In this document: one piece after another, positions 1 through 64,000 of the stretch | Layout of the letters: every line of letters starts with the position of its first letter | Numbering within the stretch: position 1 is the stretch's first letter | NCBI RefSeq assembly: GCF_900096995.1 | Contig: NZ_OANT01000003.1 | Location: forward strand, 248,001-312,000 | DNA: 64,000 nt | Origin: Acinetobacter puyangensis | GTDB taxonomy: Bacteria > Pseudomonadota > Gammaproteobacteria > Pseudomonadales > Moraxellaceae | Direction of reading: 5' to 3' | The notes under the pieces: model-generated | Told to the model about the DNA's origin: nothing | What the model saw: only the letters and a program-made list of their open reading frames with translations | Databases searched by the model: none | Position numbers and translations under genes: made by a program

Positions 1-51
1 ATTCTTTGCATAATGCTTCTAAGATATAAAAAGATGATGAAGGAGAATATG

Positions 52-378
52 ATGCGAGCATTTTTGATCACTGATCGATTAAATCAGTTGCATTGGGCCA
101 TGCTAAAATCAATCGCAGTCATTTTGGCTATTCTCCCGGTAAGTCATATTTTATTACAAGCCATGCAGAATGCCGAAGGGAGCAGTCAGATCATGATTGG
201 TTTCTTTGCTTTAAGTATTTTAAGTACCAATTGTATTGTTTCATTTGTCACCGCATTACAAATCACGACTTGGCAGAATAATCTGGCGCAAAATAAAAGC
301 GAAAGAGTGTTATTTAAGATATACCAACAAATTCCAATGTTATTTTTAACAGCGATACTGGTTTATGTGGTGATGTAA
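52..378 (+). CDS. small hypothetical membrane protein
   Basis: Encodes about 108 aa with at least three hydrophobic stretches: near the N-terminus (SIAVILAILPVSHILL), centre (MIGFFALSILSTNCIVSF) and C-terminus (IPMLFLTAILVYVVM). It is probably a small inner-membrane protein. An upstream in-frame ATG exists at 13, but AAGGAG at 40-45 sits 3 nt before the ATG at 49 and 6 nt before the one at 52, so 52 is preferred. I do not recognise a family. It is transcribed toward lnt and separated from it by a shared terminator. Function unknown. Confidence 0.6.
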   Translation: MRAFLITDRLNQLHWAMLKSIAVILAILPVSHILLQAMQNAEGSSQIMIGFFALSILSTNCIVSFVTALQITTWQNNLAQNKSERVLFKIYQQIPMLFLTAILVYVVM

Positions 379-400
379 GTTACCATTCTCCTCATATATA

Positions 401-443
401 AAAAAGCCGCTCAATACTGAAAATCGTATTGAACGGCTTTTTA
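401..443. terminator. bidirectional terminator between the small membrane gene and lnt
   Basis: A 12-bp stem (GCCGCTCAATAC with GTATTGAACGGC, one G-T wobble) around an 8-nt loop is flanked by an A run on the left and a T run on the right. It can therefore end transcription from both convergent genes. Confidence 0.8.
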
Positions 444-460
444 TATGTTTTATATGTCAC

Positions 461-2023
461 TTAACGACGTTGTTTAAAGGCTGTGTTAACGACTTTGGGT
501 CTAAATACAAAGCCCAGTGCCAATAACAAAGTACAGAACACTAGAATCATCCAGTCGCCAAAACGACTATAGAGTGTTTCGCCAGTATATGCTGGTAATT
601 CGCCGCGTAAGACCATACGTTGATCGCTTGGAAGTTGTTTTACGATACGACCTTGCGCATCAATAAATGCAGTTACACCGGTATTGGTTGCACGAATAAT
701 CCATCTGCCATTTTCTTTGGCGCGCATTTGTACCATTTGTAGATGTTGCCAAGGACCGCTGGTCCCTGTAAACCATGCATCATTAGAAATCGTGATCAAA
801 AAGTCATTGTCTTTGGCATTATTACGGGTTAGGTTCGGATAAGCGATTTCATAACAAATAGCCGATGCTAGACGATAATTTTTAATCAGTAAAGGCGCTT
901 GATGGTCATGTCCGGCACTAAAGCCACTTAAGGTCACGTCATCCTGTAAGCCCGGTAATACCCAGCTTAATGTGCCAGAGAACGGAATATATTCACCAAA
1001 AGGTACAAGGCGTTGTTTGAAATATAAACCTGATGACTGACGACCCGATGCCATAATCGCATTGTAATAAAGTGGGTTACCCTGTTCGGAATTTTTAATG
1101 TCCCAGTAAGGAATTCCGGTCACCCAAGCTGAACCACGTTCTTCGGCATGTTTACTGATGACATCCAGAAAAGGCTGGATATCACTTTGAAACATTGGAA
1201 TAGAGGCTTCCGGCCAAACCACCAGATCACGACCCCATTCGGTTTGACTGAGTGTGGCATAGATACGTAAGGTTTCAGTCTGGTATTCCACCAGCCATTT
1301 TAGGTCTTGTGGGATGTTGCCCTGAATCAAAGAAACGCTTAATGGTTTCTCATTTTTGGCTTCAACCCATTGAATATGTTTGGCTCCCCATGCGCCGAAT
1401 AAAAGCAGGATAATCGGAACCAGCCAAAAGCGTTTGCCAAATAGGCATTCTGTCAACGCAGCAGCAATCACGATCACCACAAAGGACACACCAAAAATTC
1501 CAAATAATGGTGCATATTCATCTAAACCATAGGTGGTGAATGCATAACCGACGAACAGCCAAGGAAAACCTGTGAAAATCCAGGTTTTCATCCATTCAAA
1601 CAATACCCAGAGCGGTGCAAAAGTCAGTGGTGTTTCCGGGAAGAACCGACGATATAGCCAGCATTGAATGGCATTGAACAGTCCCATGGCAATCGCCATA
1701 AAGGCTATCATCACGACAGCAAGGAATGCGGGTGTATCACCATAGACATGAATTGAGGTATAGAGCCAGAATGCACCGACAAACCATAAACCAATCCCGT
1801 AACTCCAGCCAATCCAAAAGGCGTGTCTGGCTGTACGTTGATGCAAGCAGGCATAAAGCAGTGCTGGGGAGAGGATGGCAAGCCACCAGCAATGATAAGG
1901 TGCCAAGGCAAATGGCAGGAGTATGCCTGCCATGAGTGAAATTAAACACACCAGACTTAAAGGAATGCGTTGTGCGGTTGTAGTGGATCGGGTGCTAGTG
2001 ATTTTATGAAAAAATGATCTCAT
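461..2023 (-). CDS. lnt: apolipoprotein N-acyltransferase Lnt
   Basis: Inner-membrane enzyme that adds the third acyl chain to the N-terminal cysteine of lipoproteins, using phospholipid as donor. The 520-aa protein has about seven hydrophobic segments in residues 20-215, then a periplasmic nitrilase-like domain. The expected catalytic triad is visible: E272 in VVWPEASIP, K336 in LYFKQRLVPFGEY and C390 in ASAICYEIAYP. A last hydrophobic helix lies near the C-terminus (WMILVFCTLLLALGFVF). Length matches the family (about 510 aa). Its start overlaps the stop of corC by 4 nt, so the two are probably translationally coupled, as in the ybeX-lnt arrangement of other gammaproteobacteria. Confidence 0.95.
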   Translation of the reverse strand: MRSFFHKITSTRSTTTAQRIPLSLVCLISLMAGILLPFALAPYHCWWLAILSPALLYACLHQRTARHAFWIGWSYGIGLWFVGAFWLYTSIHVYGDTPAFLAVVMIAFMAIAMGLFNAIQCWLYRRFFPETPLTFAPLWVLFEWMKTWIFTGFPWLFVGYAFTTYGLDEYAPLFGIFGVSFVVIVIAAALTECLFGKRFWLVPIILLLFGAWGAKHIQWVEAKNEKPLSVSLIQGNIPQDLKWLVEYQTETLRIYATLSQTEWGRDLVVWPEASIPMFQSDIQPFLDVISKHAEERGSAWVTGIPYWDIKNSEQGNPLYYNAIMASGRQSSGLYFKQRLVPFGEYIPFSGTLSWVLPGLQDDVTLSGFSAGHDHQAPLLIKNYRLASAICYEIAYPNLTRNNAKDNDFLITISNDAWFTGTSGPWQHLQMVQMRAKENGRWIIRATNTGVTAFIDAQGRIVKQLPSDQRMVLRGELPAYTGETLYSRFGDWMILVFCTLLLALGFVFRPKVVNTAFKQRR

Positions 2024-2859
2024 AGCCTTACTGCACGAATCAGTTGAATACTACGGGCATCTGCTTCGAGAATATCAAAACTCCAGCCATCCAATTCGAT
2101 GACCTGACCTTCCAGATCATTCACCAAGCCAATTTCTTGTAATAATAATCCGCCCATGGTTTCGACTTCTTCATCGGAAAAATCTGTTCCTAAGAGGGTA
2201 TTAAAATGTTCAATCGGGGTTAATGCCTGAACCAGCCAAGCATTTTGCAGTTCCGATTCCGGATCGGGCTGAATAAATTGTGCATATTGATCGGCTTCAT
2301 CATGCTCATCTTCGATTTCACCGACAATTTCTTCCAAAATATCTTCCAGTGTGACAATGCCAGATGTTGTACCGTATTCATCAATCACAATGGCAATATG
2401 GGTTTGGGTATTTTTAAGCATGCGCAGCACTTGATCGGAACGGGCACTTTCCGGAACAAATAAAGGTTGACGCATCAATGCAGTAATATCGACTTTTTGT
2501 GATTGGCGTTCGGTTAAGAAGGGCAATAAATCTTTGGCCAGTAACACACCGATCACCGAATCATTGTTTTCTGCGGAAAAAACCGGGAAGCGGGAATGGG
2601 CAGACTCAATCAGTACATGAATGATATCCAGAAGATCATCATTTTCTTGCAGACTGATTAAGGATGTTCGAGGCGTCATGACTTCGCGAATTTTGGTCGC
2701 TGGTAAGTCAAGCACACCCTCAAGCATAGCCACAGTGTCTGGCTCTAAAAACTTTCTAGAATTTTGGACTAATTTCAATAATTCATCACGCGTTTCTGGT
2801 TCCGCATTCAGCCATTTTTTTAAACCACGGGTCCACGATGGGCTCGATTCTTCTTGCAT
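2020..2859 (-). CDS. corC: CorC/YbeX-type CBS-domain protein
   Basis: Protein of 279 aa of the CorC/HlyC family, annotated as a magnesium/cobalt efflux or transport accessory factor. It carries two CBS repeats (roughly residues 65-190: [43 protein letters not shown]) and a C-terminal CorC_HlyC transporter-associated domain. It has no membrane segment, as expected for the short CorC form. An alternative start at 2880 adds seven residues; the ATG at 2859 is preferred because AGGA lies about 7 nt upstream on the coding strand and the protein then begins MQEESSPSW, which fits the family. First gene of a corC-lnt operon. Confidence 0.9.
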
Positions 2860-3018
2860 GAGGTATCCTAAATAATGCAATTCAAGAAAAAGTCGTTTTC
2901 ATCATACCGAAGAAAACGCCGACTTGCATCTAAAAACAGATTGAAATTGATGATCAAATTTTGATTAGGGTGATTTTCATTGATCATGATAAAATATTAT
3001 TTTAATTGAGGGCACCTT

Positions 3019-3285
3019 ATGGCAAGTATAGAAACATCCACAACAACTCCGATCAAGCAACTTGATACTCGAGGGTTACGTTGTCCGGAACCGGTTATGA
3101 TGCTACATCAAGCCATTCGAAAATCACAAGGTGGCGATGTAATTGAAATTTTTGCCACAGATCCTTCAACCTCATGGGATATCCCCAAGTTTTGCATGCA
3201 TCTGGGACATGAGTTGCTGGTGCAGGAACAACGAGATATAAACGGCAAAACCGAATACTATTATCAAGTGCAAAAAAAATCCTGA
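3019..3285 (+). CDS. tusA: TusA-family sulfur carrier protein
   Basis: Small (88 aa) cytoplasmic sulfurtransferase of the TusA/SirA family. The diagnostic motif RGLRCPEPV carries the persulfide-accepting cysteine at C22 followed by PEP. In E. coli TusA passes sulfur from IscS to the TusBCD/E relay for tRNA 2-thiouridine; no partner gene is visible here. Upstream GAGGGCACC is a plausible ribosome binding site. The family usually has about 80 aa, so this copy is complete with a short N-terminal extension. The last codons overlap the hairpin that terminates the convergent downstream gene. Confidence 0.92.
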   Translation: MASIETSTTTPIKQLDTRGLRCPEPVMMLHQAIRKSQGGDVIEIFATDPSTSWDIPKFCMHLGHELLVQEQRDINGKTEYYYQVQKKS

Positions 3286-3309
3286 GATGACCTTATGCGA
3301 TCATCTCAG
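3271..3309 (-). terminator. terminator of the DUF2789 gene, overlapping the tusA stop
   Basis: Perfect 9-bp stem CTGAGATGA (3282-3290) / TCATCTCAG (3301-3309) with a 10-nt loop. The A8 run at 3272-3279 becomes a U tract on the minus strand, so the terminator serves the leftward gene. The tusA stop codon lies inside the stem. Confidence 0.65.
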
Positions 3310-3316
3310 ATACATA

Positions 3317-3565
3317 TTACTTTTGATTGACTGAATCTTCATGTAAGGATTCATTGAGTTGGTCGACAATGGTCGCCCAGTTATCATCAGCCGCAAGTTT
3401 TTCTTGAATAAATGCACGTTGTCCTTCATCCCAAAAATCGGCATCACTGATATAAGTATCTGCATCAAGTTGATGATTCTTAATGAAAGCTGCAATTGCA
3501 TTCTCACTAGAATCCAAACCGAGTTGTTCGAATAAATTGGTCATTCTTGGCTGTACAGTGTTCAT
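3317..3565 (-). CDS. DUF2789 family protein
   Basis: 82-aa acidic protein matching the DUF2789 pattern: LFEQLGLDSSENAIAAFIKNHQL, then DADFWDEGQRAFIQEKLAADDNW and a WATIVDQLNESL end. DUF2789 proteins are small cytosolic proteins of unknown function found in Pseudomonas, Acinetobacter and relatives. No signal peptide or membrane segment is present. AAAGGAGTG lies just upstream of the start on the minus strand, supporting this ATG. It is convergent with tusA and appears monocistronic. Family assignment is from remembered sequence pattern. Confidence 0.8.
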   Translation of the reverse strand: MNTVQPRMTNLFEQLGLDSSENAIAAFIKNHQLDADTYISDADFWDEGQRAFIQEKLAADDNWATIVDQLNESLHEDSVNQK

Positions 3566-3668
3566 TGCGACACTCCTTTGCTTTTATAAAATAATATTTA
3601 AAGCATTAACATAGCATAAACTGGGTATAAATCGATGATGCTTAATCTAAAGTTTTAACAAAAAATTT

Positions 3669-4529
3669 CTAGGGTTGATCTTGAACGGATTTTGGCATAG
3701 CAGGGCGATAATATTCACCACGCTGTCCACGCCCTTCCCAGACAGGCAACAAAACATCTTGATGAATCTCCAGATATTGGGGCAGCATGATGGGCTGTCC
3801 GACAATATTGTTCAGTAAAATTTCAATAATGAGTGGTTGCGATTGATTTTTGGGTAAATTTACCCAAGTGAGTGCTTCATCCATATCTGGAAATGTTAAA
3901 GCTATAGCGGTGGGTGCAGTTTTTCGACGGGTGAATTGGGCCATATGTTGATCAATAGACTGTACTTGTGTTGTGCCATCTGTCCAGCGTAATACAATTG
4001 AAAATCCCTCCAGACTCATACCATATTGTTCTTCCAAGGCAAAAACATGTAATACATTGGCATTTTCTTTTTGCTGTTCAATTTGTTTTGCTTCTGCAAA
4101 AATCTCTTTTGTCCACTGATTCTGATGTTCTGACAACAACTGAAAATACTGGGATTGATTAGGGGTATCGACTGCCAGTCCGATACAATTGTATGTTGGA
4201 TTTAGCCACCATTGCCCTTGAGCAGATTGATTCATAGCACCATATGCCAGCGTAAAATCAAATCGGCCATTACGATGCAATACAAGGGTAGAGCCTGTTT
4301 CCATGATGCCCTTAAGATAATATCGGCCAGACCATGTGTTGGCTTGCTCAACAAACTTGAGTTGTGGGCAAGTTGCGAAGTGTTGATTTTGCAAGGAAGC
4401 ATCCGAATGAACTGTGCTTTCGTTTGTCTTATGATTGGTGACGGTTGGTTTTGCAAAAAGAAAGGGTGAAATCATGCATAAAACAGATATGCTTAACGCT
4501 CTGAGGGAAAGTTGTTTATCGTATTGCAT
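3669..4529 (-). CDS. hypothetical exported protein
   Basis: 286-aa protein with an N-terminal signal peptide (LRALSISVLCMISPFLFA, cleavage probably before KPT). The mature part contains two cysteines (CPQLKF and YNCIGLAV), possibly a disulfide, and reads like a beta-rich periplasmic protein: GRYYLKGIMETGSTLVLHRNGRFDFTLAYG resembles domains that describe growth of a repeated strand unit. The C-terminal part ends in a proline-rich stretch. I do not recognise a named family. It is divergent from the hydroxyacid dehydrogenase, with about 130 bp between starts. Confidence 0.7.
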   Translation of the reverse strand: MQYDKQLSLRALSISVLCMISPFLFAKPTVTNHKTNESTVHSDASLQNQHFATCPQLKFVEQANTWSGRYYLKGIMETGSTLVLHRNGRFDFTLAYGAMNQSAQGQWWLNPTYNCIGLAVDTPNQSQYFQLLSEHQNQWTKEIFAEAKQIEQQKENANVLHVFALEEQYGMSLEGFSIVLRWTDGTTQVQSIDQHMAQFTRRKTAPTAIALTFPDMDEALTWVNLPKNQSQPLIIEILLNNIVGQPIMLPQYLEIHQDVLLPVWEGRGQRGEYYRPAMPKSVQDQP

Positions 4530-4658
4530 GGCGAATCCTCGAGATTTAATATTTTATTTCCTTGAGATTTGTTGACAATTCATACAGGTAACATAGATAA
4601 CATATCCACAAGGCTTAAATATGCAGATCATTTTTTAGATCGCAATGGAGATGAAGTG

Positions 4659-5621
4659 ATGTCATTTAACGCAGTATTTCTGGATTATGCAACTTTGGAT
4701 CAAGGGGATTTAAATTTTCAGTCTCTGCATAATCATTTTGGGCATTTGCAATTGTATCCCGAAACATTTGCGACACAAGTCATTGAACGTCTCAAAAATG
4801 TTGAGGTAGCCATTACCAATAAAGTGGTTTTAGATGCAGACATTATTCGGCAACTGCCTCGCTTAAAACTTATTCTGGTCGCTGCAACTGGGACCAATAA
4901 TGTGGATTTAGAGGCAGCCAAAGCGCAAGGTATTGTGGTATGTAATTGTCAGGGATATGGCACGCATTCGGTGGCGCAGCATACTTTGGCTTTAATGCTG
5001 GCATTGACAACCAATCTGGTGAAATACGATCATGCAGTTAAACATGGTCGCTGGCAGCAGTCGGAACAATTCTGTTTTCTGGATTATCCGATTGTTGAGT
5101 TGTCAGGTAAAACACTGGGGATTATTGGTTATGGTGAACTGGGGCATGCGGTGGCACAATTGGCAAAAGCCTTTGGAATGCAGGTGATTCTGGGACAAAT
5201 CCCCAATCGCCCGGCAAAGGCCGACCATTTACCTTTAGACGAATTTTTGCCACAGCTTGATGTTTTGAGTCTGCATTGTCCCTTAACCGATGAGACCCGA
5301 AACTTAATTGATGAAGCACAAATTAACTTGATGAAACCAAGTGCATTTATTGTCAATGTGGCGCGTGGCGGTATTATCAATGAGCAGGTACTCGCCGATG
5401 CCTTGAAAAAGGGGCGAATTGCTGGTGCTGCAACCGATGTACTCAGTGTGGAACCACCAAAAGACGGTAATGTTTTATTAAACTCCGATGTCCCCAATTT
5501 AATCATCACGCCACATTCTGCCTGGGGCAGTGTACAGGCACGGCAGAGGATTGTGGATCAATTGGTGGAAAATGTATTGGCCTTTCAACAAGGACAGGTG
5601 CTTCGGCAGGTTAATCCATAG
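4659..5621 (+). CDS. D-2-hydroxyacid dehydrogenase (HprA/glycerate dehydrogenase-like)
   Basis: 320-aa NAD-dependent D-isomer-specific 2-hydroxyacid dehydrogenase. The nucleotide-binding loop is GIIGYGELGHAVA. The catalytic residues of the family are visible: Arg in VNVARGGIINE, Glu in DVLSVEPP and His in ITPHSAWGS. The substrate (hydroxypyruvate/glycerate or another 2-keto acid) cannot be decided from sequence. The longer reading frame begins at 4569, but GGAG at 4647-4650 lies 8 nt before the ATG at 4659 and the protein then starts at the family's N-terminus (MSFNAVFLDYATLD). It stands alone, ahead of the cytosine cluster. Confidence 0.88.
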   Translation: MSFNAVFLDYATLDQGDLNFQSLHNHFGHLQLYPETFATQVIERLKNVEVAITNKVVLDADIIRQLPRLKLILVAATGTNNVDLEAAKAQGIVVCNCQGYGTHSVAQHTLALMLALTTNLVKYDHAVKHGRWQQSEQFCFLDYPIVELSGKTLGIIGYGELGHAVAQLAKAFGMQVILGQIPNRPAKADHLPLDEFLPQLDVLSLHCPLTDETRNLIDEAQINLMKPSAFIVNVARGGIINEQVLADALKKGRIAGAATDVLSVEPPKDGNVLLNSDVPNLIITPHSAWGSVQARQRIVDQLVENVLAFQQGQVLRQVNP

Positions 5622-5677
5622 TCTGTCATTTCTTCCTTATTATATTTCTTATTTTACCAATCAGATCGGTGCAACCC

Positions 5678-5695
5678 GCTGGTTGGTAAACCAGC
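5678..5695. promoter_or_regulatory. inverted repeat upstream of codB promoter
   Basis: GCTGGTT-GGTA-AACCAGC, a perfect 7-bp inverted repeat centred about 60 bp upstream of the start site predicted from the sigma-54 element. GGTGCA at 5668-5673, an NtrC-like half-site, lies just before it. It could be an activator site or a hairpin; no regulator can be assigned. Confidence 0.35.
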
Positions 5696-5720
5696 ACTAA
5701 AAATAAACAATAATGTTCGA

Positions 5721-5738
5721 TTGGCACAATTATAGCTT
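5721..5738 (+). promoter_or_regulatory. candidate sigma-54 promoter of codB
   Basis: TTGGCAC with GG at 5723-5724, exactly 10 nt, then GC at 5735-5736 in TAGCTTT. This matches the -24/-12 consensus (TGGCAC-N5-TTGCW) except for one base in the -12 block. The predicted start near 5747 leaves a leader of about 135 nt before codB. Confidence 0.55.
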
Positions 5739-5881
5739 TCAAATTTTATAGATTTACTAAAAAACTATGCATGATGCATGGTTTTTCGTACGTTTTTCGC
5801 AAAGTAAAGCGCATTAAAAACGGCACAGCAGTTGCAATGAGGAGTTCTCTTTCTATTGCGTTCTATCATTGAGGTGAACAC

Positions 5882-7150
5882 ATGAACCAGCAAGATGAAC
5901 ATCCTTTAAGTGAAACACCTTTATCACAGCGTAAAGGTTTCTTCCCGATTGCAATGGTGTTGTTTAGTTTTACATTTTTTACCGGCACCATGTTTGCGGG
6001 TGGAAAAATTGGCGTAGCCTTTAATTTTGTTGATATTTTATGGATCACGGCGCTTGGTAATTTTTTATTGGCAAGTTATGCCGCTTCTTTGGGGGTAATC
6101 TCTGCACGAAGTGGCCTTAATACGGTATTGATGGGTCGTTTTTGCTTTGGCAACCTTGGAAGCAAATTATCAGATGTGATTTTGGGTTTTGCAGAATTAG
6201 GCTGGTATGCTTGGGGAACAGCGACACTGGCCATTTCTCTGGTTAAAATTATTCATTTACCCGAAGCATTAACCATTCCATTGATGGTGCTTTTCGGACT
6301 GGGCTTTTCGATTACTGCCATTATTGGATTCAAGGGACTGGAAAGCTTGTCGAAAATTTCCATTCCTTTAATGGCGGCATTATTAATTGTTTCGATGTAT
6401 CTTGCGACCAAAACCATTGGTGGATGGACTGGGCTAAATCAGGTTCAACCTACAGAGCATTTAACATTTTCTGCCGCCTTAACCATTGTCTTTGGTACCT
6501 TTGCCAGTGGGGCAACACAAATTACCAACTGGACTCGTATGGCCAAATCAAGCAGGGTTGCAGTCTGGGCTTGCTTAATCAGTTTTGTCATTGGTAATGG
6601 TCTTATGGTACTGGCGGGTGCGTGGATGGCAATCGTCTATCAACAACCTGATATTGTAGAAGTACTAATATTACAAGGTTTATCTATTGCTGCGGTGATT
6701 ATGCTTTGCCTGAATTTATGGACTATTCAGGGGCCAACCATCTATAACGTTTCTGCGGCAGCCTGTCACCTGATTCGCAGTGAACGACGTAAAACGCTGG
6801 TCATGGTTTCGGCTATCATCGGAATTATTCTGGCTGTTGCAGGGATGTATGAATTATTAATTCCGTTTCTTTTATTGCTAGGTGCGATTATTCCACCAAT
6901 TGGTGGAGTGATTATGGCGGATTACTGGTTTAAGTATAAAGGCCATTATCCAAATCTGGCAACGGCACATTTACCGCAATTTAACTGGATTGGTTTATCT
7001 TCCTATTTTATAGGGGCACTGGTTGCCTATAATTCGCCGTGGATTGCCCCGATTGTTGGTATCGTCGTGTCAGTAGTTTGTTATGTGGTCGGTATCAGTC
7101 TGTTTTCGGCAAAAACAGTTAAGCCGTCGCAACATCTTCATATTGATTAG
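5882..7150 (+). CDS. codB: cytosine permease (NCS1 family)
   Basis: 422-aa membrane transporter of the nucleobase:cation symporter-1 family with about 12 hydrophobic segments. The family signature is visible around residues 25-60 (FTFFTGTMFAGGKIGVAFNF) and in the central WGTATLAISLVKI and ASGATQITNWTRMAKS stretches, which resemble E. coli CodB. It likely imports cytosine by cation symport. GAGGTG lies 5 nt before the ATG. The next gene, a PucR-type regulator, follows after 14 nt and the deaminase after that, so permease, regulator and enzyme form one operon for cytosine use as a nitrogen source. Confidence 0.9.
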   Translation: MNQQDEHPLSETPLSQRKGFFPIAMVLFSFTFFTGTMFAGGKIGVAFNFVDILWITALGNFLLASYAASLGVISARSGLNTVLMGRFCFGNLGSKLSDVILGFAELGWYAWGTATLAISLVKIIHLPEALTIPLMVLFGLGFSITAIIGFKGLESLSKISIPLMAALLIVSMYLATKTIGGWTGLNQVQPTEHLTFSAALTIVFGTFASGATQITNWTRMAKSSRVAVWACLISFVIGNGLMVLAGAWMAIVYQQPDIVEVLILQGLSIAAVIMLCLNLWTIQGPTIYNVSAAACHLIRSERRKTLVMVSAIIGIILAVAGMYELLIPFLLLLGAIIPPIGGVIMADYWFKYKGHYPNLATAHLPQFNWIGLSSYFIGALVAYNSPWIAPIVGIVVSVVCYVVGISLFSAKTVKPSQHLHID

Positions 7151-7164
7151 ACAGGATATAAACC

Positions 7165-8394
7165 ATGGGATTATCCATTCATGATGTCTTAAATTTTCCT
7201 CAGTTGCAGCAAATGCGCCTACGCGCTGGGCATGACAATATTTATAAGGCAATCCGCTGGATATATATTGCAGAAAATGAAAATATTTTTGAATGGTTAA
7301 AAGGCGGAGAGCTGGTATTTATTACCGGAATAAATCACCAACGTAATGAACAAAATTTGCTGGAGTTGGTGTATCAAGGCTATCAGAAAAATATTGCGGG
7401 TTTAGTCATTTTGACCGGAGAGGAATGTATTCATTTTATTCCTGCAAGTGTAATTGCTTATGCCAATGAATTAAATGTACCGATTGTGGAGCAGCCTTAC
7501 AGTCTTAAGATGATTGAGGTTACTCACATTATCGGGACTGCACTGGTTGAGCTGGAACAAACCCAGAATTCTATCGCTGATACCTTCTCCCGTCTGATTT
7601 TTGCTAATTATTCGTCTGAGGAAACGATTGCAATTCGGGCTAAGAACCTGAATCTAAATTTACAAGTCTCTTATCTCTTAGTCAGTATTAAAATGGCTGC
7701 CCATGATGAATTATTTATTTCTGATCAATATCTGGATCCGGAGAAAAAACTACGGGATAAAAAACAGTTTTTGATTGAACAACTAGATGCTTGGGCCAAT
7801 GAAGAACAACTGAATTTTCCGGTTCTTAAATTTGGTGATGTTTTTGTGCTGGCATTTCCCCTACGCCATGAAGATATAGAAACATGGATAAGAAAGATGA
7901 ATCATTTGATTCTACAACTAGCAGAAAAAACCAAACCACTCAAATTGTATATTGGGTTATCCAATATCGTTCAGTCTGTTGCATCTTTTCAGCGGGGTTT
8001 TGATGAAGCAACTCAGGCTCAAAAACTGGCGATAGACCTTCATCTTGAACATCGCTGTTTGCCTTATAACGATTTGGGAATCCTACGATTAATTAGTGCA
8101 ATTCCGGATAAATCGGTTCCTCGCCAATTTATGCAGGAAACGCTGGGCTGTTTTTTCACAGCAGGAAAACGGCAGGCCGATATATATCTTAATACTTTGG
8201 ACGCCTTGGTTCAGGAAAATTTTAACGTGATGAATACAGCTGTCAGATTGGGTATTCACCGCAATACCATCACACAGCGTATGCAAAAAATTGAAGCATT
8301 GACTGGATATTCGCTGGAAGATCCGAAATATCGTTTGCATCTTTCGGTTTCTCTCATCATCTGGCAACTATTCAGCCCTACATCATTACACTAG
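7165..8394 (+). CDS. PucR-family transcriptional regulator
   Basis: 409-aa regulator with the PucR (purine catabolism) N-terminal domain at about residues 5-125 (IHDVLNFPQLQQMRLRAG, GGELVFITGI) and a C-terminal PucR-type helix-turn-helix (about 350-400: NVMNTAVRLGIHRNTITQRMQKIEALTG). The central region resembles the GGDEF-like CdaR spacer. Lying between the cytosine permease and the deaminase in the same direction, it probably senses the nucleobase or a product and controls this operon. PucR proteins are not sigma-54 activators, so if the upstream -24/-12 promoter is real another activator must also act there. Confidence 0.88.
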   Translation: MGLSIHDVLNFPQLQQMRLRAGHDNIYKAIRWIYIAENENIFEWLKGGELVFITGINHQRNEQNLLELVYQGYQKNIAGLVILTGEECIHFIPASVIAYANELNVPIVEQPYSLKMIEVTHIIGTALVELEQTQNSIADTFSRLIFANYSSEETIAIRAKNLNLNLQVSYLLVSIKMAAHDELFISDQYLDPEKKLRDKKQFLIEQLDAWANEEQLNFPVLKFGDVFVLAFPLRHEDIETWIRKMNHLILQLAEKTKPLKLYIGLSNIVQSVASFQRGFDEATQAQKLAIDLHLEHRCLPYNDLGILRLISAIPDKSVPRQFMQETLGCFFTAGKRQADIYLNTLDALVQENFNVMNTAVRLGIHRNTITQRMQKIEALTGYSLEDPKYRLHLSVSLIIWQLFSPTSLH

Positions 8395-8403
8395 GACAAA
8401 TTC

Positions 8404-9648
8404 ATGAAAGTAATTAATGCGACTTTACGTGGCAAAGACGGGCTATACACTTTAGAAACTGCAAATGGTGTGATTCATGCCCTGACGCTGCAATCTGAAA
8501 AACTACCATCTTCTTCTCATCCTGAAATTATTGATGCAGAGGAAAACTTACTTATGGCTCCTTTTGTGGAGCCACATATCCATTTAGATGCTGTATTAAC
8601 GGCAGGAGAACCGGAATGGAATATGTCCGGTACACTGTTTGAAGGCATTGAACGTTGGGGGCAACGCAAAGCCAGCATTACCGCAGAAGATACCAAGCAG
8701 CGTGCAACTAAAGTCATTCATATGCTTGCCCAACATGGTATTCAACATGTGCGTACGCATGTGGATGTAACAGATCCTCAGTTAATCGCTTTAACGGCTA
8801 TGCTGGAACTAAAGGATTCAGTGAGAAACTTGATTAATTTGCAAATTGTGGCATTTCCGCAGGAAGGCATAGAATCCTTTCAACAGGGGCGAGAGTTAAT
8901 GCAACGCGCAGTTGATATGGGGGTGGATGTGATAGGTGGAATTCCTCATTTTGAATATACACGGGATAAAGGTGTGAGTTCGGTTAAGTTTCTCATGGAT
9001 TTGGCAGAACGACATGATAAATTGGTTGATGTCCATTGTGATGAAATTGATGATCCCAATTCACGATTTTTGGAAGTGCTGGCAGATGAAGCTCGTATTC
9101 GTGGTATGGGCGCGCATGTGACAGCCAGTCATACCACTGCTATGGGCTCATATGATAATGCCTATTGTTTTAAATTATTCCGCTTGCTAAAACGCTCAGG
9201 TATTAATTTTATCTCCTGTCCTACCGAAAGTATTCATTTACAGGGGCGCTTTGATACTTATCCCAAAAGGCGTGGATTAACACGTGTTTTTGAAATAGAT
9301 CGTGCTGGCATGAATATCTGTTTTGCTCAAGACTCTATTCGTGATCCGTGGTATCCGATAGGAAATGGCAATATTATGCGGATACTGGATGCCGGATTAC
9401 ATATTTGTCATATGTTGGGTTACAAGGATTTGCAACGATGTCTGGATTTTATTTCAGATAATTCTGCCAAGGCATTAAATTTACAGGATCAATATGGTTT
9501 GGAAGTTCATCGACCTGCAAACTTTATTCTACTCAATGCAAAAAATGATTATGACGCACTGGCCAATCAGGCTAAAGCTTATCTCAGTGTGCGTCATGGT
9601 AAAATCATCATGCAAAGACAGAATGAACAGGTCACTTTAACTGCTTAA
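8404..9648 (+). CDS. codA: cytosine deaminase family amidohydrolase
   Basis: 414-aa amidohydrolase closely resembling E. coli CodA. It has the metal-binding HIH in VEPHIHLDAVLT, VDVHCDEIDD, VTASHTTAMGSY and the substrate-loop IHLQGRFDTYPKRRG. It hydrolyses cytosine to uracil and ammonia. One active-site difference is visible: the E. coli HDDVFDPWYP segment is QDSIRDPWYP here, so the second Asp (D314 in E. coli numbering) is Ser and the preceding His is Gln. That position is known to affect selectivity between cytosine and analogues, so a related pyrimidine or isocytosine-like substrate is possible. It starts 9 nt after the regulator stop, in the same operon. Confidence 0.87.
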   Translation: MKVINATLRGKDGLYTLETANGVIHALTLQSEKLPSSSHPEIIDAEENLLMAPFVEPHIHLDAVLTAGEPEWNMSGTLFEGIERWGQRKASITAEDTKQRATKVIHMLAQHGIQHVRTHVDVTDPQLIALTAMLELKDSVRNLINLQIVAFPQEGIESFQQGRELMQRAVDMGVDVIGGIPHFEYTRDKGVSSVKFLMDLAERHDKLVDVHCDEIDDPNSRFLEVLADEARIRGMGAHVTASHTTAMGSYDNAYCFKLFRLLKRSGINFISCPTESIHLQGRFDTYPKRRGLTRVFEIDRAGMNICFAQDSIRDPWYPIGNGNIMRILDAGLHICHMLGYKDLQRCLDFISDNSAKALNLQDQYGLEVHRPANFILLNAKNDYDALANQAKAYLSVRHGKIIMQRQNEQVTLTA

Positions 9649-9667
9649 AAAGTGAAAAGGATTAAGG

Positions 9668-10108
9668 CTAATTTTCTGGTGTATTGGAAATATTGCCCTG
9701 ATCTGCCGGTTGTATCGGCGTGGTTAATGGACGGGATTCAATTGGTGCAGTGCCGTTGTTGGGTGTACCAATGATGGCTTCTTTACCTTGTTGCCATTTT
9801 TCTTTGCCAAAAGTGGTCGCCTGTTGAGTCTTTTCCTTGGCAAATTGTGCAGTTGATGTCGCACCTTGTTCTACGCGTTCTCCAATATTCTGGTTTTGGA
9901 TCGACTGACTGGTATTTTCGGCACCACGCTGAATCGCATCACCTGTTTTTGATAATGTTTGTCCTGATTTATAGGTTAAAACTCGCCATAAACTAGGATT
10001 ATCAGGCAATCCATTGCTTGCTTGTGTTGCTGTGGTTTCTTCAGCAAAAGTCGTAGAGGCCAGTAATAATGTCGTGCCTAAAAGTAGTATTGTCTGTTTC
10101 ATAATCAT
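9668..10108 (-). CDS. hypothetical exported protein
   Basis: 146-aa protein with a clear signal peptide (TILLLGTTLLLASTTFA before EET). The mature part is polar and rich in Gln, Thr and Ala, with a helical, repeat-like central segment (GENTSQSIQNQN, GATSTAQFAKEKTQQATTFGKEKWQQGKE) reminiscent of LEA/apolipoprotein-like amphipathic helices, then a Pro/Thr-rich tail. AAGGA about 7 nt upstream supports the start at 10108. No family recognised. It is followed by codA on the opposite strand (convergent). Confidence 0.65.
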   Translation of the reverse strand: MIMKQTILLLGTTLLLASTTFAEETTATQASNGLPDNPSLWRVLTYKSGQTLSKTGDAIQRGAENTSQSIQNQNIGERVEQGATSTAQFAKEKTQQATTFGKEKWQQGKEAIIGTPNNGTAPIESRPLTTPIQPADQGNISNTPEN

Positions 10109-10145
10109 TTTATTTCCTTATATGCTTCTATTCATGACATCGGGT

Positions 10146-10586
10146 TTATTGACATTTCTGTAATTCATCGTCTTTAAAATAACCGAGCAATGACTGGAAA
10201 TTCTTCTGTGTATCTGCATCATGGATATCAAAGTTTTTGTGTTGCTGTGAGGCGATCTTAATTGGTTGATCAAAGTTATTGGTTTGATTCAAACCGTGAT
10301 CGACATAGGTACTGATGACAGATTTTGCAGACAGCAGTTGTTTACCTTGAAATGACCATGTTTCAGTCGCTTTACCTGTTTCATAAAAGCCAGTAAATTC
10401 AATGGCACAGCCTTTATCCAGTTGGTATAACTTGGCATCATTGCTGTCGCTTGCCGGTACAGCCTGTAGATTCTCGATTTTTTGAACCAGCTGTCCATTT
10501 TCCTTTGCATTATGCGTGGGAGCATGATGACAGGCTGCGAAGGCAATACAGCTTGCAGCCGTGAGTAAAATCAGTTTGATGTTCAT
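10146..10586 (-). CDS. putative lipoprotein
   Basis: 146-aa protein with a lipoprotein-type signal: hydrophobic ILLTAASCIAFAAC with the lipobox-like FAAC and the acylated Cys at about residue 19. The mature part has two further cysteines (KGCAIEF and the C-terminal KCQ). The FTGFYETGKATETWSFQGKQLLSA section looks beta-rich. Family not recognised. It lies 37 nt upstream of the small exported-protein gene on the same strand, and the two could share a transcript. Confidence 0.65.
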   Translation of the reverse strand: MNIKLILLTAASCIAFAACHHAPTHNAKENGQLVQKIENLQAVPASDSNDAKLYQLDKGCAIEFTGFYETGKATETWSFQGKQLLSAKSVISTYVDHGLNQTNNFDQPIKIASQQHKNFDIHDADTQKNFQSLLGYFKDDELQKCQ

Positions 10587-10748
10587 ATTTTCATAATGTG
10601 CTAAGGAATTGATTTTAGTATAGCGAGTTATGGCATATGGAAAATGTATGATTTTATATATTTTGTTATGCTGCGTTGTGATTCATTTATTCCAGTTTCC
10701 TGCATAAATTCGTAAGGACTGAAAATTAATTTTGCCTAATTTTAATGA

Positions 10749-10785
10749 TAAAAATAAACCCCACTAATTTATAGCAGGGTTGGGT
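10749..10785 (-). terminator. possible glyS terminator
   Basis: On the minus strand an AACCC...GGGTT stem is followed by a U-rich run (TATTTTTA). The stem is short and imperfect, just past the glyS stop. Confidence 0.35.
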
Positions 10786-10808
10786 AATATCTTCAATAAA
10801 ATTAAGGT

Positions 10809-12878
10809 CTAATGTTGCAATACACTGATGTCGGCAACCGCAGTAAACAAACCACGCAATTGCGCCAGTAAACGTAAGCGATTGGCTTTGAGTTCAGCAT
10901 CATCTGCCATGACCATGACGTTTTCAAAGAAGGCATCAATCGGTGCACGTAATGCTGCCAGTTTGGATAAGGCTTCGGTATAGCTGCGATTATCCAGTAA
11001 TGGTTGAACTTCGGTAGTCAGACTTTGCAACTGTTGATACAGTGCTTTTTCGGCATCTTCAACCAATTTGCTTTCAATCACTGCACCTTCTGGTGTTGCT
11101 TCTTTGGCAAGAATGTTGGCAACACGTTTATTGGCGGCTGCCAATGCTGTGGCTTCCGGCAGGGTACGGAAATGTTGCACCGCAGCAATTCGTTTGTCGA
11201 AATCCAGAGGTGATGCCGGTGACAATGCTTGTACGGCTTGAATTACATCAACATCAACACCCTGATCTTCATATTTGGCACGATAACGTCCTTCAAGGAA
11301 CGCCACTGCATCAGCACGGGTCTTGGCATGATCTTTAATCACATCGCTATAACCGTCTAAAGTGAGTAACACCAATTCATCGAGTGTAACATCCAGTTCA
11401 TTTTCAATGATGAGACGCAGAATCCCGATGGCCGAACGGCGTAAGGCAAACGGGTCTTTGGATCCTGTAGGCGCTTGACCAATACCAAAAATACCCACTA
11501 ATGTCACCAGACGATCAGCAAGGGCAAGGGTGGTACCCGTTTTGGTTTGTGGTAATACATCGCCAGCAAATTTTGGTAAATATTGCTCGCCTAGTGCTTG
11601 TGCAACTTCATCATTTTCACCTTCAAGGCGGGCATAATAAGTACCTGCAATGCCCTGCAATTCAGGGAACTCACCGACCAGTTCAGAGGTTAAATCGCAT
11701 TTGGACAGGAATGCAGCTTTTTCTGCATCGACTGCCTGGGCGCCAGTAATTTGTGAAAGTGCCACCGACAGTTTGGCGACACGTTCGGTTTTTTCCCAAA
11801 GTGTACCAAGCTGTGCTTGAAAGACCATATTTTTGAGTTTGTCTTTACGGCTGGCTAGCGGTTGTTTTTGATCCTGCAAGAAGAAAAATTCTGCATCGCT
11901 TAAACGTGGACGTACGACTTTTTCATTACCTTCAATGATTTGTGTCGGGTCTTTGGACTCAATATTAGAAATGGTAATGAAATAGGGTTGTAGTTTGTTA
12001 TGGTGATCGACCAAACAGAAATATTTTTGGTTATCCTGCATGGTGGTGATCAATGCTTCCTGTGGTACGGCAAGGAAACGCTCTTCAAAGGTGGCGCGTA
12101 AGGCAACCGGTAATTCGACCAGTGCAGTGACTTCATCACGCAGATCAGCAGGGACAATGGCAATGGCATTGACCTCATCCGCCAGTTGTTTCACCTGTGC
12201 ATCAATAATGGCCTGACGTTCTTCAAAACTGGCAATGACTTTGGCTTGACGCAGGGCCTCCAGATAATTATTGGCATGCTTGAGAGTAATTGCTTCCGGC
12301 GCATGGAAACGATGACCATATGTTACATTTCCGGTTTTAAAGTCTTGAATCGTCGCGTCAATAATCTGGTCATCTTTAAGCAACACTACCCATTGCACAG
12401 GGCGTACAAATTCGGTACGACTTGCTGCCGAGCGCATACGTTTGGCAATTGGTAAATTATCCAGTGCAGTTTGTAAAATTACGGGTAACAAGGTATCCAG
12501 ATTTTGACCTTTAATGTCTTTGTAGTAGCAAACTTTTTCGACTTTACCTGCCTGAAAGGTAGAAACCTGTTCAGCGCTGATGCCCTGACCACGCATAAAG
12601 CCTTCCAGTGCTTTGGTTGGTTTGCCTTCGCTATCATAGGCAGCTTGCACAGCAGGGCCATCAAAGCGTTTTTGCGTATCGGGTTGCTGACCTTCTACTG
12701 CAACGATTTTGAGTGCCAAACGACGTGGTGCAGCATAAGCGTCAATGTGTTCGAATGCTAGACCTGCTGCCTGTAAGCCTTTTTCGACTTCACTTTTTAA
12801 GGCATCACGCAGGTTTTTAAGGCTTTTGGGTGGCAATTCTTCACAGCCAAGTTCAAATAATACAGTGTGTAAGCTCAT
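10809..12878 (-). CDS. glyS: glycyl-tRNA synthetase beta subunit
   Basis: 689-aa beta subunit of the heterotetrameric bacterial glycyl-tRNA synthetase, which contributes tRNA recognition. Recognisable start LLFELG-type segment ([16 protein letters not shown]), the central [28 protein letters not shown] block and the late [30 protein letters not shown] block, all characteristic of GlyS. Length equals the E. coli protein. It follows glyQ by 3 nt, so the two subunits are co-translated from one operon. Confidence 0.96.
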
Positions 12879-12881
12879 GAT

Positions 12882-13877
12882 TTAACCCTGATTCATTTCC
12901 GCATTGGCTTTATTGAGTAATGCTTCCGCATCGGCTTGTGCTTTTAACTGTGCCAATACTTCATCACGTAATGCTGGTTCTGCCATGGGGAAACCTAATT
13001 TGGCGCGGGATTGTACATAACTTTGTGCAATTGCTCGGGCAAGAGTACGCACGCGCAAGATGTAACGCTGACGTTCAGTTACCGAAATTGCGCCTCGAGC
13101 ATCAAGTAGATTAAAGGTATGAGATGCTTTTAATACTTGTTCATAGGCAGGCAATGGTAATTCCGCTTGCATTAAACGATTCGATTCGGCTTCATAAAAA
13201 TCAAATAATTCAAATAATTTTGCAACTGGTGCTTGTTCGAAATTATAGGTGGATTGTTCAACTTCATTTTGATGGAACACATCGCCATAGGTGACTGTAC
13301 CAAACTGACCTTTGGTCCAGACCAGATCATAAACTGAATCTACACCTTGCAAATACATGGCCAGTCGTTCCAGACCATAAGTGATTTCACCGGTTACGGG
13401 ATAGCATTCTACACCGCCAACTTGCTGAAAATAGGTAAATTGTGTTACTTCCATGCCATTGAGCCAGACTTCCCAGCCTAGTCCCCATGCACCTAAAGTA
13501 GGTGATTCCCAGTTATCTTCAACAAAACGGATGTCATGTACCAATGGATCAATGCCAATGGTTTTTAAGGAATCCAGATACAATTGCTGGATATTACTTG
13601 GGTTAGGTTTGAGTACCACCTGAAATTGATAATAATGTTGCAGACGGTTGGGGTTTTCACCATAGCGGCCATCTTTGGGGCGACGGGAAGGCTGTATATA
13701 GGCTGCATTCCAAGACTCTGGACCAAGCGCACGTAAGAAGGTTGCGGTATGGAATGTCCCAGCCCCCATTTCCTGATCATAAGGTTGTAATATTACACAG
13801 CCCTGTTCTGCCCAATAGTTTTGTAAGGCAAGGATTAAACCCTGAAAAGTATCAATATGTGATATGGCACGGCTCAT
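12882..13877 (-). CDS. glyQ: glycyl-tRNA synthetase alpha subunit
   Basis: 331-aa class II catalytic subunit, which activates glycine and charges tRNA-Gly together with GlyS. The N-terminus [25 protein letters not shown] and motif stretches [18 protein letters not shown] and [15 protein letters not shown] are typical of GlyQ. The C-terminal 25 residues are an Ala/Glu-rich extension beyond the usual core (family about 300 aa). First gene of the glyQ-glyS operon, divergent from the next gene. Confidence 0.96.
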
Positions 13878-14005
13878 GCTGTATCCGTTATAAGTCTAAG
13901 TAAAAATTGTGCTTAAGTATAAGGATTTTGTTGAGATGTGGCAAAGGCTATAAATCAGTTAATTTCTCAGCTAATATTAAGGCAGATATAATATCTGGAT
14001 TAAAA

Positions 14006-14731
14006 ATGCATATATTATCTTTTATGCGCATGAGTCTTTTAATAGTTGTTGCTATGCTCTCACAGGATTTGCTGGCGCAAACATTTGATTCTGCACAGTG
14101 GACCAAACTAAAACCTCTTCGAGATACAGCGCAGCTTGGGGATAATGTGGAATATCTCATTTCCTTTCCAAAAGATGCAGCAACTTATCAATGGCAGGTT
14201 GAAATTCGCATTAATGATAAAAATAAGAAAAAGCCACAAATTATTTTAAAAAATCCGCATCCAGAACTTATTCTGCTCAATCAGCATGTGCTTAAGCTGG
14301 CCAACACGATACAGGTTGAAACCTTGCCACAAATGTCGCAGTTGTATGAAAATAAAAAGACAAAAATCGTTGAAAGTGTCCGTCAGCCTTATCCACATTA
14401 TTTGATGAATTATCGGTTTTTATCCAGACAGGATCAATTTGAGCCACCAAAGTTGGACCTCCAGCAACTGCGCTATGTGACGGCACAATACTGTAAGGTG
14501 AATACTCAAAAAGCAGATCAACCTTTAGTGGATTTAAAAGCATATATTGATGTTGATCAGACGGGTCAAGTGCAGGTTCGTTTGTCAGATTCTGAGGTAC
14601 CATCACGCATCAAGGATGTCATTGAAGATGCGATTAAACGCCGTAAATTTGCCCGAGTTTATGATATCGACAAGGATCAATACCAGGCTTATCAATATAT
14701 GATGCCTATTCGTTTGTTATGCGCATCATAA
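14006..14731 (+). CDS. hypothetical exported protein with TonB-C-like end
   Basis: About 241 aa with a signal peptide (MSLLIVVAMLSQDLLA before QTF). The C-terminal 75 residues (LVDLKAYIDVDQTGQVQVR, IKDVIEDAIKRRKFARVYD) resemble a TonB C-terminal-type beta-alpha-beta fold, in which a two-strand hairpin is followed by a helix of conserved spacing; this is inference from pattern only. The middle part is lysine-rich and polar. The reading frame is open from 13907, but the earlier part lies in the glyQ upstream region and does not look like a signal peptide. Starts at 14006, 14024 or 14030 all leave the signal intact and none has a strong ribosome binding site. Confidence 0.6.
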   Translation: MHILSFMRMSLLIVVAMLSQDLLAQTFDSAQWTKLKPLRDTAQLGDNVEYLISFPKDAATYQWQVEIRINDKNKKKPQIILKNPHPELILLNQHVLKLANTIQVETLPQMSQLYENKKTKIVESVRQPYPHYLMNYRFLSRQDQFEPPKLDLQQLRYVTAQYCKVNTQKADQPLVDLKAYIDVDQTGQVQVRLSDSEVPSRIKDVIEDAIKRRKFARVYDIDKDQYQAYQYMMPIRLLCAS

Positions 14732-14849
14732 AAATATTTTATTTTGGGGTGTAAATGTAATAAAACCTGCGAATTTCTGACCATCTGGTTGAAACAATCA
14801 TCTGATCGGTATAAATTTTACCTTCAAATTTAAAAGCATCTGGATCATC

Positions 14850-16034
14850 ATGAATACTCGACAGACCTGGCAGCCATTTTTAATGGTCAGTCTGGCGCTT
14901 TGTGTCGGCACTTCGGGGACTGCATTATCTAGTCCTTTATATCCTATCTATGAATTATCATGGCATCTTTTACCTAGTCAGATTACCTATATCTTTGTTG
15001 CCTATATGTTTGGTTGTCTGGCGGCGCTGTTGTTTTTAGGACGGGTTTCCAATCATATTGGTTATGTTCGTACTCTACAGTTGGGTTTGTTGCTGTGTAT
15101 TTTTGGTTTGGGATTATCGGCATTTGCACCGAACATATTCTGGTTGTCGATTGGACGCTTTATTATTGGTATTGCCTCGGGGTTAATTAATACCTCGGCA
15201 ATGCTTGGTCTGTTTTATACCATTCCGGATTCTCATAAGGCTTATTCAGCACAGTTGAGTTCAATTATTACCGTGATGGGATTTGGTGTTGGGCCAGTGA
15301 TTGGTGGCTTTATTGCCCAGTTTTTTGCTTATCCGCTGGTGACGCCTTATCTGCCGATTATTCTGTTGTCTTTATTGAGTCTGGTCAGTTTGTTTCGGTT
15401 AAAAGCGGATTTTACGCCGCAGAAGCTCACCTTTATGCCGCACCTAGAAATGCCGCAAGCAAAATATAGGTTGTTGTTTCTAATACTTGGCTTTTCAGCA
15501 TTTAGTGCTTTTGGTTCCTTTAGTTTATTTGCCTCTCTGGCACCTTCTTTTATTAAGGAAGTGATTCCATGGCATGGCCCGTTGGTCAGTGGTATAACCA
15601 TTTCCAGTATTTTACTGTTGTCGGCGTCTTCTCAGATTGTGGCAAAATCGCAAGAACCGCATAAAGGATTAAATCTAGGACTATACACCTTGATCGGTAG
15701 TTATTTGATTCTCACCCTGTGTATGCTGATGCAGTGGAGTATCTTGTTTTTTATCAGTGTGGTGGGTGTGGGAATCGGCCATGGTTTAACGCTGCTGGCA
15801 GCATTTTCACTGGTCAATAAAATGACGCAAACAGAAAATCGTGCGGCGGTCGTCTCCACTTATCTGTTTATGGCTTATCTAGGTACGATTCTACCGATTT
15901 TGGCGGTGGGATACCTTTCCGATCATTTTGGCATGATCTGGGGTGTAGTCAGTTTTTGTCTGGTGATGGGAATTTTATGTCTATCTTTGTTGTTACTGCA
16001 TTTTAAGCAGATGCAACAACGCACTCATCCATAA
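14850..16034 (+). CDS. MFS transporter
   Basis: 394-aa protein with about 12 hydrophobic segments and the typical major facilitator layout. The loop between helices 2 and 3 reads FLGRVSNHIGYVRTLQ, a form of the MFS GX3DX2GRR-type motif, and SIGRFIIGIASGLINTSAMLG follows in helix 4/5. The substrate cannot be predicted. It stands alone between an exported-protein gene and the convergent DUF523 gene; no neighbouring regulator points to a drug or nutrient. Confidence 0.85.
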   Translation: MNTRQTWQPFLMVSLALCVGTSGTALSSPLYPIYELSWHLLPSQITYIFVAYMFGCLAALLFLGRVSNHIGYVRTLQLGLLLCIFGLGLSAFAPNIFWLSIGRFIIGIASGLINTSAMLGLFYTIPDSHKAYSAQLSSIITVMGFGVGPVIGGFIAQFFAYPLVTPYLPIILLSLLSLVSLFRLKADFTPQKLTFMPHLEMPQAKYRLLFLILGFSAFSAFGSFSLFASLAPSFIKEVIPWHGPLVSGITISSILLLSASSQIVAKSQEPHKGLNLGLYTLIGSYLILTLCMLMQWSILFFISVVGVGIGHGLTLLAAFSLVNKMTQTENRAAVVSTYLFMAYLGTILPILAVGYLSDHFGMIWGVVSFCLVMGILCLSLLLLHFKQMQQRTHP

Positions 16035-16091
16035 GTTGATGGGTCTACCTATTGTCGGGATTCAGGCTTTATTCGTATCCAACAGAGCAAA

Positions 16092-16559
16092 TTAGGTGTG
16101 AGATTCAAGCCAGTCTTTCAATTGATATTCTGAAATGACGTTAAAGCCGTATTGCCTGAACAGAGCGGTAGTCACGCCCATTCCGATGATTTTATGTCCA
16201 TCAAATGAGCCATCATAAATCTGTTGACTACCACAGGACGGGCTATTTTCTTTTAACACGATACAGCTTGCACCTAAATCTTGTGCAATCTTCAGGGCTT
16301 TATAGGCCCCTTCCAGATATTGTGCGGTTACATCTTCACCCGCACAGTCCATGACTTTTGCCGTGCCGTTTAACACATCAAGCCCTGTGCCATTGATGAT
16401 TTCGGCAGGCAAGCGGGGAATAGGAAAGCCGCCGAGTAATTCAGGACAGACAAATTTTGCTTTTCCCTGCTGGATCAATTGTCGAATTTTATCATGACCA
16501 CTGTCCCGACCGTCGTAACGAACCGGTTCGCCTGCCAGACAGGCACTGACTAAAAGCAT
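16092..16559 (-). CDS. DUF523 family protein
   Basis: 155-aa protein of the DUF523 family: VSACLAGEPVRYDGRDSGHD at the start, FVCPELLGGFPIPRLPAEI, and LKENSPSCGSQQIYDG. The conserved cysteines (C8, the CPE Cys and SPSCG) suggest a metal or cluster site, but no function is established. Complete relative to the family's usual 150 or so residues. Single gene, convergent with the MFS transporter. Confidence 0.85.
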   Translation of the reverse strand: MLLVSACLAGEPVRYDGRDSGHDKIRQLIQQGKAKFVCPELLGGFPIPRLPAEIINGTGLDVLNGTAKVMDCAGEDVTAQYLEGAYKALKIAQDLGASCIVLKENSPSCGSQQIYDGSFDGHKIIGMGVTTALFRQYGFNVISEYQLKDWLESHT

Positions 16560-16676
16560 ATGTCTGTAATACTCGATTTTTTGATTGATGCGTTGATTGC
16601 ATTTTAAAGCAAGCGCAGAAGAAAATCAGGAATAAATAGGGTTTAAAGACTTGATGAAGTAGAGCAGGCTAAAATG

Positions 16677-16707
16677 AAATAAGCAGGTATAGATGACCTG
16701 CTTATTT
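16677..16707 (-). terminator. terminator of the basic exported-protein gene
   Basis: Perfect 12-bp inverted repeat AAATAAGCAGGT / ACCTGCTTATTT with a 7-nt loop, just past the stop of the leftward gene. A/T ends on both sides allow activity in both directions. Confidence 0.7.
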
Positions 16708-16725
16708 TGATCAAGAACATAGAAA

Positions 16726-17088
16726 TTAAGATTTGGTTTTCTGATCAACTTTTTGTTTTAGTTCTGTACTGGTCTTTGTTACGGTGGCTTTTGTTGCCGT
16801 TTTAGCTTCAGTTGGTTTTACTGCATTTTTGCTTGCAGCGACTTTGTTATCGAGTTTTTTGCTTTCAGTTTTTGTAGCAGCGCTTGCTTTGTTGCTGTTA
16901 TTTTTAACAGCAGTTTTTGCTGTGCCGGTAGAGGTTTTTATTTTTTGCTCGGCTTTATGGGTCTGTGTTTTTGCGATGGAAACACACTTTCCTTTTTCTA
17001 GGCTTGTGCCTGTTGGACAAGCTGCCATTGCGGTTGCACTTAAGGTGGCAAAGGTAACTGCCATAATAGACGCGATAATTTTATTCAT
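16726..17088 (-). CDS. small basic Lys/Ala/Thr-rich exported protein
   Basis: 120 aa. Signal peptide IIASIMAVTFATLSATAMA, then a short Cys-containing segment (ACPTGTSLEKGKCVSIAK) that could form a disulfide loop, then about 75 residues made almost only of Lys, Ala, Thr, Ser, Asn and Glu with a strong positive charge. The composition resembles histone H1-like or low-complexity linker sequences, but the signal peptide places it in the periplasm or outside. It has a U-tract terminator after the stop. No family recognised; function unknown. Confidence 0.65.
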   Translation of the reverse strand: MNKIIASIMAVTFATLSATAMAACPTGTSLEKGKCVSIAKTQTHKAEQKIKTSTGTAKTAVKNNSNKASAATKTESKKLDNKVAASKNAVKPTEAKTATKATVTKTSTELKQKVDQKTKS

Positions 17089-17382
17089 TAAGTTTTCACT
17101 ATATTGATCAGGAGAGAGTACCTATCGCTTATTATTCATATTAATTATGAATTGATTAAGAATACAAGGCTTTAAATTGTAAAGTGAGGCTTTTTCAGCA
17201 TTCTAGATAGACCTAAATTTAATCGATATAAACTTTATTAATGATTTATCAATCCATCAATTGCCCGATCTAGATCGCAATAAAAACCAAAACCACACGT
17301 CAAACTGCGTCGTTATGGTGTCTTATCGGGCTTAATTTCATATTTTTTTTAGGCTACTTTAAACCTTTAAAAAAAGGTACTG

Positions 17383-18648
17383 ATGATGTCCGAGCGAATC
17401 CGAGAAAAACTACATATTCTTGCCGATGCTGCCAAATATGATGTGTCTTGTTCATCTAGTGGTAGCAATCGTAAAAATAAAGACAAAGGCTTAGGTGACG
17501 CAAGTCGATCAGGGATTTGTCATACCTTTACTGAAGATGGGCGCTGCGTCTCCTTATTAAAAATATTATTTAGCAATGTCTGTATTTATGACTGTGCTTA
17601 TTGTGTGTCCCGACGTTCTAATGATGTGCAGCGGGCAGCCTTTACCGTGCAGGAAGTGGTGGATTTAACCATTAACTTTTATCGTCGTAATTATATTGAA
17701 GGTCTGTTTTTAAGTTCAGGCATTTTTAAGTCTGCTGACCATACTATGGAACGTATGATGCAGGTGGTTAGAAAACTACGTTTGGAAGAGAATTTTAACG
17801 GTTATATTCACTTAAAAACCATTCCCGGGGCATCGCCGGAACTGATTCACGAAGCTGGCCTATATGCCGATCGAATGAGTATCAATCTGGAAATGCCGAC
17901 GGAAACAGGACTTAAAATTTATGCTCCAGAAAAATCGCATCATGAAGTACAGAAAGATTTGGGGCTGGTACGTGATCGGCTGATTCAACTGAAAGATGAA
18001 CGGCAAATCATCAAGCATGTACCGAAATATGTACCTGCGGGACAAACCACGCAAATGGTGGTGGGGGCTCATCAGGAAAGTGATCAGGACGTATTGATGA
18101 TGGCAGATCATCACTATCGGGAATTTAAACTAAAACGTGTCTATTATTCGGGCTATATTCCGATTAATGCTGAACATCAGTTATTACCGGCGGTTGGTTC
18201 TGCACCGCCTTTATTGCGAGAAAACCGTTTGTATCAAAGTGACTGGCTGATGCGGTTTTATGGGTTTGCTGCCAGTGAAATTGTTAATGATCAGCATCCC
18301 AATCTGGATTTGGATGTCGATCCGAAACTGAGCTGGGCTTTACGCTATCCTGAACAATTTCCGGTGGATTTAAATTGTGCTGATTATCGTATGATTTTGC
18401 GTGTACCTGGGATTGGGGTGAAATCTGCCAAAAAGATTGTAAAAGCCCGTCGCTTTGGCAAAATTCATACCGATTTATTGAAACGGCTTGGTGTTGCTTA
18501 TTCCCGTGCCAGACATTTTATCCGCTGCGAAGATAGTCCTTCCTTTCAAAAAGAATTACAACCACATCAAATACGGCAAAATATTCTGGAGAATAGTCAC
18601 TCCAAATATATCAAACAGCTTTCGCCACAGCTGAGTTTGGGCTTTTAA
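17383..18648 (+). CDS. putative DNA modification/repair radical SAM protein
   Basis: 421-aa radical SAM protein of the type linked to UDG-family proteins (the TIGR03916-like group, from memory). The cluster motif is C67-IYD-C71-AY-C74, within NVCIYDCAYCVSRRSND. A helix-hairpin-helix DNA-binding segment lies at about 336-360 (YRMILRVPGIGVKSAKKIVKARRFG). This combination suggests chemistry on DNA or nucleotides; the reaction is not known. ATG codons at 17383 and 17386 are both possible; AAGG ends 5 and 8 nt before them. The next gene begins 1 nt after its stop, and such pairs are a recurrent two-gene unit in bacteria. Confidence 0.88.
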   Translation: MMSERIREKLHILADAAKYDVSCSSSGSNRKNKDKGLGDASRSGICHTFTEDGRCVSLLKILFSNVCIYDCAYCVSRRSNDVQRAAFTVQEVVDLTINFYRRNYIEGLFLSSGIFKSADHTMERMMQVVRKLRLEENFNGYIHLKTIPGASPELIHEAGLYADRMSINLEMPTETGLKIYAPEKSHHEVQKDLGLVRDRLIQLKDERQIIKHVPKYVPAGQTTQMVVGAHQESDQDVLMMADHHYREFKLKRVYYSGYIPINAEHQLLPAVGSAPPLLRENRLYQSDWLMRFYGFAASEIVNDQHPNLDLDVDPKLSWALRYPEQFPVDLNCADYRMILRVPGIGVKSAKKIVKARRFGKIHTDLLKRLGVAYSRARHFIRCEDSPSFQKELQPHQIRQNILENSHSKYIKQLSPQLSLGF

Positions 18649-18649
18649 A

Positions 18650-19444
18650 ATGGCAACATTAGCACTGCAACGCTATCATTTTGATGGTTCAATGCGCGGA
18701 TTATTATGCTGTGTATTTCGGGCATTTCAGTTTAAACAGTTTTATGTGGAACTTTGCCATCAGGGCTTATCCCAAAGTCATCTATTTGAAGATTTTATAG
18801 ACGTTCCCTGTGATGAAGCAAAAGCCCAGCGTGTCTGGGAAGCCCTTAAACAAAAAGTTTCTGCATCGGCTTTACGGCAGCTTTATTTTGCTTATTTATC
18901 CGAATCAATAGATGCGCATCAACATCTATTTCATTATTGTATTTATGTTTTTCGTCAGCAATCACAAGTAGAAAAAGATTATTCCCATCCCAGTGTTCTA
19001 GCGATTGCACAGTGGGCAAAAAAAGTTGGTCGTGAAAAGCATCGTATGGAAGCCTTTGTTCGCTTTAAGAAGACGGCTGATGGCTTGTTTCTCAGTTTGA
19101 TTCAGCCTGATTTTAATGTTCTGCCTTTAATCCAGCCACATTTTAAACGACGTTATCAGGATCAACGCTGGTTGATTTACGATGAAAAACGTCACTATGG
19201 ACTTTATTATGATTTGCAGGAAATTCACGAGGTATCACTTTGCGCCAAAGAGATTGATGCACATATAGAGATCGGTTCAAGTCAACATTTTGTGGTGGCA
19301 CTCGATACAGAGGAAATGTTATACGATCAACTCTGGAAAGATTATTTTAGTAGTATCAATATTCGGGAACGACAAAACATCAAACTGCATGTGCAATATG
19401 TGCCAAAACGCTACTGGCGTTATCTGAATGAAAAAATAATCTAA
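18650..19444 (+). CDS. DUF4130 (TIGR03915-like) partner of the radical SAM protein
   Basis: 264-aa protein with the DUF4130 pattern: YHFDGSMRGLLCCVFRAF at the start, IAQWAKKVGREKHRMEAFVRFKKTADG in the centre, and HFKRRYQDQRWLIYDEKRHYGLYYD. In many bacteria this domain stands alone or is fused to a uracil-DNA-glycosylase-like domain; here the UDG part is absent. It is translationally linked to the radical SAM gene (1-nt gap), so the two probably act together on damaged or modified DNA. Function inferred only from association. Confidence 0.85.
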   Translation: MATLALQRYHFDGSMRGLLCCVFRAFQFKQFYVELCHQGLSQSHLFEDFIDVPCDEAKAQRVWEALKQKVSASALRQLYFAYLSESIDAHQHLFHYCIYVFRQQSQVEKDYSHPSVLAIAQWAKKVGREKHRMEAFVRFKKTADGLFLSLIQPDFNVLPLIQPHFKRRYQDQRWLIYDEKRHYGLYYDLQEIHEVSLCAKEIDAHIEIGSSQHFVVALDTEEMLYDQLWKDYFSSINIRERQNIKLHVQYVPKRYWRYLNEKII

Positions 19445-19527
19445 AGGAGAAAATTTATTTATTTTTCATGCCAATGTCATACCAAAAAAATAAACTGGTT
19501 CGAACTTTTTCTAGGGCGATATGCGTA

Positions 19528-21978
19528 ATGAAAAATTCGAAACACAATATTTTAATGCAATCTTTTTTGCTGCTCGGCGCATCTAGCTGTTTTACGTCGG
19601 CATATGCACAATTAATGTTTAGTAACTATATCCATGGAAGTGGCAATAACAAAGGAATGGAAGTTTATAATCCTGATGCGGCAACCGTGAATTTGGCTGA
19701 TTATCAAATTAAGCTTTTTGCAAATGGCGCAGCCGCAGATAAGCCGACAACGACTGTGACTCTGGCAGGATATTTGGCGAGTAAAGGGAAATATTTGGTT
19801 GGCCATGCAGATTTAAAAACAACGCTAGGTGATGCGGTTAAACAAGTCGGCAATCTCAATATGAATGGTGATGATACGCTTGTGCTTTACTATAAAGGAA
19901 TTCCTGTCGATATCTTCGGTCAGGTTGGGTTTAGACCGGATACAGGCTGGGCCGTTTCAGGCAGTATTTTAACCGCAAAAAATAGTTTTGAGCGAACCAA
20001 AACCAGTAATAATGTTTCGGGCAGTGGCATAGACATTTATCAAACATTTGATGTGAATGAATCATGGAAAATCTGGTCAAGTCCGACCGCATATTCAACT
20101 TACTTAACACTTGATACAACATCAACGACACCAGCAGAAGCATTAAGCTGCACCTCAACATATACATCAATTTCTGATGTGCGTAAAGGCAGCGAAAACA
20201 CCAAATATAATGTGCGAGGCATCATTACTGCTGATTATCGCTACGCCAATGGACATGATGGCTTTTTTCTGCAAACACCAGATACGACGGCAAAATCTGG
20301 TGTAAGTAATGGTATTTTTGTCTATGTGCCTACCATTACAGATGCAAAAGTAGGTGATGACGTTATTTTGAATGGGACCTTGGGTAGCTATAACAATCAG
20401 CTTCAAATCAAAGATGTAAGCAAAGTCCGGACCTGTAATACTTCGCTTTCTGCACTGGTTAAACCCAAGTCACTCACTTTGCCACTGAGTAGCCTGAGTT
20501 TGCTCGAGCAGTATCAAGGTGAATTGATTGAATTCAAACCGACTCAGACTTTAACCATTAGTGAAAATTATAACTACGGACGTTATGGTGCCTTAAGCTT
20601 AACACCTTCTCGTTTGTTTATACCCACCCAGCTTTATCCGGCAGGCTCGTCCGAGGCAAAAACTTTGGCTGAACTCAATGAACGTTCGGAAATTAACCTT
20701 GACGATGGCTATGGTAAACAGAACATTAATCCATTATGGCCACTAAATTTTAGTTCAGCAAATACTTTGCGTGCAGGTGCACAGCTTAATGTCAATGTGA
20801 AAGGCGTGCTTTCCCGTATGGCCTATGGTTATGCGATCCAACCGATCTTAACTGAAAGTACCGTCGAAGTCGTAGCCGATAGTAATAAACGGCCGTCCAT
20901 AGTTGCCAAAGACAGCAAGCAGATTCGGGTTGCAGCATTTAATGTTCTGAACTATGACAATGGGGCAGAACAAGGTTTTCCAACCGAGCGTGGTGCGACC
21001 ACAGAAGCAGAATTTAAACGTCAGCATGCAAAAATTGTTGCAGCATTAAAGGACATTGATGCAGATGTCTATGGATTAATGGAAATTGCCAACAATGGTT
21101 ATGATAAAGACAGTGCACTGGCATATTTAACCAATGCTTTAGGTGCCGACTGGCAATATGTTACGCCAAAATCTGCTGATAAACTGGGTGGCGATGCCAT
21201 TGCCGTGGCGATTATCTATAACAGCAAACGCGTCAAACCTGTAAATGATCCGGTGACTTTTGATTTTGCAGATAATAAAACCCGTACCACCATTGCACAA
21301 AGTTTCCAGCCAATTTCGGGTGGAAAAACCTTTACGGTTGTTCCGCAGCATTTAAAATCAAAAAGTTGTTCCGGGGCGACCGATACAGAAGCGGATCAAA
21401 ATGATGGGCAAAGCTGCTGGAATCCGACACGCAAAACTTCGGTCGAAAAATTAATACAATGGTTAGCAAAAAATCCGACAGGCGTAACAAAAAGCAATAC
21501 GCTGATTCTGGGAGATATGAACAGTTATGCCAAAGAAGAACCGATTTTACTTTTGCAACAAGCAGGTTTTAAAACATTATTGACCGATGAAAATATTGGG
21601 GAAGGTAAAGCAGGGTACAGCTATGTCTTTGGTGTTGCCAGTAATAGCACAGGTCATGGTGGAGCAGGGAGTTTGGATCATGCGCTTGCTGATGCCGATC
21701 TCTATCCGCTGGTGAAGAAAACCTTTGCATGGCATATTAATGCCGATGAGCCAACAGTACTGGATTATAACGAAGAGTATAAAACTGATGAGCAAAAAGC
21801 ATTATTCTATGCCGAAGATGCTTATCGTTCTTCTGATCATGATCCTGTGATTGTGGATCTGGATTTAAATGAGGCCAGTACCACAGGTAAAACCAGTTCG
21901 GGGAGTTTCGGGATTTGGACCATGTTTGGTTTGATCGGAATGGGATTGATCTCAACTCTTAGTCGTCGTAACAAATAG
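19528..21978 (+). CDS. ExeM/NucH-type extracellular endonuclease with C-terminal sorting tail
   Basis: About 816 aa. Signal peptide (SFLLLGASSCFTSAYA), then a lamin-tail-like domain (about 25-140: MFSNYIHGSGNNKGMEVYNP), an OB-fold-like region, and an endonuclease/exonuclease/phosphatase domain in the C-terminal half (IRVAAFNVLNYDNG, ADVYGLMEIANNG, LILGDMNSYAKEEP, SSDHDPVIVDLDL). The final 25 residues (SGSFGIWTMFGLIGMGL, then basic RRNK) look like a GlyGly-CTERM/rhombosortase tail. Probably a secreted or surface nuclease that digests extracellular DNA. The frame is open from 19468 but AAGGAG there is 17 nt away; the ATG at 19528 gives a normal signal peptide. Confidence 0.88.
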   Translation: MKNSKHNILMQSFLLLGASSCFTSAYAQLMFSNYIHGSGNNKGMEVYNPDAATVNLADYQIKLFANGAAADKPTTTVTLAGYLASKGKYLVGHADLKTTLGDAVKQVGNLNMNGDDTLVLYYKGIPVDIFGQVGFRPDTGWAVSGSILTAKNSFERTKTSNNVSGSGIDIYQTFDVNESWKIWSSPTAYSTYLTLDTTSTTPAEALSCTSTYTSISDVRKGSENTKYNVRGIITADYRYANGHDGFFLQTPDTTAKSGVSNGIFVYVPTITDAKVGDDVILNGTLGSYNNQLQIKDVSKVRTCNTSLSALVKPKSLTLPLSSLSLLEQYQGELIEFKPTQTLTISENYNYGRYGALSLTPSRLFIPTQLYPAGSSEAKTLAELNERSEINLDDGYGKQNINPLWPLNFSSANTLRAGAQLNVNVKGVLSRMAYGYAIQPILTESTVEVVADSNKRPSIVAKDSKQIRVAAFNVLNYDNGAEQGFPTERGATTEAEFKRQHAKIVAALKDIDADVYGLMEIANNGYDKDSALAYLTNALGADWQYVTPKSADKLGGDAIAVAIIYNSKRVKPVNDPVTFDFADNKTRTTIAQSFQPISGGKTFTVVPQHLKSKSCSGATDTEADQNDGQSCWNPTRKTSVEKLIQWLAKNPTGVTKSNTLILGDMNSYAKEEPILLLQQAGFKTLLTDENIGEGKAGYSYVFGVASNSTGHGGAGSLDHALADADLYPLVKKTFAWHINADEPTVLDYNEEYKTDEQKALFYAEDAYRSSDHDPVIVDLDLNEASTTGKTSSGSFGIWTMFGLIGMGLISTLSRRNK

Positions 21979-22004
21979 AGATGAAACAGTTTAATGTTTA
22001 AGAG

Positions 22005-22038
22005 GCTGTTATCGACTAATGTCGATGACAGCTTTTTT
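22005..22038 (+). terminator. terminator after the extracellular nuclease gene
   Basis: 12-bp stem GCTGTTATCGAC / GTCGATGACAGC (one G-T pair) with a TAAT loop followed by T6. Confidence 0.85.
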
Positions 22039-22254
22039 GTCATAAGTTGATAATCAAGACAGTGTAAATATACATTCAATTCGGTCATTAATTACATGAT
22101 CAAAGTTGAGTATTGAAATCTAACGACTCGCAATACACTAAAACAAAACTTAACCACAATGAGCTTTTTGGTCAGTTATTTTACCGCAATTTTTTGTCAT
22201 GATTAACTGTTAGCTTTTTTTGATGATGATTGTAATCGTATGGAGACGCATAAT

Positions 22255-23772
22255 ATGTCTACAAAAAATAATGATGGCATCCAGTTTCCTGTATTAGAAC
22301 AGACCGGTAAACCCAGTACATCAGGTTTTGGTAAAACGGTTATTCATGCTGCATTACAGGCAGCTGCGGCACCGCAATCCGTAGATGTATTAAAAGAAAA
22401 AAACTGGCGCAGAAATTATCCCTACTATTTTAAAGCATTGGTACAGCATAGCATTCAGTCGGTCGATGCCGCATTGAAAATTGCCGAAAAAGGACTGCAC
22501 ACTGCACAGCAAGCCTTAGTTTTTCATCGTGATGGCAAAACTTATACATTGAATGATGCGATGCAGAGTCCACAAGATTTTAGCTTTGCCAAATTCACTT
22601 TAAAAGGTGAGGGAAATAAGGAAATTGCTGAATGGGGGATTCCCTATCATGGCAAGTTTTTAACCGGACAGGCCTTGTTAGAGCAAATCGATATTTGGCA
22701 GACCAATGGCATTATTGATCCAACCCATGCAGATGCATTAAAAACTGTTTATCAGCATCCAGAATGGTTCGATTTATCGCAACGTACAGTGGTATTGTTT
22801 GGCGCTGCTTCCGAAGCAGGACCTTTGACATGGTTGTCGAAATGGAAAGCCAATATCGTTGCCATTGATTTACCCAATGAAAAAATCTGGCAACGAATTC
22901 AGGATACCATCCGTAAGGGTAATGCCACATTGATTGCGCCAATGCAGCAAGGGAAAAATGGTGAGCGGGTTTTGGGTGTCGATTTACTGCAACAGGCGCC
23001 GGAAATTGCCAGCTGGCTGGCAAGTTTTAGGCAACAGCTGGATTTGGCTGGGATTGCCTATCTCGATGGTGAAAAGCATGTGCGTGTATCGCTTGCAATG
23101 ATTTCGATTATGCAGAAAATCAGTCAGTTAAAATCTGACAGTAGCATTATGTTTATGCTCACCCCAACAGATATTTATGCCATTCCAAAGCGTGTGATAG
23201 AAGCCATTGAGCAGCGTAAACAAAAACGTACGCAGATCGAAAAGTTTTTATCCAAAGCTGTCAATAAAGTGTCGTTCTCACATTTCTTTCAACCTAATGA
23301 CGAATCCTTGTATGCATCGGATAATGGTCAGCAATATGCCATTGCTGATTGTATGGTGGTAGAACAGGGGCCGAATTATGCTTTGGCCAAACGTTTACAA
23401 CAATGGTATGCCTTAATTGCACGTCAGCAAGGACAAAAAGTATCGATTAATATTGCGCCATCGACCACAACCCGATCAGTGATTAAAAATCCATTGTTGA
23501 AAGCCGCTTTTGAAGGCGCAGATTTGTTTGGTGTGGAAGCTTTTAGTCCAGAAACCACCAATGCCATTATGGCGGCATTATGGATTTACGATCTTAATTG
23601 TCCAGATAGCGTGGCTAATCCACAAAATACGCTGGAACATCCATTAAAATTGATCATGGAAAATGCCAATCATGGCGGTTTGTGGTATGTGCCTTATCTG
23701 GCAAGAACAGCTTTACCTTTTGCAGCCATTTATGGGTTTACGCTGGGTAAATTGGCGAAATTGAAAAAGTAG
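22255..23772 (+). CDS. unrecognised 505-aa protein, possibly with a nucleotide-binding fold
   Basis: Soluble-looking protein of about 505 aa without a signal peptide. Around residues 178-206 the segment TVVLFGAASEAGPLTWLSKWKANIVAIDLP has a glycine-rich turn after a strand and an acidic residue at the next strand end, the pattern of a Rossmann nucleotide-binding fold. The rest is helical and includes a basic patch (IEQRKQKRTQIEKFLSKAVNK); a late hydrophobic stretch (LARTALPFAAIYGFTLGKL) may associate with membrane. GGAG at 22242-22245 supports the ATG at 22255 rather than 22240. I recognise no family, and a dehydrogenase-like role is only inference. A GNAT gene follows after 6 nt, probably co-transcribed. 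Confidence 0.65.
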   Translation: MSTKNNDGIQFPVLEQTGKPSTSGFGKTVIHAALQAAAAPQSVDVLKEKNWRRNYPYYFKALVQHSIQSVDAALKIAEKGLHTAQQALVFHRDGKTYTLNDAMQSPQDFSFAKFTLKGEGNKEIAEWGIPYHGKFLTGQALLEQIDIWQTNGIIDPTHADALKTVYQHPEWFDLSQRTVVLFGAASEAGPLTWLSKWKANIVAIDLPNEKIWQRIQDTIRKGNATLIAPMQQGKNGERVLGVDLLQQAPEIASWLASFRQQLDLAGIAYLDGEKHVRVSLAMISIMQKISQLKSDSSIMFMLTPTDIYAIPKRVIEAIEQRKQKRTQIEKFLSKAVNKVSFSHFFQPNDESLYASDNGQQYAIADCMVVEQGPNYALAKRLQQWYALIARQQGQKVSINIAPSTTTRSVIKNPLLKAAFEGADLFGVEAFSPETTNAIMAALWIYDLNCPDSVANPQNTLEHPLKLIMENANHGGLWYVPYLARTALPFAAIYGFTLGKLAKLKK

Positions 23773-23778
23773 CAGTTA

Positions 23779-24219
23779 ATGTATGAATTAAATGGAATAC
23801 GCATATCCCGTAAAGATGGGAAGCAAATCCATATTCGGTCTTTTCAAAACAAAGATTTGCCCGCAGTTTTTCAACTTTTGCAATCGCATGGCTGGTCACA
23901 TCGAATAGTCAGTCAAGTATTTCTTGAGCAGCTTATTGCCAATTCACAATTGGTGTATGTGGTGGAGTGCCAGTCTCAAATCATAGGTTTTGCCCGGGCC
24001 ATCACTGACTTCTTATCGAATGGCTATTTATCCATGCTGGTGGTGGATAGAACATTTCAGCGCCAAGGGATTGCCTCACAACTGATAAAAACATTGATGG
24101 CGCAGGCACCCGCAGTGACTTGGGTGCTACGTGCCGGACGAGAAGGTGCAGGCGACTTTTTCCAGTCTCAGGGATTTAAGTTTTCTGAGATTGCAATGGA
24201 ACGTTCTAGACCTGAATAA
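23779..24219 (+). CDS. GNAT family N-acetyltransferase
   Basis: 146 aa with the GNAT core: N-terminal IHIRSFQNKDLPAVFQLLQSHGW, the central VVECQSQIIGFARAITD strand pair, and the acetyl-CoA-binding motif YLSMLVVDRTFQRQGIASQLIKTLM with the RxxGxA turn. Acceptor substrate unknown. It starts 6 nt after the stop of the unrecognised 505-aa gene, so both are likely on one transcript. Confidence 0.85.
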   Translation: MYELNGIRISRKDGKQIHIRSFQNKDLPAVFQLLQSHGWSHRIVSQVFLEQLIANSQLVYVVECQSQIIGFARAITDFLSNGYLSMLVVDRTFQRQGIASQLIKTLMAQAPAVTWVLRAGREGAGDFFQSQGFKFSEIAMERSRPE

Positions 24220-24260
24220 AACAAACTATTTTAATAAGTATATCTTTTTTAGTTTTTTGC

Positions 24261-24269
24261 TGTTATACT
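24261..24269 (+). promoter_or_regulatory. extended -10 promoter of the DEAD-box helicase leader
   Basis: TGTTATACT matches an extended -10 (TG-N-TATACT). It would start transcription near 24276 and give a 5' leader of about 280 nt. No good -35 is seen in the T-rich upstream sequence. Confidence 0.5.
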
Positions 24270-24557
24270 TGCCGAACGCACGAATTTTCCGTTCTTACCT
24301 GAACATTTCCTTTTAAATACTACCTATAGTCTGCGTAGTCTGCGCGTGTTGTCCAATGAGAGGACGTTCCCTTCGCGCCGAATCGCCTAAGCGATTTTTC
24401 AGGTTGCAGCCGTAATCATGTGTGCGTTTATAGACCACATCGTCTTAAATCGGATATCTACTTGAAATAGTGGGTAAAAGCTTGAGCTTTGCCGCCTGAT
24501 GCCGATGTATTACATACAAATTTTAAAATTGGAGCACCTGAATAGGTGGAACTCTCT
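24270..24557 (+). promoter_or_regulatory. long structured 5' leader of the DEAD-box helicase
   Basis: This gene-free stretch ahead of the helicase holds a hairpin AATCGC-CTAA-GCGATT followed by T's (24381-24399), which looks like an intrinsic attenuator, and a second small hairpin GTCC/GGAC nearby. No convincing ORF. Long leaders that autoregulate helicase or RNase mRNAs are known in other gammaproteobacteria; whether that is so here is inference. Confidence 0.45.
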
Positions 24558-26435
24558 ATGAGCAAGACATTTGCAGATTTTTCTCTCGCAGAATCATTAC
24601 AACTCGCCTTAACAGACTTAGGTTTTACTGCACCAACACCAGTACAAGAACAAGCAATTCCTGCTGCCCTAGAAGGTAAGGATTTATTGGTTTCTAGCCA
24701 AACAGGTTCAGGTAAAACAGTAGCATTTTTATTGCCAACATTAAATGCAATTGCACAAGAAGATACTTTTGTACCATTTAAAGAACGTATGCGTGCAGTA
24801 CCTGCACCATCAATTCTGGTACTTTGCCCAACCCGTGAATTGGCACAGCAAGTTAGCCATGATGCTATTGATCTGGTTCGTCACATGAAAGGTGTGCGTG
24901 TCGCAGCTGTGATGGGTGGTATGCCATTTGCAAAACAAATTCAACAGTTAAAAGGTGCGCAGGTTTTAGTTGCGACTCCAGGACGTTTACTGGATTTAGT
25001 TAATCGTCGTCAATTAAAACTCAATCAGGTTAAAGCGTTAATCGTTGATGAAGCAGACCGTATGCTGGATCTGGGTTTCTCTGAAGATCTGGAAGCGATC
25101 AGTGATTTGGCTAGTGAGCGTGATCAAACTCTGATGTTCTCTGCAACATTTGCTGGTCGTATTATTTCACTTGCTGAACGCATGATGAATTCACCTGAGC
25201 GTATCGCAATTGAAACTGGCCATACCACCAATACTGATGTAACACAAACCTTGCATTGGACTGATGGTTTTGAACATAAGAAAAAATTACTGAATCACTG
25301 GTTAAGTGATGAAACGCTTGATCAAGCGGTTGTCTTTGCTTCTACCCAAGAAGATACTGATATGCTGGCTGAAGAGTTGGCTGAATCTGGTTTTTCTGTG
25401 GTTGCATTGCACGGTGCGATGCCACAATCGGTTCGTAACCGTCGTTTACGCAGCATCCGTGAAGGTAAAGCAAAAATTTTGGTGGCAACCGATGTTGCAG
25501 CACGTGGTTTAGACGTACCGACAATCTCTCACGTGATTAACTTTGGTCTTCCAATGAAAAATGAGGACTATGTTCACCGTGTGGGTCGTACTGGCCGTGC
25601 TGGTCGTTCAGGTCAGGCAGTCACTTTGGCGACTTACCGTGAACGTGGCAAAATTCGTGCATTGGAAGATTACTTGGAAACACGTTTAAATGTTTCTGAA
25701 ATTGAAGGTTTAGAGCCATCTCCACCACAAGAACGTCCTCGTCGTAGTGGTGCCGGTGCTGGTGGTAAGAAACAAGGTGATCGCCGTGGTGGACGTGGTG
25801 GCTTTGATCGCTCTTCAGACCGTGGCGGACGTAGTGATCGTCCAGAAGGTCGCAGTTTTGGTGGTGGTTTCGCTGGTAAGCGTCGTGTTGAAGGCGAAGG
25901 TCACTTCAAACGTGATGAGCGTAGCCCACGTCGCGAATATGCATCGACTGATGCTGTAGGTCAATTTGCTGGTAAGCCACGTTCCGATAAACCACGTTTC
26001 AATAATGATGATAATCGTGGTAACCGTGCTGATTATCAACCACGTGGTGATCGTCCAGAAGGTCGTAGTTTTGGTCAGGGTGATCGTCCTGCACGTAAAG
26101 ATTTTGGTGACCGTCCGCCACGTCGTGAATTTGGTAATGGCGATCGTCCAGCACCGCGTAAAGATTTTGGTGATCGTCCACCGCGTCGTGAATTTGGTAA
26201 TGGCGATCGTCCAGCACCACGTAAAGATTTTGGTGATCGTCCACCGCGTCGTGAATTTGGTAATGGCGACCGTCCAGCACCACGTAAAGATTTTGGTGAT
26301 CGTCCGGTTCGTCGTGAGTTTGGTAACAGTGAACGTCCAGCTCGTCGCGAATTTGGTCAACATGATAATACTGAACGTCGTTTTTCCCAAGGTGATCGTG
26401 GCGAACGTCGTAAATGGTCAAGCGATAAATCTTAA
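24558..26435 (+). CDS. DEAD-box ATP-dependent RNA helicase
   Basis: About 625 aa. All core motifs are visible: Q motif (FTAPTPVQEQAIPAAL), SQTGSGKT, PTRELAQQ, TPGRLLDL, VDEADRMLDLGF, SAT, ATDVAARGLDV and HRVGRTGRAG. The C-terminal 230 residues are an Arg/Gly/Asp-rich RNA-binding tail containing a 21-residue tandem repeat. It unwinds structured RNA, likely in ribosome assembly, mRNA decay or cold adaptation; RhlE/DeaD-like by architecture. The GTG at 24546 would add four residues; AGGTGG 8 nt before the ATG at 24558 makes the latter the start. It ends at a strong terminator. Confidence 0.93.
   Translation: MSKTFADFSLAESLQLALTDLGFTAPTPVQEQAIPAALEGKDLLVSSQTGSGKTVAFLLPTLNAIAQEDTFVPFKERMRAVPAPSILVLCPTRELAQQVSHDAIDLVRHMKGVRVAAVMGGMPFAKQIQQLKGAQVLVATPGRLLDLVNRRQLKLNQVKALIVDEADRMLDLGFSEDLEAISDLASERDQTLMFSATFAGRIISLAERMMNSPERIAIETGHTTNTDVTQTLHWTDGFEHKKKLLNHWLSDETLDQAVVFASTQEDTDMLAEELAESGFSVVALHGAMPQSVRNRRLRSIREGKAKILVATDVAARGLDVPTISHVINFGLPMKNEDYVHRVGRTGRAGRSGQAVTLATYRERGKIRALEDYLETRLNVSEIEGLEPSPPQERPRRSGAGAGGKKQGDRRGGRGGFDRSSDRGGRSDRPEGRSFGGGFAGKRRVEGEGHFKRDERSPRREYASTDAVGQFAGKPRSDKPRFNNDDNRGNRADYQPRGDRPEGRSFGQGDRPARKDFGDRPPRREFGNGDRPAPRKDFGDRPPRREFGNGDRPAPRKDFGDRPPRREFGNGDRPAPRKDFGDRPVRREFGNSERPARREFGQHDNTERRFSQGDRGERRKWSSDKS
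26094..26345 (+). repeat. four 63-bp tandem repeats in the helicase tail
   Basis: Units begin at 26094, 26157, 26220 and 26283, each encoding 21 residues (KDFGDRPPRREFGNGDRPAP with small changes). The first three are near identical at nucleotide level and the fourth has diverged. Such arrays readily change copy number by slippage or recombination. Confidence 0.9.
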
Positions 26436-26450
26436 TTTTTAGGGTTTATT

Positions 26451-26480
26451 AAAAAAACACGCTTTAGGGCGTGTTTTTTT
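26451..26480 (+). terminator. helicase terminator
   Basis: AAAAAAACACGC / GCGTGTTTTTTT stem with a TTTAG loop, directly downstream of the DEAD-box gene. Confidence 0.9.
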
Positions 26481-26554
26481 ATGGCTATTCTAAAAACAAC
26501 GGCTATGTTAAAATATGTGATGATATATACATTTTTTTATTTTAAGGAGCATCT

Positions 26555-26686
26555 GTGCCGTATATTTTTGTTGCATTGGTCATGTTGAATGCTGTTTATC
26601 TCAGTTATTCGGTCATTAAAGAAAAATTTAAATCAAATGATGTACAATATGTCTTACATCTCCATCAAGATGTAGATAAAAAGTAA
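26555..26686 (+). CDS. 43-aa small membrane protein
   Basis: GTG-initiated ORF with AAGGAG 5 nt upstream. Residues 3-20 (YIFVALVMLNAVYLSYSV) form a single transmembrane helix followed by a charged tail (IKEKFKSNDVQYVLHLHQDVDKK). It is too short for routine calling, but the ribosome binding site, hydrophobic helix and clean stop support translation. It lies 79 nt before mlaF and could be read into the mla operon. Role unknown. Confidence 0.55.
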   Translation: MPYIFVALVMLNAVYLSYSVIKEKFKSNDVQYVLHLHQDVDKK

Positions 26687-26765
26687 TTTTTATCATAATT
26701 ATAACGATATTTTCGACATTTCTTTGTAAGATATGCCTTTCCTATAATGGATAGATAATAGAAAT

Positions 26766-27599
26766 ATGAATCCATCTTTCCAATCTCAAGATTATGTACA
26801 AAATCATGCACTGGTCGAAGTGAAAAATCTAAGCTTCAATCGGGGCACACGTATTATTTATGACAATATTAATGTCACGATTCGTCGTGGGCAAATTACT
26901 GCATTTATGGGGCCTTCGGGTACAGGGAAAACGACACTATTGCGTTTAATTGGTGGGCAACTTAAGCCAGATCGAGGACATGTGCTGCTTGATGGTAAAG
27001 ATATTGGCAGTATGTCACGTAAAGAATTGTTTGAAGCGCGTGCTCGTATGGGCATGTTATTTCAAAGTGGTGCTTTATTTACCGATATGAGTGTGTATGA
27101 GAATGTGGCGTTTCCAATTCGTGCACATACCAAATTGCCAGAAAATCTGATTGGCGAGATTGTCGGCTTAAAGCTTGAAGCAGTTGGATTACGTGGCGCA
27201 GAAAAATTAATGCCTTCAGAATTGTCAGGCGGGATGAATCGTCGTGTGGCTTTGGCGCGTGCAATTGCTCTGGATCCGGAATTGATCATGTATGATGAAC
27301 CCTTTGCCGGACAGGATCCGATTGTGATGGGTGTGTTAAGCAGATTGATTCGTTCATTACGAGAAGCATTGGATTTGACCACGATTATTGTCTCGCATGA
27401 TGTCGAGGAAACACTCTCTATTGCCGATTATATTTATGTGGTTGCAGAAGGCATTGTTCAGGGCGAGGGCACACCTGATGAACTTCGAGCACACCCAAAT
27501 GCATTTGTACAACAGTTTCTAAACGGTTCAATTGATGGTCCTGTCGATTATCAGTTTAGCCATACACCTTATTTGGCACAGCAAGAGGTAGCACAATGA
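26766..27599 (+). CDS. mlaF: MlaF, ATPase of the phospholipid transporter
   Basis: 277-aa ABC ATPase of the Mla system, which keeps outer-membrane lipid asymmetry by moving phospholipid between outer and inner membranes. Walker A GPSGTGKT (49-56), signature LSGG (153-156), Walker B LIMYDEP (173-179) and the switch His in IVSHDVEE are all present. The last bases overlap the mlaE start (27596). First gene of mlaFEDCB, in the canonical order. Confidence 0.95.
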   Translation: MNPSFQSQDYVQNHALVEVKNLSFNRGTRIIYDNINVTIRRGQITAFMGPSGTGKTTLLRLIGGQLKPDRGHVLLDGKDIGSMSRKELFEARARMGMLFQSGALFTDMSVYENVAFPIRAHTKLPENLIGEIVGLKLEAVGLRGAEKLMPSELSGGMNRRVALARAIALDPELIMYDEPFAGQDPIVMGVLSRLIRSLREALDLTTIIVSHDVEETLSIADYIYVVAEGIVQGEGTPDELRAHPNAFVQQFLNGSIDGPVDYQFSHTPYLAQQEVAQ

Positions 27600-28375
27600 A
27601 TGCAATAGCTTTGCTTGGACGGCGAGTGATTGAGAGAGTCCAGGGCATTGGTATGGCGACCCTCATGTTATTGCAAGTTTTTCTTTCAGTACCAACATGG
27701 CAAGGGGTGCGTTTGTTTATTTATCAAATGTATCGCGTTGGCGTGATGTCTTTGCTGATCATCAGCGTCTCCGGATTGTTTATTGGTGGTGTGCTAGGCT
27801 TGCAGATGTACAGTATTCTGGTGAATTTTGGTAGTGAAGCAATGTTAGGTACAGCTGTTGCCTTGACCTTGTTGCGAGAACTTGCACCCGTGGTTGCTGC
27901 GTTATTATTTGCAGGTCGGGCTGGTTCAGCACTGACCGCAGAAATTGGATCGATGAAACAAAGCGAGCAACTTGCCAGTATGGAAATGATTGGTGTTGAT
28001 CCATTAAAGCAAATCATTTCACCACGGTTATGGGCGGGTATTGTCAGTTTACCGATGCTCTCCGTAGTCTTTGCGGCGGTAGGGATTATTGGCGGTAAAT
28101 TGATAGGCGTCGATTTCTTGGGTGCGGATAGTGGTTCGTTCTGGAATAGCATGCAGGCATCCGTCGAATTTGGACAAGATGTGTTTAATGGCACCATCGT
28201 AAAAAGTATTGTCTTTGCTGTGATCTGTACATGGATTGCGGTTTATCAGGGTTATGCTTGTGAGCCTACACCTGAGGGTATTGCAACTTCTATGACGCGT
28301 ACCGTTGTGTATTCGTCTTTGTGTGTTTTGGGTTTTGATTTTGTGTTGACTGCGGTCATGTTCGGAGTGAATTAA
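27596..28375 (+). CDS. mlaE: MlaE, permease of the phospholipid transporter
   Basis: 259-aa membrane permease of the MlaE family with about five hydrophobic segments and the family block ALLFAGRAGSALTAEIGSMKQSEQLASMEMIGVDP. It forms the channel core of the MlaFEDB complex. Start overlaps mlaF by 4 nt; the mlaD start follows immediately. Confidence 0.95.
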   Translation: MNAIALLGRRVIERVQGIGMATLMLLQVFLSVPTWQGVRLFIYQMYRVGVMSLLIISVSGLFIGGVLGLQMYSILVNFGSEAMLGTAVALTLLRELAPVVAALLFAGRAGSALTAEIGSMKQSEQLASMEMIGVDPLKQIISPRLWAGIVSLPMLSVVFAAVGIIGGKLIGVDFLGADSGSFWNSMQASVEFGQDVFNGTIVKSIVFAVICTWIAVYQGYACEPTPEGIATSMTRTVVYSSLCVLGFDFVLTAVMFGVN

Positions 28376-29077
28376 ATGAAATCGCGTACAGTTGAGCTGG
28401 CCGTTGGCATATTTGTAATTCTATTTGCAGCGGCATTATTTTTGCTGGCAATGCGTGTCAGTGGTTTGGCTGGTAGTAATTTAGGCGAAACCTATACTTT
28501 AACTGCCAAGTTTGACAACATTAGTGGTTTAAAAGAGCGTGCAAAAGTGACGATTAGTGGGGTCAAGGTTGGACAAGTGCAAAAAATTGCGTTTGATCCG
28601 ATGGTTGATCGTGCCATTGTGACTATTGCCATGGATAAAAAACTCACCACTTTTACTCCAGAGCAATTAAAGCAGGTGGAAAAAAATGCGCTTGAGGATT
28701 TGAAATACAGCTATGAGTATGAGCAGGCCGATGCTGCACAACAAAAAGCTATGGAAAAGCAACTCATTGATAACATGAAACACATCACCACCATTGATGA
28801 AGATGCTTATATAAAAGTCGCAACCAATGGCATTATTGGTGAAAAATATTTAAAGGTTGAGCCAGGTGGTGCGTTTACTTATATTGCTCAGGGTGGCAGT
28901 TTTCCAGACACCCAGACGCAGGGTACAGTGGAAATTGAAGATCTAGTGAATAAGTTTATTACCAATAGCTCGACCTCACAAAATACCAGTCAGGCGGCAG
29001 AGCAACAACCGGCTTCAAGCCCAGCGACGACTGCATCACAACAATCAAGTGATGATGCTGCATTATTTAAAGAATGA
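28376..29077 (+). CDS. mlaD: MlaD, MCE-domain subunit
   Basis: 233-aa inner-membrane-anchored periplasmic protein. N-terminal helix VELAVGIFVILFAAALFLLAM, then the MCE domain (YTLTAKFDNISGLKERAKVTISGVKVGQV, GIIGEKYLKVEPG). It forms the hexameric lipid-conducting ring of the Mla complex. A long helical insertion (about 95-125) and a Ser/Gln-rich C-terminal tail are longer than in E. coli MlaD (about 183 aa). Confidence 0.93.
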   Translation: MKSRTVELAVGIFVILFAAALFLLAMRVSGLAGSNLGETYTLTAKFDNISGLKERAKVTISGVKVGQVQKIAFDPMVDRAIVTIAMDKKLTTFTPEQLKQVEKNALEDLKYSYEYEQADAAQQKAMEKQLIDNMKHITTIDEDAYIKVATNGIIGEKYLKVEPGGAFTYIAQGGSFPDTQTQGTVEIEDLVNKFITNSSTSQNTSQAAEQQPASSPATTASQQSSDDAALFKE

Positions 29078-29090
29078 TAGGAGACACAGT

Positions 29091-29717
29091 ATGACAGCCA
29101 TGAACAAAGTATTACTTGCGACGGCAGTAACAAGTATGTTGGCTAGCTCATTGACTTTTGCTGCGCCTAAAGAAGCGCCACCGGATTTTGTCAAACGTAT
29201 TTCAGACCAAATGATTGCACAACTGAAGCAAAATAAAGGTCAGCTACAAAATTCTACGGTCATCAATAAACTGGTTTCACAGAATATTGAGCCTTATGTG
29301 GATGAACAAGGTTTTTCACGCTTGGTGATGGGGCAGTATTATTCCAACCAATATACAACGCCTGCACAACGTGGACAATTTACCAAAAATTTCCGTGACA
29401 GTATTATCAAAACCTACGCAAAAGGTTTGGCACAATACAGTAATGAAGGCTATACCTTGCGCCCTTATAGAGATACAGGCTCGCAATATCCAGTGGTCAT
29501 GATGGATTTTAAAGCGACCAATGGTAATAAAATTCCAGTTGGATTCCAGTTGGTGGATAAAAACAACCAATGGAAAATCCGTAATATCAATGTAAGTGGT
29601 ATCGACCTTGCCCTGACTTTCCGTGATCAGTTTAAATCAACGGTACAGCAAAACGGTGGCAACATTGATAAAGCCATTGCTAGCTTTAAACCTGATGCGG
29701 ATGTCGCTAAAAAATAA
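29091..29717 (+). CDS. mlaC: MlaC, periplasmic phospholipid carrier
   Basis: 208-aa exported protein with a signal peptide (VLLATAVTSMLASSLTFA) and the MlaC/Ttg2 pattern (FVKRISDQMIAQLKQNKGQ, VMGQYYSNQYTTPAQRGQF, WKIRNINVSGIDLALTFRDQF). It ferries phospholipid across the periplasm between MlaA-OmpC and MlaFEDB. The frame is open from 29049 inside mlaD; AGGAG 7 nt before 29091 fixes the start. E. coli MlaC is about 211 aa. Confidence 0.93.
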   Translation: MTAMNKVLLATAVTSMLASSLTFAAPKEAPPDFVKRISDQMIAQLKQNKGQLQNSTVINKLVSQNIEPYVDEQGFSRLVMGQYYSNQYTTPAQRGQFTKNFRDSIIKTYAKGLAQYSNEGYTLRPYRDTGSQYPVVMMDFKATNGNKIPVGFQLVDKNNQWKIRNINVSGIDLALTFRDQFKSTVQQNGGNIDKAIASFKPDADVAKK

Positions 29718-29727
29718 GGATATAACG

Positions 29728-30018
29728 ATGACAGCTGTTGAATTTAAAAATAATCAGCTTTATCTGAATGGTCAGGTTGATTTTGACAATGCGCAGCAAA
29801 TTTATCAGCAAGGACTTGTGCAACTCAAACAACAGCAGTCTTGGCCTATACAGGTAAATCTGTCTAATTTAAAGCATGGTAATACACTGGTTTTAGCCAT
29901 TTTCATTCAATGGTTAAGAGCATCCCCAAGCATGCAAAGTCTGAAATTAACAGCGGTACCCGAAAAAATGAGAGGCATTATCCGCGCTAGTAATTTACAG
30001 CAATTATTAGAAGCTTAG
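29728..30018 (+). CDS. mlaB: MlaB, STAS-domain subunit
   Basis: 96-aa STAS-domain protein, the small cytoplasmic subunit that stabilises MlaF in the Mla transporter. Pattern: LYLNGQVDFDNAQQIYQQG, IQVNLSNLKHGNTLVLAIFIQW. The ORF is open from 29623 within mlaC; AAGGA before the ATG at 29728 gives the normal start 10 nt after the mlaC stop. Last gene of mlaFEDCB. Confidence 0.88.
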   Translation: MTAVEFKNNQLYLNGQVDFDNAQQIYQQGLVQLKQQQSWPIQVNLSNLKHGNTLVLAIFIQWLRASPSMQSLKLTAVPEKMRGIIRASNLQQLLEA

Positions 30019-30031
30019 TTTTCTTTGTAAT

Positions 30032-30064
30032 AAAAAAGCGAACTCTAATCTGTTCGCTTTTTTT
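30032..30064. terminator. terminator between mlaB and ponA
   Basis: AAAAAAGCGAAC / GTTCGCTTTTTT stem with an 8-nt loop, A and T runs on opposite sides. Works for both convergent operons. Confidence 0.9.
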
Positions 30065-30075
30065 ATATCTTGAGA

Positions 30076-32682
30076 TTAGAAAATACTATTAGGATGGACC
30101 TGCTCGGTATTATTGCCAGCATTCTGCTTGTTTTGCGGTGTCGCTTGGTTGATAGCTGGCGGTGTTGCACTATCCGGTATCAGAATTTCTTCACCGGGTA
30201 AATCGGAGAAATCATGATCACGTAGGTTATTCTGTGGATTGCTAATTGTTGGTGGACGATAGATCGGACGTGCAACTGGCGGTGTTTCTTTTTGCTGACG
30301 TAAATAGTCTTCATCGACCAAGCTGTTGTCCATCGTTTGTTGATCAATGGTTTTGTTTCCATTTTGATCTAGTTTTACCCAAGCCAGCGGTTGGTTTTTG
30401 AGTGCGCCTCCCATAAAGTCTGTCCAGATTGGCAGTGCTGCCACACCACCATATTCACGTCGACCTAAGGTACTTGGTGCATCAAAGCCTACCCATGCCA
30501 CAGCAACCAAATTACCATTAAAACCGGCAAACCATGCATCTTTTGCATCATTGGTGGTTCCTGTTTTTCCGCCTAGATCGCTACGACCCAGTTTTAACGC
30601 TGCACGGCCTGTACCGTGTTGAATCACATCACGTAAAATATTTGCCATATCATAGGCAGAACTTGATTTTAAAATACGTTGTGCTTTGCGATATTGTCCG
30701 GAAATTTTTGCATCGGGATTTTGATCAGCATTTGAATTGACGTTTTGGTCATTGTTAGCTTGCGCAACAATGGTATTGTCTGCATTATTATTGGTCAGTA
30801 GCGTGACATTCTCATCATCTTGTGGATCTGTCTCGACATCTGCTTGCTGTGTGATGTTTTTTTCCTGTTCGATTACACAGCTAATACATGCGTAGGCAGG
30901 GTTTGCCTTGAAAATGGTTTGTCCAAAAGCATCATTAATATGATCGATAAAATAGGGTTGTACCCGATATCCGCCATTGGCAAAGGTAGCATAGCCAGTG
31001 GCCATCTGGATCGGTAATACCTGTGGTGTCCCTAAGGCAATGGTATAATTCCTTGGAATTTGATCTTCATGTAAGCCCATATCCATAAAGAATTGACGGG
31101 TACGTTCAATGCCTACATTCTGTAAAATTCTGACTGAAACCGTATTACGGGATAAATATAGTGCGCGGCGTAAAGGGATCATACCCAAATAACGTCCGTC
31201 AGAGTTTCTGGGTGACCATTTGCCAATCGTGATGGGCGCATCACTGAGCATGGTATAGGGTGTCATACCACGTTCTAATGCGAGCGCATAAACAAAAGGT
31301 TTAATCGTAGAACCCGGTTGACGCCAGCCTTGAACAGCACGATTGAATTTTGATTGGTAGAAATTGAAACCACCGGCAATGGCTTCAAGCGCACCACTAT
31401 TGGGATTTAGGGCGATTAATTGGCCCTGTACTTTTGGCACTTGAACCAAGCTCCAGCTGGTTTTATCAGCATTGGGTCGGACACGAACAATATCATTGAC
31501 TTTAACAATTTGTGAAGCCCGGCTTGCAGCGGGGCCCGGATTATTGGCATTTCTATATAATCTGACCCAGTTCATCCCAGACCATGGAATAGTGACTGTT
31601 GATCCGTCTTTGAGTTCTGCTTCGAAACTACTTTGATTGACTTTAATCACTTTGGCGGGCCACATATTGGCAAAAGTAATAAAGTCCTTTAACGGTTTGT
31701 CGTGTGCTTCTGCCCCTCGCCAGCCATGACGACGATCATAAGCTTCCAGACCAGAACGTACAGCTTCTTCTGCGAGTTCCTGACGATGACTATCCACTGT
31801 GGTATAGACTTGAAAACCGGAATTGATGACTTGTGGCCCAAATTGGCTTACCAGTTCTTTTCGTACCAGCTCTGCGAGGTAGGGGTATTTTTCTTGAATT
31901 TTACGGTTATAGAGTTTTAATTGGATTGGTTCGGCAATCGCCTGTTCATATTGTTGTTGTTCAATGTAGCCCAATTGCAGCATTCGGCCAAGAATCCAGT
32001 TGCGGCGTTCTAATGCGCGTTCTGGATTGGCGACGGGATTATATTTTGATGGTGCTTTAGGTAGACCTGCAATCATGGCCTTTTCGGCCAGTGTTAGTTG
32101 GCTTAGGGTTTTATTATAATAAATTTGTGCAGCTGCCTGAATGCCATAGGCATTTTTACCTAAAAAGATCTTATTGACATATAGGGTTAAAATTTCCTCT
32201 TTGCTTAGGTTTTCTTCTATTTTTCGTGCAAGAAAAATTTCAGTCAGTTTACGTCTTAAAGTACGTTCAGGGGTGAGGTAATAGTTTTTTGCGACTTGCA
32301 TGGTGATGGTTGAGCCACCTGTCTGTGCAGCACCGCTGACAGTTTCTGTAATGGCACGGCCTAAACCTTTAAAACTTACACCGCTATGCTCAAAAAAAGA
32401 TGAATCTTCGGCCGCTAAAAAAGCATGAATCAAATCGGGTGGGATATTTTGATATTGTACCGGCATGGACAGACGATCACCAAATTCGGCGATGAGTAAT
32501 TGATCTTTGGTGAAGATCTGTAATGGTTTTTCTAAGGGTGCCTTTTGCAGGCTATTCATGCTGGGCAAAGACGGCGCGATATATAAATACATGCCATAAA
32601 ATGCCATGGGAACAGATAATAATCCTAAAATTATAATTGAAAAAATCGGATGAATCTGTCCATGAGATGATAGCTTTTTCAT
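30076..32682 (-). CDS. ponA: penicillin-binding protein 1A
   Basis: 868-aa bifunctional class A PBP. It has an N-terminal membrane anchor (IFSIIILGLLSVPMAFYGMYLY) and a glycosyltransferase domain (AAEDSSFFEHSGV, GGSTITMQVAKNYYL, EEILTLYVNKIFLGKNAYGI). The transpeptidase domain has the active-site Ser in PGSTIKPFVYALAL, SRNTVS and KTGTTND. It polymerises and cross-links peptidoglycan. The tail has a Gln/Asn-rich insertion and a Pro-rich end. Divergent from pilM with about 150 bp between starts, the usual Acinetobacter/Pseudomonas arrangement. Confidence 0.95.
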   Translation of the reverse strand: MKKLSSHGQIHPIFSIIILGLLSVPMAFYGMYLYIAPSLPSMNSLQKAPLEKPLQIFTKDQLLIAEFGDRLSMPVQYQNIPPDLIHAFLAAEDSSFFEHSGVSFKGLGRAITETVSGAAQTGGSTITMQVAKNYYLTPERTLRRKLTEIFLARKIEENLSKEEILTLYVNKIFLGKNAYGIQAAAQIYYNKTLSQLTLAEKAMIAGLPKAPSKYNPVANPERALERRNWILGRMLQLGYIEQQQYEQAIAEPIQLKLYNRKIQEKYPYLAELVRKELVSQFGPQVINSGFQVYTTVDSHRQELAEEAVRSGLEAYDRRHGWRGAEAHDKPLKDFITFANMWPAKVIKVNQSSFEAELKDGSTVTIPWSGMNWVRLYRNANNPGPAASRASQIVKVNDIVRVRPNADKTSWSLVQVPKVQGQLIALNPNSGALEAIAGGFNFYQSKFNRAVQGWRQPGSTIKPFVYALALERGMTPYTMLSDAPITIGKWSPRNSDGRYLGMIPLRRALYLSRNTVSVRILQNVGIERTRQFFMDMGLHEDQIPRNYTIALGTPQVLPIQMATGYATFANGGYRVQPYFIDHINDAFGQTIFKANPAYACISCVIEQEKNITQQADVETDPQDDENVTLLTNNNADNTIVAQANNDQNVNSNADQNPDAKISGQYRKAQRILKSSSAYDMANILRDVIQHGTGRAALKLGRSDLGGKTGTTNDAKDAWFAGFNGNLVAVAWVGFDAPSTLGRREYGGVAALPIWTDFMGGALKNQPLAWVKLDQNGNKTIDQQTMDNSLVDEDYLRQQKETPPVARPIYRPPTISNPQNNLRDHDFSDLPGEEILIPDSATPPAINQATPQNKQNAGNNTEQVHPNSIF

Positions 32683-32838
32683 AATAACTGGGTTTTAATA
32701 AGCACGATGTGTAGTGAAATTGGAAAGTACCTGTAAGTATAGCGATAAGCTATGCAGATTGTTAGCAATAAAATGCTGCGAAGATAAAAAATGGTGCAGA
32801 TTCCATATTTCTCAGGGGATAAAAATAGGAAACGCATA

Positions 32839-33897
32839 GTGCTTAAATTAAATTCTAAAGCATCTAAGGGTGTTGTGGGTATAGATATTAGTTCTACTTC
32901 TGTAAAGTTAATACAACTTAGTGAAAAAAATGGCAAGTTTCAGGTTGAAGCATACGGGGTGTTGCCATTGGCGGAAAATGATGTAATGGATAAAACCATT
33001 ATGCAGCCTGAAAATGTAGGGGAGGTTTTGGAGCGAACCTATAATTTGGCAAATCCGAGTCTTAAGCAAACAGCTGTTGCTGTGCCTACGATTTCAGCCA
33101 TCACTAAAATTATTGAAATGGATGCAGACATGAATGATGATGAACGTGAAGTTCAGATTCGTATGGATGCAGAACAATATATTCCATATCCTTTGGATGA
33201 AGTCAGCCTGGATTTTGAAATTTTAAGGCGCAATACGCGCAATCCAAACAAAGTGGATGTCCTGCTGGTTGCAACACGGACCGAAAATGTCGAAAAACGG
33301 GTGGAAGTGGTTGAACTGGCTGGACTAAAAGCAAAAATTGTTGATGTTGAGTCTTATGCATTGGAGCGTTCTTACGCCTTGCTTGCAGACAGTTTGCCCA
33401 TGGGCGCAAATTTAGTTGGTGTATTGGATATTGGCCATACACAAACTACACTTACTGTCCTAGACCGTGGCAAGGTGATCTATAGTCGGGAGCAAAGCTT
33501 TGGTGGAAAACAACTGACGCAGGAAGTTCAGCAACGTTATGGTCTGTCTTATGCAGAAGCAGGTTTTGCTAAAAAAGAACGTAATCTACCCGATGATTAT
33601 GAAACTGAAATTCTTTATCCCTTTATGGACGCTTTGGCACAACAAGCTGCCCGATCATTACAATTTTTCTTTTCTTCTTCACAATACTCAGAGATTGATC
33701 ATTTGTTATTGGCAGGGGGCGGTGCGAATATTCAGGGTTTACCCAAATTATTGCAAAATAATTTAGGCTATCGTGTCACAGTGGCAAACCCCTTCTTGCG
33801 CATGAGCTATGCGCCACAGGTAGATTTGAAAAAACTAGAAAAAGATGCTTCGTCTTTATTGGTGGCATGTGGGCTGGCATTAAGGAGTTTTGACTGA
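32839..33897 (+). CDS. pilM: PilM, type IV pilus inner-membrane platform protein
   Basis: 352-aa actin-like cytoplasmic protein that binds the PilN N-terminus. VVGIDISSTSVKLIQLS (phosphate-1 region), LVGVLDIGHTQTTLTVLDRG and LLLAGGGANIQGLP match the family. The ORF opens at 32791, but the GTG at 32839 (AGGA 8 nt upstream) gives the family's N-terminus LKLNSKASKGVVGIDIS. It is the first gene of pilMNOPQ, each start touching or overlapping the previous stop, so the pilus assembly proteins are co-translated. Confidence 0.93.
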   Translation: MLKLNSKASKGVVGIDISSTSVKLIQLSEKNGKFQVEAYGVLPLAENDVMDKTIMQPENVGEVLERTYNLANPSLKQTAVAVPTISAITKIIEMDADMNDDEREVQIRMDAEQYIPYPLDEVSLDFEILRRNTRNPNKVDVLLVATRTENVEKRVEVVELAGLKAKIVDVESYALERSYALLADSLPMGANLVGVLDIGHTQTTLTVLDRGKVIYSREQSFGGKQLTQEVQQRYGLSYAEAGFAKKERNLPDDYETEILYPFMDALAQQAARSLQFFFSSSQYSEIDHLLLAGGGANIQGLPKLLQNNLGYRVTVANPFLRMSYAPQVDLKKLEKDASSLLVACGLALRSFD

Positions 33898-34517
33898 TGG
33901 CGAAAATAAATTTATTGCCTTGGCGTGAAGAACGTCGAGCACAACGCAGAAAAGAATTTATCGCTGTCAGTACTGGCGTGGTGATATTAGGGATTATTTT
34001 ATCAGCATTAATCTGGATGTCTTATAATCATCAACTTGATGAGCAAAATGCTGCAAATGAAAGTATCGTGAGGGAAAACCAGAAACTTAATCAACAGCTT
34101 AAAGCGCTTGATGGTTTGCAAGTACGTCGTGATGAAATTGTGGAACGTATGAAACTGATTCAGGATCTACAAGGTGTAAGACCTGTGATTGTGCATATAT
34201 TTGATGAAATCTCAAAATTAACCCCACAAAATATGTATTTAACTGGTTTTTCAAGACAGGGCGATAAATTTTCGATTAGCGGAAAAGCTTTGGATCCAAA
34301 TGTGGTTTCAGATTTTTTAAGAAATCTTGGTGGGTCACCATGGTTTAGAAATGCCTTTATGAATTCTTTTATTGCAGGTGAAATCAAGCCGCAGCAACAG
34401 GGTGCAGTCGCACCTCGTGTAGAAGATGCTTATGGTACCTTTTTGGTGACAGTAGATATGGGGGATATGAGTACCATTCTTGTCGCACCGCAGAAAAATG
34501 ACGAGGTGGCACCATGA
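33897..34517 (+). CDS. pilN: PilN
   Basis: 206-aa inner-membrane protein with the diagnostic N-terminus MAKINLLPWREERRAQRRKE (the INLLPWR PilM-binding motif). One transmembrane helix (VSTGVVILGIILSALIWMSY), a coiled-coil and a periplasmic ferredoxin-like domain follow. Start overlaps the pilM stop by one base. Confidence 0.95.
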   Translation: MAKINLLPWREERRAQRRKEFIAVSTGVVILGIILSALIWMSYNHQLDEQNAANESIVRENQKLNQQLKALDGLQVRRDEIVERMKLIQDLQGVRPVIVHIFDEISKLTPQNMYLTGFSRQGDKFSISGKALDPNVVSDFLRNLGGSPWFRNAFMNSFIAGEIKPQQQGAVAPRVEDAYGTFLVTVDMGDMSTILVAPQKNDEVAP

Positions 34518-35206
34518 GTATGGAAGATATGGATCAAATTGATCAGGCAGAAGGAAAAGCCAAAAAAGGCTTTTCTTTTGAACGCTATGTTCAGCAGTTA
34601 CAACAAATGGATATGGAAAACATTGGTGCTTGGCCAGCTTCAGTCAAGTTTACCATGTATGTATTTATCCTTGTTCTGATCTGTGTGTTGGCTTATTTTG
34701 TTCTTATTCGTGGGGTACAGGATAGGATTTCGCAAGCGGAAGCACAGCAGCAGAATTTATTAAATGAATTTCGTGATAAAAATTCCAAGTTGAGAAACTT
34801 GCAGCAATATCAGGCACAAGTGCAATTAATGGAGGTCCAATTCAATCAGCAACTGGATCAATTGCCAAAGGAAACTGAAATTCCTGATCTGGTTGAAGAT
34901 ATTAATATGGCCGGTGTTTCTTCGGGGCTTGAATTTAAAAATATCCAGTTATTGCCAGAAGTAAAACAGGAGATTTTTATCGAACAGCCGATTGATATTT
35001 CGGTATCGGGGCATTATCACAGTATGGGCGGTTTTGTCAGTGCGATTGCGGCTCTGCCACGTATTGTTACTTTACATGATTTTGATATCAAGGCTGAAGA
35101 GGTAAAAGGCAGTGAAGTGCCCAAGCTTTTGATGAATGTAAAGGCAAAAACCTATCGCTATATGACTGAAAATGATAAAAATAAACTTGAGGAGAGTAAG
35201 AAATGA
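34514..35206 (+). CDS. pilO: PilO
   Basis: 230-aa partner of PilN in the type IV pilus alignment complex. One transmembrane helix (FTMYVFILVLICVLAYFVLI) precedes a Gln-rich coiled-coil and a periplasmic domain (YHSMGGFVSAIAALPRIVTLHDFDI). Overlaps pilN by 4 nt and pilP by 4 nt. Confidence 0.95.
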   Translation: MSMEDMDQIDQAEGKAKKGFSFERYVQQLQQMDMENIGAWPASVKFTMYVFILVLICVLAYFVLIRGVQDRISQAEAQQQNLLNEFRDKNSKLRNLQQYQAQVQLMEVQFNQQLDQLPKETEIPDLVEDINMAGVSSGLEFKNIQLLPEVKQEIFIEQPIDISVSGHYHSMGGFVSAIAALPRIVTLHDFDIKAEEVKGSEVPKLLMNVKAKTYRYMTENDKNKLEESKK

Positions 35207-35742
35207 TAGATAAAGCTCGCCTCAGTCAGGTTGTTTTATTTGGGCTGGCTGCATTGATATTAGGTGGATGTGAATCACGTACAGAAAATGCAATGATCAA
35301 GATGCAGGAAATTCGCAATCAACCGCCTTTACCGGTTGAACCGCCACCTACATTTACGCCAGTCCCTAATTATATTTATAGCAGTTTTCAGCTAAAAAGT
35401 CCTTTTGTACCTACCAGTATTGCAAATGAGTTGAGGATTATGTCGGGTAAACGTGTTTATCCGAATCTCGCCCGTCCTTTACAGCCGCTTGAAAGTTATG
35501 CTTTGGAAGAGTTGTTGATGAAAGGTACCATGCGTGGTGCCTCCGGTAATATCATTGCTTTGGTAAGGACGCCTGATGGCGAAATTGAGCAGGTACAAAA
35601 GGGCAATTATATGGGTAAAAACCATGGCAGAATTGTAGGGATTACAGCAAATGAAATTTCCTTAATTGAGGTTGTGCCAGATGGTCAGGATGGGTTTATT
35701 GAACGTCCACGTAATCTGGTTCTATATGGCAATGCTCAATAG
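35203..35742 (+). CDS. pilP: PilP lipoprotein
   Basis: 179-aa lipoprotein (signal with lipobox LGGC at about residues 21-24). It links the PilNO complex to the PilQ secretin. The C-terminal HR domain is visible (LKGTMRG-type: EELLMKGTMRGASGNIIALVRTPDGEI, VQKGNYMGKNHGRIVGIT). Overlaps pilO by 4 nt. Confidence 0.94.
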   Translation: MIDKARLSQVVLFGLAALILGGCESRTENAMIKMQEIRNQPPLPVEPPPTFTPVPNYIYSSFQLKSPFVPTSIANELRIMSGKRVYPNLARPLQPLESYALEELLMKGTMRGASGNIIALVRTPDGEIEQVQKGNYMGKNHGRIVGITANEISLIEVVPDGQDGFIERPRNLVLYGNAQ

Positions 35743-35755
35743 TAGGAAGAATACA

Positions 35756-37915
35756 ATGAAAAAGATGAGCATATTTGAAAAAATGGGGTTGATGATGAAT
35801 AGGGGTTTCACGATGAAAAATTTTGTCATGACGGCGGTTGCGATGGCCGTTGTACAAAGTGTAAGTGCTCAGGTGGGTATTACGCAGGTGATACCTTTGC
35901 AACTAGGGAATCAGGGTACCGAGTTACAAGTCGTGTTTGACGGATTACCCGTACAACCAAAAGCCTATCAGTTGGAAGGACCTACACGCTTAATTTTAGA
36001 TTTTGAAGGTGCAAATAATAAACTCACCAATAATGATATTATCGTTAATAGTGCGGAAATTTCCAATATTGATGCACAGGTGGATAATGAACGTTCCAGA
36101 TTAACCATTCATTTAAAACAACATGGCGCATTTACCACCCGTACCGAAGGCAATAGCTTTATTCTTAAAGTGTCTCCTGAATTGGAAACTCCGGTTGCTG
36201 TGCCATCTAATATTATTTCCCAGCCAATCACTACAAAAGCCAATGGTTTATCCAATATTGGTTTTGAACGAGGGGCACAAGGCGAAGGTTTAGTCAATAT
36301 TCAGTTACTGAGTTCAAGTACTCCGGTTGATGTACAGCAACAAGGCAGTAAAGTTGTTATTCGATTATTAGGTTCTAAAGTCCCGACGAATCTTGCCAGA
36401 CGTTTAAATGTCAATGATTTTGCTACCCCTGTTTCTTCGATTGATGCCTATAATGAAGGTAGCAATGGCGTGATAGTGATTCAGCCTACAGGTAGCTATG
36501 AATATATGGCTTATCAGGCAGAAGATAAACTCACCATTAGTGTAAAACGTCCTGTCGAAAATAATGCTGCTGTTAAACGTAATGCCCAAAATTATAGTGG
36601 TAAAAAGATCTCTCTGGATTTTCAAGATATTGAAGTACGACGTGTTTTGCAGTTGCTGGCAGATTTTACCGATGTCAATTTAGTGGCTGCCGATTCGGTA
36701 CAGGGACAGATTACCATTCGGTTAAAAGAAGTGCCTTGGGACCAGGCGCTTGATATTATTTTAAAAAGCAAGAACCTGGATAAACGTCGCAATGGCAACG
36801 TGATCTGGATTGCACCGGTTTCCGAGCTCATTAAGGCAGAAGAAGATGAGGCCAAGGCTCAAGCACAAAGCGTTAAACTAGCACCGATTCAAACCGATTA
36901 CATACAGTTGAATTATGCCAAAGTCGCTGATATCGAAAAGTTGATTACTACCCGTAATCGGTCATCTACAAATTCGGGGGGTACAAGTGCCTCAACCAAT
37001 AGTGATGAGTTAACCGGTAGTTTGTTAAGTCCCCGCGGATCTATCTCCAGTGATATCCGTACTAACACCTTAATTGTTAACGATACGGCACAAAAAATTG
37101 ATGAAATCCGTAAGATGATTAATCTGATTGATATCCCGGTTAAACAGGTGATGATTGAAGCAAGGGTAGTCCGAGCAACAAATACTTTTAGTAAAGATCT
37201 TGGAGTGAAGTGGGGTGTTGCTTCAAAAAATAGTAATTTCCTAGTGGCTGGTAGTCGATCTTCATTAAGTACATTGTCTAATTCTGATACCACTCAATAT
37301 TCTGATTTATCTGATAATGTGAGTGTCGATCTGGGAGTTAGTAATGCATCAGGACAAATTTCATTTGGATTAATCAACTTCTCAAATTTTATGCTAGATT
37401 TGGAGTTATCGGCATCTGAAGCTGAAGGTTTAACAGAAATCGTTTCTACTCCAAAAGTTTTAACCGCAGATAAACAAAAAGCATTAATTAAATCAGGGGT
37501 TCAGATTCCATATCAAACGACAAGTGGTACGACTTCTGGTACAACGACGTCTACAGAGTTTAAAGATGCTGTATTGCAGTTAGAAGTTACTCCCAGCATT
37601 ACCCCTGATGGTAAAGTGAATATGCAACTTAATATTGCCAAAGATGCTTTGGATAGTTATGCGCAAAATGGTGAGGCGATTATTTCAACCAATCAGATTA
37701 CGACTAATGTATTAATTGATGATGGTGAGACAGTAGTATTAGGTGGTGTTTTTGAAAGCACAAAAGGTGATGCTGTCACAAAAATTCCACTCCTAGGTGA
37801 TTTGCCCTATGTTGGTCGTTTATTTCGAAAAACTGAAAAGCAAGACGATAAAAATGAACTGCTTATTTTTGTCACACCTCGCATTGTAAATGACAATACT
37901 TCAACAAATCGTTAA
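35756..37915 (+). CDS. pilQ: PilQ secretin
   Basis: 719-aa outer-membrane secretin, the exit pore of type IV pili and part of the DNA-uptake path. Signal-like KNFVMTAVAMAVVQSVSA, two AMIN-type regions (about 45-270), an STN/secretin N domain (DFQDIEVRRVLQLLADF), and the secretin core (QVMIEARVV, LTADKQKALIKSGVQIPY, NVLIDDGETVVLGGVFE, IPLLGDLPYVGRLFR, LLIFVTPRIV). AGGAAG before 35756 supports that ATG; starts at 35792 or 35813 would shorten the n-region. Followed closely by aroK. Confidence 0.94.
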   Translation: MKKMSIFEKMGLMMNRGFTMKNFVMTAVAMAVVQSVSAQVGITQVIPLQLGNQGTELQVVFDGLPVQPKAYQLEGPTRLILDFEGANNKLTNNDIIVNSAEISNIDAQVDNERSRLTIHLKQHGAFTTRTEGNSFILKVSPELETPVAVPSNIISQPITTKANGLSNIGFERGAQGEGLVNIQLLSSSTPVDVQQQGSKVVIRLLGSKVPTNLARRLNVNDFATPVSSIDAYNEGSNGVIVIQPTGSYEYMAYQAEDKLTISVKRPVENNAAVKRNAQNYSGKKISLDFQDIEVRRVLQLLADFTDVNLVAADSVQGQITIRLKEVPWDQALDIILKSKNLDKRRNGNVIWIAPVSELIKAEEDEAKAQAQSVKLAPIQTDYIQLNYAKVADIEKLITTRNRSSTNSGGTSASTNSDELTGSLLSPRGSISSDIRTNTLIVNDTAQKIDEIRKMINLIDIPVKQVMIEARVVRATNTFSKDLGVKWGVASKNSNFLVAGSRSSLSTLSNSDTTQYSDLSDNVSVDLGVSNASGQISFGLINFSNFMLDLELSASEAEGLTEIVSTPKVLTADKQKALIKSGVQIPYQTTSGTTSGTTTSTEFKDAVLQLEVTPSITPDGKVNMQLNIAKDALDSYAQNGEAIISTNQITTNVLIDDGETVVLGGVFESTKGDAVTKIPLLGDLPYVGRLFRKTEKQDDKNELLIFVTPRIVNDNTSTNR

Positions 37916-37954
37916 TATAGAGGCAATGAAAAAATTTGTTGGCATAGGTGGCAC

Positions 37955-38509
37955 TTGATTAGCCATAATCATCACCTGGATCTACCAAATATTTATTTGG
38001 TGGGTCCAATGGGTGCAGGTAAAACAACTGTAGGGCGATATCTGGCAGAATTACTCAATCGTCAATTTATCGATAGTGATCACGAAATTGAATCACGTAC
38101 AGGTGCAAGCATTCCCTGGATTTTTGAAAAGGAAGGGGAGGTGGGTTTTCGTATTCGAGAAAAAGCGATTATTCATGACCTCACCAATTTGGAAAATATT
38201 GTGCTTGCCACCGGCGGCGGCGCAGTTACACAACATGAAAACCGACAAAATCTTCATCATCGTGGTGTCGTGGTGTATCTTTATACCCCTGTCGAAATTC
38301 AATTGATGCGAACCAGTCGTGATCGTAACCGACCTTTACTGCAAGTGGAAAATCCAGAAAAGAAATTACGCGATTTACTGGAGATTCGGGATCCGCTTTA
38401 TCGTGATGTTGCGCATTTTATTGTGGAAACCAATCACGGTTCTGCTCGTGATCTGGCACAAAAAATACTACAATTGATTCGTGAAAAACCGATAACATCA
38501 AACTTATGA
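37955..38509 (+). CDS. aroK: shikimate kinase
   Basis: 184-aa kinase of the shikimate pathway (shikimate to shikimate-3-phosphate). P-loop GPMGAGKTT, shikimate-site SDHEIE and GGGAV are present. The start is TTG: no in-frame ATG or GTG lies between the upstream stop and the P-loop, and AGGTGG lies just before it. The aroB start overlaps the stop by 4 nt, so aroK-aroB are coupled and probably read from the pil operon as well. Confidence 0.93.
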
Positions 38510-39606
38510 ATACTACTGCTATGCAAACTTTATATGTCGAATTGGGCAAACGCCGTTACCCGATTTTTATTGGTCAGTCCCTAGATAGTGCAGATCTCTT
38601 AGCCCCTTATATTTCTGGGCAACAGGTGATGATTGTTACAAATACCACAGTTGCGGCATTGTATTTGTCCTATTATCAGGCCCAGTTTGAGAAATTAGGC
38701 AAAAAAATAGCAGTTTGTATTTTGCCAGATGGTGAAAAATATAAAAATTTTGAGCATTTACATTTAATTTTTGATGCGTTGTTAGAGGCTGGTTTTAATC
38801 GTGACTGCACTGTGGTTGCACTGGGTGGTGGTGTAATCGGTGATATGGCGGGTTATGCCGCGGCATCGTTCCAGCGGGGTGTAAACTTTATTCAGATCCC
38901 AACCACTTTATTGTCGCAAGTCGATTCGAGCGTTGGTGGTAAAACCGGTATCAATCATCCATTAGGCAAAAACATGATTGGTGCGTTTAAGCAACCGGAA
39001 GCTGTGCTTGCAGATATGCGTGTATTGGAGACTTTGCCAGAACGTGAACTATCTGCGGGTATGGCAGAAGTGATTAAATACGCATTGTTATGCGATGCTG
39101 ATTTTTTGCTCTGGTTGGAACAAAATATGCCGGCTCTCATGCAACGTGATCCAGCATTACTCGCTGAGGCGGTATATCGCTGCTGTGCGCATAAAGCCAG
39201 AATAGTTGCCAACGATGAAACTGAGAAAGGTGAGCGTGCTTTACTTAATCTTGGGCATACTTTTGGCCATGCGATAGAATCTTATCTGGGCTATGGTGTC
39301 TGGTTACATGGCGAAGCTGTCGCAACTGGTATGGTCATGGCGGCAACACTGTCTGAACAATTGGGCTGGTTAAATCATCAGGATGTACTTCGGGTAAAAA
39401 ATATTTTAGTACAGGCGAAATTACCAGTAATCTGTCCATATATTCCTGTTGAGCAGTTTTTGGGTTATATGGCGCACGATAAAAAAGTTTTGAATGGTCA
39501 ATTGCGTTTGATTCTATTAAAAAATCTGGGTCAGGCAGTGATTCATAATGAATTTGCACAGGATACCTTGATAAAATCCATTACTTTCAATCAGCTTCCC
39601 GCATAA
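38506..39606 (+). CDS. aroB: 3-dehydroquinate synthase
   Basis: 366-aa NAD- and metal-dependent enzyme making 3-dehydroquinate from DAHP. Signature parts: [68 protein letters not shown] and HGEAVATGM. The ATG at 38506 overlaps aroK; 38521 (MQTLYVELG) is an alternative. The next gene starts 19 nt later. Confidence 0.95.
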
Positions 39607-39625
39607 ATTTTAGATAGAGGTCTAA

Positions 39626-40495
39626 ATGCTTACACCTAAACAAACATGGCAACTCATCAAAAACTCGACATGGATTGCTTTGGGTGTGGGATGTTTTGTG
39701 GTTGCATTTATCATCTGGATTTTACAGTTTAAAATTTCAGCCGTAGAAGAAGTCGTACCAGTTGAAGAAGAAGCACAGCAGTCATTGCGTCCGGTTCAGG
39801 CTGAAAAAGTTTCATTTAGTCAAGCCCTTGGTGGTTTTGCGACAGAAGTGCCTGCGATTGATTTGTCAAAGCGAACAGTGCTTCAAGGTAATCATGAACC
39901 TGAATTTCGGGGTGCCAAGTTTGTCAGTGAACAGAATAAACGCTGGACACTACAAATTATGAAAGTCACTGAGGAAGATATTATTCGCTCATATCTAGCC
40001 AAACGTGACGATCGTAAAAACTTTAATTATTTGCGTTTGAGTGACGGTAAAAATCCTGAACAATTTGTATTAATCTATGGCTTATATCAGAATGTGCAAC
40101 AGGCCATGGAAGCCTCGCAGAAAATTGATTTTGAATTACCTGATAGCATAAAAATTCTGCCTGAAAAGATTTCGGTATATTCCGCTTTGGTCAATGATTT
40201 GGGCAGTGATGAGTTATCTTCGGGTGTTGCACTGCGATCTGTGGTATTACGTAAAGCCGCTTTACCGAAAATGGTGGACTTGTCGATTAAGTCATCTGAA
40301 GGGAATGTACCAAATCTAGCAGGTACGACCACGACGATTCAACGTAAAGATGAACGTGGTGAAATAAAAAGTACGCATGTTGAAAATTCATCAGTCGCAC
40401 CAAAAAGTGAGGAAATGAAGCCAAATTCTGAGCAAAAAACTGCCCCTGCTGCAAAACCAACACAAACTGAACCACAAGTAATCGATCCATTTTAA
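39626..40495 (+). CDS. single-span membrane protein with SPOR-like domain
   Basis: 289 aa. One transmembrane helix near the N-terminus (WIALGVGCFVVAFIIWIL), then an acidic linker and a domain at about 107-190 whose order of strands and helices resembles an SPOR (peptidoglycan-binding) domain (RWTLQIMKVTEEDIIRSYLAKR, FVLIYGLYQNVQQAMEASQKI). The C-terminal 90 residues are Lys/Glu/Pro-rich and look disordered. In many gammaproteobacteria damX, an SPOR division protein, sits right after aroB, so this may be its positional counterpart, but the similarity is weak and the fold assignment is inference. Confidence 0.6.
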   Translation: MLTPKQTWQLIKNSTWIALGVGCFVVAFIIWILQFKISAVEEVVPVEEEAQQSLRPVQAEKVSFSQALGGFATEVPAIDLSKRTVLQGNHEPEFRGAKFVSEQNKRWTLQIMKVTEEDIIRSYLAKRDDRKNFNYLRLSDGKNPEQFVLIYGLYQNVQQAMEASQKIDFELPDSIKILPEKISVYSALVNDLGSDELSSGVALRSVVLRKAALPKMVDLSIKSSEGNVPNLAGTTTTIQRKDERGEIKSTHVENSSVAPKSEEMKPNSEQKTAPAAKPTQTEPQVIDPF

Positions 40496-40499
40496 TAAT

Positions 40500-40516
40500 T
40501 GCACCAAAAAAGAGCA
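40500..40516. promoter_or_regulatory. NtrC-like site 1 upstream of gltB
   Basis: TGCACC-N5-AGAGCA fits the 17-bp NtrC consensus TGCACCNNNNNGGTGCA perfectly in the left half and 4/6 in the right half. Its centre lies about 155 bp upstream of the predicted start. Confidence 0.5.
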
Positions 40517-40538
40517 AATTTAATCGTAAATTTATCAC

Positions 40539-40555
40539 TGCATTGTGTTGGTGCA
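40539..40555. promoter_or_regulatory. NtrC-like site 2 upstream of gltB
   Basis: TGCATT-N5-GGTGCA has a perfect right half and 4/6 in the left half. Its centre lies about 116 bp upstream of the predicted start and 39 bp from site 1; the outer halves also form a 13-bp inverted repeat (40494-40506 / 40549-40561). Confidence 0.5.
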
Positions 40556-40637
40556 ATTATTGTGGCAAATGTGGTGCGAAACGATTTTGGCTTATAAAAA
40601 TAATGTTAGAAATCAATTGAGTGTAACTTGACATTAA

Positions 40638-40654
40638 TGGCATGTTTTTTGCTT
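40638..40654 (+). promoter_or_regulatory. sigma-54 promoter of gltBD
   Basis: TGGCAT-GTTTT-TTGCTT: GG at 639-640 and GC at 651-652 are separated by exactly 10 nt, matching the -24/-12 consensus. Predicted start near 40663. Confidence 0.6.
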
Positions 40655-40903
40655 TTAGGAGGAAGTTTAATAGACTTAATTTCTTTATTTTGCATGAAAT
40701 TTGCATTAAAAAAGTAAAATGTGGTCGAAAATGTACAAATTTAGTGCATTTTTTAATCAAATAAACAGTGTGTGTAGTTTACTGTTTGGGGTTAAACTAC
40801 CTCTACAATCACAGTTTTGTTTGATGACCATCATTTAAAGTCTGTGCTTTGCTTGATTTAATTTGACTGTTAAAAAGTCATCATTGGAATAGAAGGGTAC
40901 GCT

Positions 40904-43900
40904 ATGCACATGCCATCGCTCAATACTGTAGCTCCCACTGAACAGCCAAATCAGGGTTTGTATCAGCCGCATGAATTTAAAGACAACTGTGGTTTTGGTT
41001 TGATTGCACATATGCAAGGGACACAAAGTCATCATTTGGTCAAAACAGCCATTCATAGTTTGAGCTGTATGACGCACCGTGGTGGTATTGCAGCAGATGG
41101 AAAGACAGGCGATGGTTGTGGTCTGTTATTGGCGATGCCAAAACAGTTCTTTCGTGCAGAGGCAGAAAAATTAAATGTGACTTTAACCGATATTTTTGCT
41201 GTCGGTACGGTATTTTTAAATCTTGATCCTGCACTTGCCGAAAATGCCAAAACAATTTTAAATAAAGAAGTTGAGGCGGAAGGCTTAACTGTTGCAACAT
41301 GGCGTAAAGTACCGATTAATGTTGATATTCTAGGTGAAATCGCCTTACGTTCTTTGCCTGCATTTGAACAGATTTTAGTAAACTGTCCAGAAGGCACAAC
41401 TGAGGTTGAATTTAACCGTAAGCTATTTCTGGCACGCCGCCGTGCAGAGCAGCAGTTGCAAAATGACCCATTATTTTATGTAACGACTTTGACTTCTACC
41501 GTCATTAGCTATAAAGGCTTGATGATGCCGGAAGCAATTGACGATTTTTATACCGATCTGGCAGATGAGCGTCTTGAATCGCATATCGTGGTTTTCCACC
41601 AACGCTTCTCTACCAATACCTTACCTCGTTGGCCGCTGGCACAACCTTTCCGCTATTTGGCACACAATGGTGAGATTAACACCATTACTGCAAACCGTAA
41701 CTGGTCTGTGGCACGTACACCTAAATTTGAAAATCCATTGCTGCCAGGTTTGTTGGATATTAAACCGTTGGTGAACCGTACAGGTTCCGATTCTTCCAGT
41801 CTGGATAATATGCTGGAAATTCTGGTCGGTGGTGGAATGGATCTGTTCCGTGCCTTGCGTATGCTGGTACCGCCTGCTTGGCAGAATGTGGAAACACTGG
41901 ATGCAGACTTACGTGCATTCTATGAATTTAACTCCAAACATATGGAGGCTTGGGACGGTCCTGCCGGCTTGGTGGTACAAAATGGTCGTCATGCCATCTG
42001 TATGCTGGATCGTAACGGCTTACGTCCTGCACGTTGGGTAATTACCAAAAATGGTTATATCACTCTTGCCTCTGAAATTGGTGTATGGGGTTATGAACCA
42101 GAAGACGTGGTGTCTAAAGGTCGTGTCGGTCCGGGACAAATCTTGGTTATCGATACTTACACTGGTAAATTATTAGACACCAAAGATGTCAGTAACCATC
42201 TGAAAAAAATGCGTCCTTATCGTGAGTGGTTGCGTGATCGTTCAGTCAAGCTTCAGGCAGATATGCAACTGGAAGAAAATCTGGCTGAAAAAGGTCTGAC
42301 TGGTGATGCGTTAAAAGCTGCACAAAAAATGTTTATGGTGACATTTGAAGAGCGTGATCAAATGTTACGTCCAATTGCAGAAAGCGGACAGGAAGCGGTT
42401 GGTTCGATGGGTGATGATACGCCAATGGCAGTATTGTCTCGTCAGGTACGTCATGTGTCTGACTATTTCCGTCAGCAGTTTGCACAGGTGACAAACCCGC
42501 CAATTGATCCATTGCGTGAATCTATTGTGATGTCACTGGAAACCTGTTTTGGTCGTGAGCAGAATGTGTTTGAGCAAGGACCGGATCATGCAGAACGTCT
42601 GATCATTTCCAGTCCGGTGCTCTCTAATTCAAAAATGTATCAAATTCGTCATGTCGAGCGTAAAGGCTACGAGAATGCAGAAATTGATCTGAATTATCCG
42701 CAAGCAGAAGGTCTGGAAGCCGCGGTTCAGCGTATTTGTGAAGAATCTGCGCAGGCAATTCGTGATGGCAAAACCCTGCTTATTCTTTCTGATAAGAATA
42801 TTCGTGAAGGCTATTTGCCAGCCAATGCACTCATGGTCACAGGCGCAGTACACCATCATTTAATTGATGTCGGTCTGCGTACCGATGCCAATATTATTGT
42901 AGAAACTGGTATTGCGCGTGATCCGCATCAATTTGCCGTATTACTTGGCTTTGGTGCAACAGCGATCTATCCATATCTGGCTTATGATGTGATTAATGAT
43001 CTGGTTGCCAAAGGCGAATTGCTGGGTGATCCGATTCATGCTCAGGCCAACTTCCGTAAAGGGATTGATAAAGGCTTATTAAAAGTTTTATCAAAAATGG
43101 GTATTTCTACCGTTGCATCTTATCGTGGTGGACAGTTATTTGAAGCCGTTGGTTTATCTAAAGCGGTTGTGGACAAATGTTTTATTGGTGTACCAAGTCG
43201 TATTGAGGGTGCAACCTTTGAAGATCTGGAAAATGATCAGAAAAAATTGGCCGAACTGGCGTGGAAAGCACGTAAGCCAATTGATCAAGGTGGTATGCTG
43301 AAATTTGTCTTTGGCAAGGAATATCATGCGTTTAATCCAGATGTGATCAATACTTTGCATAAGGCGGTTCGCTCTGGCAAATATGAAGATTTTAAAGCAT
43401 ATGCCGAATTGGTGAATCACCGTCCGGTGGCAACCATCCGTGATTTGTTAACGCTTAAAACCGACAATTCTATTGATATTAGTCAGGTGGAAGCGGTTGA
43501 AGATATTTTACCACGCTTTGACTCTGCCGGTATGTCATTGGGTGCATTGTCACCAGAAGCGCATGAGTCGATTGCGATTGCCATGAATACCATTGGTGGT
43601 CGTTCAAATTCCGGTGAGGGCGGTGAAGATCCTGCACGTTACGGCACCATTCGTAACTCCAAAATCAAGCAGATTGCATCGGGTCGTTTTGGGGTGACAC
43701 CAGCCTACCTGACTTCTGCGGAAGTGTTACAGATCAAAGTGGCACAAGGGGCGAAACCGGGCGAAGGTGGTCAGTTACCGGGTGGTAAGGTCAATAGTCT
43801 GATTGCACGTTTACGCTATTCTGTACCGGGCGTGACTCTGATTTCTCCACCACCACACCATGATATTTATTCGATTGAAGATTTATCACAATTGATTTTT

Positions 43901-45394
43901 GACTTAAAACAGGTCAATCCAAAAGCCATGGTGTCGGTAAAACTGGTGTCTGAACCGGGTGTAGGAACCATTGCTGCCGGTGTTGCCAAAGCCTATGCCG
44001 ATTTTATTACGATCTCTGGTTACGATGGTGGTACTGCGGCATCGCCATTGTCTTCCATTCATCATGCTGGTTCACCATGGGAATTGGGTCTGTCAGAAGC
44101 GCATCAGGCACTACGTGTCAATGACCTGCGTGGTAAAGTTCGGGTGCAAACCGATGGTGGCTTAAAAACCGGTCTGGATGTAGTAAAAGCAGCGATTTTG
44201 GGTGCAGAAAGTTTTGGTTTTGGTTCCACACCAATGATTGCACTGGGTTGTAAATACCTGCGGATCTGTCATTTAAATAACTGTGCAACCGGTGTGGCAA
44301 CACAGCAAGACCATTTGCGTCATGAACACTATATTGGCGAGCCGGAAATGCTGATCAATTTCTTCCGCTTTATTGCCGAAGAAACTCGTGAATGGCTGGC
44401 TGCGCTAGGTGTTGCATCACTCAAGGATTTGATTGGTCGTGTTGATCTACTTGATGTTTTACCAGGTGAAACTTCAAAACAGGCGCATCTGAATTTATTG
44501 CCATTGTTGCAATCGCATCCTTCGGCAGAAGGCAAAGCACAATACTGTCAGGTACAAGGCAACGAACCACACGACAAAGGTTTACTTGCTGAACGTATGG
44601 TGCGCGATATGTTACCTGCCATTGAAAATGGTACAAGTGGCGAGTTCTATTATCGAGTCGGTAACTGTGATCGTTCGATTGGTGCCCGTTTATCCGGTGA
44701 AATTGCCCGTCGTTATGGCAATTTGAGTATGGAAAGTGCACCTGTCACCTTGAAACTTGAGGGGACTGCTGGTCAGTCACTGGGTGTTTGGAACGCAGGC
44801 GGTTTACATATCAAACTCGAAGGTGATGCCAACGATTATGTCGGTAAAGGTATGGCAGGTGGTCGTATTTCGATCTTCCCACCAAAAGGTTCACCATTCC
44901 AGACCCAAAATACAGCGATTATTGGTAATACCTGTATGTATGGCGCAACTGGCGGTAAGTTGTTTGCGGCAGGTACAGCAGGCGAGCGTTTTGCGGTACG
45001 TAATTCCGGTGCATTCGCTGTGATTGAAGGTGCAGGCGACCACTGCTGTGAATATATGACCGGTGGTATTGTGACTGTACTGGGTAAAGTTGGTCATAAC
45101 TTTGGTGCAGGCATGACCGGTGGTTTCGCCTATGTTCTGGACTTGGACAATGACTTCGTCGATTATTATAATCACGAACTGATTGATTTAACCCGTATTT
45201 CAACCGAGTCAATGGAAGAACATCAGCAATTCTTGATGAAAATTCTGGATGAGCACATCAAGGAAACAGGTAGTGCATGGGCCTACAAAATCCGTAACGA
45301 GTTTGATTATTACAGCCGTAAATTCTGGTTAGTCAAACCAAAAGCTGCAAACTTACTGACTTTGCTTAAAACCACTCAAGCTGATCCACAATAA
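40904..45394 (+). CDS. gltB: glutamate synthase large subunit
   Basis: 1496-aa NADPH-glutamate synthase alpha chain, which moves the glutamine amide to 2-oxoglutarate. The class II amidotransferase nucleophile is C29 ([14 protein letters not shown]), so a 28-residue propeptide is expected to be removed. The C-terminal synthase domain shows the 3Fe-4S site [19 protein letters not shown], the FMN-domain [22 protein letters not shown], and the glutamate-synthase beta-helix tail rich in Gly. It pairs with gltD 66 nt downstream. Regulation is likely by nitrogen state through the upstream NtrC/sigma-54 elements. Confidence 0.97.
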
Positions 45395-46882
<1,488 letters not shown>

Positions 46883-46904
46883 ACTGAAATTTAATTGATC
46901 GTGT

Positions 46905-46940
46905 AAAGCCCATAGTTTTAGAATTATGGGCTTTTTTATT
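46905..46940 (+). terminator. gltBD terminator
   Basis: Perfect 10-bp stem AAAGCCCATA / TATGGGCTTT, followed by a T run, 23 nt after the gltD stop. Confidence 0.9.
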
Positions 46941-47067
46941 GGTTTTGAAATAAAGCATTATTTTTTTCAGTTGAGCGTTTTTGCCAATATGTGCATATTT
47001 CCGCCATGGTTTGTGGGTGCGCAATCGTCAATAATCATGAATGAGCTTTCATGATGAGATATAAACC

Positions 47068-47931
47068 ATGGCTTTTGCAGTAGCGGCAACAGAAAAAACT
47101 TATTTAAATCGCCCGAAAGCATTCGGTATCACGGTACGTCGACCACAGTTTAATCCGCAGGCGATTAAGCGACATTATTTTGCCAACTCCCCAGTGATGT
47201 CACATATGTTGACCGCACTATCTTCTACCTTTCCAATTGGTGAACAATTTTTTGTACATAGCGTGCGTAATGTGCGAAATCGTGTTGATGACGAAAAATT
47301 GCAGTCAGACATTGCTGCTTTTATTGGCCAAGAAGCCATGCATTCCAAAGCTCATGCTGAATTTAATGCCTCATGGCGCCAAGATGATTACCAACTGGAT
47401 CGTTTTCAAGCATGGCTTGCCAGACAAGATCAGAAAGTGCGTGAATTGCCGTATAGTGTTCAGCTTGCAGTGACCTGTGCGTACGAACATTTTACTGCTT
47501 TGCTGGGTGGTTATATTTTAAAACATCCGGAAGTTCTACAAACGCTTGATGATGATGCAATCAAGTTATGGGTGTGGCATGCCATTGAGGAAATAGAACA
47601 TCGGGCAGTAGCTTACAATACCTATCAGGCGGTTTATAGCAATCATAAATTACGTAAAAGCGTGATGCGTACTGTCACCACAGGCTTTGCCAGTTTGACA
47701 TTTTATGCGACTTTCCGTTTATTTATGCAGGATAGAAAAGATAGTTTAACTAAAATTGGCGGTAATGTGTTTGGCCTGTATTTGTTGGCGAAAATGTTTA
47801 TACAATTATTGCCGGAATATCTGGCTTACTATAAAGATGATTTTAACCCTGCCGAAATTGACTACAGTCGGGAAGTGGAATATTGGAAAAATAAACTGGC
47901 AAATGACTATCAAATGGCAGGTTTTGCTTAA
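47068..47931 (+). CDS. putative metal-dependent hydrolase (PF10118-like)
   Basis: 287-aa protein resembling the 'predicted metal-dependent hydrolase' family. It has two diiron-like motifs on separate helices, GQEAMHSKAHAEF (E-x3-H pattern) and HAIEEIEHRAVAYN (EExEH), the arrangement of ferritin-like diiron proteins, plus YEHFTALLGGYIL between them. The C-terminal third has a hydrophobic stretch that may contact membranes. The substrate is unknown; a diiron oxygenase-like activity is inference. Single gene. Confidence 0.78.
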   Translation: MAFAVAATEKTYLNRPKAFGITVRRPQFNPQAIKRHYFANSPVMSHMLTALSSTFPIGEQFFVHSVRNVRNRVDDEKLQSDIAAFIGQEAMHSKAHAEFNASWRQDDYQLDRFQAWLARQDQKVRELPYSVQLAVTCAYEHFTALLGGYILKHPEVLQTLDDDAIKLWVWHAIEEIEHRAVAYNTYQAVYSNHKLRKSVMRTVTTGFASLTFYATFRLFMQDRKDSLTKIGGNVFGLYLLAKMFIQLLPEYLAYYKDDFNPAEIDYSREVEYWKNKLANDYQMAGFA

Positions 47932-47950
47932 AAAGACAAATTGATATTCA

Positions 47951-47993
47951 AAAAAATGCGTCGCTTTAATACACAAGAGCAACGCAATTTTTT
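47951..47993 (+). terminator. terminator after the putative diiron hydrolase
   Basis: TGCGTCGCT / AGCAACGCA stem with one mismatch, flanked by an A run and a T6 tract. Confidence 0.65.
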
Positions 47994-48078
47994 ATACAAA
48001 AATACATAAAATCATGATAATAATTGCGTAGAATGTAAATCAATACAATAGGCTAAATGCTATATTTGGGTGAATAGA

Positions 48079-48669
48079 ATGAAATTATTGAAAAAAACAT
48101 TATTAACAGCAACCGTTGTGTTGGCACTTAATCTTACCGGTTGTGGTTATAACACCTTGCAAGTCAAAGATGAAGCAGTCACAGCTTCATGGTCAGAAGT
48201 AGAAAACCAGTATCAACGCCGTGCCGATCTGGTGCCTAATTTGGTCAATGTGGTTAAAGGTTCTGCGGCACATGAAGAAAGTGTACTTACCGAAGTCACA
48301 CAGGCTCGTTCCAATGTTGCCGGTTTAAAAGTCGATAAGGAAGTACTGGAAGATCCGGAACTGTTTAAAAAATATCAGGAAGCACAAAGCCAGTTAACCG
48401 GTGCATTATCACGGTTGATTGCCGTATCGGAAAATTATCCGGATTTAAAAGCCAATCAACAGTTCCAAGAATTACAGGTCCAGCTTGAAGGTACGGAAAA
48501 CCGTATTGCCGTGGCTCGTAATCGCTATATTACCACTGTGCAGGATTACAACAGCTATGCACGTCAATTCCCTCAAGTAATGACGGCGAAAGTCATTGGC
48601 ATGAAAACCAAACCAAACTTTAGTGCTGAAACCGGTGCAGAAAAAGCGCCTACAGTAAGTTTTAACTGA
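48079..48669 (+). CDS. lemA: LemA family lipoprotein
   Basis: 196-aa LemA-type protein with a lipoprotein signal (LLTATVVLALNLTGC). The mature part is a long helical bundle (ENQYQRRADLVPNLVNVVKGSAAHEESVLTEV, LIAVSENYPDLKANQQFQELQ, AVARNRYITTVQDYN). LemA proteins are of unclear function and often occur with TPM-domain (YgcG/'repair of photosystem') genes, as here. The GTG at 48070 adds three residues; ATG 48079 is the likelier start. Confidence 0.9.
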   Translation: MKLLKKTLLTATVVLALNLTGCGYNTLQVKDEAVTASWSEVENQYQRRADLVPNLVNVVKGSAAHEESVLTEVTQARSNVAGLKVDKEVLEDPELFKKYQEAQSQLTGALSRLIAVSENYPDLKANQQFQELQVQLEGTENRIAVARNRYITTVQDYNSYARQFPQVMTAKVIGMKTKPNFSAETGAEKAPTVSFN

Positions 48670-48711
48670 TCATCATCTCATTCATTGTTGATCATAAAAT
48701 AAGGTTGAGGC

Positions 48712-49830
48712 ATGTTGACTAAGCTGGATATAACTGCGGATAAGCATATAAATGCATTTATGCAACAGATTGTGAGGGGACTTTTAGGCTTTGTCCTGTG
48801 TTTCAGTCTGCTTTGCATATCTGGCTTTGGCGCATCTGCCTTTGCCGAAACAGCAACGGCCACCGCATCTGATGACGGTACCGAAGCAGTGGTACTCAAC
48901 AAAATTATCAACAATCAAAAACAGAATACGCAACAGCAAAGTGCACAAAATTCAGAGAGTCAAAATAGCACGGCACAATCGTCAGTATCCGCTGATGGTA
49001 CAGATGAAAATATTATTCAGCGTGATATTCCACAGCTTAATCAACCGATTATTGATCAGGCAAATATTCTTACAGCAGAACAAAATCAGAGTCTAAGCCA
49101 ATATATTCGCCAGATCTATGATTCAGGTAAGGCACAGATCGGTATGGTGATTGTACCGAGTACCGGGCAGGAAGATATTTTTAGTTATTCCATGCGTATT
49201 GCCGAGAAATGGCAACTCGGAACAGCCAAGCATGATAATGGTCTATTGATTGTGGTTGCGGTCAATGATCGTCGTATTCAGATTTTAACCGGTTATGGAT
49301 TGGAAGGTGTGCTGCCCGATATCATGACCCATCGTATTATTCAGAATCAAATCACACCGTATTTTAAACAAGGACAGTATGCACAAGGTTTACAGTCCGG
49401 ACTGGAAGAAATCAATCGTATTTTGAGTCAGGACCCTGATGTGGCCCGTCAGGCTGCGGAAAGTTTAAAAGAGCAGCAAGCTGCTGCACACCAAAAACAA
49501 CAAGGCATGCAAAGTGCATTGGGTATTTCCATCGTTATTCTGGTGATTGCAGTGGTTTTATCCGCACTGATTGGACGCAAAATTTCTGCATTGGGTGCAG
49601 GCGTTGCCGGTACGGCGCTGGGTATGTTGAGTGGGCTCGGACTGGGTATGAGCCTGTTGCTCGGTGGTGGTTTATTCTTTTTGGTGATTAGTTCATTGGC
49701 ACAATTGCTCTTTCAAGCCTTTGCCAGTTCTGGTGGTGGTCGAGGCGGAGGTGGTGGCTTTGGCGGAGGTGGCGGTTATAGTGGCGGAGGCGGCGGTTTT
49801 GGCGGTGGAGGAGCATCAGGTTCATGGTAA
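48712..49830 (+). CDS. TPM-domain membrane protein (YgcG-like)
   Basis: 372 aa. Signal or anchor segment (GLLGFVLCFSLLCISGFGASAFA), a Gln/Ser-rich linker, the TPM phosphatase-type domain (about 105-225: IIDQANILTAEQNQSLSQYI, QIGMVIVPSTGQEDIF, RIQILTGYGLEGVLPD), two hydrophobic helices, and a very glycine-rich C-terminus ending GASGSW. The neighbourhood lemA-TPM-TPM is recurrent in bacteria, suggesting an envelope complex. Its stop overlaps the next TPM gene. Confidence 0.85.
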   Translation: MLTKLDITADKHINAFMQQIVRGLLGFVLCFSLLCISGFGASAFAETATATASDDGTEAVVLNKIINNQKQNTQQQSAQNSESQNSTAQSSVSADGTDENIIQRDIPQLNQPIIDQANILTAEQNQSLSQYIRQIYDSGKAQIGMVIVPSTGQEDIFSYSMRIAEKWQLGTAKHDNGLLIVVAVNDRRIQILTGYGLEGVLPDIMTHRIIQNQITPYFKQGQYAQGLQSGLEEINRILSQDPDVARQAAESLKEQQAAAHQKQQGMQSALGISIVILVIAVVLSALIGRKISALGAGVAGTALGMLSGLGLGMSLLLGGGLFFLVISSLAQLLFQAFASSGGGRGGGGGFGGGGGYSGGGGGFGGGGASGSW

Positions 49831-50384
49831 ATCAAATCGAAACGCAAACGGTGATTAGCACCAAACATCTTGATGTGGTGAATAAACCCAGCTTAAAGCG
49901 TTGGTTTAAACATATCTTGTATTTTAAATCTGCCAAACATGCTTTAACTACACAGGACTGTGACAAGATTGCACAGGCTATTGAAGCGGCTGAAAATGGC
50001 CATCGCGGTGAAATTCAGGTGATTGTCGAGGGCAGTTTGCCTGGTCATTTCGCCTTGCAACATACCACGCAGCAACGTGCGGAATATCTATTTGCCAAAT
50101 ACCGTGTGTGGGATACCGAATGTAATAGCGGAATTTTGATTTATTTAAATCTATGCGAACATGCGGTGGAAATTGTTGCAGACCGAGGCATAGATGGTGC
50201 TGTGCATGAAAAGTGCTGGCAAGAGATTTGCCAGAGTATGCTGCCATTATTTAAGGCACAGCAATTTGGTGATGGGCTGTGTGTGGCGATTGAGCAATTA
50301 GGACAATTGTTTAGCCGGTATTATGGCAATAATACCCATGATCCCGAAGGCAATGAATTGTCGAATCGACCACGATTGATTTAG
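49824..50384 (+). CDS. second TPM-domain protein
   Basis: 186-aa TPM-domain protein without a signal peptide (IAQAIEAAENGHRGEIQVIVEG, QRAEYLFAKYRVWDTE, GILIYLNLCEHAVEIVADRGID). It starts inside the last codons of the preceding TPM gene (7-nt overlap) and so is translationally coupled. Role unknown; probably works with the membrane TPM partner and LemA. Confidence 0.82.
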   Translation: MVNQIETQTVISTKHLDVVNKPSLKRWFKHILYFKSAKHALTTQDCDKIAQAIEAAENGHRGEIQVIVEGSLPGHFALQHTTQQRAEYLFAKYRVWDTECNSGILIYLNLCEHAVEIVADRGIDGAVHEKCWQEICQSMLPLFKAQQFGDGLCVAIEQLGQLFSRYYGNNTHDPEGNELSNRPRLI

Positions 50385-50386
50385 TT

Positions 50387-50438
50387 TTTATGATGCTTTA
50401 AATCCCGATATCAATTTTTATGATTGCCTAATTTGAGA
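50387..50438 (+). repeat. copy 1 of a roughly 52-bp direct repeat
   Basis: Shares about 80 percent identity by eye with 51086-51137: core GATATCAATTTTTATGATTG here versus GATAGCAATTTTCATGACTG there. The two copies bracket the two small ORFs of this interval. Confidence 0.6.
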
Positions 50439-50615
50439 TATATCTGGTAAAGCAGCAATGATAGAAAATTCAGTATAAATAAGCCCACATTTGATCTAAA
50501 TAGCTTGTTTTTAATCGTCTTTTTCGGTTTTTCGATAGGTGTTTATATGTACATTAAATAATCAGATCTTTATGATATTATATAGCTATTATGATGATTA
50601 GATAAGGGGACGTTA

Positions 50616-50822
50616 ATGGATATGATTAACCGAACAGAATATCCGGCATTAGATCAAATTTTATGGGATAGCACAATACGTCAAATCCCTGCGGAAATGG
50701 CATTTCAATATTATGAGAAACGCTGGAAATATATTGATGAGGCACAGCTTACAGCAAAGGAAAAACAGCTTATTCATACCTTAACCAAAACAATTGGACA
50801 TGGGCTATTTTTAACTCAATAA
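50616..50822 (+). CDS. small hypothetical protein (68 aa)
   Basis: 68-aa soluble protein with a plausible ribosome binding site (AAGGGG, 8 nt before ATG). It is rich in aromatic and charged residues (TEYPALDQILWDSTIRQIP, FQYYEKRWKYIDEAQLTAKEK, HTLTKTIGHGLFLTQ) and has no signal peptide. No family recognised; composition and size would suit a toxin-antitoxin or regulatory partner, but no partner gene is seen, so this is speculation. The surrounding DNA is AT-rich and repeat-bearing. Confidence 0.5.
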   Translation: MDMINRTEYPALDQILWDSTIRQIPAEMAFQYYEKRWKYIDEAQLTAKEKQLIHTLTKTIGHGLFLTQ

Positions 50823-50842
50823 GATGGGGAAAGATGATACAG

Positions 50843-50932
50843 TATTACGGCAAATATTACGGCAAAAAAATCCATAAATTTTTACTATGCTAATATTTTA
50901 ATTGATAAAATTGTTGTAAATATTGCGGCAAA
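50843..50932 (+). repeat. three 12-bp repeats TATTRCGGCAAA
   Basis: Two tandem copies of TATTACGGCAAA (50843-50854, 50855-50866) and a third TATTGCGGCAAA (50921-50932), ahead of a 42-codon ORF. They could be operator-like iterons; the role is unknown. Confidence 0.55.
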
Positions 50933-50970
50933 TATTTATAGTAAATATCAAAGTGTAATCGGAAGATAGC

Positions 50971-51099
50971 ATGATTGGTATCACACCATTTTTATCACAT
51001 CCCTCCAAATCTCTGGAACAAAAAATCCTAGACTTTCTTCAGCTTGATTCTGTTATTCCAAAAACAATTCGTCAGGATTTAATTTTTATATTGTTTTAA
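50971..51099 (+). CDS. possible 42-aa small ORF or gene remnant
   Basis: ATG with GGAAG 5 nt upstream. It encodes MIGITPFLSHPSKSLEQKIL and onward to a hydrophobic end (LIFILF). It could be the leftover start of a longer protein or a real small gene; no family recognised. The second 52-bp repeat overlaps its end. Confidence 0.3.
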   Translation: MIGITPFLSHPSKSLEQKILDFLQLDSVIPKTIRQDLIFILF

Positions 51100-51137
51100 G
51101 TCACGATAGCAATTTTCATGACTGCCTAACTTGAGCA
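51086..51137 (+). repeat. copy 2 of the roughly 52-bp direct repeat
   Basis: Matches 50387-50438 about 700 bp upstream. From 51138 to 51330 the sequence is AT-rich and I see no gene. Confidence 0.6.
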
Positions 51138-51335
51138 GACACAACGTTATTGCTGTGTAATCTATTCATCTACGTTAACATATATTGGATAACTTTCAGC
51201 GAATGATCAGGTACGTTTGATTCAACATTTCGATCTAAAATAAAAACAAAGAAAAATAGAATGCGTTTCAATATAAATGGTTTAAAGCACTGAATTGTTG
51301 ACCGAATTGTTATATTTAATATTTCTGCTAGTAAC

Positions 51336-51350
51336 TGACAAATATTGTCA
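51336..51350. promoter_or_regulatory. palindrome upstream of the pilin promoter
   Basis: TGACAA-ATA-TTGTCA is a perfect 15-bp palindrome containing TGTC, the core of described PilR sites. It lies about 105 bp before the -24 element, a usual enhancer distance. Assignment to PilR is inference. Confidence 0.4.
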
Positions 51351-51454
51351 TTTTGTAACGATTGTAAACGCATGGAAAAACAAAAAATCGAACAATAAAA
51401 GTTTTATATTGCTTAATTTATTGTTTTATAATATAAAAAATATGAATCATAAAG

Positions 51455-51472
51455 TTGGCATAGCTTATGCTA
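51455..51472 (+). promoter_or_regulatory. sigma-54 promoter of the pilin gene
   Basis: TTGGCAT...ATGCTA: GG at 457-458 and GC at 469-470 are 10 nt apart. Predicted start near 51482, about 50 nt before the ATG. Type IV pilin genes are typically sigma-54/PilSR-dependent. Confidence 0.65.
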
Positions 51473-51530
51473 TAAAGTAATTAAGCGAAATTTAGCAAAC
51501 AAATTTTACACAAATTTCCAGGAGAAATTT

Positions 51531-51953
51531 ATGAACGCACAAAAGGGTTTTACCTTAATTGAATTGATGATTGTAATTGCGATCATTGGTATTTTGGCGG
51601 CAATTGCGATTCCTGCATATACGGACTATACCGTTCGTGCTCGTGTTACAGAGGCTCTCACAACTGCATCAGCAATGAAAGCAACTGTTTCTGAAAATAT
51701 TATGAGTGCTGGTGGTACTACAATTGCAAGTTCAGCGTGTAATGGCGTAATTTCTGCAAGTGCAACTACAAATGTAGCATCATCAGCATGTTCAGGCAGT
51801 GGTGTAATTTCCGTTACTACGACTGCGGCTGCTAAAGGTATTGTTTTAACATTAACACCTAAATATACAGGTGGGAATGTAGCTTGGCAATGTACAACTA
51901 CATCAGGCGATGCTCAAAAATATGTTCCTTCTGAATGTCGGACAACCTCATAA
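51531..51953 (+). CDS. major type IV pilin, ComP/PilA-like
   Basis: 140-aa pilin. Prepilin leader MNAQKG with cleavage before F7, Glu5 of the mature protein ([21 protein letters not shown]) and the usual N-terminal helix. Four cysteines: C70 and C87 enclose [13 protein letters not shown], resembling the ComP loop in which an internal serine is O-glycosylated by PglS/PglL-ComP; a second pair lies near the end (WQC and SEC). It also ends in serine (CRTTS), the kind of site used by TfpO/PilO. Both modes are possible. An oligosaccharyltransferase gene follows, separated by a terminator. Expression probably sigma-54-dependent. Confidence 0.9.
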
Positions 51954-51967
51954 TAAAATTTAAAAAT

Positions 51968-51997
51968 AAAAAGAGCCTCAGATGGGGCTCTTTTTTT
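51968..51997 (+). terminator. terminator between pilin and oligosaccharyltransferase
   Basis: AAAGAGCC / GGCTCTTT stem followed by T7, ending 11 nt before the next ATG. It would let most transcripts stop after the pilin and give low read-through into the transferase. Confidence 0.8.
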
Positions 51998-52007
51998 GGG
52001 ATAATAT

Positions 52008-53216
52008 ATGAGCTTTTATTGTTATAAGTATTTAAATCTTTTTGGTATTTTTTTAATGGGTGTGGCGTATTTTTCAACAATAACGCTTTTTTTCTCTACT
52101 ACTTTTTATAAAGAAATCTTTGCTGTTGCAGGGCTTTTATTCTTTTTAACAGCATTATGCTTTCAATACAAAATTGTCAGTACCCAATTGCTGTTATTTA
52201 ATCTTGCTTTGCTTTTAATTCCAATGATTCAATATGCTTTTGGAATTATCTTTTTTTTGCAGGATGCATTGTTATCAACTGTTTATCTGTGTATTTTCTT
52301 ATGCAGTATTTTAGTGGGAGTAAATTTTAAAGCCAATCATCAGACAAATATATTAAATATATTTTTAGCGATGCTTGTGTTTGTTGGATGTATATCTGTA
52401 TTGATGGCATTTAATCAGCGTTTTATGTGGTTCAATAGTTATTTATTATTTTCCTCCTCTTATGGTAATCGTGCAACAGCAAATCTTGCACAACCCAATC
52501 AATTATCTACCTTGCTTATCATGAGCTTATTCTCATTGTTTTATTTGTACCAAGCACAAAAAATTAAAAAAATCATCATGTATGGTATTACGTTCATATT
52601 GTTGATTGGGATTGTGATGACCCAATCACGTTCAGCATGGGCATCATGCATCGTTTTAAGTGCGTTATATCTTTATTATTACCATCAAAAACAAGATATT
52701 ATAAACGTTATAAAATTAAATGTTGTTTTTATTGGTTTAACACTATGTATTCCTTTTTTACTGAATGTTTTAACTTATTCCCAAGCGTCTACTGCGATAG
52801 ATCGTTTACAAGGTGGATCAACACGTTTTAAAATTTGGCCACAATTGCTTCATGCAGTTATGGAGCAACCTTGGACTGGATACGGCTGGGGACAAGTCGA
52901 TGTTGCACAGTTATCTACCATGACACCAACATCTACAAAAAAAGAATTATTTACTTATTCGCATAATTTGTTTTTAGACCTCCTACTATGGAATGGTTTG
53001 GTGCTTGGTACACTACTCAGTTTATTGATTATTTATATTTTATATCGTTGCTATATGAATCTGCAATATAAACAGGATTTATTATTGTTTTTAGGGTTTA
53101 TGGCATTTTTTGTGCATTCTTGCTTGGAATATCCGTATGCATATACATATTTTCTAATTCCAGCCGGTATGTTTTTAGGTTATGTATCGTATCAACAAAA
53201 TATTAAAGAGGTGTGA
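52008..53216 (+). CDS. pilin O-oligosaccharyltransferase, N-terminal part (PglS/PglL/TfpO-like, split)
   Basis: 402 aa with about ten hydrophobic segments and a Wzy_C-type O-antigen ligase region (TQSRSAWASCIVLSALYLYY, GYGWGQVDVAQL, YSHNLFLDLLLWNGL, CLEYPYAYTYFLIPAGMFLGY). It would transfer a lipid-linked glycan to the pilin in the periplasm. PglL/PglS enzymes are about 540 aa and continue with another helix and a C-terminal domain; here the frame stops after the last Wzy_C helix, and the missing part lies in the next frame at 53218. TfpO-type enzymes can be shorter, so this part alone may be active. AT-rich relative to neighbours. Confidence 0.82.
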   Translation: MSFYCYKYLNLFGIFLMGVAYFSTITLFFSTTFYKEIFAVAGLLFFLTALCFQYKIVSTQLLLFNLALLLIPMIQYAFGIIFFLQDALLSTVYLCIFLCSILVGVNFKANHQTNILNIFLAMLVFVGCISVLMAFNQRFMWFNSYLLFSSSYGNRATANLAQPNQLSTLLIMSLFSLFYLYQAQKIKKIIMYGITFILLIGIVMTQSRSAWASCIVLSALYLYYYHQKQDIINVIKLNVVFIGLTLCIPFLLNVLTYSQASTAIDRLQGGSTRFKIWPQLLHAVMEQPWTGYGWGQVDVAQLSTMTPTSTKKELFTYSHNLFLDLLLWNGLVLGTLLSLLIIYILYRCYMNLQYKQDLLLFLGFMAFFVHSCLEYPYAYTYFLIPAGMFLGYVSYQQNIKEV

Positions 53217-53217
53217 T

Positions 53218-53634
53218 ATGTTAATTCAGATTAATAAGAAATTATATGTGATATTTTTAATTTTATTATGTATTATATTTGGTTGTTTTTTAATTGAAGT
53301 AAATCACCTTAATGAAAAAAGTGATTTGTACGCACGGCAAAATTTATTTCATGAAAAAGTTGATTTTAATGACCAAAAATTTTATTTTTTGGATGGGTAT
53401 AGTACATCCTTAGATTTTCAAACCATTCCATACTGCAATTTAGTTCAATATTATCCACTAATAACTTTTAAACAGATAGCTTATCGTTATCCATCTGCTT
53501 TAACTATTGCCAAATACTGGTTGTTTTCGCAAAAACAGCAACAGATGGTACGAGATGCTGAGCAGCTTAGACAGGCTTATGTATTATTAACTAAAAGTGG
53601 TCAGCATACTTTTAATAATAAAGTATGTAATTAA
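53218..53634 (+). CDS. oligosaccharyltransferase C-terminal part in a shifted frame
   Basis: 138 aa: one transmembrane helix (LYVIFLILLCIIFGCFLI), then a soluble segment ending YRYPSALTIAKYWLFSQ, which resembles the end of PglL-type enzymes (aromatic-rich YPxxxSL... pattern). Together with the 402-aa frame before it, this makes about 540 residues, the size of a complete PglL/PglS. It has its own GAGGTG site 4 nt before the ATG and starts 2 nt after the upstream stop, so it may be a separate coupled polypeptide, or the result of a frameshift in a once single gene. Sequence similarity is by eye only. Confidence 0.6.
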   Translation: MLIQINKKLYVIFLILLCIIFGCFLIEVNHLNEKSDLYARQNLFHEKVDFNDQKFYFLDGYSTSLDFQTIPYCNLVQYYPLITFKQIAYRYPSALTIAKYWLFSQKQQQMVRDAEQLRQAYVLLTKSGQHTFNNKVCN

Positions 53635-53814
53635 AGTTAATTTTTCTATCTAAGCTTAAAATTCTCCAACAAAGTCGTTAGATGACAAAAAATGTTAATT
53701 ATTACCTATTTTTAAATCTTTTAAATTTATATCAGTTTTAAGTTTTTGAAAAATAAATATAAAATGTGTGGTATAAAAATTGTACTGATAAATCAGAATA
53801 AAAGAGTATTAAAT

Positions 53815-54234
53815 ATGAAAAGACAGCAGGGTTTTACCTTAATTGAAATCATGATTGCCATTGCAATTTTGGGAATTTTGGCTGCTATTGCAACAGTCAA
53901 CTATACACTTTACACGAAGAAAACTATCCTTAGCGTTGCATTATCGGAAATATCAGCTTTAAAAACAGAATACGAAATGGCAGTTAACGAAAATTATTCA
54001 GGTCTAGGCAACTTGTCTAATATTGATATTAGTGCTTCAAAATACTGTATTTTAAACGTCAATGCACCAGATCCTACAACATTTATTGCAGACAAAGCAT
54101 TGGTTTGTACTTTAAAAAATACCGCATTATTTGGCGAAAATGCACAGGTGTATTTATCCCGAAGTGCAACAGGGCAATATACTTGTCATGTCGAGAATAT
54201 TGCACAGCAATATTTGCCGGCAACGTGTAATTAA
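53815..54234 (+). CDS. second type IV pilin-like protein
   Basis: 139-aa pilin. Leader MKRQQG, cleavage before F7, Glu5 conserved (FTLIEIMIAIAILGILAAIA). Four cysteines (KYC, LVC, YTC, ATCN), the last pair forming a C-terminal loop of the PilA kind. It lacks the C-terminal serine of the upstream pilin. The frame is open from 53746, but the leader begins at 53815 with AAGAG about 9 nt upstream. It may be a minor or alternative pilin of the same locus. Confidence 0.82.
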   Translation: MKRQQGFTLIEIMIAIAILGILAAIATVNYTLYTKKTILSVALSEISALKTEYEMAVNENYSGLGNLSNIDISASKYCILNVNAPDPTTFIADKALVCTLKNTALFGENAQVYLSRSATGQYTCHVENIAQQYLPATCN

Positions 54235-54240
54235 ACCGTT

Positions 54241-54655
54241 GGTGCGTATTGTATACACCAGATTTTTACATGTGTATGTTTGGGTCTATACAATAGACCC
54301 CTACGAATGTTTTTTAGAATTGATTTGAATCATTTGATCGTATGGCGGTAGGGGCGTATTGAATACGCCCAAAAATGTACGCCCAATAACATACGTCCGA
54401 TTTTACATATGTATGTTTTGGGTCTATACAATAGACCCCTACGAATATTTTTTAGAATTGGCTTTAGATAATTTGATGATACGGTAGGGTGAGAAATATA
54501 TTTCGCAAGGAATACGCCCAATAATGTATGGCCAATAACGATATGCAAGATTTTTACATGTGTTTATTTTGGGTCTATACAATAGACCCTTACGGAATAT
54601 TTTAGAATTGATTTGAATCATTTTATTGTATGGTAGGGGCGTATTGCATACGCCC
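54241..54655. repeat. tandem REP/BIME array (three copies)
   Basis: Three copies of a unit of about 140-150 bp, with anchors at 54261, 54399 and 54549. Each pairs an A-type hairpin GGGTCTAT-ACA-ATAGACCC followed by CTAC (54282-54304, 54420-54442, 54571-54593 with TTAC) and a B-type hairpin preceded by GTAG: GTAG + GGGCGTAT-TGA-ATACGCCC (54348-54370; 54633-54655 with TGC loop). The middle B unit is altered (GTAG at 54484-54487). A decayed B-like unit lies at 54241-54259. GTAG-plus-hairpin in inverted pairs is the classic REP/BIME structure, and the related transposase gene follows. The remaining sequence up to 54748 has no gene. Confidence 0.9.
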
Positions 54656-54748
54656 TATAACGATACGTCCCATAAAATATGCCATATTCTTGCATATATC
54701 CCATAAAATATGACAATATATTGAACAAAACAATTCAATAAACTGATT

Positions 54749-55291
54749 ATGAAATACAATCCAGATATACATCATCGGCGAAGTATTCGATTAAAAGGTT
54801 ATGATTATTCGCAAGCCGGCTATTATTTTATTACGATTTGTTGTGCTGATCGAGCATGTCTATTTGGAAATATTATAGATGATTCTATGTATTTAAATGA
54901 TTTTGGAATAATTGCACATGATGAATGGTTAAAAACGGTAGAATTGAGAAAAAATGTTCTATTAGATGATTTTGTGATTATGCCAAATCATATGCATGCA
55001 ATTATTATACTTACAGAAACTGATTTATCAGAGGAGTATAATGGATCAAGCATATCTGAATTGGGCGTATGCAATACGCCCCTACGGTCGCCATCAAATA
55101 ATTTAGGTTCGATCATACGTGGTTATAAATCAGCGGTAACAAAGCAAATAAAACAACAGAATTTTCATGGGCAAGTATGGCAACGAAATTATCATGAACA
55201 TATTATTCGTAATGAGCAATCATATCAAAAAATTTCACAATATATTGCGAATAATCCTACAACATGGAATGAGGACTGTTTTTATATATAG
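54749..55291 (+). CDS. REP-associated tyrosine transposase (RAYT, Y1 HUH family)
   Basis: 180-aa single-strand transposase of the Transposase_17 family. HUH motif in FVIMPNHMHAIIIL, N-terminal RRSIRLKGYDYSQAGYYFITICC, and the catalytic tyrosine region KISQYIANNPTTW near the C-terminus. RAYTs bind and cleave GTAG-hairpin REP DNA; the REP array lies immediately upstream. A complete REP hairpin (55063-55085) is inside this coding sequence and is translated as part of the protein. Length is typical (about 150-230 aa), and the HUH and Tyr motifs look intact, so the enzyme may be active. Confidence 0.9.
   Translation: MKYNPDIHHRRSIRLKGYDYSQAGYYFITICCADRACLFGNIIDDSMYLNDFGIIAHDEWLKTVELRKNVLLDDFVIMPNHMHAIIILTETDLSEEYNGSSISELGVCNTPLRSPSNNLGSIIRGYKSAVTKQIKQQNFHGQVWQRNYHEHIIRNEQSYQKISQYIANNPTTWNEDCFYI
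55063..55085. repeat. REP hairpin inside the RAYT gene
   Basis: GGGCGTAT-GCA-ATACGCCC followed by CTAC, that is an inverse-oriented GTAG hairpin, within the transposase frame and read as GVCNTPL. The stem is identical to the array B units. Confidence 0.9.
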
Positions 55292-55345
55292 GATGTTAAA
55301 ACGAATGCTATGAAGATCTATTATAGGAATAATTTTCTTGCTCAT

Positions 55346-55636
55346 TTATTTATACAAAACTGTATAATCGATTGCAGTATTTAGAATACGAACAATGAAA
55401 ATACAATTAGACTCGATACGGAAAAATATTGAATAGTTTTGATAGACACGTCTACGTATTCCCAAATCCGCCAGTTCATCAAAAATTTGAAATGCCTTGG
55501 GTATATCAGCAATAGATAGGCATTTTTGCTCTAGTTCTTGGGTAAAAGACAAAGCACGAATTGGATTGTCTTGGGCAATAAAATCTAAGATTTGTTCTAA
55601 ATCAAATTCGGCTTGTTTCGTAAAAATCACTTTCAT
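55346..55636 (-). CDS. ParE/RelE-family toxin
   Basis: 96-aa toxin of the ParE/RelE superfamily (VIFTKQAEFDLEQILDFIAQDNPIRALSFTQELEQKC, ELADLGIRRRVYQNYSIFFRIE, VRILNTAIDY). ParE-type toxins inhibit DNA gyrase, though this assignment is by sequence pattern. The start overlaps the antitoxin stop by 4 nt on the minus strand, so antitoxin and toxin are translationally coupled. The C-terminal Arg/Tyr residues expected for the fold are present. Confidence 0.88.
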   Translation of the reverse strand: MKVIFTKQAEFDLEQILDFIAQDNPIRALSFTQELEQKCLSIADIPKAFQIFDELADLGIRRRVYQNYSIFFRIESNCIFIVRILNTAIDYTVLYK

Positions 55637-55887
55637 GATTTATCTGCGATTGCCTGATATTTTGCTTTCAAGCGAGCAAAAACATCTTCTGCTGGCGTTG
55701 TTTGTCCTGCTTCAATATCTGCCAGACCTTGTTTGATTAACGCCTTCAAAGCTTCCTGTTGTGTTTCTCTTTCTTGAATCATGCGTACGCCTTCACGCAG
55801 CACTTCACTTTTTGAGCCATACCTTCCACCATCAACGAGTTCTTGCACATAGCTTTCAAGTGATTTGCCTAAATCGGCACTAATCAT
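55633..55887 (-). CDS. ParD-like antitoxin
   Basis: 84-aa antitoxin with the ribbon-helix-helix ParD pattern (MISADLGKSLESYVQELVDGGRYGSKSEVLREGVRMIQERE) and a C-terminal toxin-binding helix. First gene of the parDE pair; GGTGAT precedes the ATG on its strand. A perfect inverted repeat just upstream is the probable autorepression operator. Confidence 0.9.
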   Translation of the reverse strand: MISADLGKSLESYVQELVDGGRYGSKSEVLREGVRMIQERETQQEALKALIKQGLADIEAGQTTPAEDVFARLKAKYQAIADKS

Positions 55888-55901
55888 GTTATCACCTACA
55901 T

Positions 55902-55939
55902 TTGATAATAGTTAATAAAATCTTATCAACTATTATCAA
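55902..55939. promoter_or_regulatory. operator of the parDE promoter
   Basis: Perfect 12-bp inverted repeat TTGATAATAGTT (55902-55913) / AACTATTATCAA (55928-55939) spaced by 14 nt, directly upstream of the antitoxin start. Ribbon-helix-helix ParD proteins typically bind such repeats. Confidence 0.65.
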
Positions 55940-55952
55940 CTATGGCAATTCA

Positions 55953-56144
55953 TGTTTGATCTTTGATCATGTCTGGAAACGATATAAATTGAAAAATATA
56001 ATCCAGAAAGAAATTGTGGATACTTTGGTAAAATATCCACAAGTAACCGCATTTTTGCCGTTAAAAGTGATTACTGTTGATATGACGATATTGTTTGATG
56101 AGTACGGTAATGTACTTAAGGCTGGTGATTTAAGACCGTGGTGA
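55953..56144 (+). pseudogene. short remnant, probably not a gene
   Basis: An open frame from 55902 overlaps the parDE operator and lacks a ribosome binding site. Only the end (FDEYGNVLKAGDLRPW) looks protein-like, and it resembles the tail of the DUF1016 protein downstream (QQGNVVKIVDLRL). It is best read as a decayed fragment. Confidence 0.35.
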
Positions 56145-56217
56145 TCAGGATAAACGGTCTATAGGAAACGATCATAATTTGTTATATTCATGATTATTTG
56201 CATCGAATCTCTGCATC

Positions 56218-56979
56218 ATGACAGACCTACAACTCATTACACTGATTGATCGTATTGTCGATACCAGTCAATTTTTTCGGCAACAAGCACAAAAACAGGT
56301 CAATGTAATGCTGACTTTGCGTAACTGGTGTATTGGTTACTATTTGGTGGAATATGAACAACAAGGTGCAGATCGTGCGATATATGGGGATAACACTTTA
56401 GAACAGATTGCTGTAGCGTTAAAACAGCAAGGTTTAAAAGGATTAGGGAAAACCAATCTTAAAATATTTAGACAGTTTTATCTAAATTATCCTCAAATTG
56501 GTCAGACACTGTCTGACCAATCCAGCCAGTTTTTATTGCCACAACATTTAGTCTTTAGAAATATTAGTGTAAAGTCGGAAACACAGGATATCCTCTATCA
56601 AATTGCACCCTTGACCTTGGTGAATCAACTTAGCTTTAGCCATTTTATTGAGTTACTCAAAATAGAAAATCCATTGCAACGCAGCTTTTATGAAAGTCAG
56701 ACGATTAAAAATCATTGGTCTGTACGAGAACTACAACGGGCAATCAATAGTCTGTTATTTGAACGTACCGGATTAAGTCTGGATAAAGAAAAAGTACTGG
56801 AAAAACATGCAAAGGGCACAGGATTATCAGCTAAAGATGTATTTCGTAATCCCTATATGCTGGAATTTTTAGGTTTGCAGGAAAAAATAGAATACTATAT
56901 TTTATCTTTAAATCGCATTGCAGGGAATATGACTGATCAACAAGGTAATGTCGTGAAAATTGTCGATTTAAGACTGTGA
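56218..56979 (+). CDS. DUF1016 (YhcG-like) protein without the PD-(D/E)XK nuclease domain
   Basis: 253-aa protein. The N-terminal YhcG/DUF1016 domain covers about residues 5-220 (LRNWCIGYYLVEYEQQGADRAIYGDNTLEQIAVALK, LRNISVKSETQ-like, HWSVRELQRAINSLLFERTGLS, KDVFRNPYMLEFLGL). Family members of about 340-370 aa then continue into a PD-(D/E)XK nuclease domain; here only about 30 residues follow (SLNRIAGNMTDQQGNVVKIVDLRL), so the nuclease is missing. It could be a truncated but stable DNA-associated protein. It belongs to the accessory block with parDE and Uma2. Confidence 0.82.
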   Translation: MTDLQLITLIDRIVDTSQFFRQQAQKQVNVMLTLRNWCIGYYLVEYEQQGADRAIYGDNTLEQIAVALKQQGLKGLGKTNLKIFRQFYLNYPQIGQTLSDQSSQFLLPQHLVFRNISVKSETQDILYQIAPLTLVNQLSFSHFIELLKIENPLQRSFYESQTIKNHWSVRELQRAINSLLFERTGLSLDKEKVLEKHAKGTGLSAKDVFRNPYMLEFLGLQEKIEYYILSLNRIAGNMTDQQGNVVKIVDLRL

Positions 56980-57061
56980 AATTTGCATCAATTCGCAGAC
57001 ATAAAAATATAGAAAAGCTATGCTATAGTGTAAAAAATCAAAATGACGAGAGGCTGAAAAT

Positions 57062-57607
57062 ATGGTCTTTGCCAACAAATATAGACTCAATCAACAAGAA
57101 TATTTGCAGGGTGAGTTAAATAGCGACATTAAGCACGAATTAGTCAATGGTGAAGTCTTTGCCATGGTTGGTGCAAGTTCTGCGCATAATTTAATTAGCT
57201 TAAATATTGCAGGTGAGCTTCGTCATTATTTGAAAGGTAAGCCATGCCGTCCATATATCAATGATATGAAAGTAAAGATTGAAGATAATTTTTATTATCC
57301 AGATGTCGTAGTGGATTGTAGCCAGATTGCCAATGATGCTTACTTTGTAGAAACACCAATCTTGATTATTGAAGTGCTTTCTGCATCGACAAAAAGCTAT
57401 GATAAAACCTTTAAACTCGAGCAATATAAAAAGATTCCGACCTTGCAGGAATATGTCATGATCGAACAGGACACACAGCTGGTTGAAGTGCTAAGCCGTC
57501 TGGACAACTGGCAACCGCATTATTATGAAGCGGGCGAGGACTTTATCTTACAGTCTGTAGGCTTAAAACTCGCAGTTGCTGATGTCTATGATGGGCTTCA
57601 ATTATAA
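57062..57607 (+). CDS. Uma2 family (restriction-endonuclease-like fold) protein
   Basis: 181-aa Uma2 (DUF820) protein with the PD-(D/E)XK-like core: ELNSDIKHELVNGEVFAM, CRPYINDMKVKIEDNFYYPDVVVDC and ILIIEVLSASTK, with acidic residue and Lys in the expected order. Uma2 proteins are widespread in mobile and accessory regions but lack an established function. A paralogue of about 50 percent identity by eye begins at 63660. It is followed by a hairpin and then bfr on the other strand. Confidence 0.85.
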   Translation: MVFANKYRLNQQEYLQGELNSDIKHELVNGEVFAMVGASSAHNLISLNIAGELRHYLKGKPCRPYINDMKVKIEDNFYYPDVVVDCSQIANDAYFVETPILIIEVLSASTKSYDKTFKLEQYKKIPTLQEYVMIEQDTQLVEVLSRLDNWQPHYYEAGEDFILQSVGLKLAVADVYDGLQL

Positions 57608-57627
57608 TTTTTATGTTTGCTAAGGTA

Positions 57628-57661
57628 TAAAAAAATCCCTCAAATAAATTGAAGGAATTTT
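57628..57661. terminator. terminator between Uma2 and bfr
   Basis: AAAATCCCTCAA / TTGAAGGAATTT with two mismatches and A/T runs on opposite sides; serves both convergent genes. Confidence 0.5.
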
Positions 57662-57685
57662 AAACATTAGAAATAAGGAAGCGCC

Positions 57686-58159
57686 TTAATCGTCTTCAAG
57701 CTGGCTTTGGATATAGTTCTCAATGCCGACTTTGCCAATCAGATCAAGCTGAGTTTCTACCCAGTCGGTATATTCCTGTTCTTTGTCCAGAATACCTTTT
57801 AGCAGATCACGGGTGACATAATCCATTTCCTGCTCAGCCAGAACAATCGCCTTATTTAAAGACTCCATATTCTCATACACTTTACGTTGGTCACATTGCA
57901 ATACTTCTTGGGTATGTTGGCCGATATACAGTTTACCCAGATTCTGTAAGTTGGGTAGACCTTCTAGAAATAAAATCCGTGCGATGACTTTGTCGGCATG
58001 TTTCATCTGGCGGATAGATTCTTTGTATTCTGCTTCACCTAGGTTTTCGATACCCCAGTCATTAAACATACGGGAATGTAAAAAATACTGGTTAATGGCT
58101 GTGAGTTCGTGATAAAGCACTTGATTCAAAAGTTGAATCACTTGTTTATTACCTTGCAT
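57686..58159 (-). CDS. bfr: bacterioferritin with degraded ferroxidase centre
   Basis: 157-aa four-helix bacterioferritin, aligning with E. coli Bfr without gaps in the ligand regions. Ferroxidase ligands E18, H54 and E127 are kept, but E51 is Q51, E94 is V94 and H130 is Y130. The haem ligand M52 is present. Such haem-binding but ferroxidase-poor subunits occur in Neisseria and Pseudomonas, where they co-assemble with a second Bfr; a partner is not in the window. It lies downstream of bfd on the same strand. Confidence 0.92.
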   Translation of the reverse strand: MQGNKQVIQLLNQVLYHELTAINQYFLHSRMFNDWGIENLGEAEYKESIRQMKHADKVIARILFLEGLPNLQNLGKLYIGQHTQEVLQCDQRKVYENMESLNKAIVLAEQEMDYVTRDLLKGILDKEQEYTDWVETQLDLIGKVGIENYIQSQLEDD

Positions 58160-58319
58160 CGCACTTCTCCAGAAAAATATAAGAATTTACATAATTTCAA
58201 CATTGTAAAAGCTTAAGGTTTTTTTGGCGAGTTATTTTTAGAACAGCAAATGAGAATAGCAATGAATATAGCGTCTGTTGGCAATTCATTTATGAATCAA
58301 TAATCAAATGCTCACTACA

Positions 58320-58350
58320 GAAAAAGAAACCCGCCTTGAGTCGTGGCGGG
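58320..58350 (-). terminator. terminator after bfd
   Basis: CCCGCC / GGCGGG stem with a 9-nt loop. On the minus strand it is followed by a T-rich run. It lies between bfd and bfr. Confidence 0.7.
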
Positions 58351-58391
58351 GAGGAGAAGTACTTGCTTTTAATAATTTCTTGTTATAGGAA

Positions 58392-58586
58392 TTAGGCAGC
58401 GACGGAAATCCTGGCAGCAATGAGTGATAGCTCTTCTGAGATAATGGATTTCGCTTCTGGCGCACAACGTCCGCAGCAGGTGCCTAAATCTAACATATCG
58501 CGCACTTCACGGTAGCTTTGTGCTCCGTTTTGCATTGCGTCTTTAATGTCTTGGTCGGTAATTCCACGGCATAAACAAACATACAT
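58392..58586 (-). CDS. bfd: bacterioferritin-associated ferredoxin
   Basis: 64-aa 2Fe-2S protein with the Bfd cysteine spacing: C4-L-C6 and later GTCCGRC. It reduces the mineral core of bacterioferritin to release iron when iron is scarce. The promoter just upstream contains a Fur-like site, as in other bfd genes. bfr follows downstream on the same strand but after a terminator. Confidence 0.93.
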   Translation of the reverse strand: MYVCLCRGITDQDIKDAMQNGAQSYREVRDMLDLGTCCGRCAPEAKSIISEELSLIAARISVAA

Positions 58587-58621
58587 CTGGACAGTCCTGA
58601 TGTGGTGAATACGATGACTTA

Positions 58622-58651
58622 TATTATTGATAATTGTTATCGTTTGTCAAT
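58622..58651 (-). promoter_or_regulatory. bfd promoter with Fur-like box
   Basis: On the minus strand, -35 TTGACA (58646-58651) and -10 TAATAT (58622-58627) are 18 nt apart. The spacer contains GATAACAATTATCAA, resembling the Fur consensus GATAATGATAATCATTATC. Repression by Fur would match induction of bfd at low iron. Confidence 0.65.
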
Positions 58652-58746
58652 GAGTTTCATTGGAATTTTCAAAAATAGTTATTGAAAAAAAAGATAATGG
58701 TTAGGATATTTATTGAGCTTGAGAATGATAAAAGTAATCATTTGAT

Positions 58747-58777
58747 AAAAAATATCCTCCAGATGCGGAGGATATTC
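58747..58777 (-). terminator. ridA terminator
   Basis: Perfect 10-bp stem AATATCCTCC / GGAGGATATT with an A run at 58747-58752 that becomes U's on the minus strand, just past the ridA stop. Confidence 0.85.
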
Positions 58778-58791
58778 TGAATGTTAAGATA

Positions 58792-59175
58792 TTATTTTTC
58801 GATACAAACAATACCGTCCATTTCGACCAGTGCGCCTTTTGGCAGACTGGCAACACCCAGTGCAGCACGGGCAGGGTAAGGCTGGGCAAAATATTCACCC
58901 ATGATCTGATTAACCAATTGAAAATGCGAGAGATCGGTAAGATAGATATTAAGTTTGGCAATGTCGGCAAATGTTGCATCTGCGGCGTGACACACAGCTT
59001 TGAGATTGTCGAAAACACGGCGGATTTGTGCTTCGATGCCATCAACAAGTTCCATGCTGTATGGATCTAGGCCAATCTGTCCGGATAAATACAGGGTGTT
59101 TTCAACCAGGATGGCTTGAGAGTAAGTGCCGATAGCAGCAGGAGCATGTTCTGTATGGATCACTTGTTTAGACAT
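58792..59175 (-). CDS. ridA: RidA, reactive enamine/imine deaminase
   Basis: 127-aa RidA (YjgF/YER057c/UK114) family protein. It hydrolyses 2-aminoacrylate and related imines. The conserved Arg is in [13 protein letters not shown] and the family end EMDGIVCIE is intact. Same strand as spoT, 34 nt downstream; gmk-rpoZ-spoT-ridA appears to be one transcription unit. Confidence 0.93.
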
Positions 59176-59209
59176 TGAAGGTCGTTCTCCCTTGGATAGA
59201 ATAAATAAT

Positions 59210-61324
59210 TTAGCTTACCCTTGCACTTTGGTGTGTTGCAAGTGGCATATGTAACCGAGTAATGCGTGGGAAATTAAGCATCATGCGTAAATCCCGAATG
59301 ATCTGTGCAATATGATTACGATCTGTCACCACAATATTAAAATAGGTTTTTTCGTTTTCATGAATGACCGATTCTACCCCGGCATTGTCTTTACGCGCCT
59401 GATAAATGGCTTGTGACGCTTCTTCATCATCCAGATTACCATCAATCTGCAAATAAGCATGAAAACGAATGCCTTCGTGATTGGTACTTTGCCATAATAA
59501 CGGCATGATGCTTTCCGGATGCTGGCGTTGTTCGTGCAATAAATTCTGGCATTGTGTGCGATGTACAATCAAACCACGGCGGGTTAAATGTCCAAGGATC
59601 GGGTCACCAAATACCGGGTTACAACAGTGTCCGTATTTAACTTCTACACCTTCTGTGCCCTGAATTAACGAATCGGATTCTAGGGTAATCTGATCGGTCA
59701 GGTTGAGCAGTTTGTTGGCCACCAGTTGCGGCAATAAATCGCCCACTGCAATTTGTTCAAAGATGGCTTCTTTATCGGGCAGATGATGCCATAACAATAA
59801 ACATTGCCAATCATTATCACTAAGCTCCAGAATCGATTTGTGATAGGGTTTTAAGGCTCGATTCAGGGCTTGTTGTCCAATCAGGATTTGCTCATCATAA
59901 TCTTGCTCACGCAAGATGTTCTGGATAGCACGACGGGCTTTTTGTGTATTCACAAAGCTCAGCCAGTCCGGATTTGGTGTGGCCAATACATCGGTAATCA
60001 CTTCCACCACTTGCCCATTGCTAACAGCTGTAGATAAAGGCTTTTGTTCGCCATCAATTTTGCAGCCGACCGCATGATTGCCCAGAAATAAACTTGCTGC
60101 ATAGGCAAAGTCGACCGCTGTTGCACCACGAGGCAGTTCATGTACATGCCCTTGCGGGGTGTAGGCGATAATTTTTTCCTGATGCAAATAATCCAGTAAA
60201 TCGCTAAAGGTGGTTTTGGCACACTCTTCATCAATCAGATCATTCAGATTATGCAAAGACGCCTGAATGGCAGAGCGGCAAGCCTGCGGTGCGGCTTCAC
60301 CGAGCACGACACCAAAACGGGCAGCTTTACGCATCAGTTCGGTTTGAATGGTGACTGATAAATAGGTTTTTTCGCCTTTTAAACGTAATAATAAGGCCTG
60401 ATTACCACCCGGCATGGGTTTACGAATATGGTCGGTATAGCTGATGATGCTAAAATTTTGCGCCAATAGTTTTACCAGTTCATCACAATCTTGCACAGTG
60501 GTTAATATAATTTCAAAGGCATGGCTATGGGTAAGCTGGTTTAGATCAAGTTCATTTTTCACAAAGTGGCGGAGTAATTCGGTGTTATTATTTTTCTTTT
60601 TAACGCGACCTTCAATCTGGTGTTCTTGTAAAATCTGATTCAGGCGTTGTTCCCAGATGGTTTGATATTCACAGCGTTTGGGTTTGGTTTCGGTCAATGC
60701 CTGCTGAATCGTTGCATACATATCCAGATCAAGATTCTGATAGCAGAGATTTTCCAGCCAGTCAGCCATCTCGTTCATACCGACCAGACGAGCCATCGGC
60801 ACGTAAATATCAAAGGTTTCCTGCGCAATGCGTTTGCGTTTGTCGGGACGTAATGCTTCAAGCGTGGTCATATTATGATAGCGATCTGAGAGCTTGATAA
60901 TAATGACACGGGGATCTTGCAAGGTTGCCTGTAAAAACTTGCGGAAGGATGCAGCTTTATTAAATTGTTTGTCGCTAGAGCTGGTTAGTTTGGTCACACC
61001 ATCAACAAGATGGGCAACAGTCGGATTATAGCGTTCGGTAATTTCTTCTTTGGTAATGGGCGTATCTTCAATCACATCATGTAATAAAGCCGCCATTAAT
61101 GTATCGGCATCCATACGCATATGGGCCAGTAAACAGGCAACAGCAATCGGATGCAAAATATAGGGTTCACCACTTTTACGGGTCACACCTGCATGTGCTG
61201 CATCTGCAAAGTCGCTCGCATCCATGACTTCACGAATTTCATCGGAAGACAGGTAGGGCTCTATGATAGCCTGGAGCTGAAGCTTGGCATGACGGACTGC
61301 ATCACCTAGCATAAATGAACTCAT
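59210..61324 (-). CDS. spoT: SpoT-like (p)ppGpp hydrolase with degenerate synthetase domain
   Basis: 704-aa RelA/SpoT homologue. The HD hydrolase domain is intact ([12 protein letters not shown] at H82-D83 in LLHDVIEDT). In the following synthetase region the motifs of active enzymes (YQSLHT and EVQIRT) read NQALLLRL and SVTIQTELM, so (p)ppGpp synthesis is not expected. TGS ([28 protein letters not shown]), zinc-finger/helical and ACT domains follow. A hydrolase-only SpoT has been described for Acinetobacter. It lies between rpoZ and ridA. Confidence 0.92.
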
Positions 61325-61454
61325 CCTGGGTCGTTATAGATAAAGTAGCTAAACGTATAATGAAAAACAATTTGAAGAAAATGTCAATGTATTCTCTTCA
61401 TTTTAGATTATTTTTTTAGATGGCGGGGGTGAACGCATCACCCCGCTGGATGAG

Positions 61455-61736
61455 TTATTGAAAACTAAAATTTTCGAGATTAAGTGCATTGGCAGAGAGT
61501 GCCAAATCTAGATTGGAATGATGTAAGTCCTGATCACGTTGTTTCAGGATTTCTTTGGTGATTGAACCTGCTGCGATTTCACGTAAAGCGACAACAGTGG
61601 GCTTGTCATTATCCCAGTCTACAGTCGGATCAATGTTTTGACGAGCCAATTGACGAGCACGTTTACTTGCCACCAGTACCAACTCAAAACGATTATCAAC
61701 GTTTTCCAAGCAATCTTCAACGGTTACGCGTGCCAT
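61455..61736 (-). CDS. rpoZ: RNA polymerase omega subunit
   Basis: 93-aa omega subunit, which helps assemble RNA polymerase and contributes a ppGpp site ([41 protein letters not shown]). Between gmk and spoT, the standard order. Confidence 0.96.
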
Positions 61737-61829
61737 TTTTAGCCTTATTAAATGATTAAAAATAATCCTCGATTATATCCATCTTGCGCATCTCACTCAA
61801 GCATCAAACTGTACACAGCAGCAAAAAGC

Positions 61830-62456
61830 CTAAATATCTTGTGTTGGTGTAAGCAGTTTGTAAATCAGCTCTTGGTGTTGCAGAGCTTGCTGCGTTAAAG
61901 TTAGGCGATTGGCGGTAATAATGGCTTCCAGTTCATGCAATGCACGATCAAAAGAATCATTAATAATCACATAGTCAAAATTGACATATTGTTGCATGTC
62001 TGCCACCGCACAACTTAAGCGCCGTTCGATCACTTCTACACTGTCTGAGCCACGATTGGACAAACGTTGACGTAGATCGTACTGGCTTGGCGGAAGAATA
62101 AAAATTTGAATGGAATGAGGAAATAATTTACGCACCTGCTCGGCACCTTGCCAGTCGATTTCTAGCAGCACATCATGGCCATTTTTTAATTGATTTGCGA
62201 CTTCTGCCTGAGAGGTGCCATAATAATTGCCAAATACTTCGGCATATTCAATAAAACCATCTTCTCCGACTTGCGATAAAAATTCATCTTTTTCCACAAA
62301 ATGATAATGCACACCGTGCAGTTCGCCAGGGCGCTGTGGGCGTGTGGTGTGCGATACGGAAACATGCAGATTGGTGGTGCGGTCAAGTAATGCCTTTACT
62401 AATGATGTCTTTCCCGTGCCCGAGGCCGCCGAAACCACAAAAAGTAAACCAGACAT
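61830..62456 (-). CDS. gmk: guanylate kinase
   Basis: 208-aa kinase (GMP to GDP). P-loop SGTGKTSL near the start, [11 protein letters not shown] for GMP binding, [11 protein letters not shown]. First gene of the gmk-rpoZ-spoT-ridA group, divergent from ispH. Confidence 0.96.
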
Positions 62457-62583
62457 AATTATTTTCCTGTATCATCATCAATGGATAGTCAAGATTGTAG
62501 TAGAATCTGACACTAAACAAAACCCAAATTCCTCGTAGACTACTGGTCTTGTCGTTTTAGGTCATAAATTTAGGTGCATGACA

Positions 62584-63534
62584 ATGGAAATTCTTTTAGC
62601 CAATCCCCGTGGTTTCTGTGCAGGCGTGGATCGAGCCATCGCAATTGTCAATCGGGCATTAGAATGTTTTGGCGCGCCAATTTATGTGCGCCATGAAGTT
62701 GTACATAATAAATTTGTGGTCAATGATCTAAAACAACGTGGCGCTATTTTTGTCGATGAACTGGATCAGGTGCCTGATGATGCCATCGTGATTTTTAGTG
62801 CACATGGTGTTTCCAAAACTGTGCAGAAAGAAGCGGAAGAACGGCAATTAAAAGTATTTGATGCGACTTGTCCTTTGGTCACAAAAGTACATCTGGAAGT
62901 CACCAAATACTCCCGTGAGGGCACCGAAGCGATTCTGATCGGACACCATGGACATCCTGAAGTCGAAGGGACTATGGGGCAATATGATCGCAAATATGGC
63001 GGCAATATCTATCTGGTTGAAGATGAAAATGATGTGGCGCAATTGCAAGTGACGCATCCAGATCAATTGGCTTTTGTGACACAAACCACCTTGTCGATTG
63101 ATGATACTGCAAAAGTGATCGAGGCATTACGCAGCAAATTCCCCAATATTCAGGGACCGCGTAAAGATGATATTTGCTATGCCACTCAAAACCGTCAGGA
63201 TGCAGTACGTGATCTTGCTTCACGCTGTGATGTGGTGCTTGTGGTTGGTTCGCCAAACTCATCAAACTCCAATCGACTGCGTGAATTGGCAGAGCGTATG
63301 GGTAAAAAAGCCTATCTCATTGACAATGCTGATGAAATGCAGCAGCAGTGGTTTGCCCAAAGTCAAAAAATTGGAGTAACAGCTGGTGCATCGGCCCCTG
63401 AAATTTTAATTAAACAGGTGTTAAATCGACTTCAGGAATGGGGCGCAAAAATTCCCGAAGAACTGGCTGGACGGGAAGAAAATATTACCTTTAGTTTGCC
63501 GAAAGAGTTAAGAATAAAAGCGATAGAAGTTTAA
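62584..63534 (+). CDS. ispH: 4-hydroxy-3-methylbut-2-enyl diphosphate reductase
   Basis: 316-aa Fe-S enzyme finishing the MEP isoprenoid pathway (HMBPP to IPP/DMAPP). The three cluster cysteines are visible: [22 protein letters not shown] and [11 protein letters not shown]. The frame also has an ATG at 62578; AGGTG 7 nt before 62584 and the family start [10 protein letters not shown] favour the latter. Confidence 0.95.
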
Positions 63535-63544
63535 TTCATTATCA

Positions 63545-63610
63545 GGGTTTATACAATAAACCCCTACAAAATCAATTGTATGGAATTGTACGGGCGTATT
63601 GCATACGCCC
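63545..63610. repeat. REP pair (BIME) downstream of ispH
   Basis: A-type hairpin GGGTTTAT-ACA-ATAAACCC + CTAC (63545-63567) and B-type hairpin GTAC + GGGCGTAT-TGC-ATACGCCC (63588-63610). The A stem differs from the array by paired changes (TCT/AGA to TTT/AAA), so pairing is preserved. Confidence 0.85.
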
Positions 63611-63659
63611 AATTATTTATGAATAATGATATAATAATTCAATGATTCGGATAACCATT

Positions 63660-64000
63660 ATGGCGAATCTTACATCATCTTTAAAAATATCAGAACAGGA
63701 CTATCTTGCTGGCGAACTGGTGAGTGAGATTAAACACGAATATATAGATGGCAAAGTCTTTGCAATGACTGATTTCAATGTGAATCATTGTTTATTAACT
63801 GGGAATATATTATTTGTTTTAGGTAATCATTTAAAAGGTCAACCTTGCCGTCCTTACGTAAGTAACATGAAAGTTAAAATCGAAACAAAATATTTTTATC
63901 CTGATGTCTTGGTGGATTGTTCTGATTTTAATGGAAAAGACAATTTTACCCAAACACCTATCTTGATCGTTGAAGTGCTTTCTGACAGTACACAAAAATA
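63660..64000 (+). CDS. Uma2 family protein, truncated by the window end
   Basis: Begins ATG at 63660 and stays open to the window edge (113 codons): MANLTSSLKISEQDYLAGEL, ELVSEIKHEYIDGKVFAM, CRPYVSNMKVKIETKYFYPDVLVDC and ILIVEVLSDST. It matches the Uma2 gene at 57062 along its whole visible length. The stop lies outside the window. REP pair sits 50 nt upstream. Confidence 0.85.
   Translation, partial: MANLTSSLKISEQDYLAGELVSEIKHEYIDGKVFAMTDFNVNHCLLTGNILFVLGNHLKGQPCRPYVSNMKVKIETKYFYPDVLVDCSDFNGKDNFTQTPILIVEVLSDSTQK

Follow-up and report, generated by a model that had tools for sequence, protein, structure and literature searches.

A PglS-like pilin oligosaccharyltransferase divided between two abutting reading frames in Acinetobacter puyangensis

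In a 64,000-nucleotide stretch of Acinetobacter puyangensis DNA (termed the window, the whole stretch that was analysed), a pilin gene is followed by a pilin O-oligosaccharyltransferase gene that is divided between two reading frames. This PglS-class enzyme is probably made naturally as two polypeptides, the second of which (part 2) would be produced by termination-reinitiation at the end of the first (part 1). The two-part reading is preferred because of the exact position of the part 2 start, the strong ribosome-binding site in front of it, the place at which the enzyme is cut, and the absence of clear decay.

Part 1 (positions 52008–53216, plus strand, with its stop codon at 53214–53216) begins 54 bases after the end of the pilin gene and encodes 402 amino acids with a predicted WaaL-like core. 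Part 2 (53218–53634, plus strand) encodes 138 amino acids, which by homology comprise the last membrane helix and the periplasmic C-terminal domain. Its ATG at 53218 lies 1 base after the part 1 stop, in the +1 frame. The open frame of part 2 extends back to 53179 and includes an ATG at 53182, from which a protein of 150 amino acids would be read, but with the start at 53218 the two genes abut without overlap. The preliminary description of a PglL/PglS-like transferase in two frames (402 and 138 amino acids) is therefore correct, while its term “overlapping frames” suits the open frame from 53179 and not the genes as read from 53218.

At the domain level, part 1 matches the Pfam families Wzy_C (66.9 bits, cut-off 31.7) and PglL_A (31.3 bits, cut-off 25). 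Only the start of Wzy_C_2 is matched, up to a point near the split, at 23.3 bits (below the cut-off of 28.5), compared to 32.0 bits in the intact PglS of A. baylyi and 29.6 bits in that of A. soli. Part 2 has nothing above the Pfam cut-offs. In line with the preliminary description, which called it a C-terminal part, it aligns with the C-terminal end of PglS, with 33% identity in A. baylyi (E 3.0e-22) and 30–32% in A. soli (E 2.2e-17); the corresponding identities for part 1 are 46% and 40%. Alignment with single-chain homologs runs over their full length, across the split, with little missing except linker residues. A short transferase of the TfpO/TfpM type followed by an unrelated second gene is ruled out, because part 2 has its homolog in the C-terminus of single-chain PglS. 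Part 1 is the one Wzy_C protein found in the window genome.

Assignment to the PglS class follows from sequence comparison. In a tree of part 1 and 48 homologs (49 sequences, leaving out L051, which ends at a contig end), the window enzyme groups with the PglS proteins of A. baylyi and A. soli with a support of 1.0. In A. baylyi DSM 14961 (G063) and A. soli KCTC 22184 (G035), pglS is one frame of 548 and 543 amino acids, respectively, which adjoins a ComP-like pilin gene and lies near a gene that is presumably bacterioferritin-like.

The split appears to be peculiar to this genome among those surveyed. A search with part 1 across 175 Acinetobacter genomes gave a match at E ≤ 0.001 in 166, and among the matches listed the open frames measure 539–597 amino acids, except for the window (403) and one in genome G141 (about 471–472). 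Two of the 9 genomes without a homolog at this threshold are incomplete or of low quality, and a smaller homolog search turned up a match in G027 that is weak and partial (E 2.5e-4, frame 408). When the same 175 genomes were searched with part 2, matches were obtained only in its own genome, A. baylyi and A. soli; a second, weak match in the A. baylyi genome (E 0.007) contains three stops. In a scan of named genomes, 46 of 48 loci, A. baylyi and A. soli among them, carry a full-length single frame (543–634 amino acids), and the other 2 end at contig ends. A plasmid collection contributed 4 A. baumannii records at 29% identity, and the viral contigs scanned gave no lead. The preliminary description had named single frames in all close relatives, combined with an error shown by resequencing, as what would speak against its proposal; the homologs seen are indeed single frames, and none of the others surveyed is split at this position, but the quality of the assembly argues against an error. 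Because the split is seen in this genome alone, there is no conservation to prove selection.

Shortened transferase genes of other kinds do occur. An order-wide search with PglL_A gave matches in 15 of 293 genomes, with shorter frames in G260, G402, G257 and G392, none of which was shown to match the window split. The frames in G257 and G392 are 58 and 49 amino acids long, one of those in G402 (G402:C158) ends at a contig end, and another (G402:C134) seems to be frameshifted in mid-gene. In G260, a 259-amino acid remnant of a pilin transferase (L161, G260:C123:1066–1845) adjoins a pilin gene. In G141, one of two transferases (L060) ends at 471 amino acids because transposase genes have been inserted, and the remainder of its C-terminal end is picked up again ~880 bases downstream of the stop. 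The other copy has an intact frame of 544 amino acids.

The position of the cut leaves the proposed active site in a single chain. A. baylyi PglS is described as having 13 helices and a periplasmic C-terminal domain at residues 438–548, with R159, R271, R278, H324 and E379 as the proposed active-site residues (PMC12800693), and its H324A variant is reported to be inactive (PMC6385209). The window residues R155, R266, R273, H319 and E374 all fall in part 1 and are invariant in a three-way alignment with A. baylyi and A. soli. In an alignment of 22 sequences, H319, R273 and E374 are invariant and R155 is nearly so, while R266 is not among the conserved residues.

Each part is modelled with confidence when taken alone: part 1 (pLDDT 87.7, pTM 0.89) shows 12 helices of at least 15 residues, and in part 2 (pLDDT 87.5, pTM 0.76) a long helix is accompanied by five shorter ones. 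The best structural match of part 1 in Foldseek is WaaL (7tpg/7tpj; E 7.6e-5, TM 0.53, rmsd 8.6). The family profile matches a solved structure, 9rmk_A, identified as an oligosaccharyltransferase by its table name, over positions 24–535 (E 2.5e-55); this structure is absent among the Foldseek matches listed for part 1. For the part 2 fold, Foldseek gave nothing at E ≤ 0.001, and comparison with 45 alignable chains gave middling helical matches only (Z up to 5.8). The part 2 profile matched designed TPR-like repeats, of which no single stretch passed, and the modelled domain is helical and perhaps TPR-like. The two parts are separated within the linker that leads to the last predicted helix. 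Judging from the published topology and from the lysines that start part 2, this linker is probably cytoplasmic. A cut here would keep the catalytic core in one chain and allow the second chain to insert alone.

A Shine-Dalgarno-like sequence (53205–53213, plus strand) covers the final three sense codons of part 1 and pairs with the anti-Shine-Dalgarno sequence at −7.1 kcal/mol, with a spacing of six bases between GAGG and the ATG at 53218, which bears out the earlier claim that the 138-amino acid part has a ribosome-binding site of its own. Across 400 kb of this genome, 61 of 6186 internal ATGs are preceded by a site this strong, compared to 10% of 300 first gene ATGs. The site before the ATG at 53182 reaches only −3.0 kcal/mol, so a start there is possible but disfavoured.

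To gauge such an arrangement against chance, frameshifts were simulated at every codon, and an ATG was counted when it lay between 12 bases before and 15 bases after the first base of the new stop. An equally strong site accompanied such an ATG in 368 of 194036 simulated shifts in 301 genes (0.19%), in 30 of 25616 in 44 GC-poor genes (0.12%) and in 43 of 23653 in a random draw, while the inclusion of GTG and TTG starts gave 164 of 23653 (0.69%) and a milder threshold of −5.0 kcal/mol gave 1.3%; all of these figures are post hoc, as the case was picked after scanning many genes and genomes. Over the 45 codons compared at the junction, there is no in-frame ATG in A. baylyi and one in A. soli (codon 416), which lies a few codons past the junction region and has no binding site. 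Whatever their frame, the start codons of both species in this stretch have sites of −3.7 kcal/mol at best, which suggests that the window signal arose in its own lineage. The RNA around the junction is predicted to form a stem that takes in the binding site, but this stem is not unusual (z −0.44).

The pilin gene upstream (51531–51953, plus strand) encodes a ComP/PilA-type protein of 140 amino acids (PF00114, 58.6 bits; PF07963, 42.8 bits) that is 71% and 75% identical to the PglS-adjoining pilins of A. baylyi and A. soli, respectively. Cys70 and Cys87 bracket a loop that contains ISAS (with Ser77) and ATTNVA, and the last residue is Ser140, as the preliminary description of a ComP-like pilin with a Cys70–Cys87 loop and a terminal serine had it. 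In A. baylyi ADP1, PglS is reported to glycosylate ComP at Ser84 within 81ISASNATTNVATAT94 (PMC6385209), and a pglS knockout in ADP1 is reported to shift ComP from 20 to 18 kDa (PMC3643930). The window loop keeps both ISAS and ATTNVA with 1 residue fewer between them, so that it resembles the ComP acceptor loop, as also pointed out earlier, but falls one residue short beside the acceptor serine. Moreover, automatic alignment of the pilins places ADP1 Ser84 opposite Ala76, not Ser77. For these two reasons the acceptor residue is uncertain; from the sequence, Ser77 appears to be the nearest, not an exact, equivalent of Ser84, and the C-terminal Ser140 is the other candidate.

Upstream of the pilin gene, a tentative sigma-54-like −24/−12 site (51455–51471, plus strand) has 1 mismatch to TTGGCAYNNNNNTTGCW. 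As the window holds 6 such matches where 3.3 are expected by chance, it is the position of this site that speaks for it. A hairpin with flanking A and T runs lies between the pilin and the transferase (51968–51995, unstranded, found by a terminator-like scan on the minus strand only). It is a possible partial terminator and may reduce transferase expression relative to that of the pilin. Directly after the split transferase lies a second pilin gene (53815–54234; 139 amino acids, PF00114 41.3 bits), whose product ends in Asn and is 39% identical to the first pilin; it is perhaps a minor pilin or the leftover of another pilin cassette. These two are the PF00114 pilin genes of the window genome, and both are at this locus. 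Between the pilins and the bacterioferritin-like gene, the segment 54749–57607 contains what we take to be a REP-associated transposase (54749–55291), a RelE/ParE-like toxin-antitoxin pair (55346–55887), a DUF1016-like gene (56218–56979) and an Uma2-like gene (57062–57607).

A sister species (G112), with 93% DNA identity in a gene that is presumably gltB, has a different arrangement at the same place (L133/L134, G112:C7). There, a pilin different from the ComP-like one is accompanied by another, short pilin-like gene and by an accessory protein, TfpX/TfpZ (NF041437, 293 bits, cut-off 200), and the search with part 1 found no transferase match in this genome. Alignment of the window with the sister holds up to 51620, inside the conserved pilin start, and resumes from 56941. 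The flanks of the cassette are about 89–90% identical, and the break lies within the pilin gene. This interruption of the alignment suggests that the pilin cassette has probably been exchanged.

With regard to the glycan, the window genome contains one PF02397 sugar transferase, which is of the glucose-1-phosphate (WcaJ) type (451.9 bits, cut-off 410.75). Its gene (L136, G000:C24:165510–166583) encodes 357 amino acids without the first ~112 positions of the family model, and inspection by eye of the 700 bases upstream revealed no remnant, so the protein could be either a natural short form or truncated. From its neighbours, the gene looks to be part of an exopolysaccharide cluster, on the same contig as the split transferase. 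PglS is reported to accept glycans that have glucose at their reducing end (PMC6385209). A glucose-type PF02397 transferase fits this, although it is no proof of use.

The preliminary description left the choice between a two-polypeptide transferase and a recent frameshift, and the strong site, the placement of the start and the lack of clear decay lean towards the former without settling the matter. A real and recent frameshift, which would have inactivated pglS, leaving part 1 dead or unstable and the pilin unglycosylated, with the good binding site a matter of luck, is the less likely account but a serious one. It agrees with the single frames of the other homologs seen and the absence of a second split case. 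The sister carries a pilin and TfpZ without a transferase, which means that a close relative does without the enzyme, and the 9 of 175 Acinetobacter genomes without a homolog, the G141 copy cut by a transposase, and the turnover of cassettes in the genus point the same way. If so, the locus would document how pilin glycosylation was lost in one lineage, with another cassette present in its sister. However, the site and start placement recur in only about 0.1–0.2% of simulated frameshifts (post hoc), the shift would have kept the catalytic core entire within a single chain, and no Wzy_C protein other than the one encoded here was found in the genome. In addition, neither part is clearly decayed. 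Identity to A. baylyi is 45.9% (183/399) for part 1 and 33.3% (46/138) for part 2, and among 462 intact homolog pairs with a part-1 identity of 38–50% (non-independent pairs, with L053 dropped) the mean identity of the C-terminal part is 30.7% (sd 3.3). Faster change is thus not clearly seen in part 2, though a very recent event would equally leave no decay. A. soli is slightly closer to A. baylyi than part 2 is: those two species share 46% in part 1 and 37–38% in the C-terminal part, against 33% for part 2.

That the frame is broken only by a sequencing or assembly error is improbable. The window genome is a single draft assembly of 35 contigs, and homologs elsewhere are in one frame, as such an error would have it. 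Against this, 203 of the 284 genes in a 337-kb stretch of the sister genome match at ≥70% identity in 400 kb of this genome. For 202 of these, a single frame covers more than 80% of the length, and this assembly shows a frameshift in none of the 203 (1 of 202 in the reverse comparison). The longest homopolymer within 53150–53260 is 5 bases, and a strong ribosome-binding site with an ATG would not be expected alongside an error. At the DNA level, the split is as well established as a single draft assembly permits. The short homopolymers, together with the lack of a repeat by eye, also disfavour a phase-variable gene. Programmed +1 ribosomal frameshifting, which would join both frames into one chain, is very hard to credit, even though the shift needed is +1 and a Shine-Dalgarno-like stretch stands just before the stop, an arrangement loosely similar to that of the release-factor-2 gene. 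By our reading of the junction, the last sense codon re-pairs poorly in the +1 frame and the Shine-Dalgarno-like stretch is at the site itself rather than upstream; moreover, a well-spaced start codon would be superfluous.

In the preferred two-polypeptide reading, ribosomes that end part 1 would reinitiate immediately on part 2 through translational coupling. Part 2 would then insert via its single helix, placing its domain in the periplasm, and the two chains would pack as they do in the single-chain enzyme. Together, they could move an undecaprenyl-pyrophosphate-linked glycan, perhaps with glucose at its reducing end, onto the pilin, either at a loop serine, of which Ser77 is the most likely, or at the C-terminal Ser140. 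Whether this amounts to a natural two-subunit O-oligosaccharyltransferase, in which termination-reinitiation balances a catalytic 12-helix chain with a chain of one helix and a periplasmic domain, is a question on which the case for and the case against are evenly matched.

To our knowledge, there is no other natural two-subunit bacterial O-oligosaccharyltransferase, and none made of two chains was found in the titles and abstract openings of the literature that was searched. If the two-subunit arrangement holds, the subunit that handles the acceptor could be exchanged apart from the catalytic subunit. The use of PglS for making conjugate vaccines is reported to stem from its ability to transfer glycans whose reducing end is glucose (PMC6385209). 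If PglS works as two chains, its periplasmic domain could be supplied in trans, which would provide a direct route to asking what this domain does and to studying the fission of a membrane enzyme.

Several known systems resemble the window locus in part. The closest structural match of part 1, the O-antigen ligase WaaL, differs in its acceptor, as it transfers to the lipid A core and not to protein. Transferases of the TfpO/TfpM type are linked to pilins and are described as acting on a C-terminal Ser or Thr and as being without PglL_A and Wzy_C_2 (PMC12645811). The window pilin likewise ends in a serine, Ser140, but part 1 differs from these enzymes in having PglL_A above its cut-off (31.3 against 25). 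A. soli PglS (L057/L086) is closer, with 40% identity to part 1, 30–32% to part 2 and an adjoining pilin that is 75% identical, but it is one chain of 543 amino acids and its pilin ends in Thr. A. baylyi PglS (ACIAD3337 in ADP1; L056/L062) shares with the window enzyme an adjoining ComP-type pilin with a similar loop, the same catalytic residues, Wzy_C and PglL_A, and a C-terminal periplasmic domain, and the 12 + 1 long helices of the window proteins correspond to the 13 of the published model. It differs in that the window pilin ends in Ser and has a loop without the residue after the glycosylated serine, and in that A. baylyi makes as one chain of 548 amino acids what the window encodes as 402 and 138.
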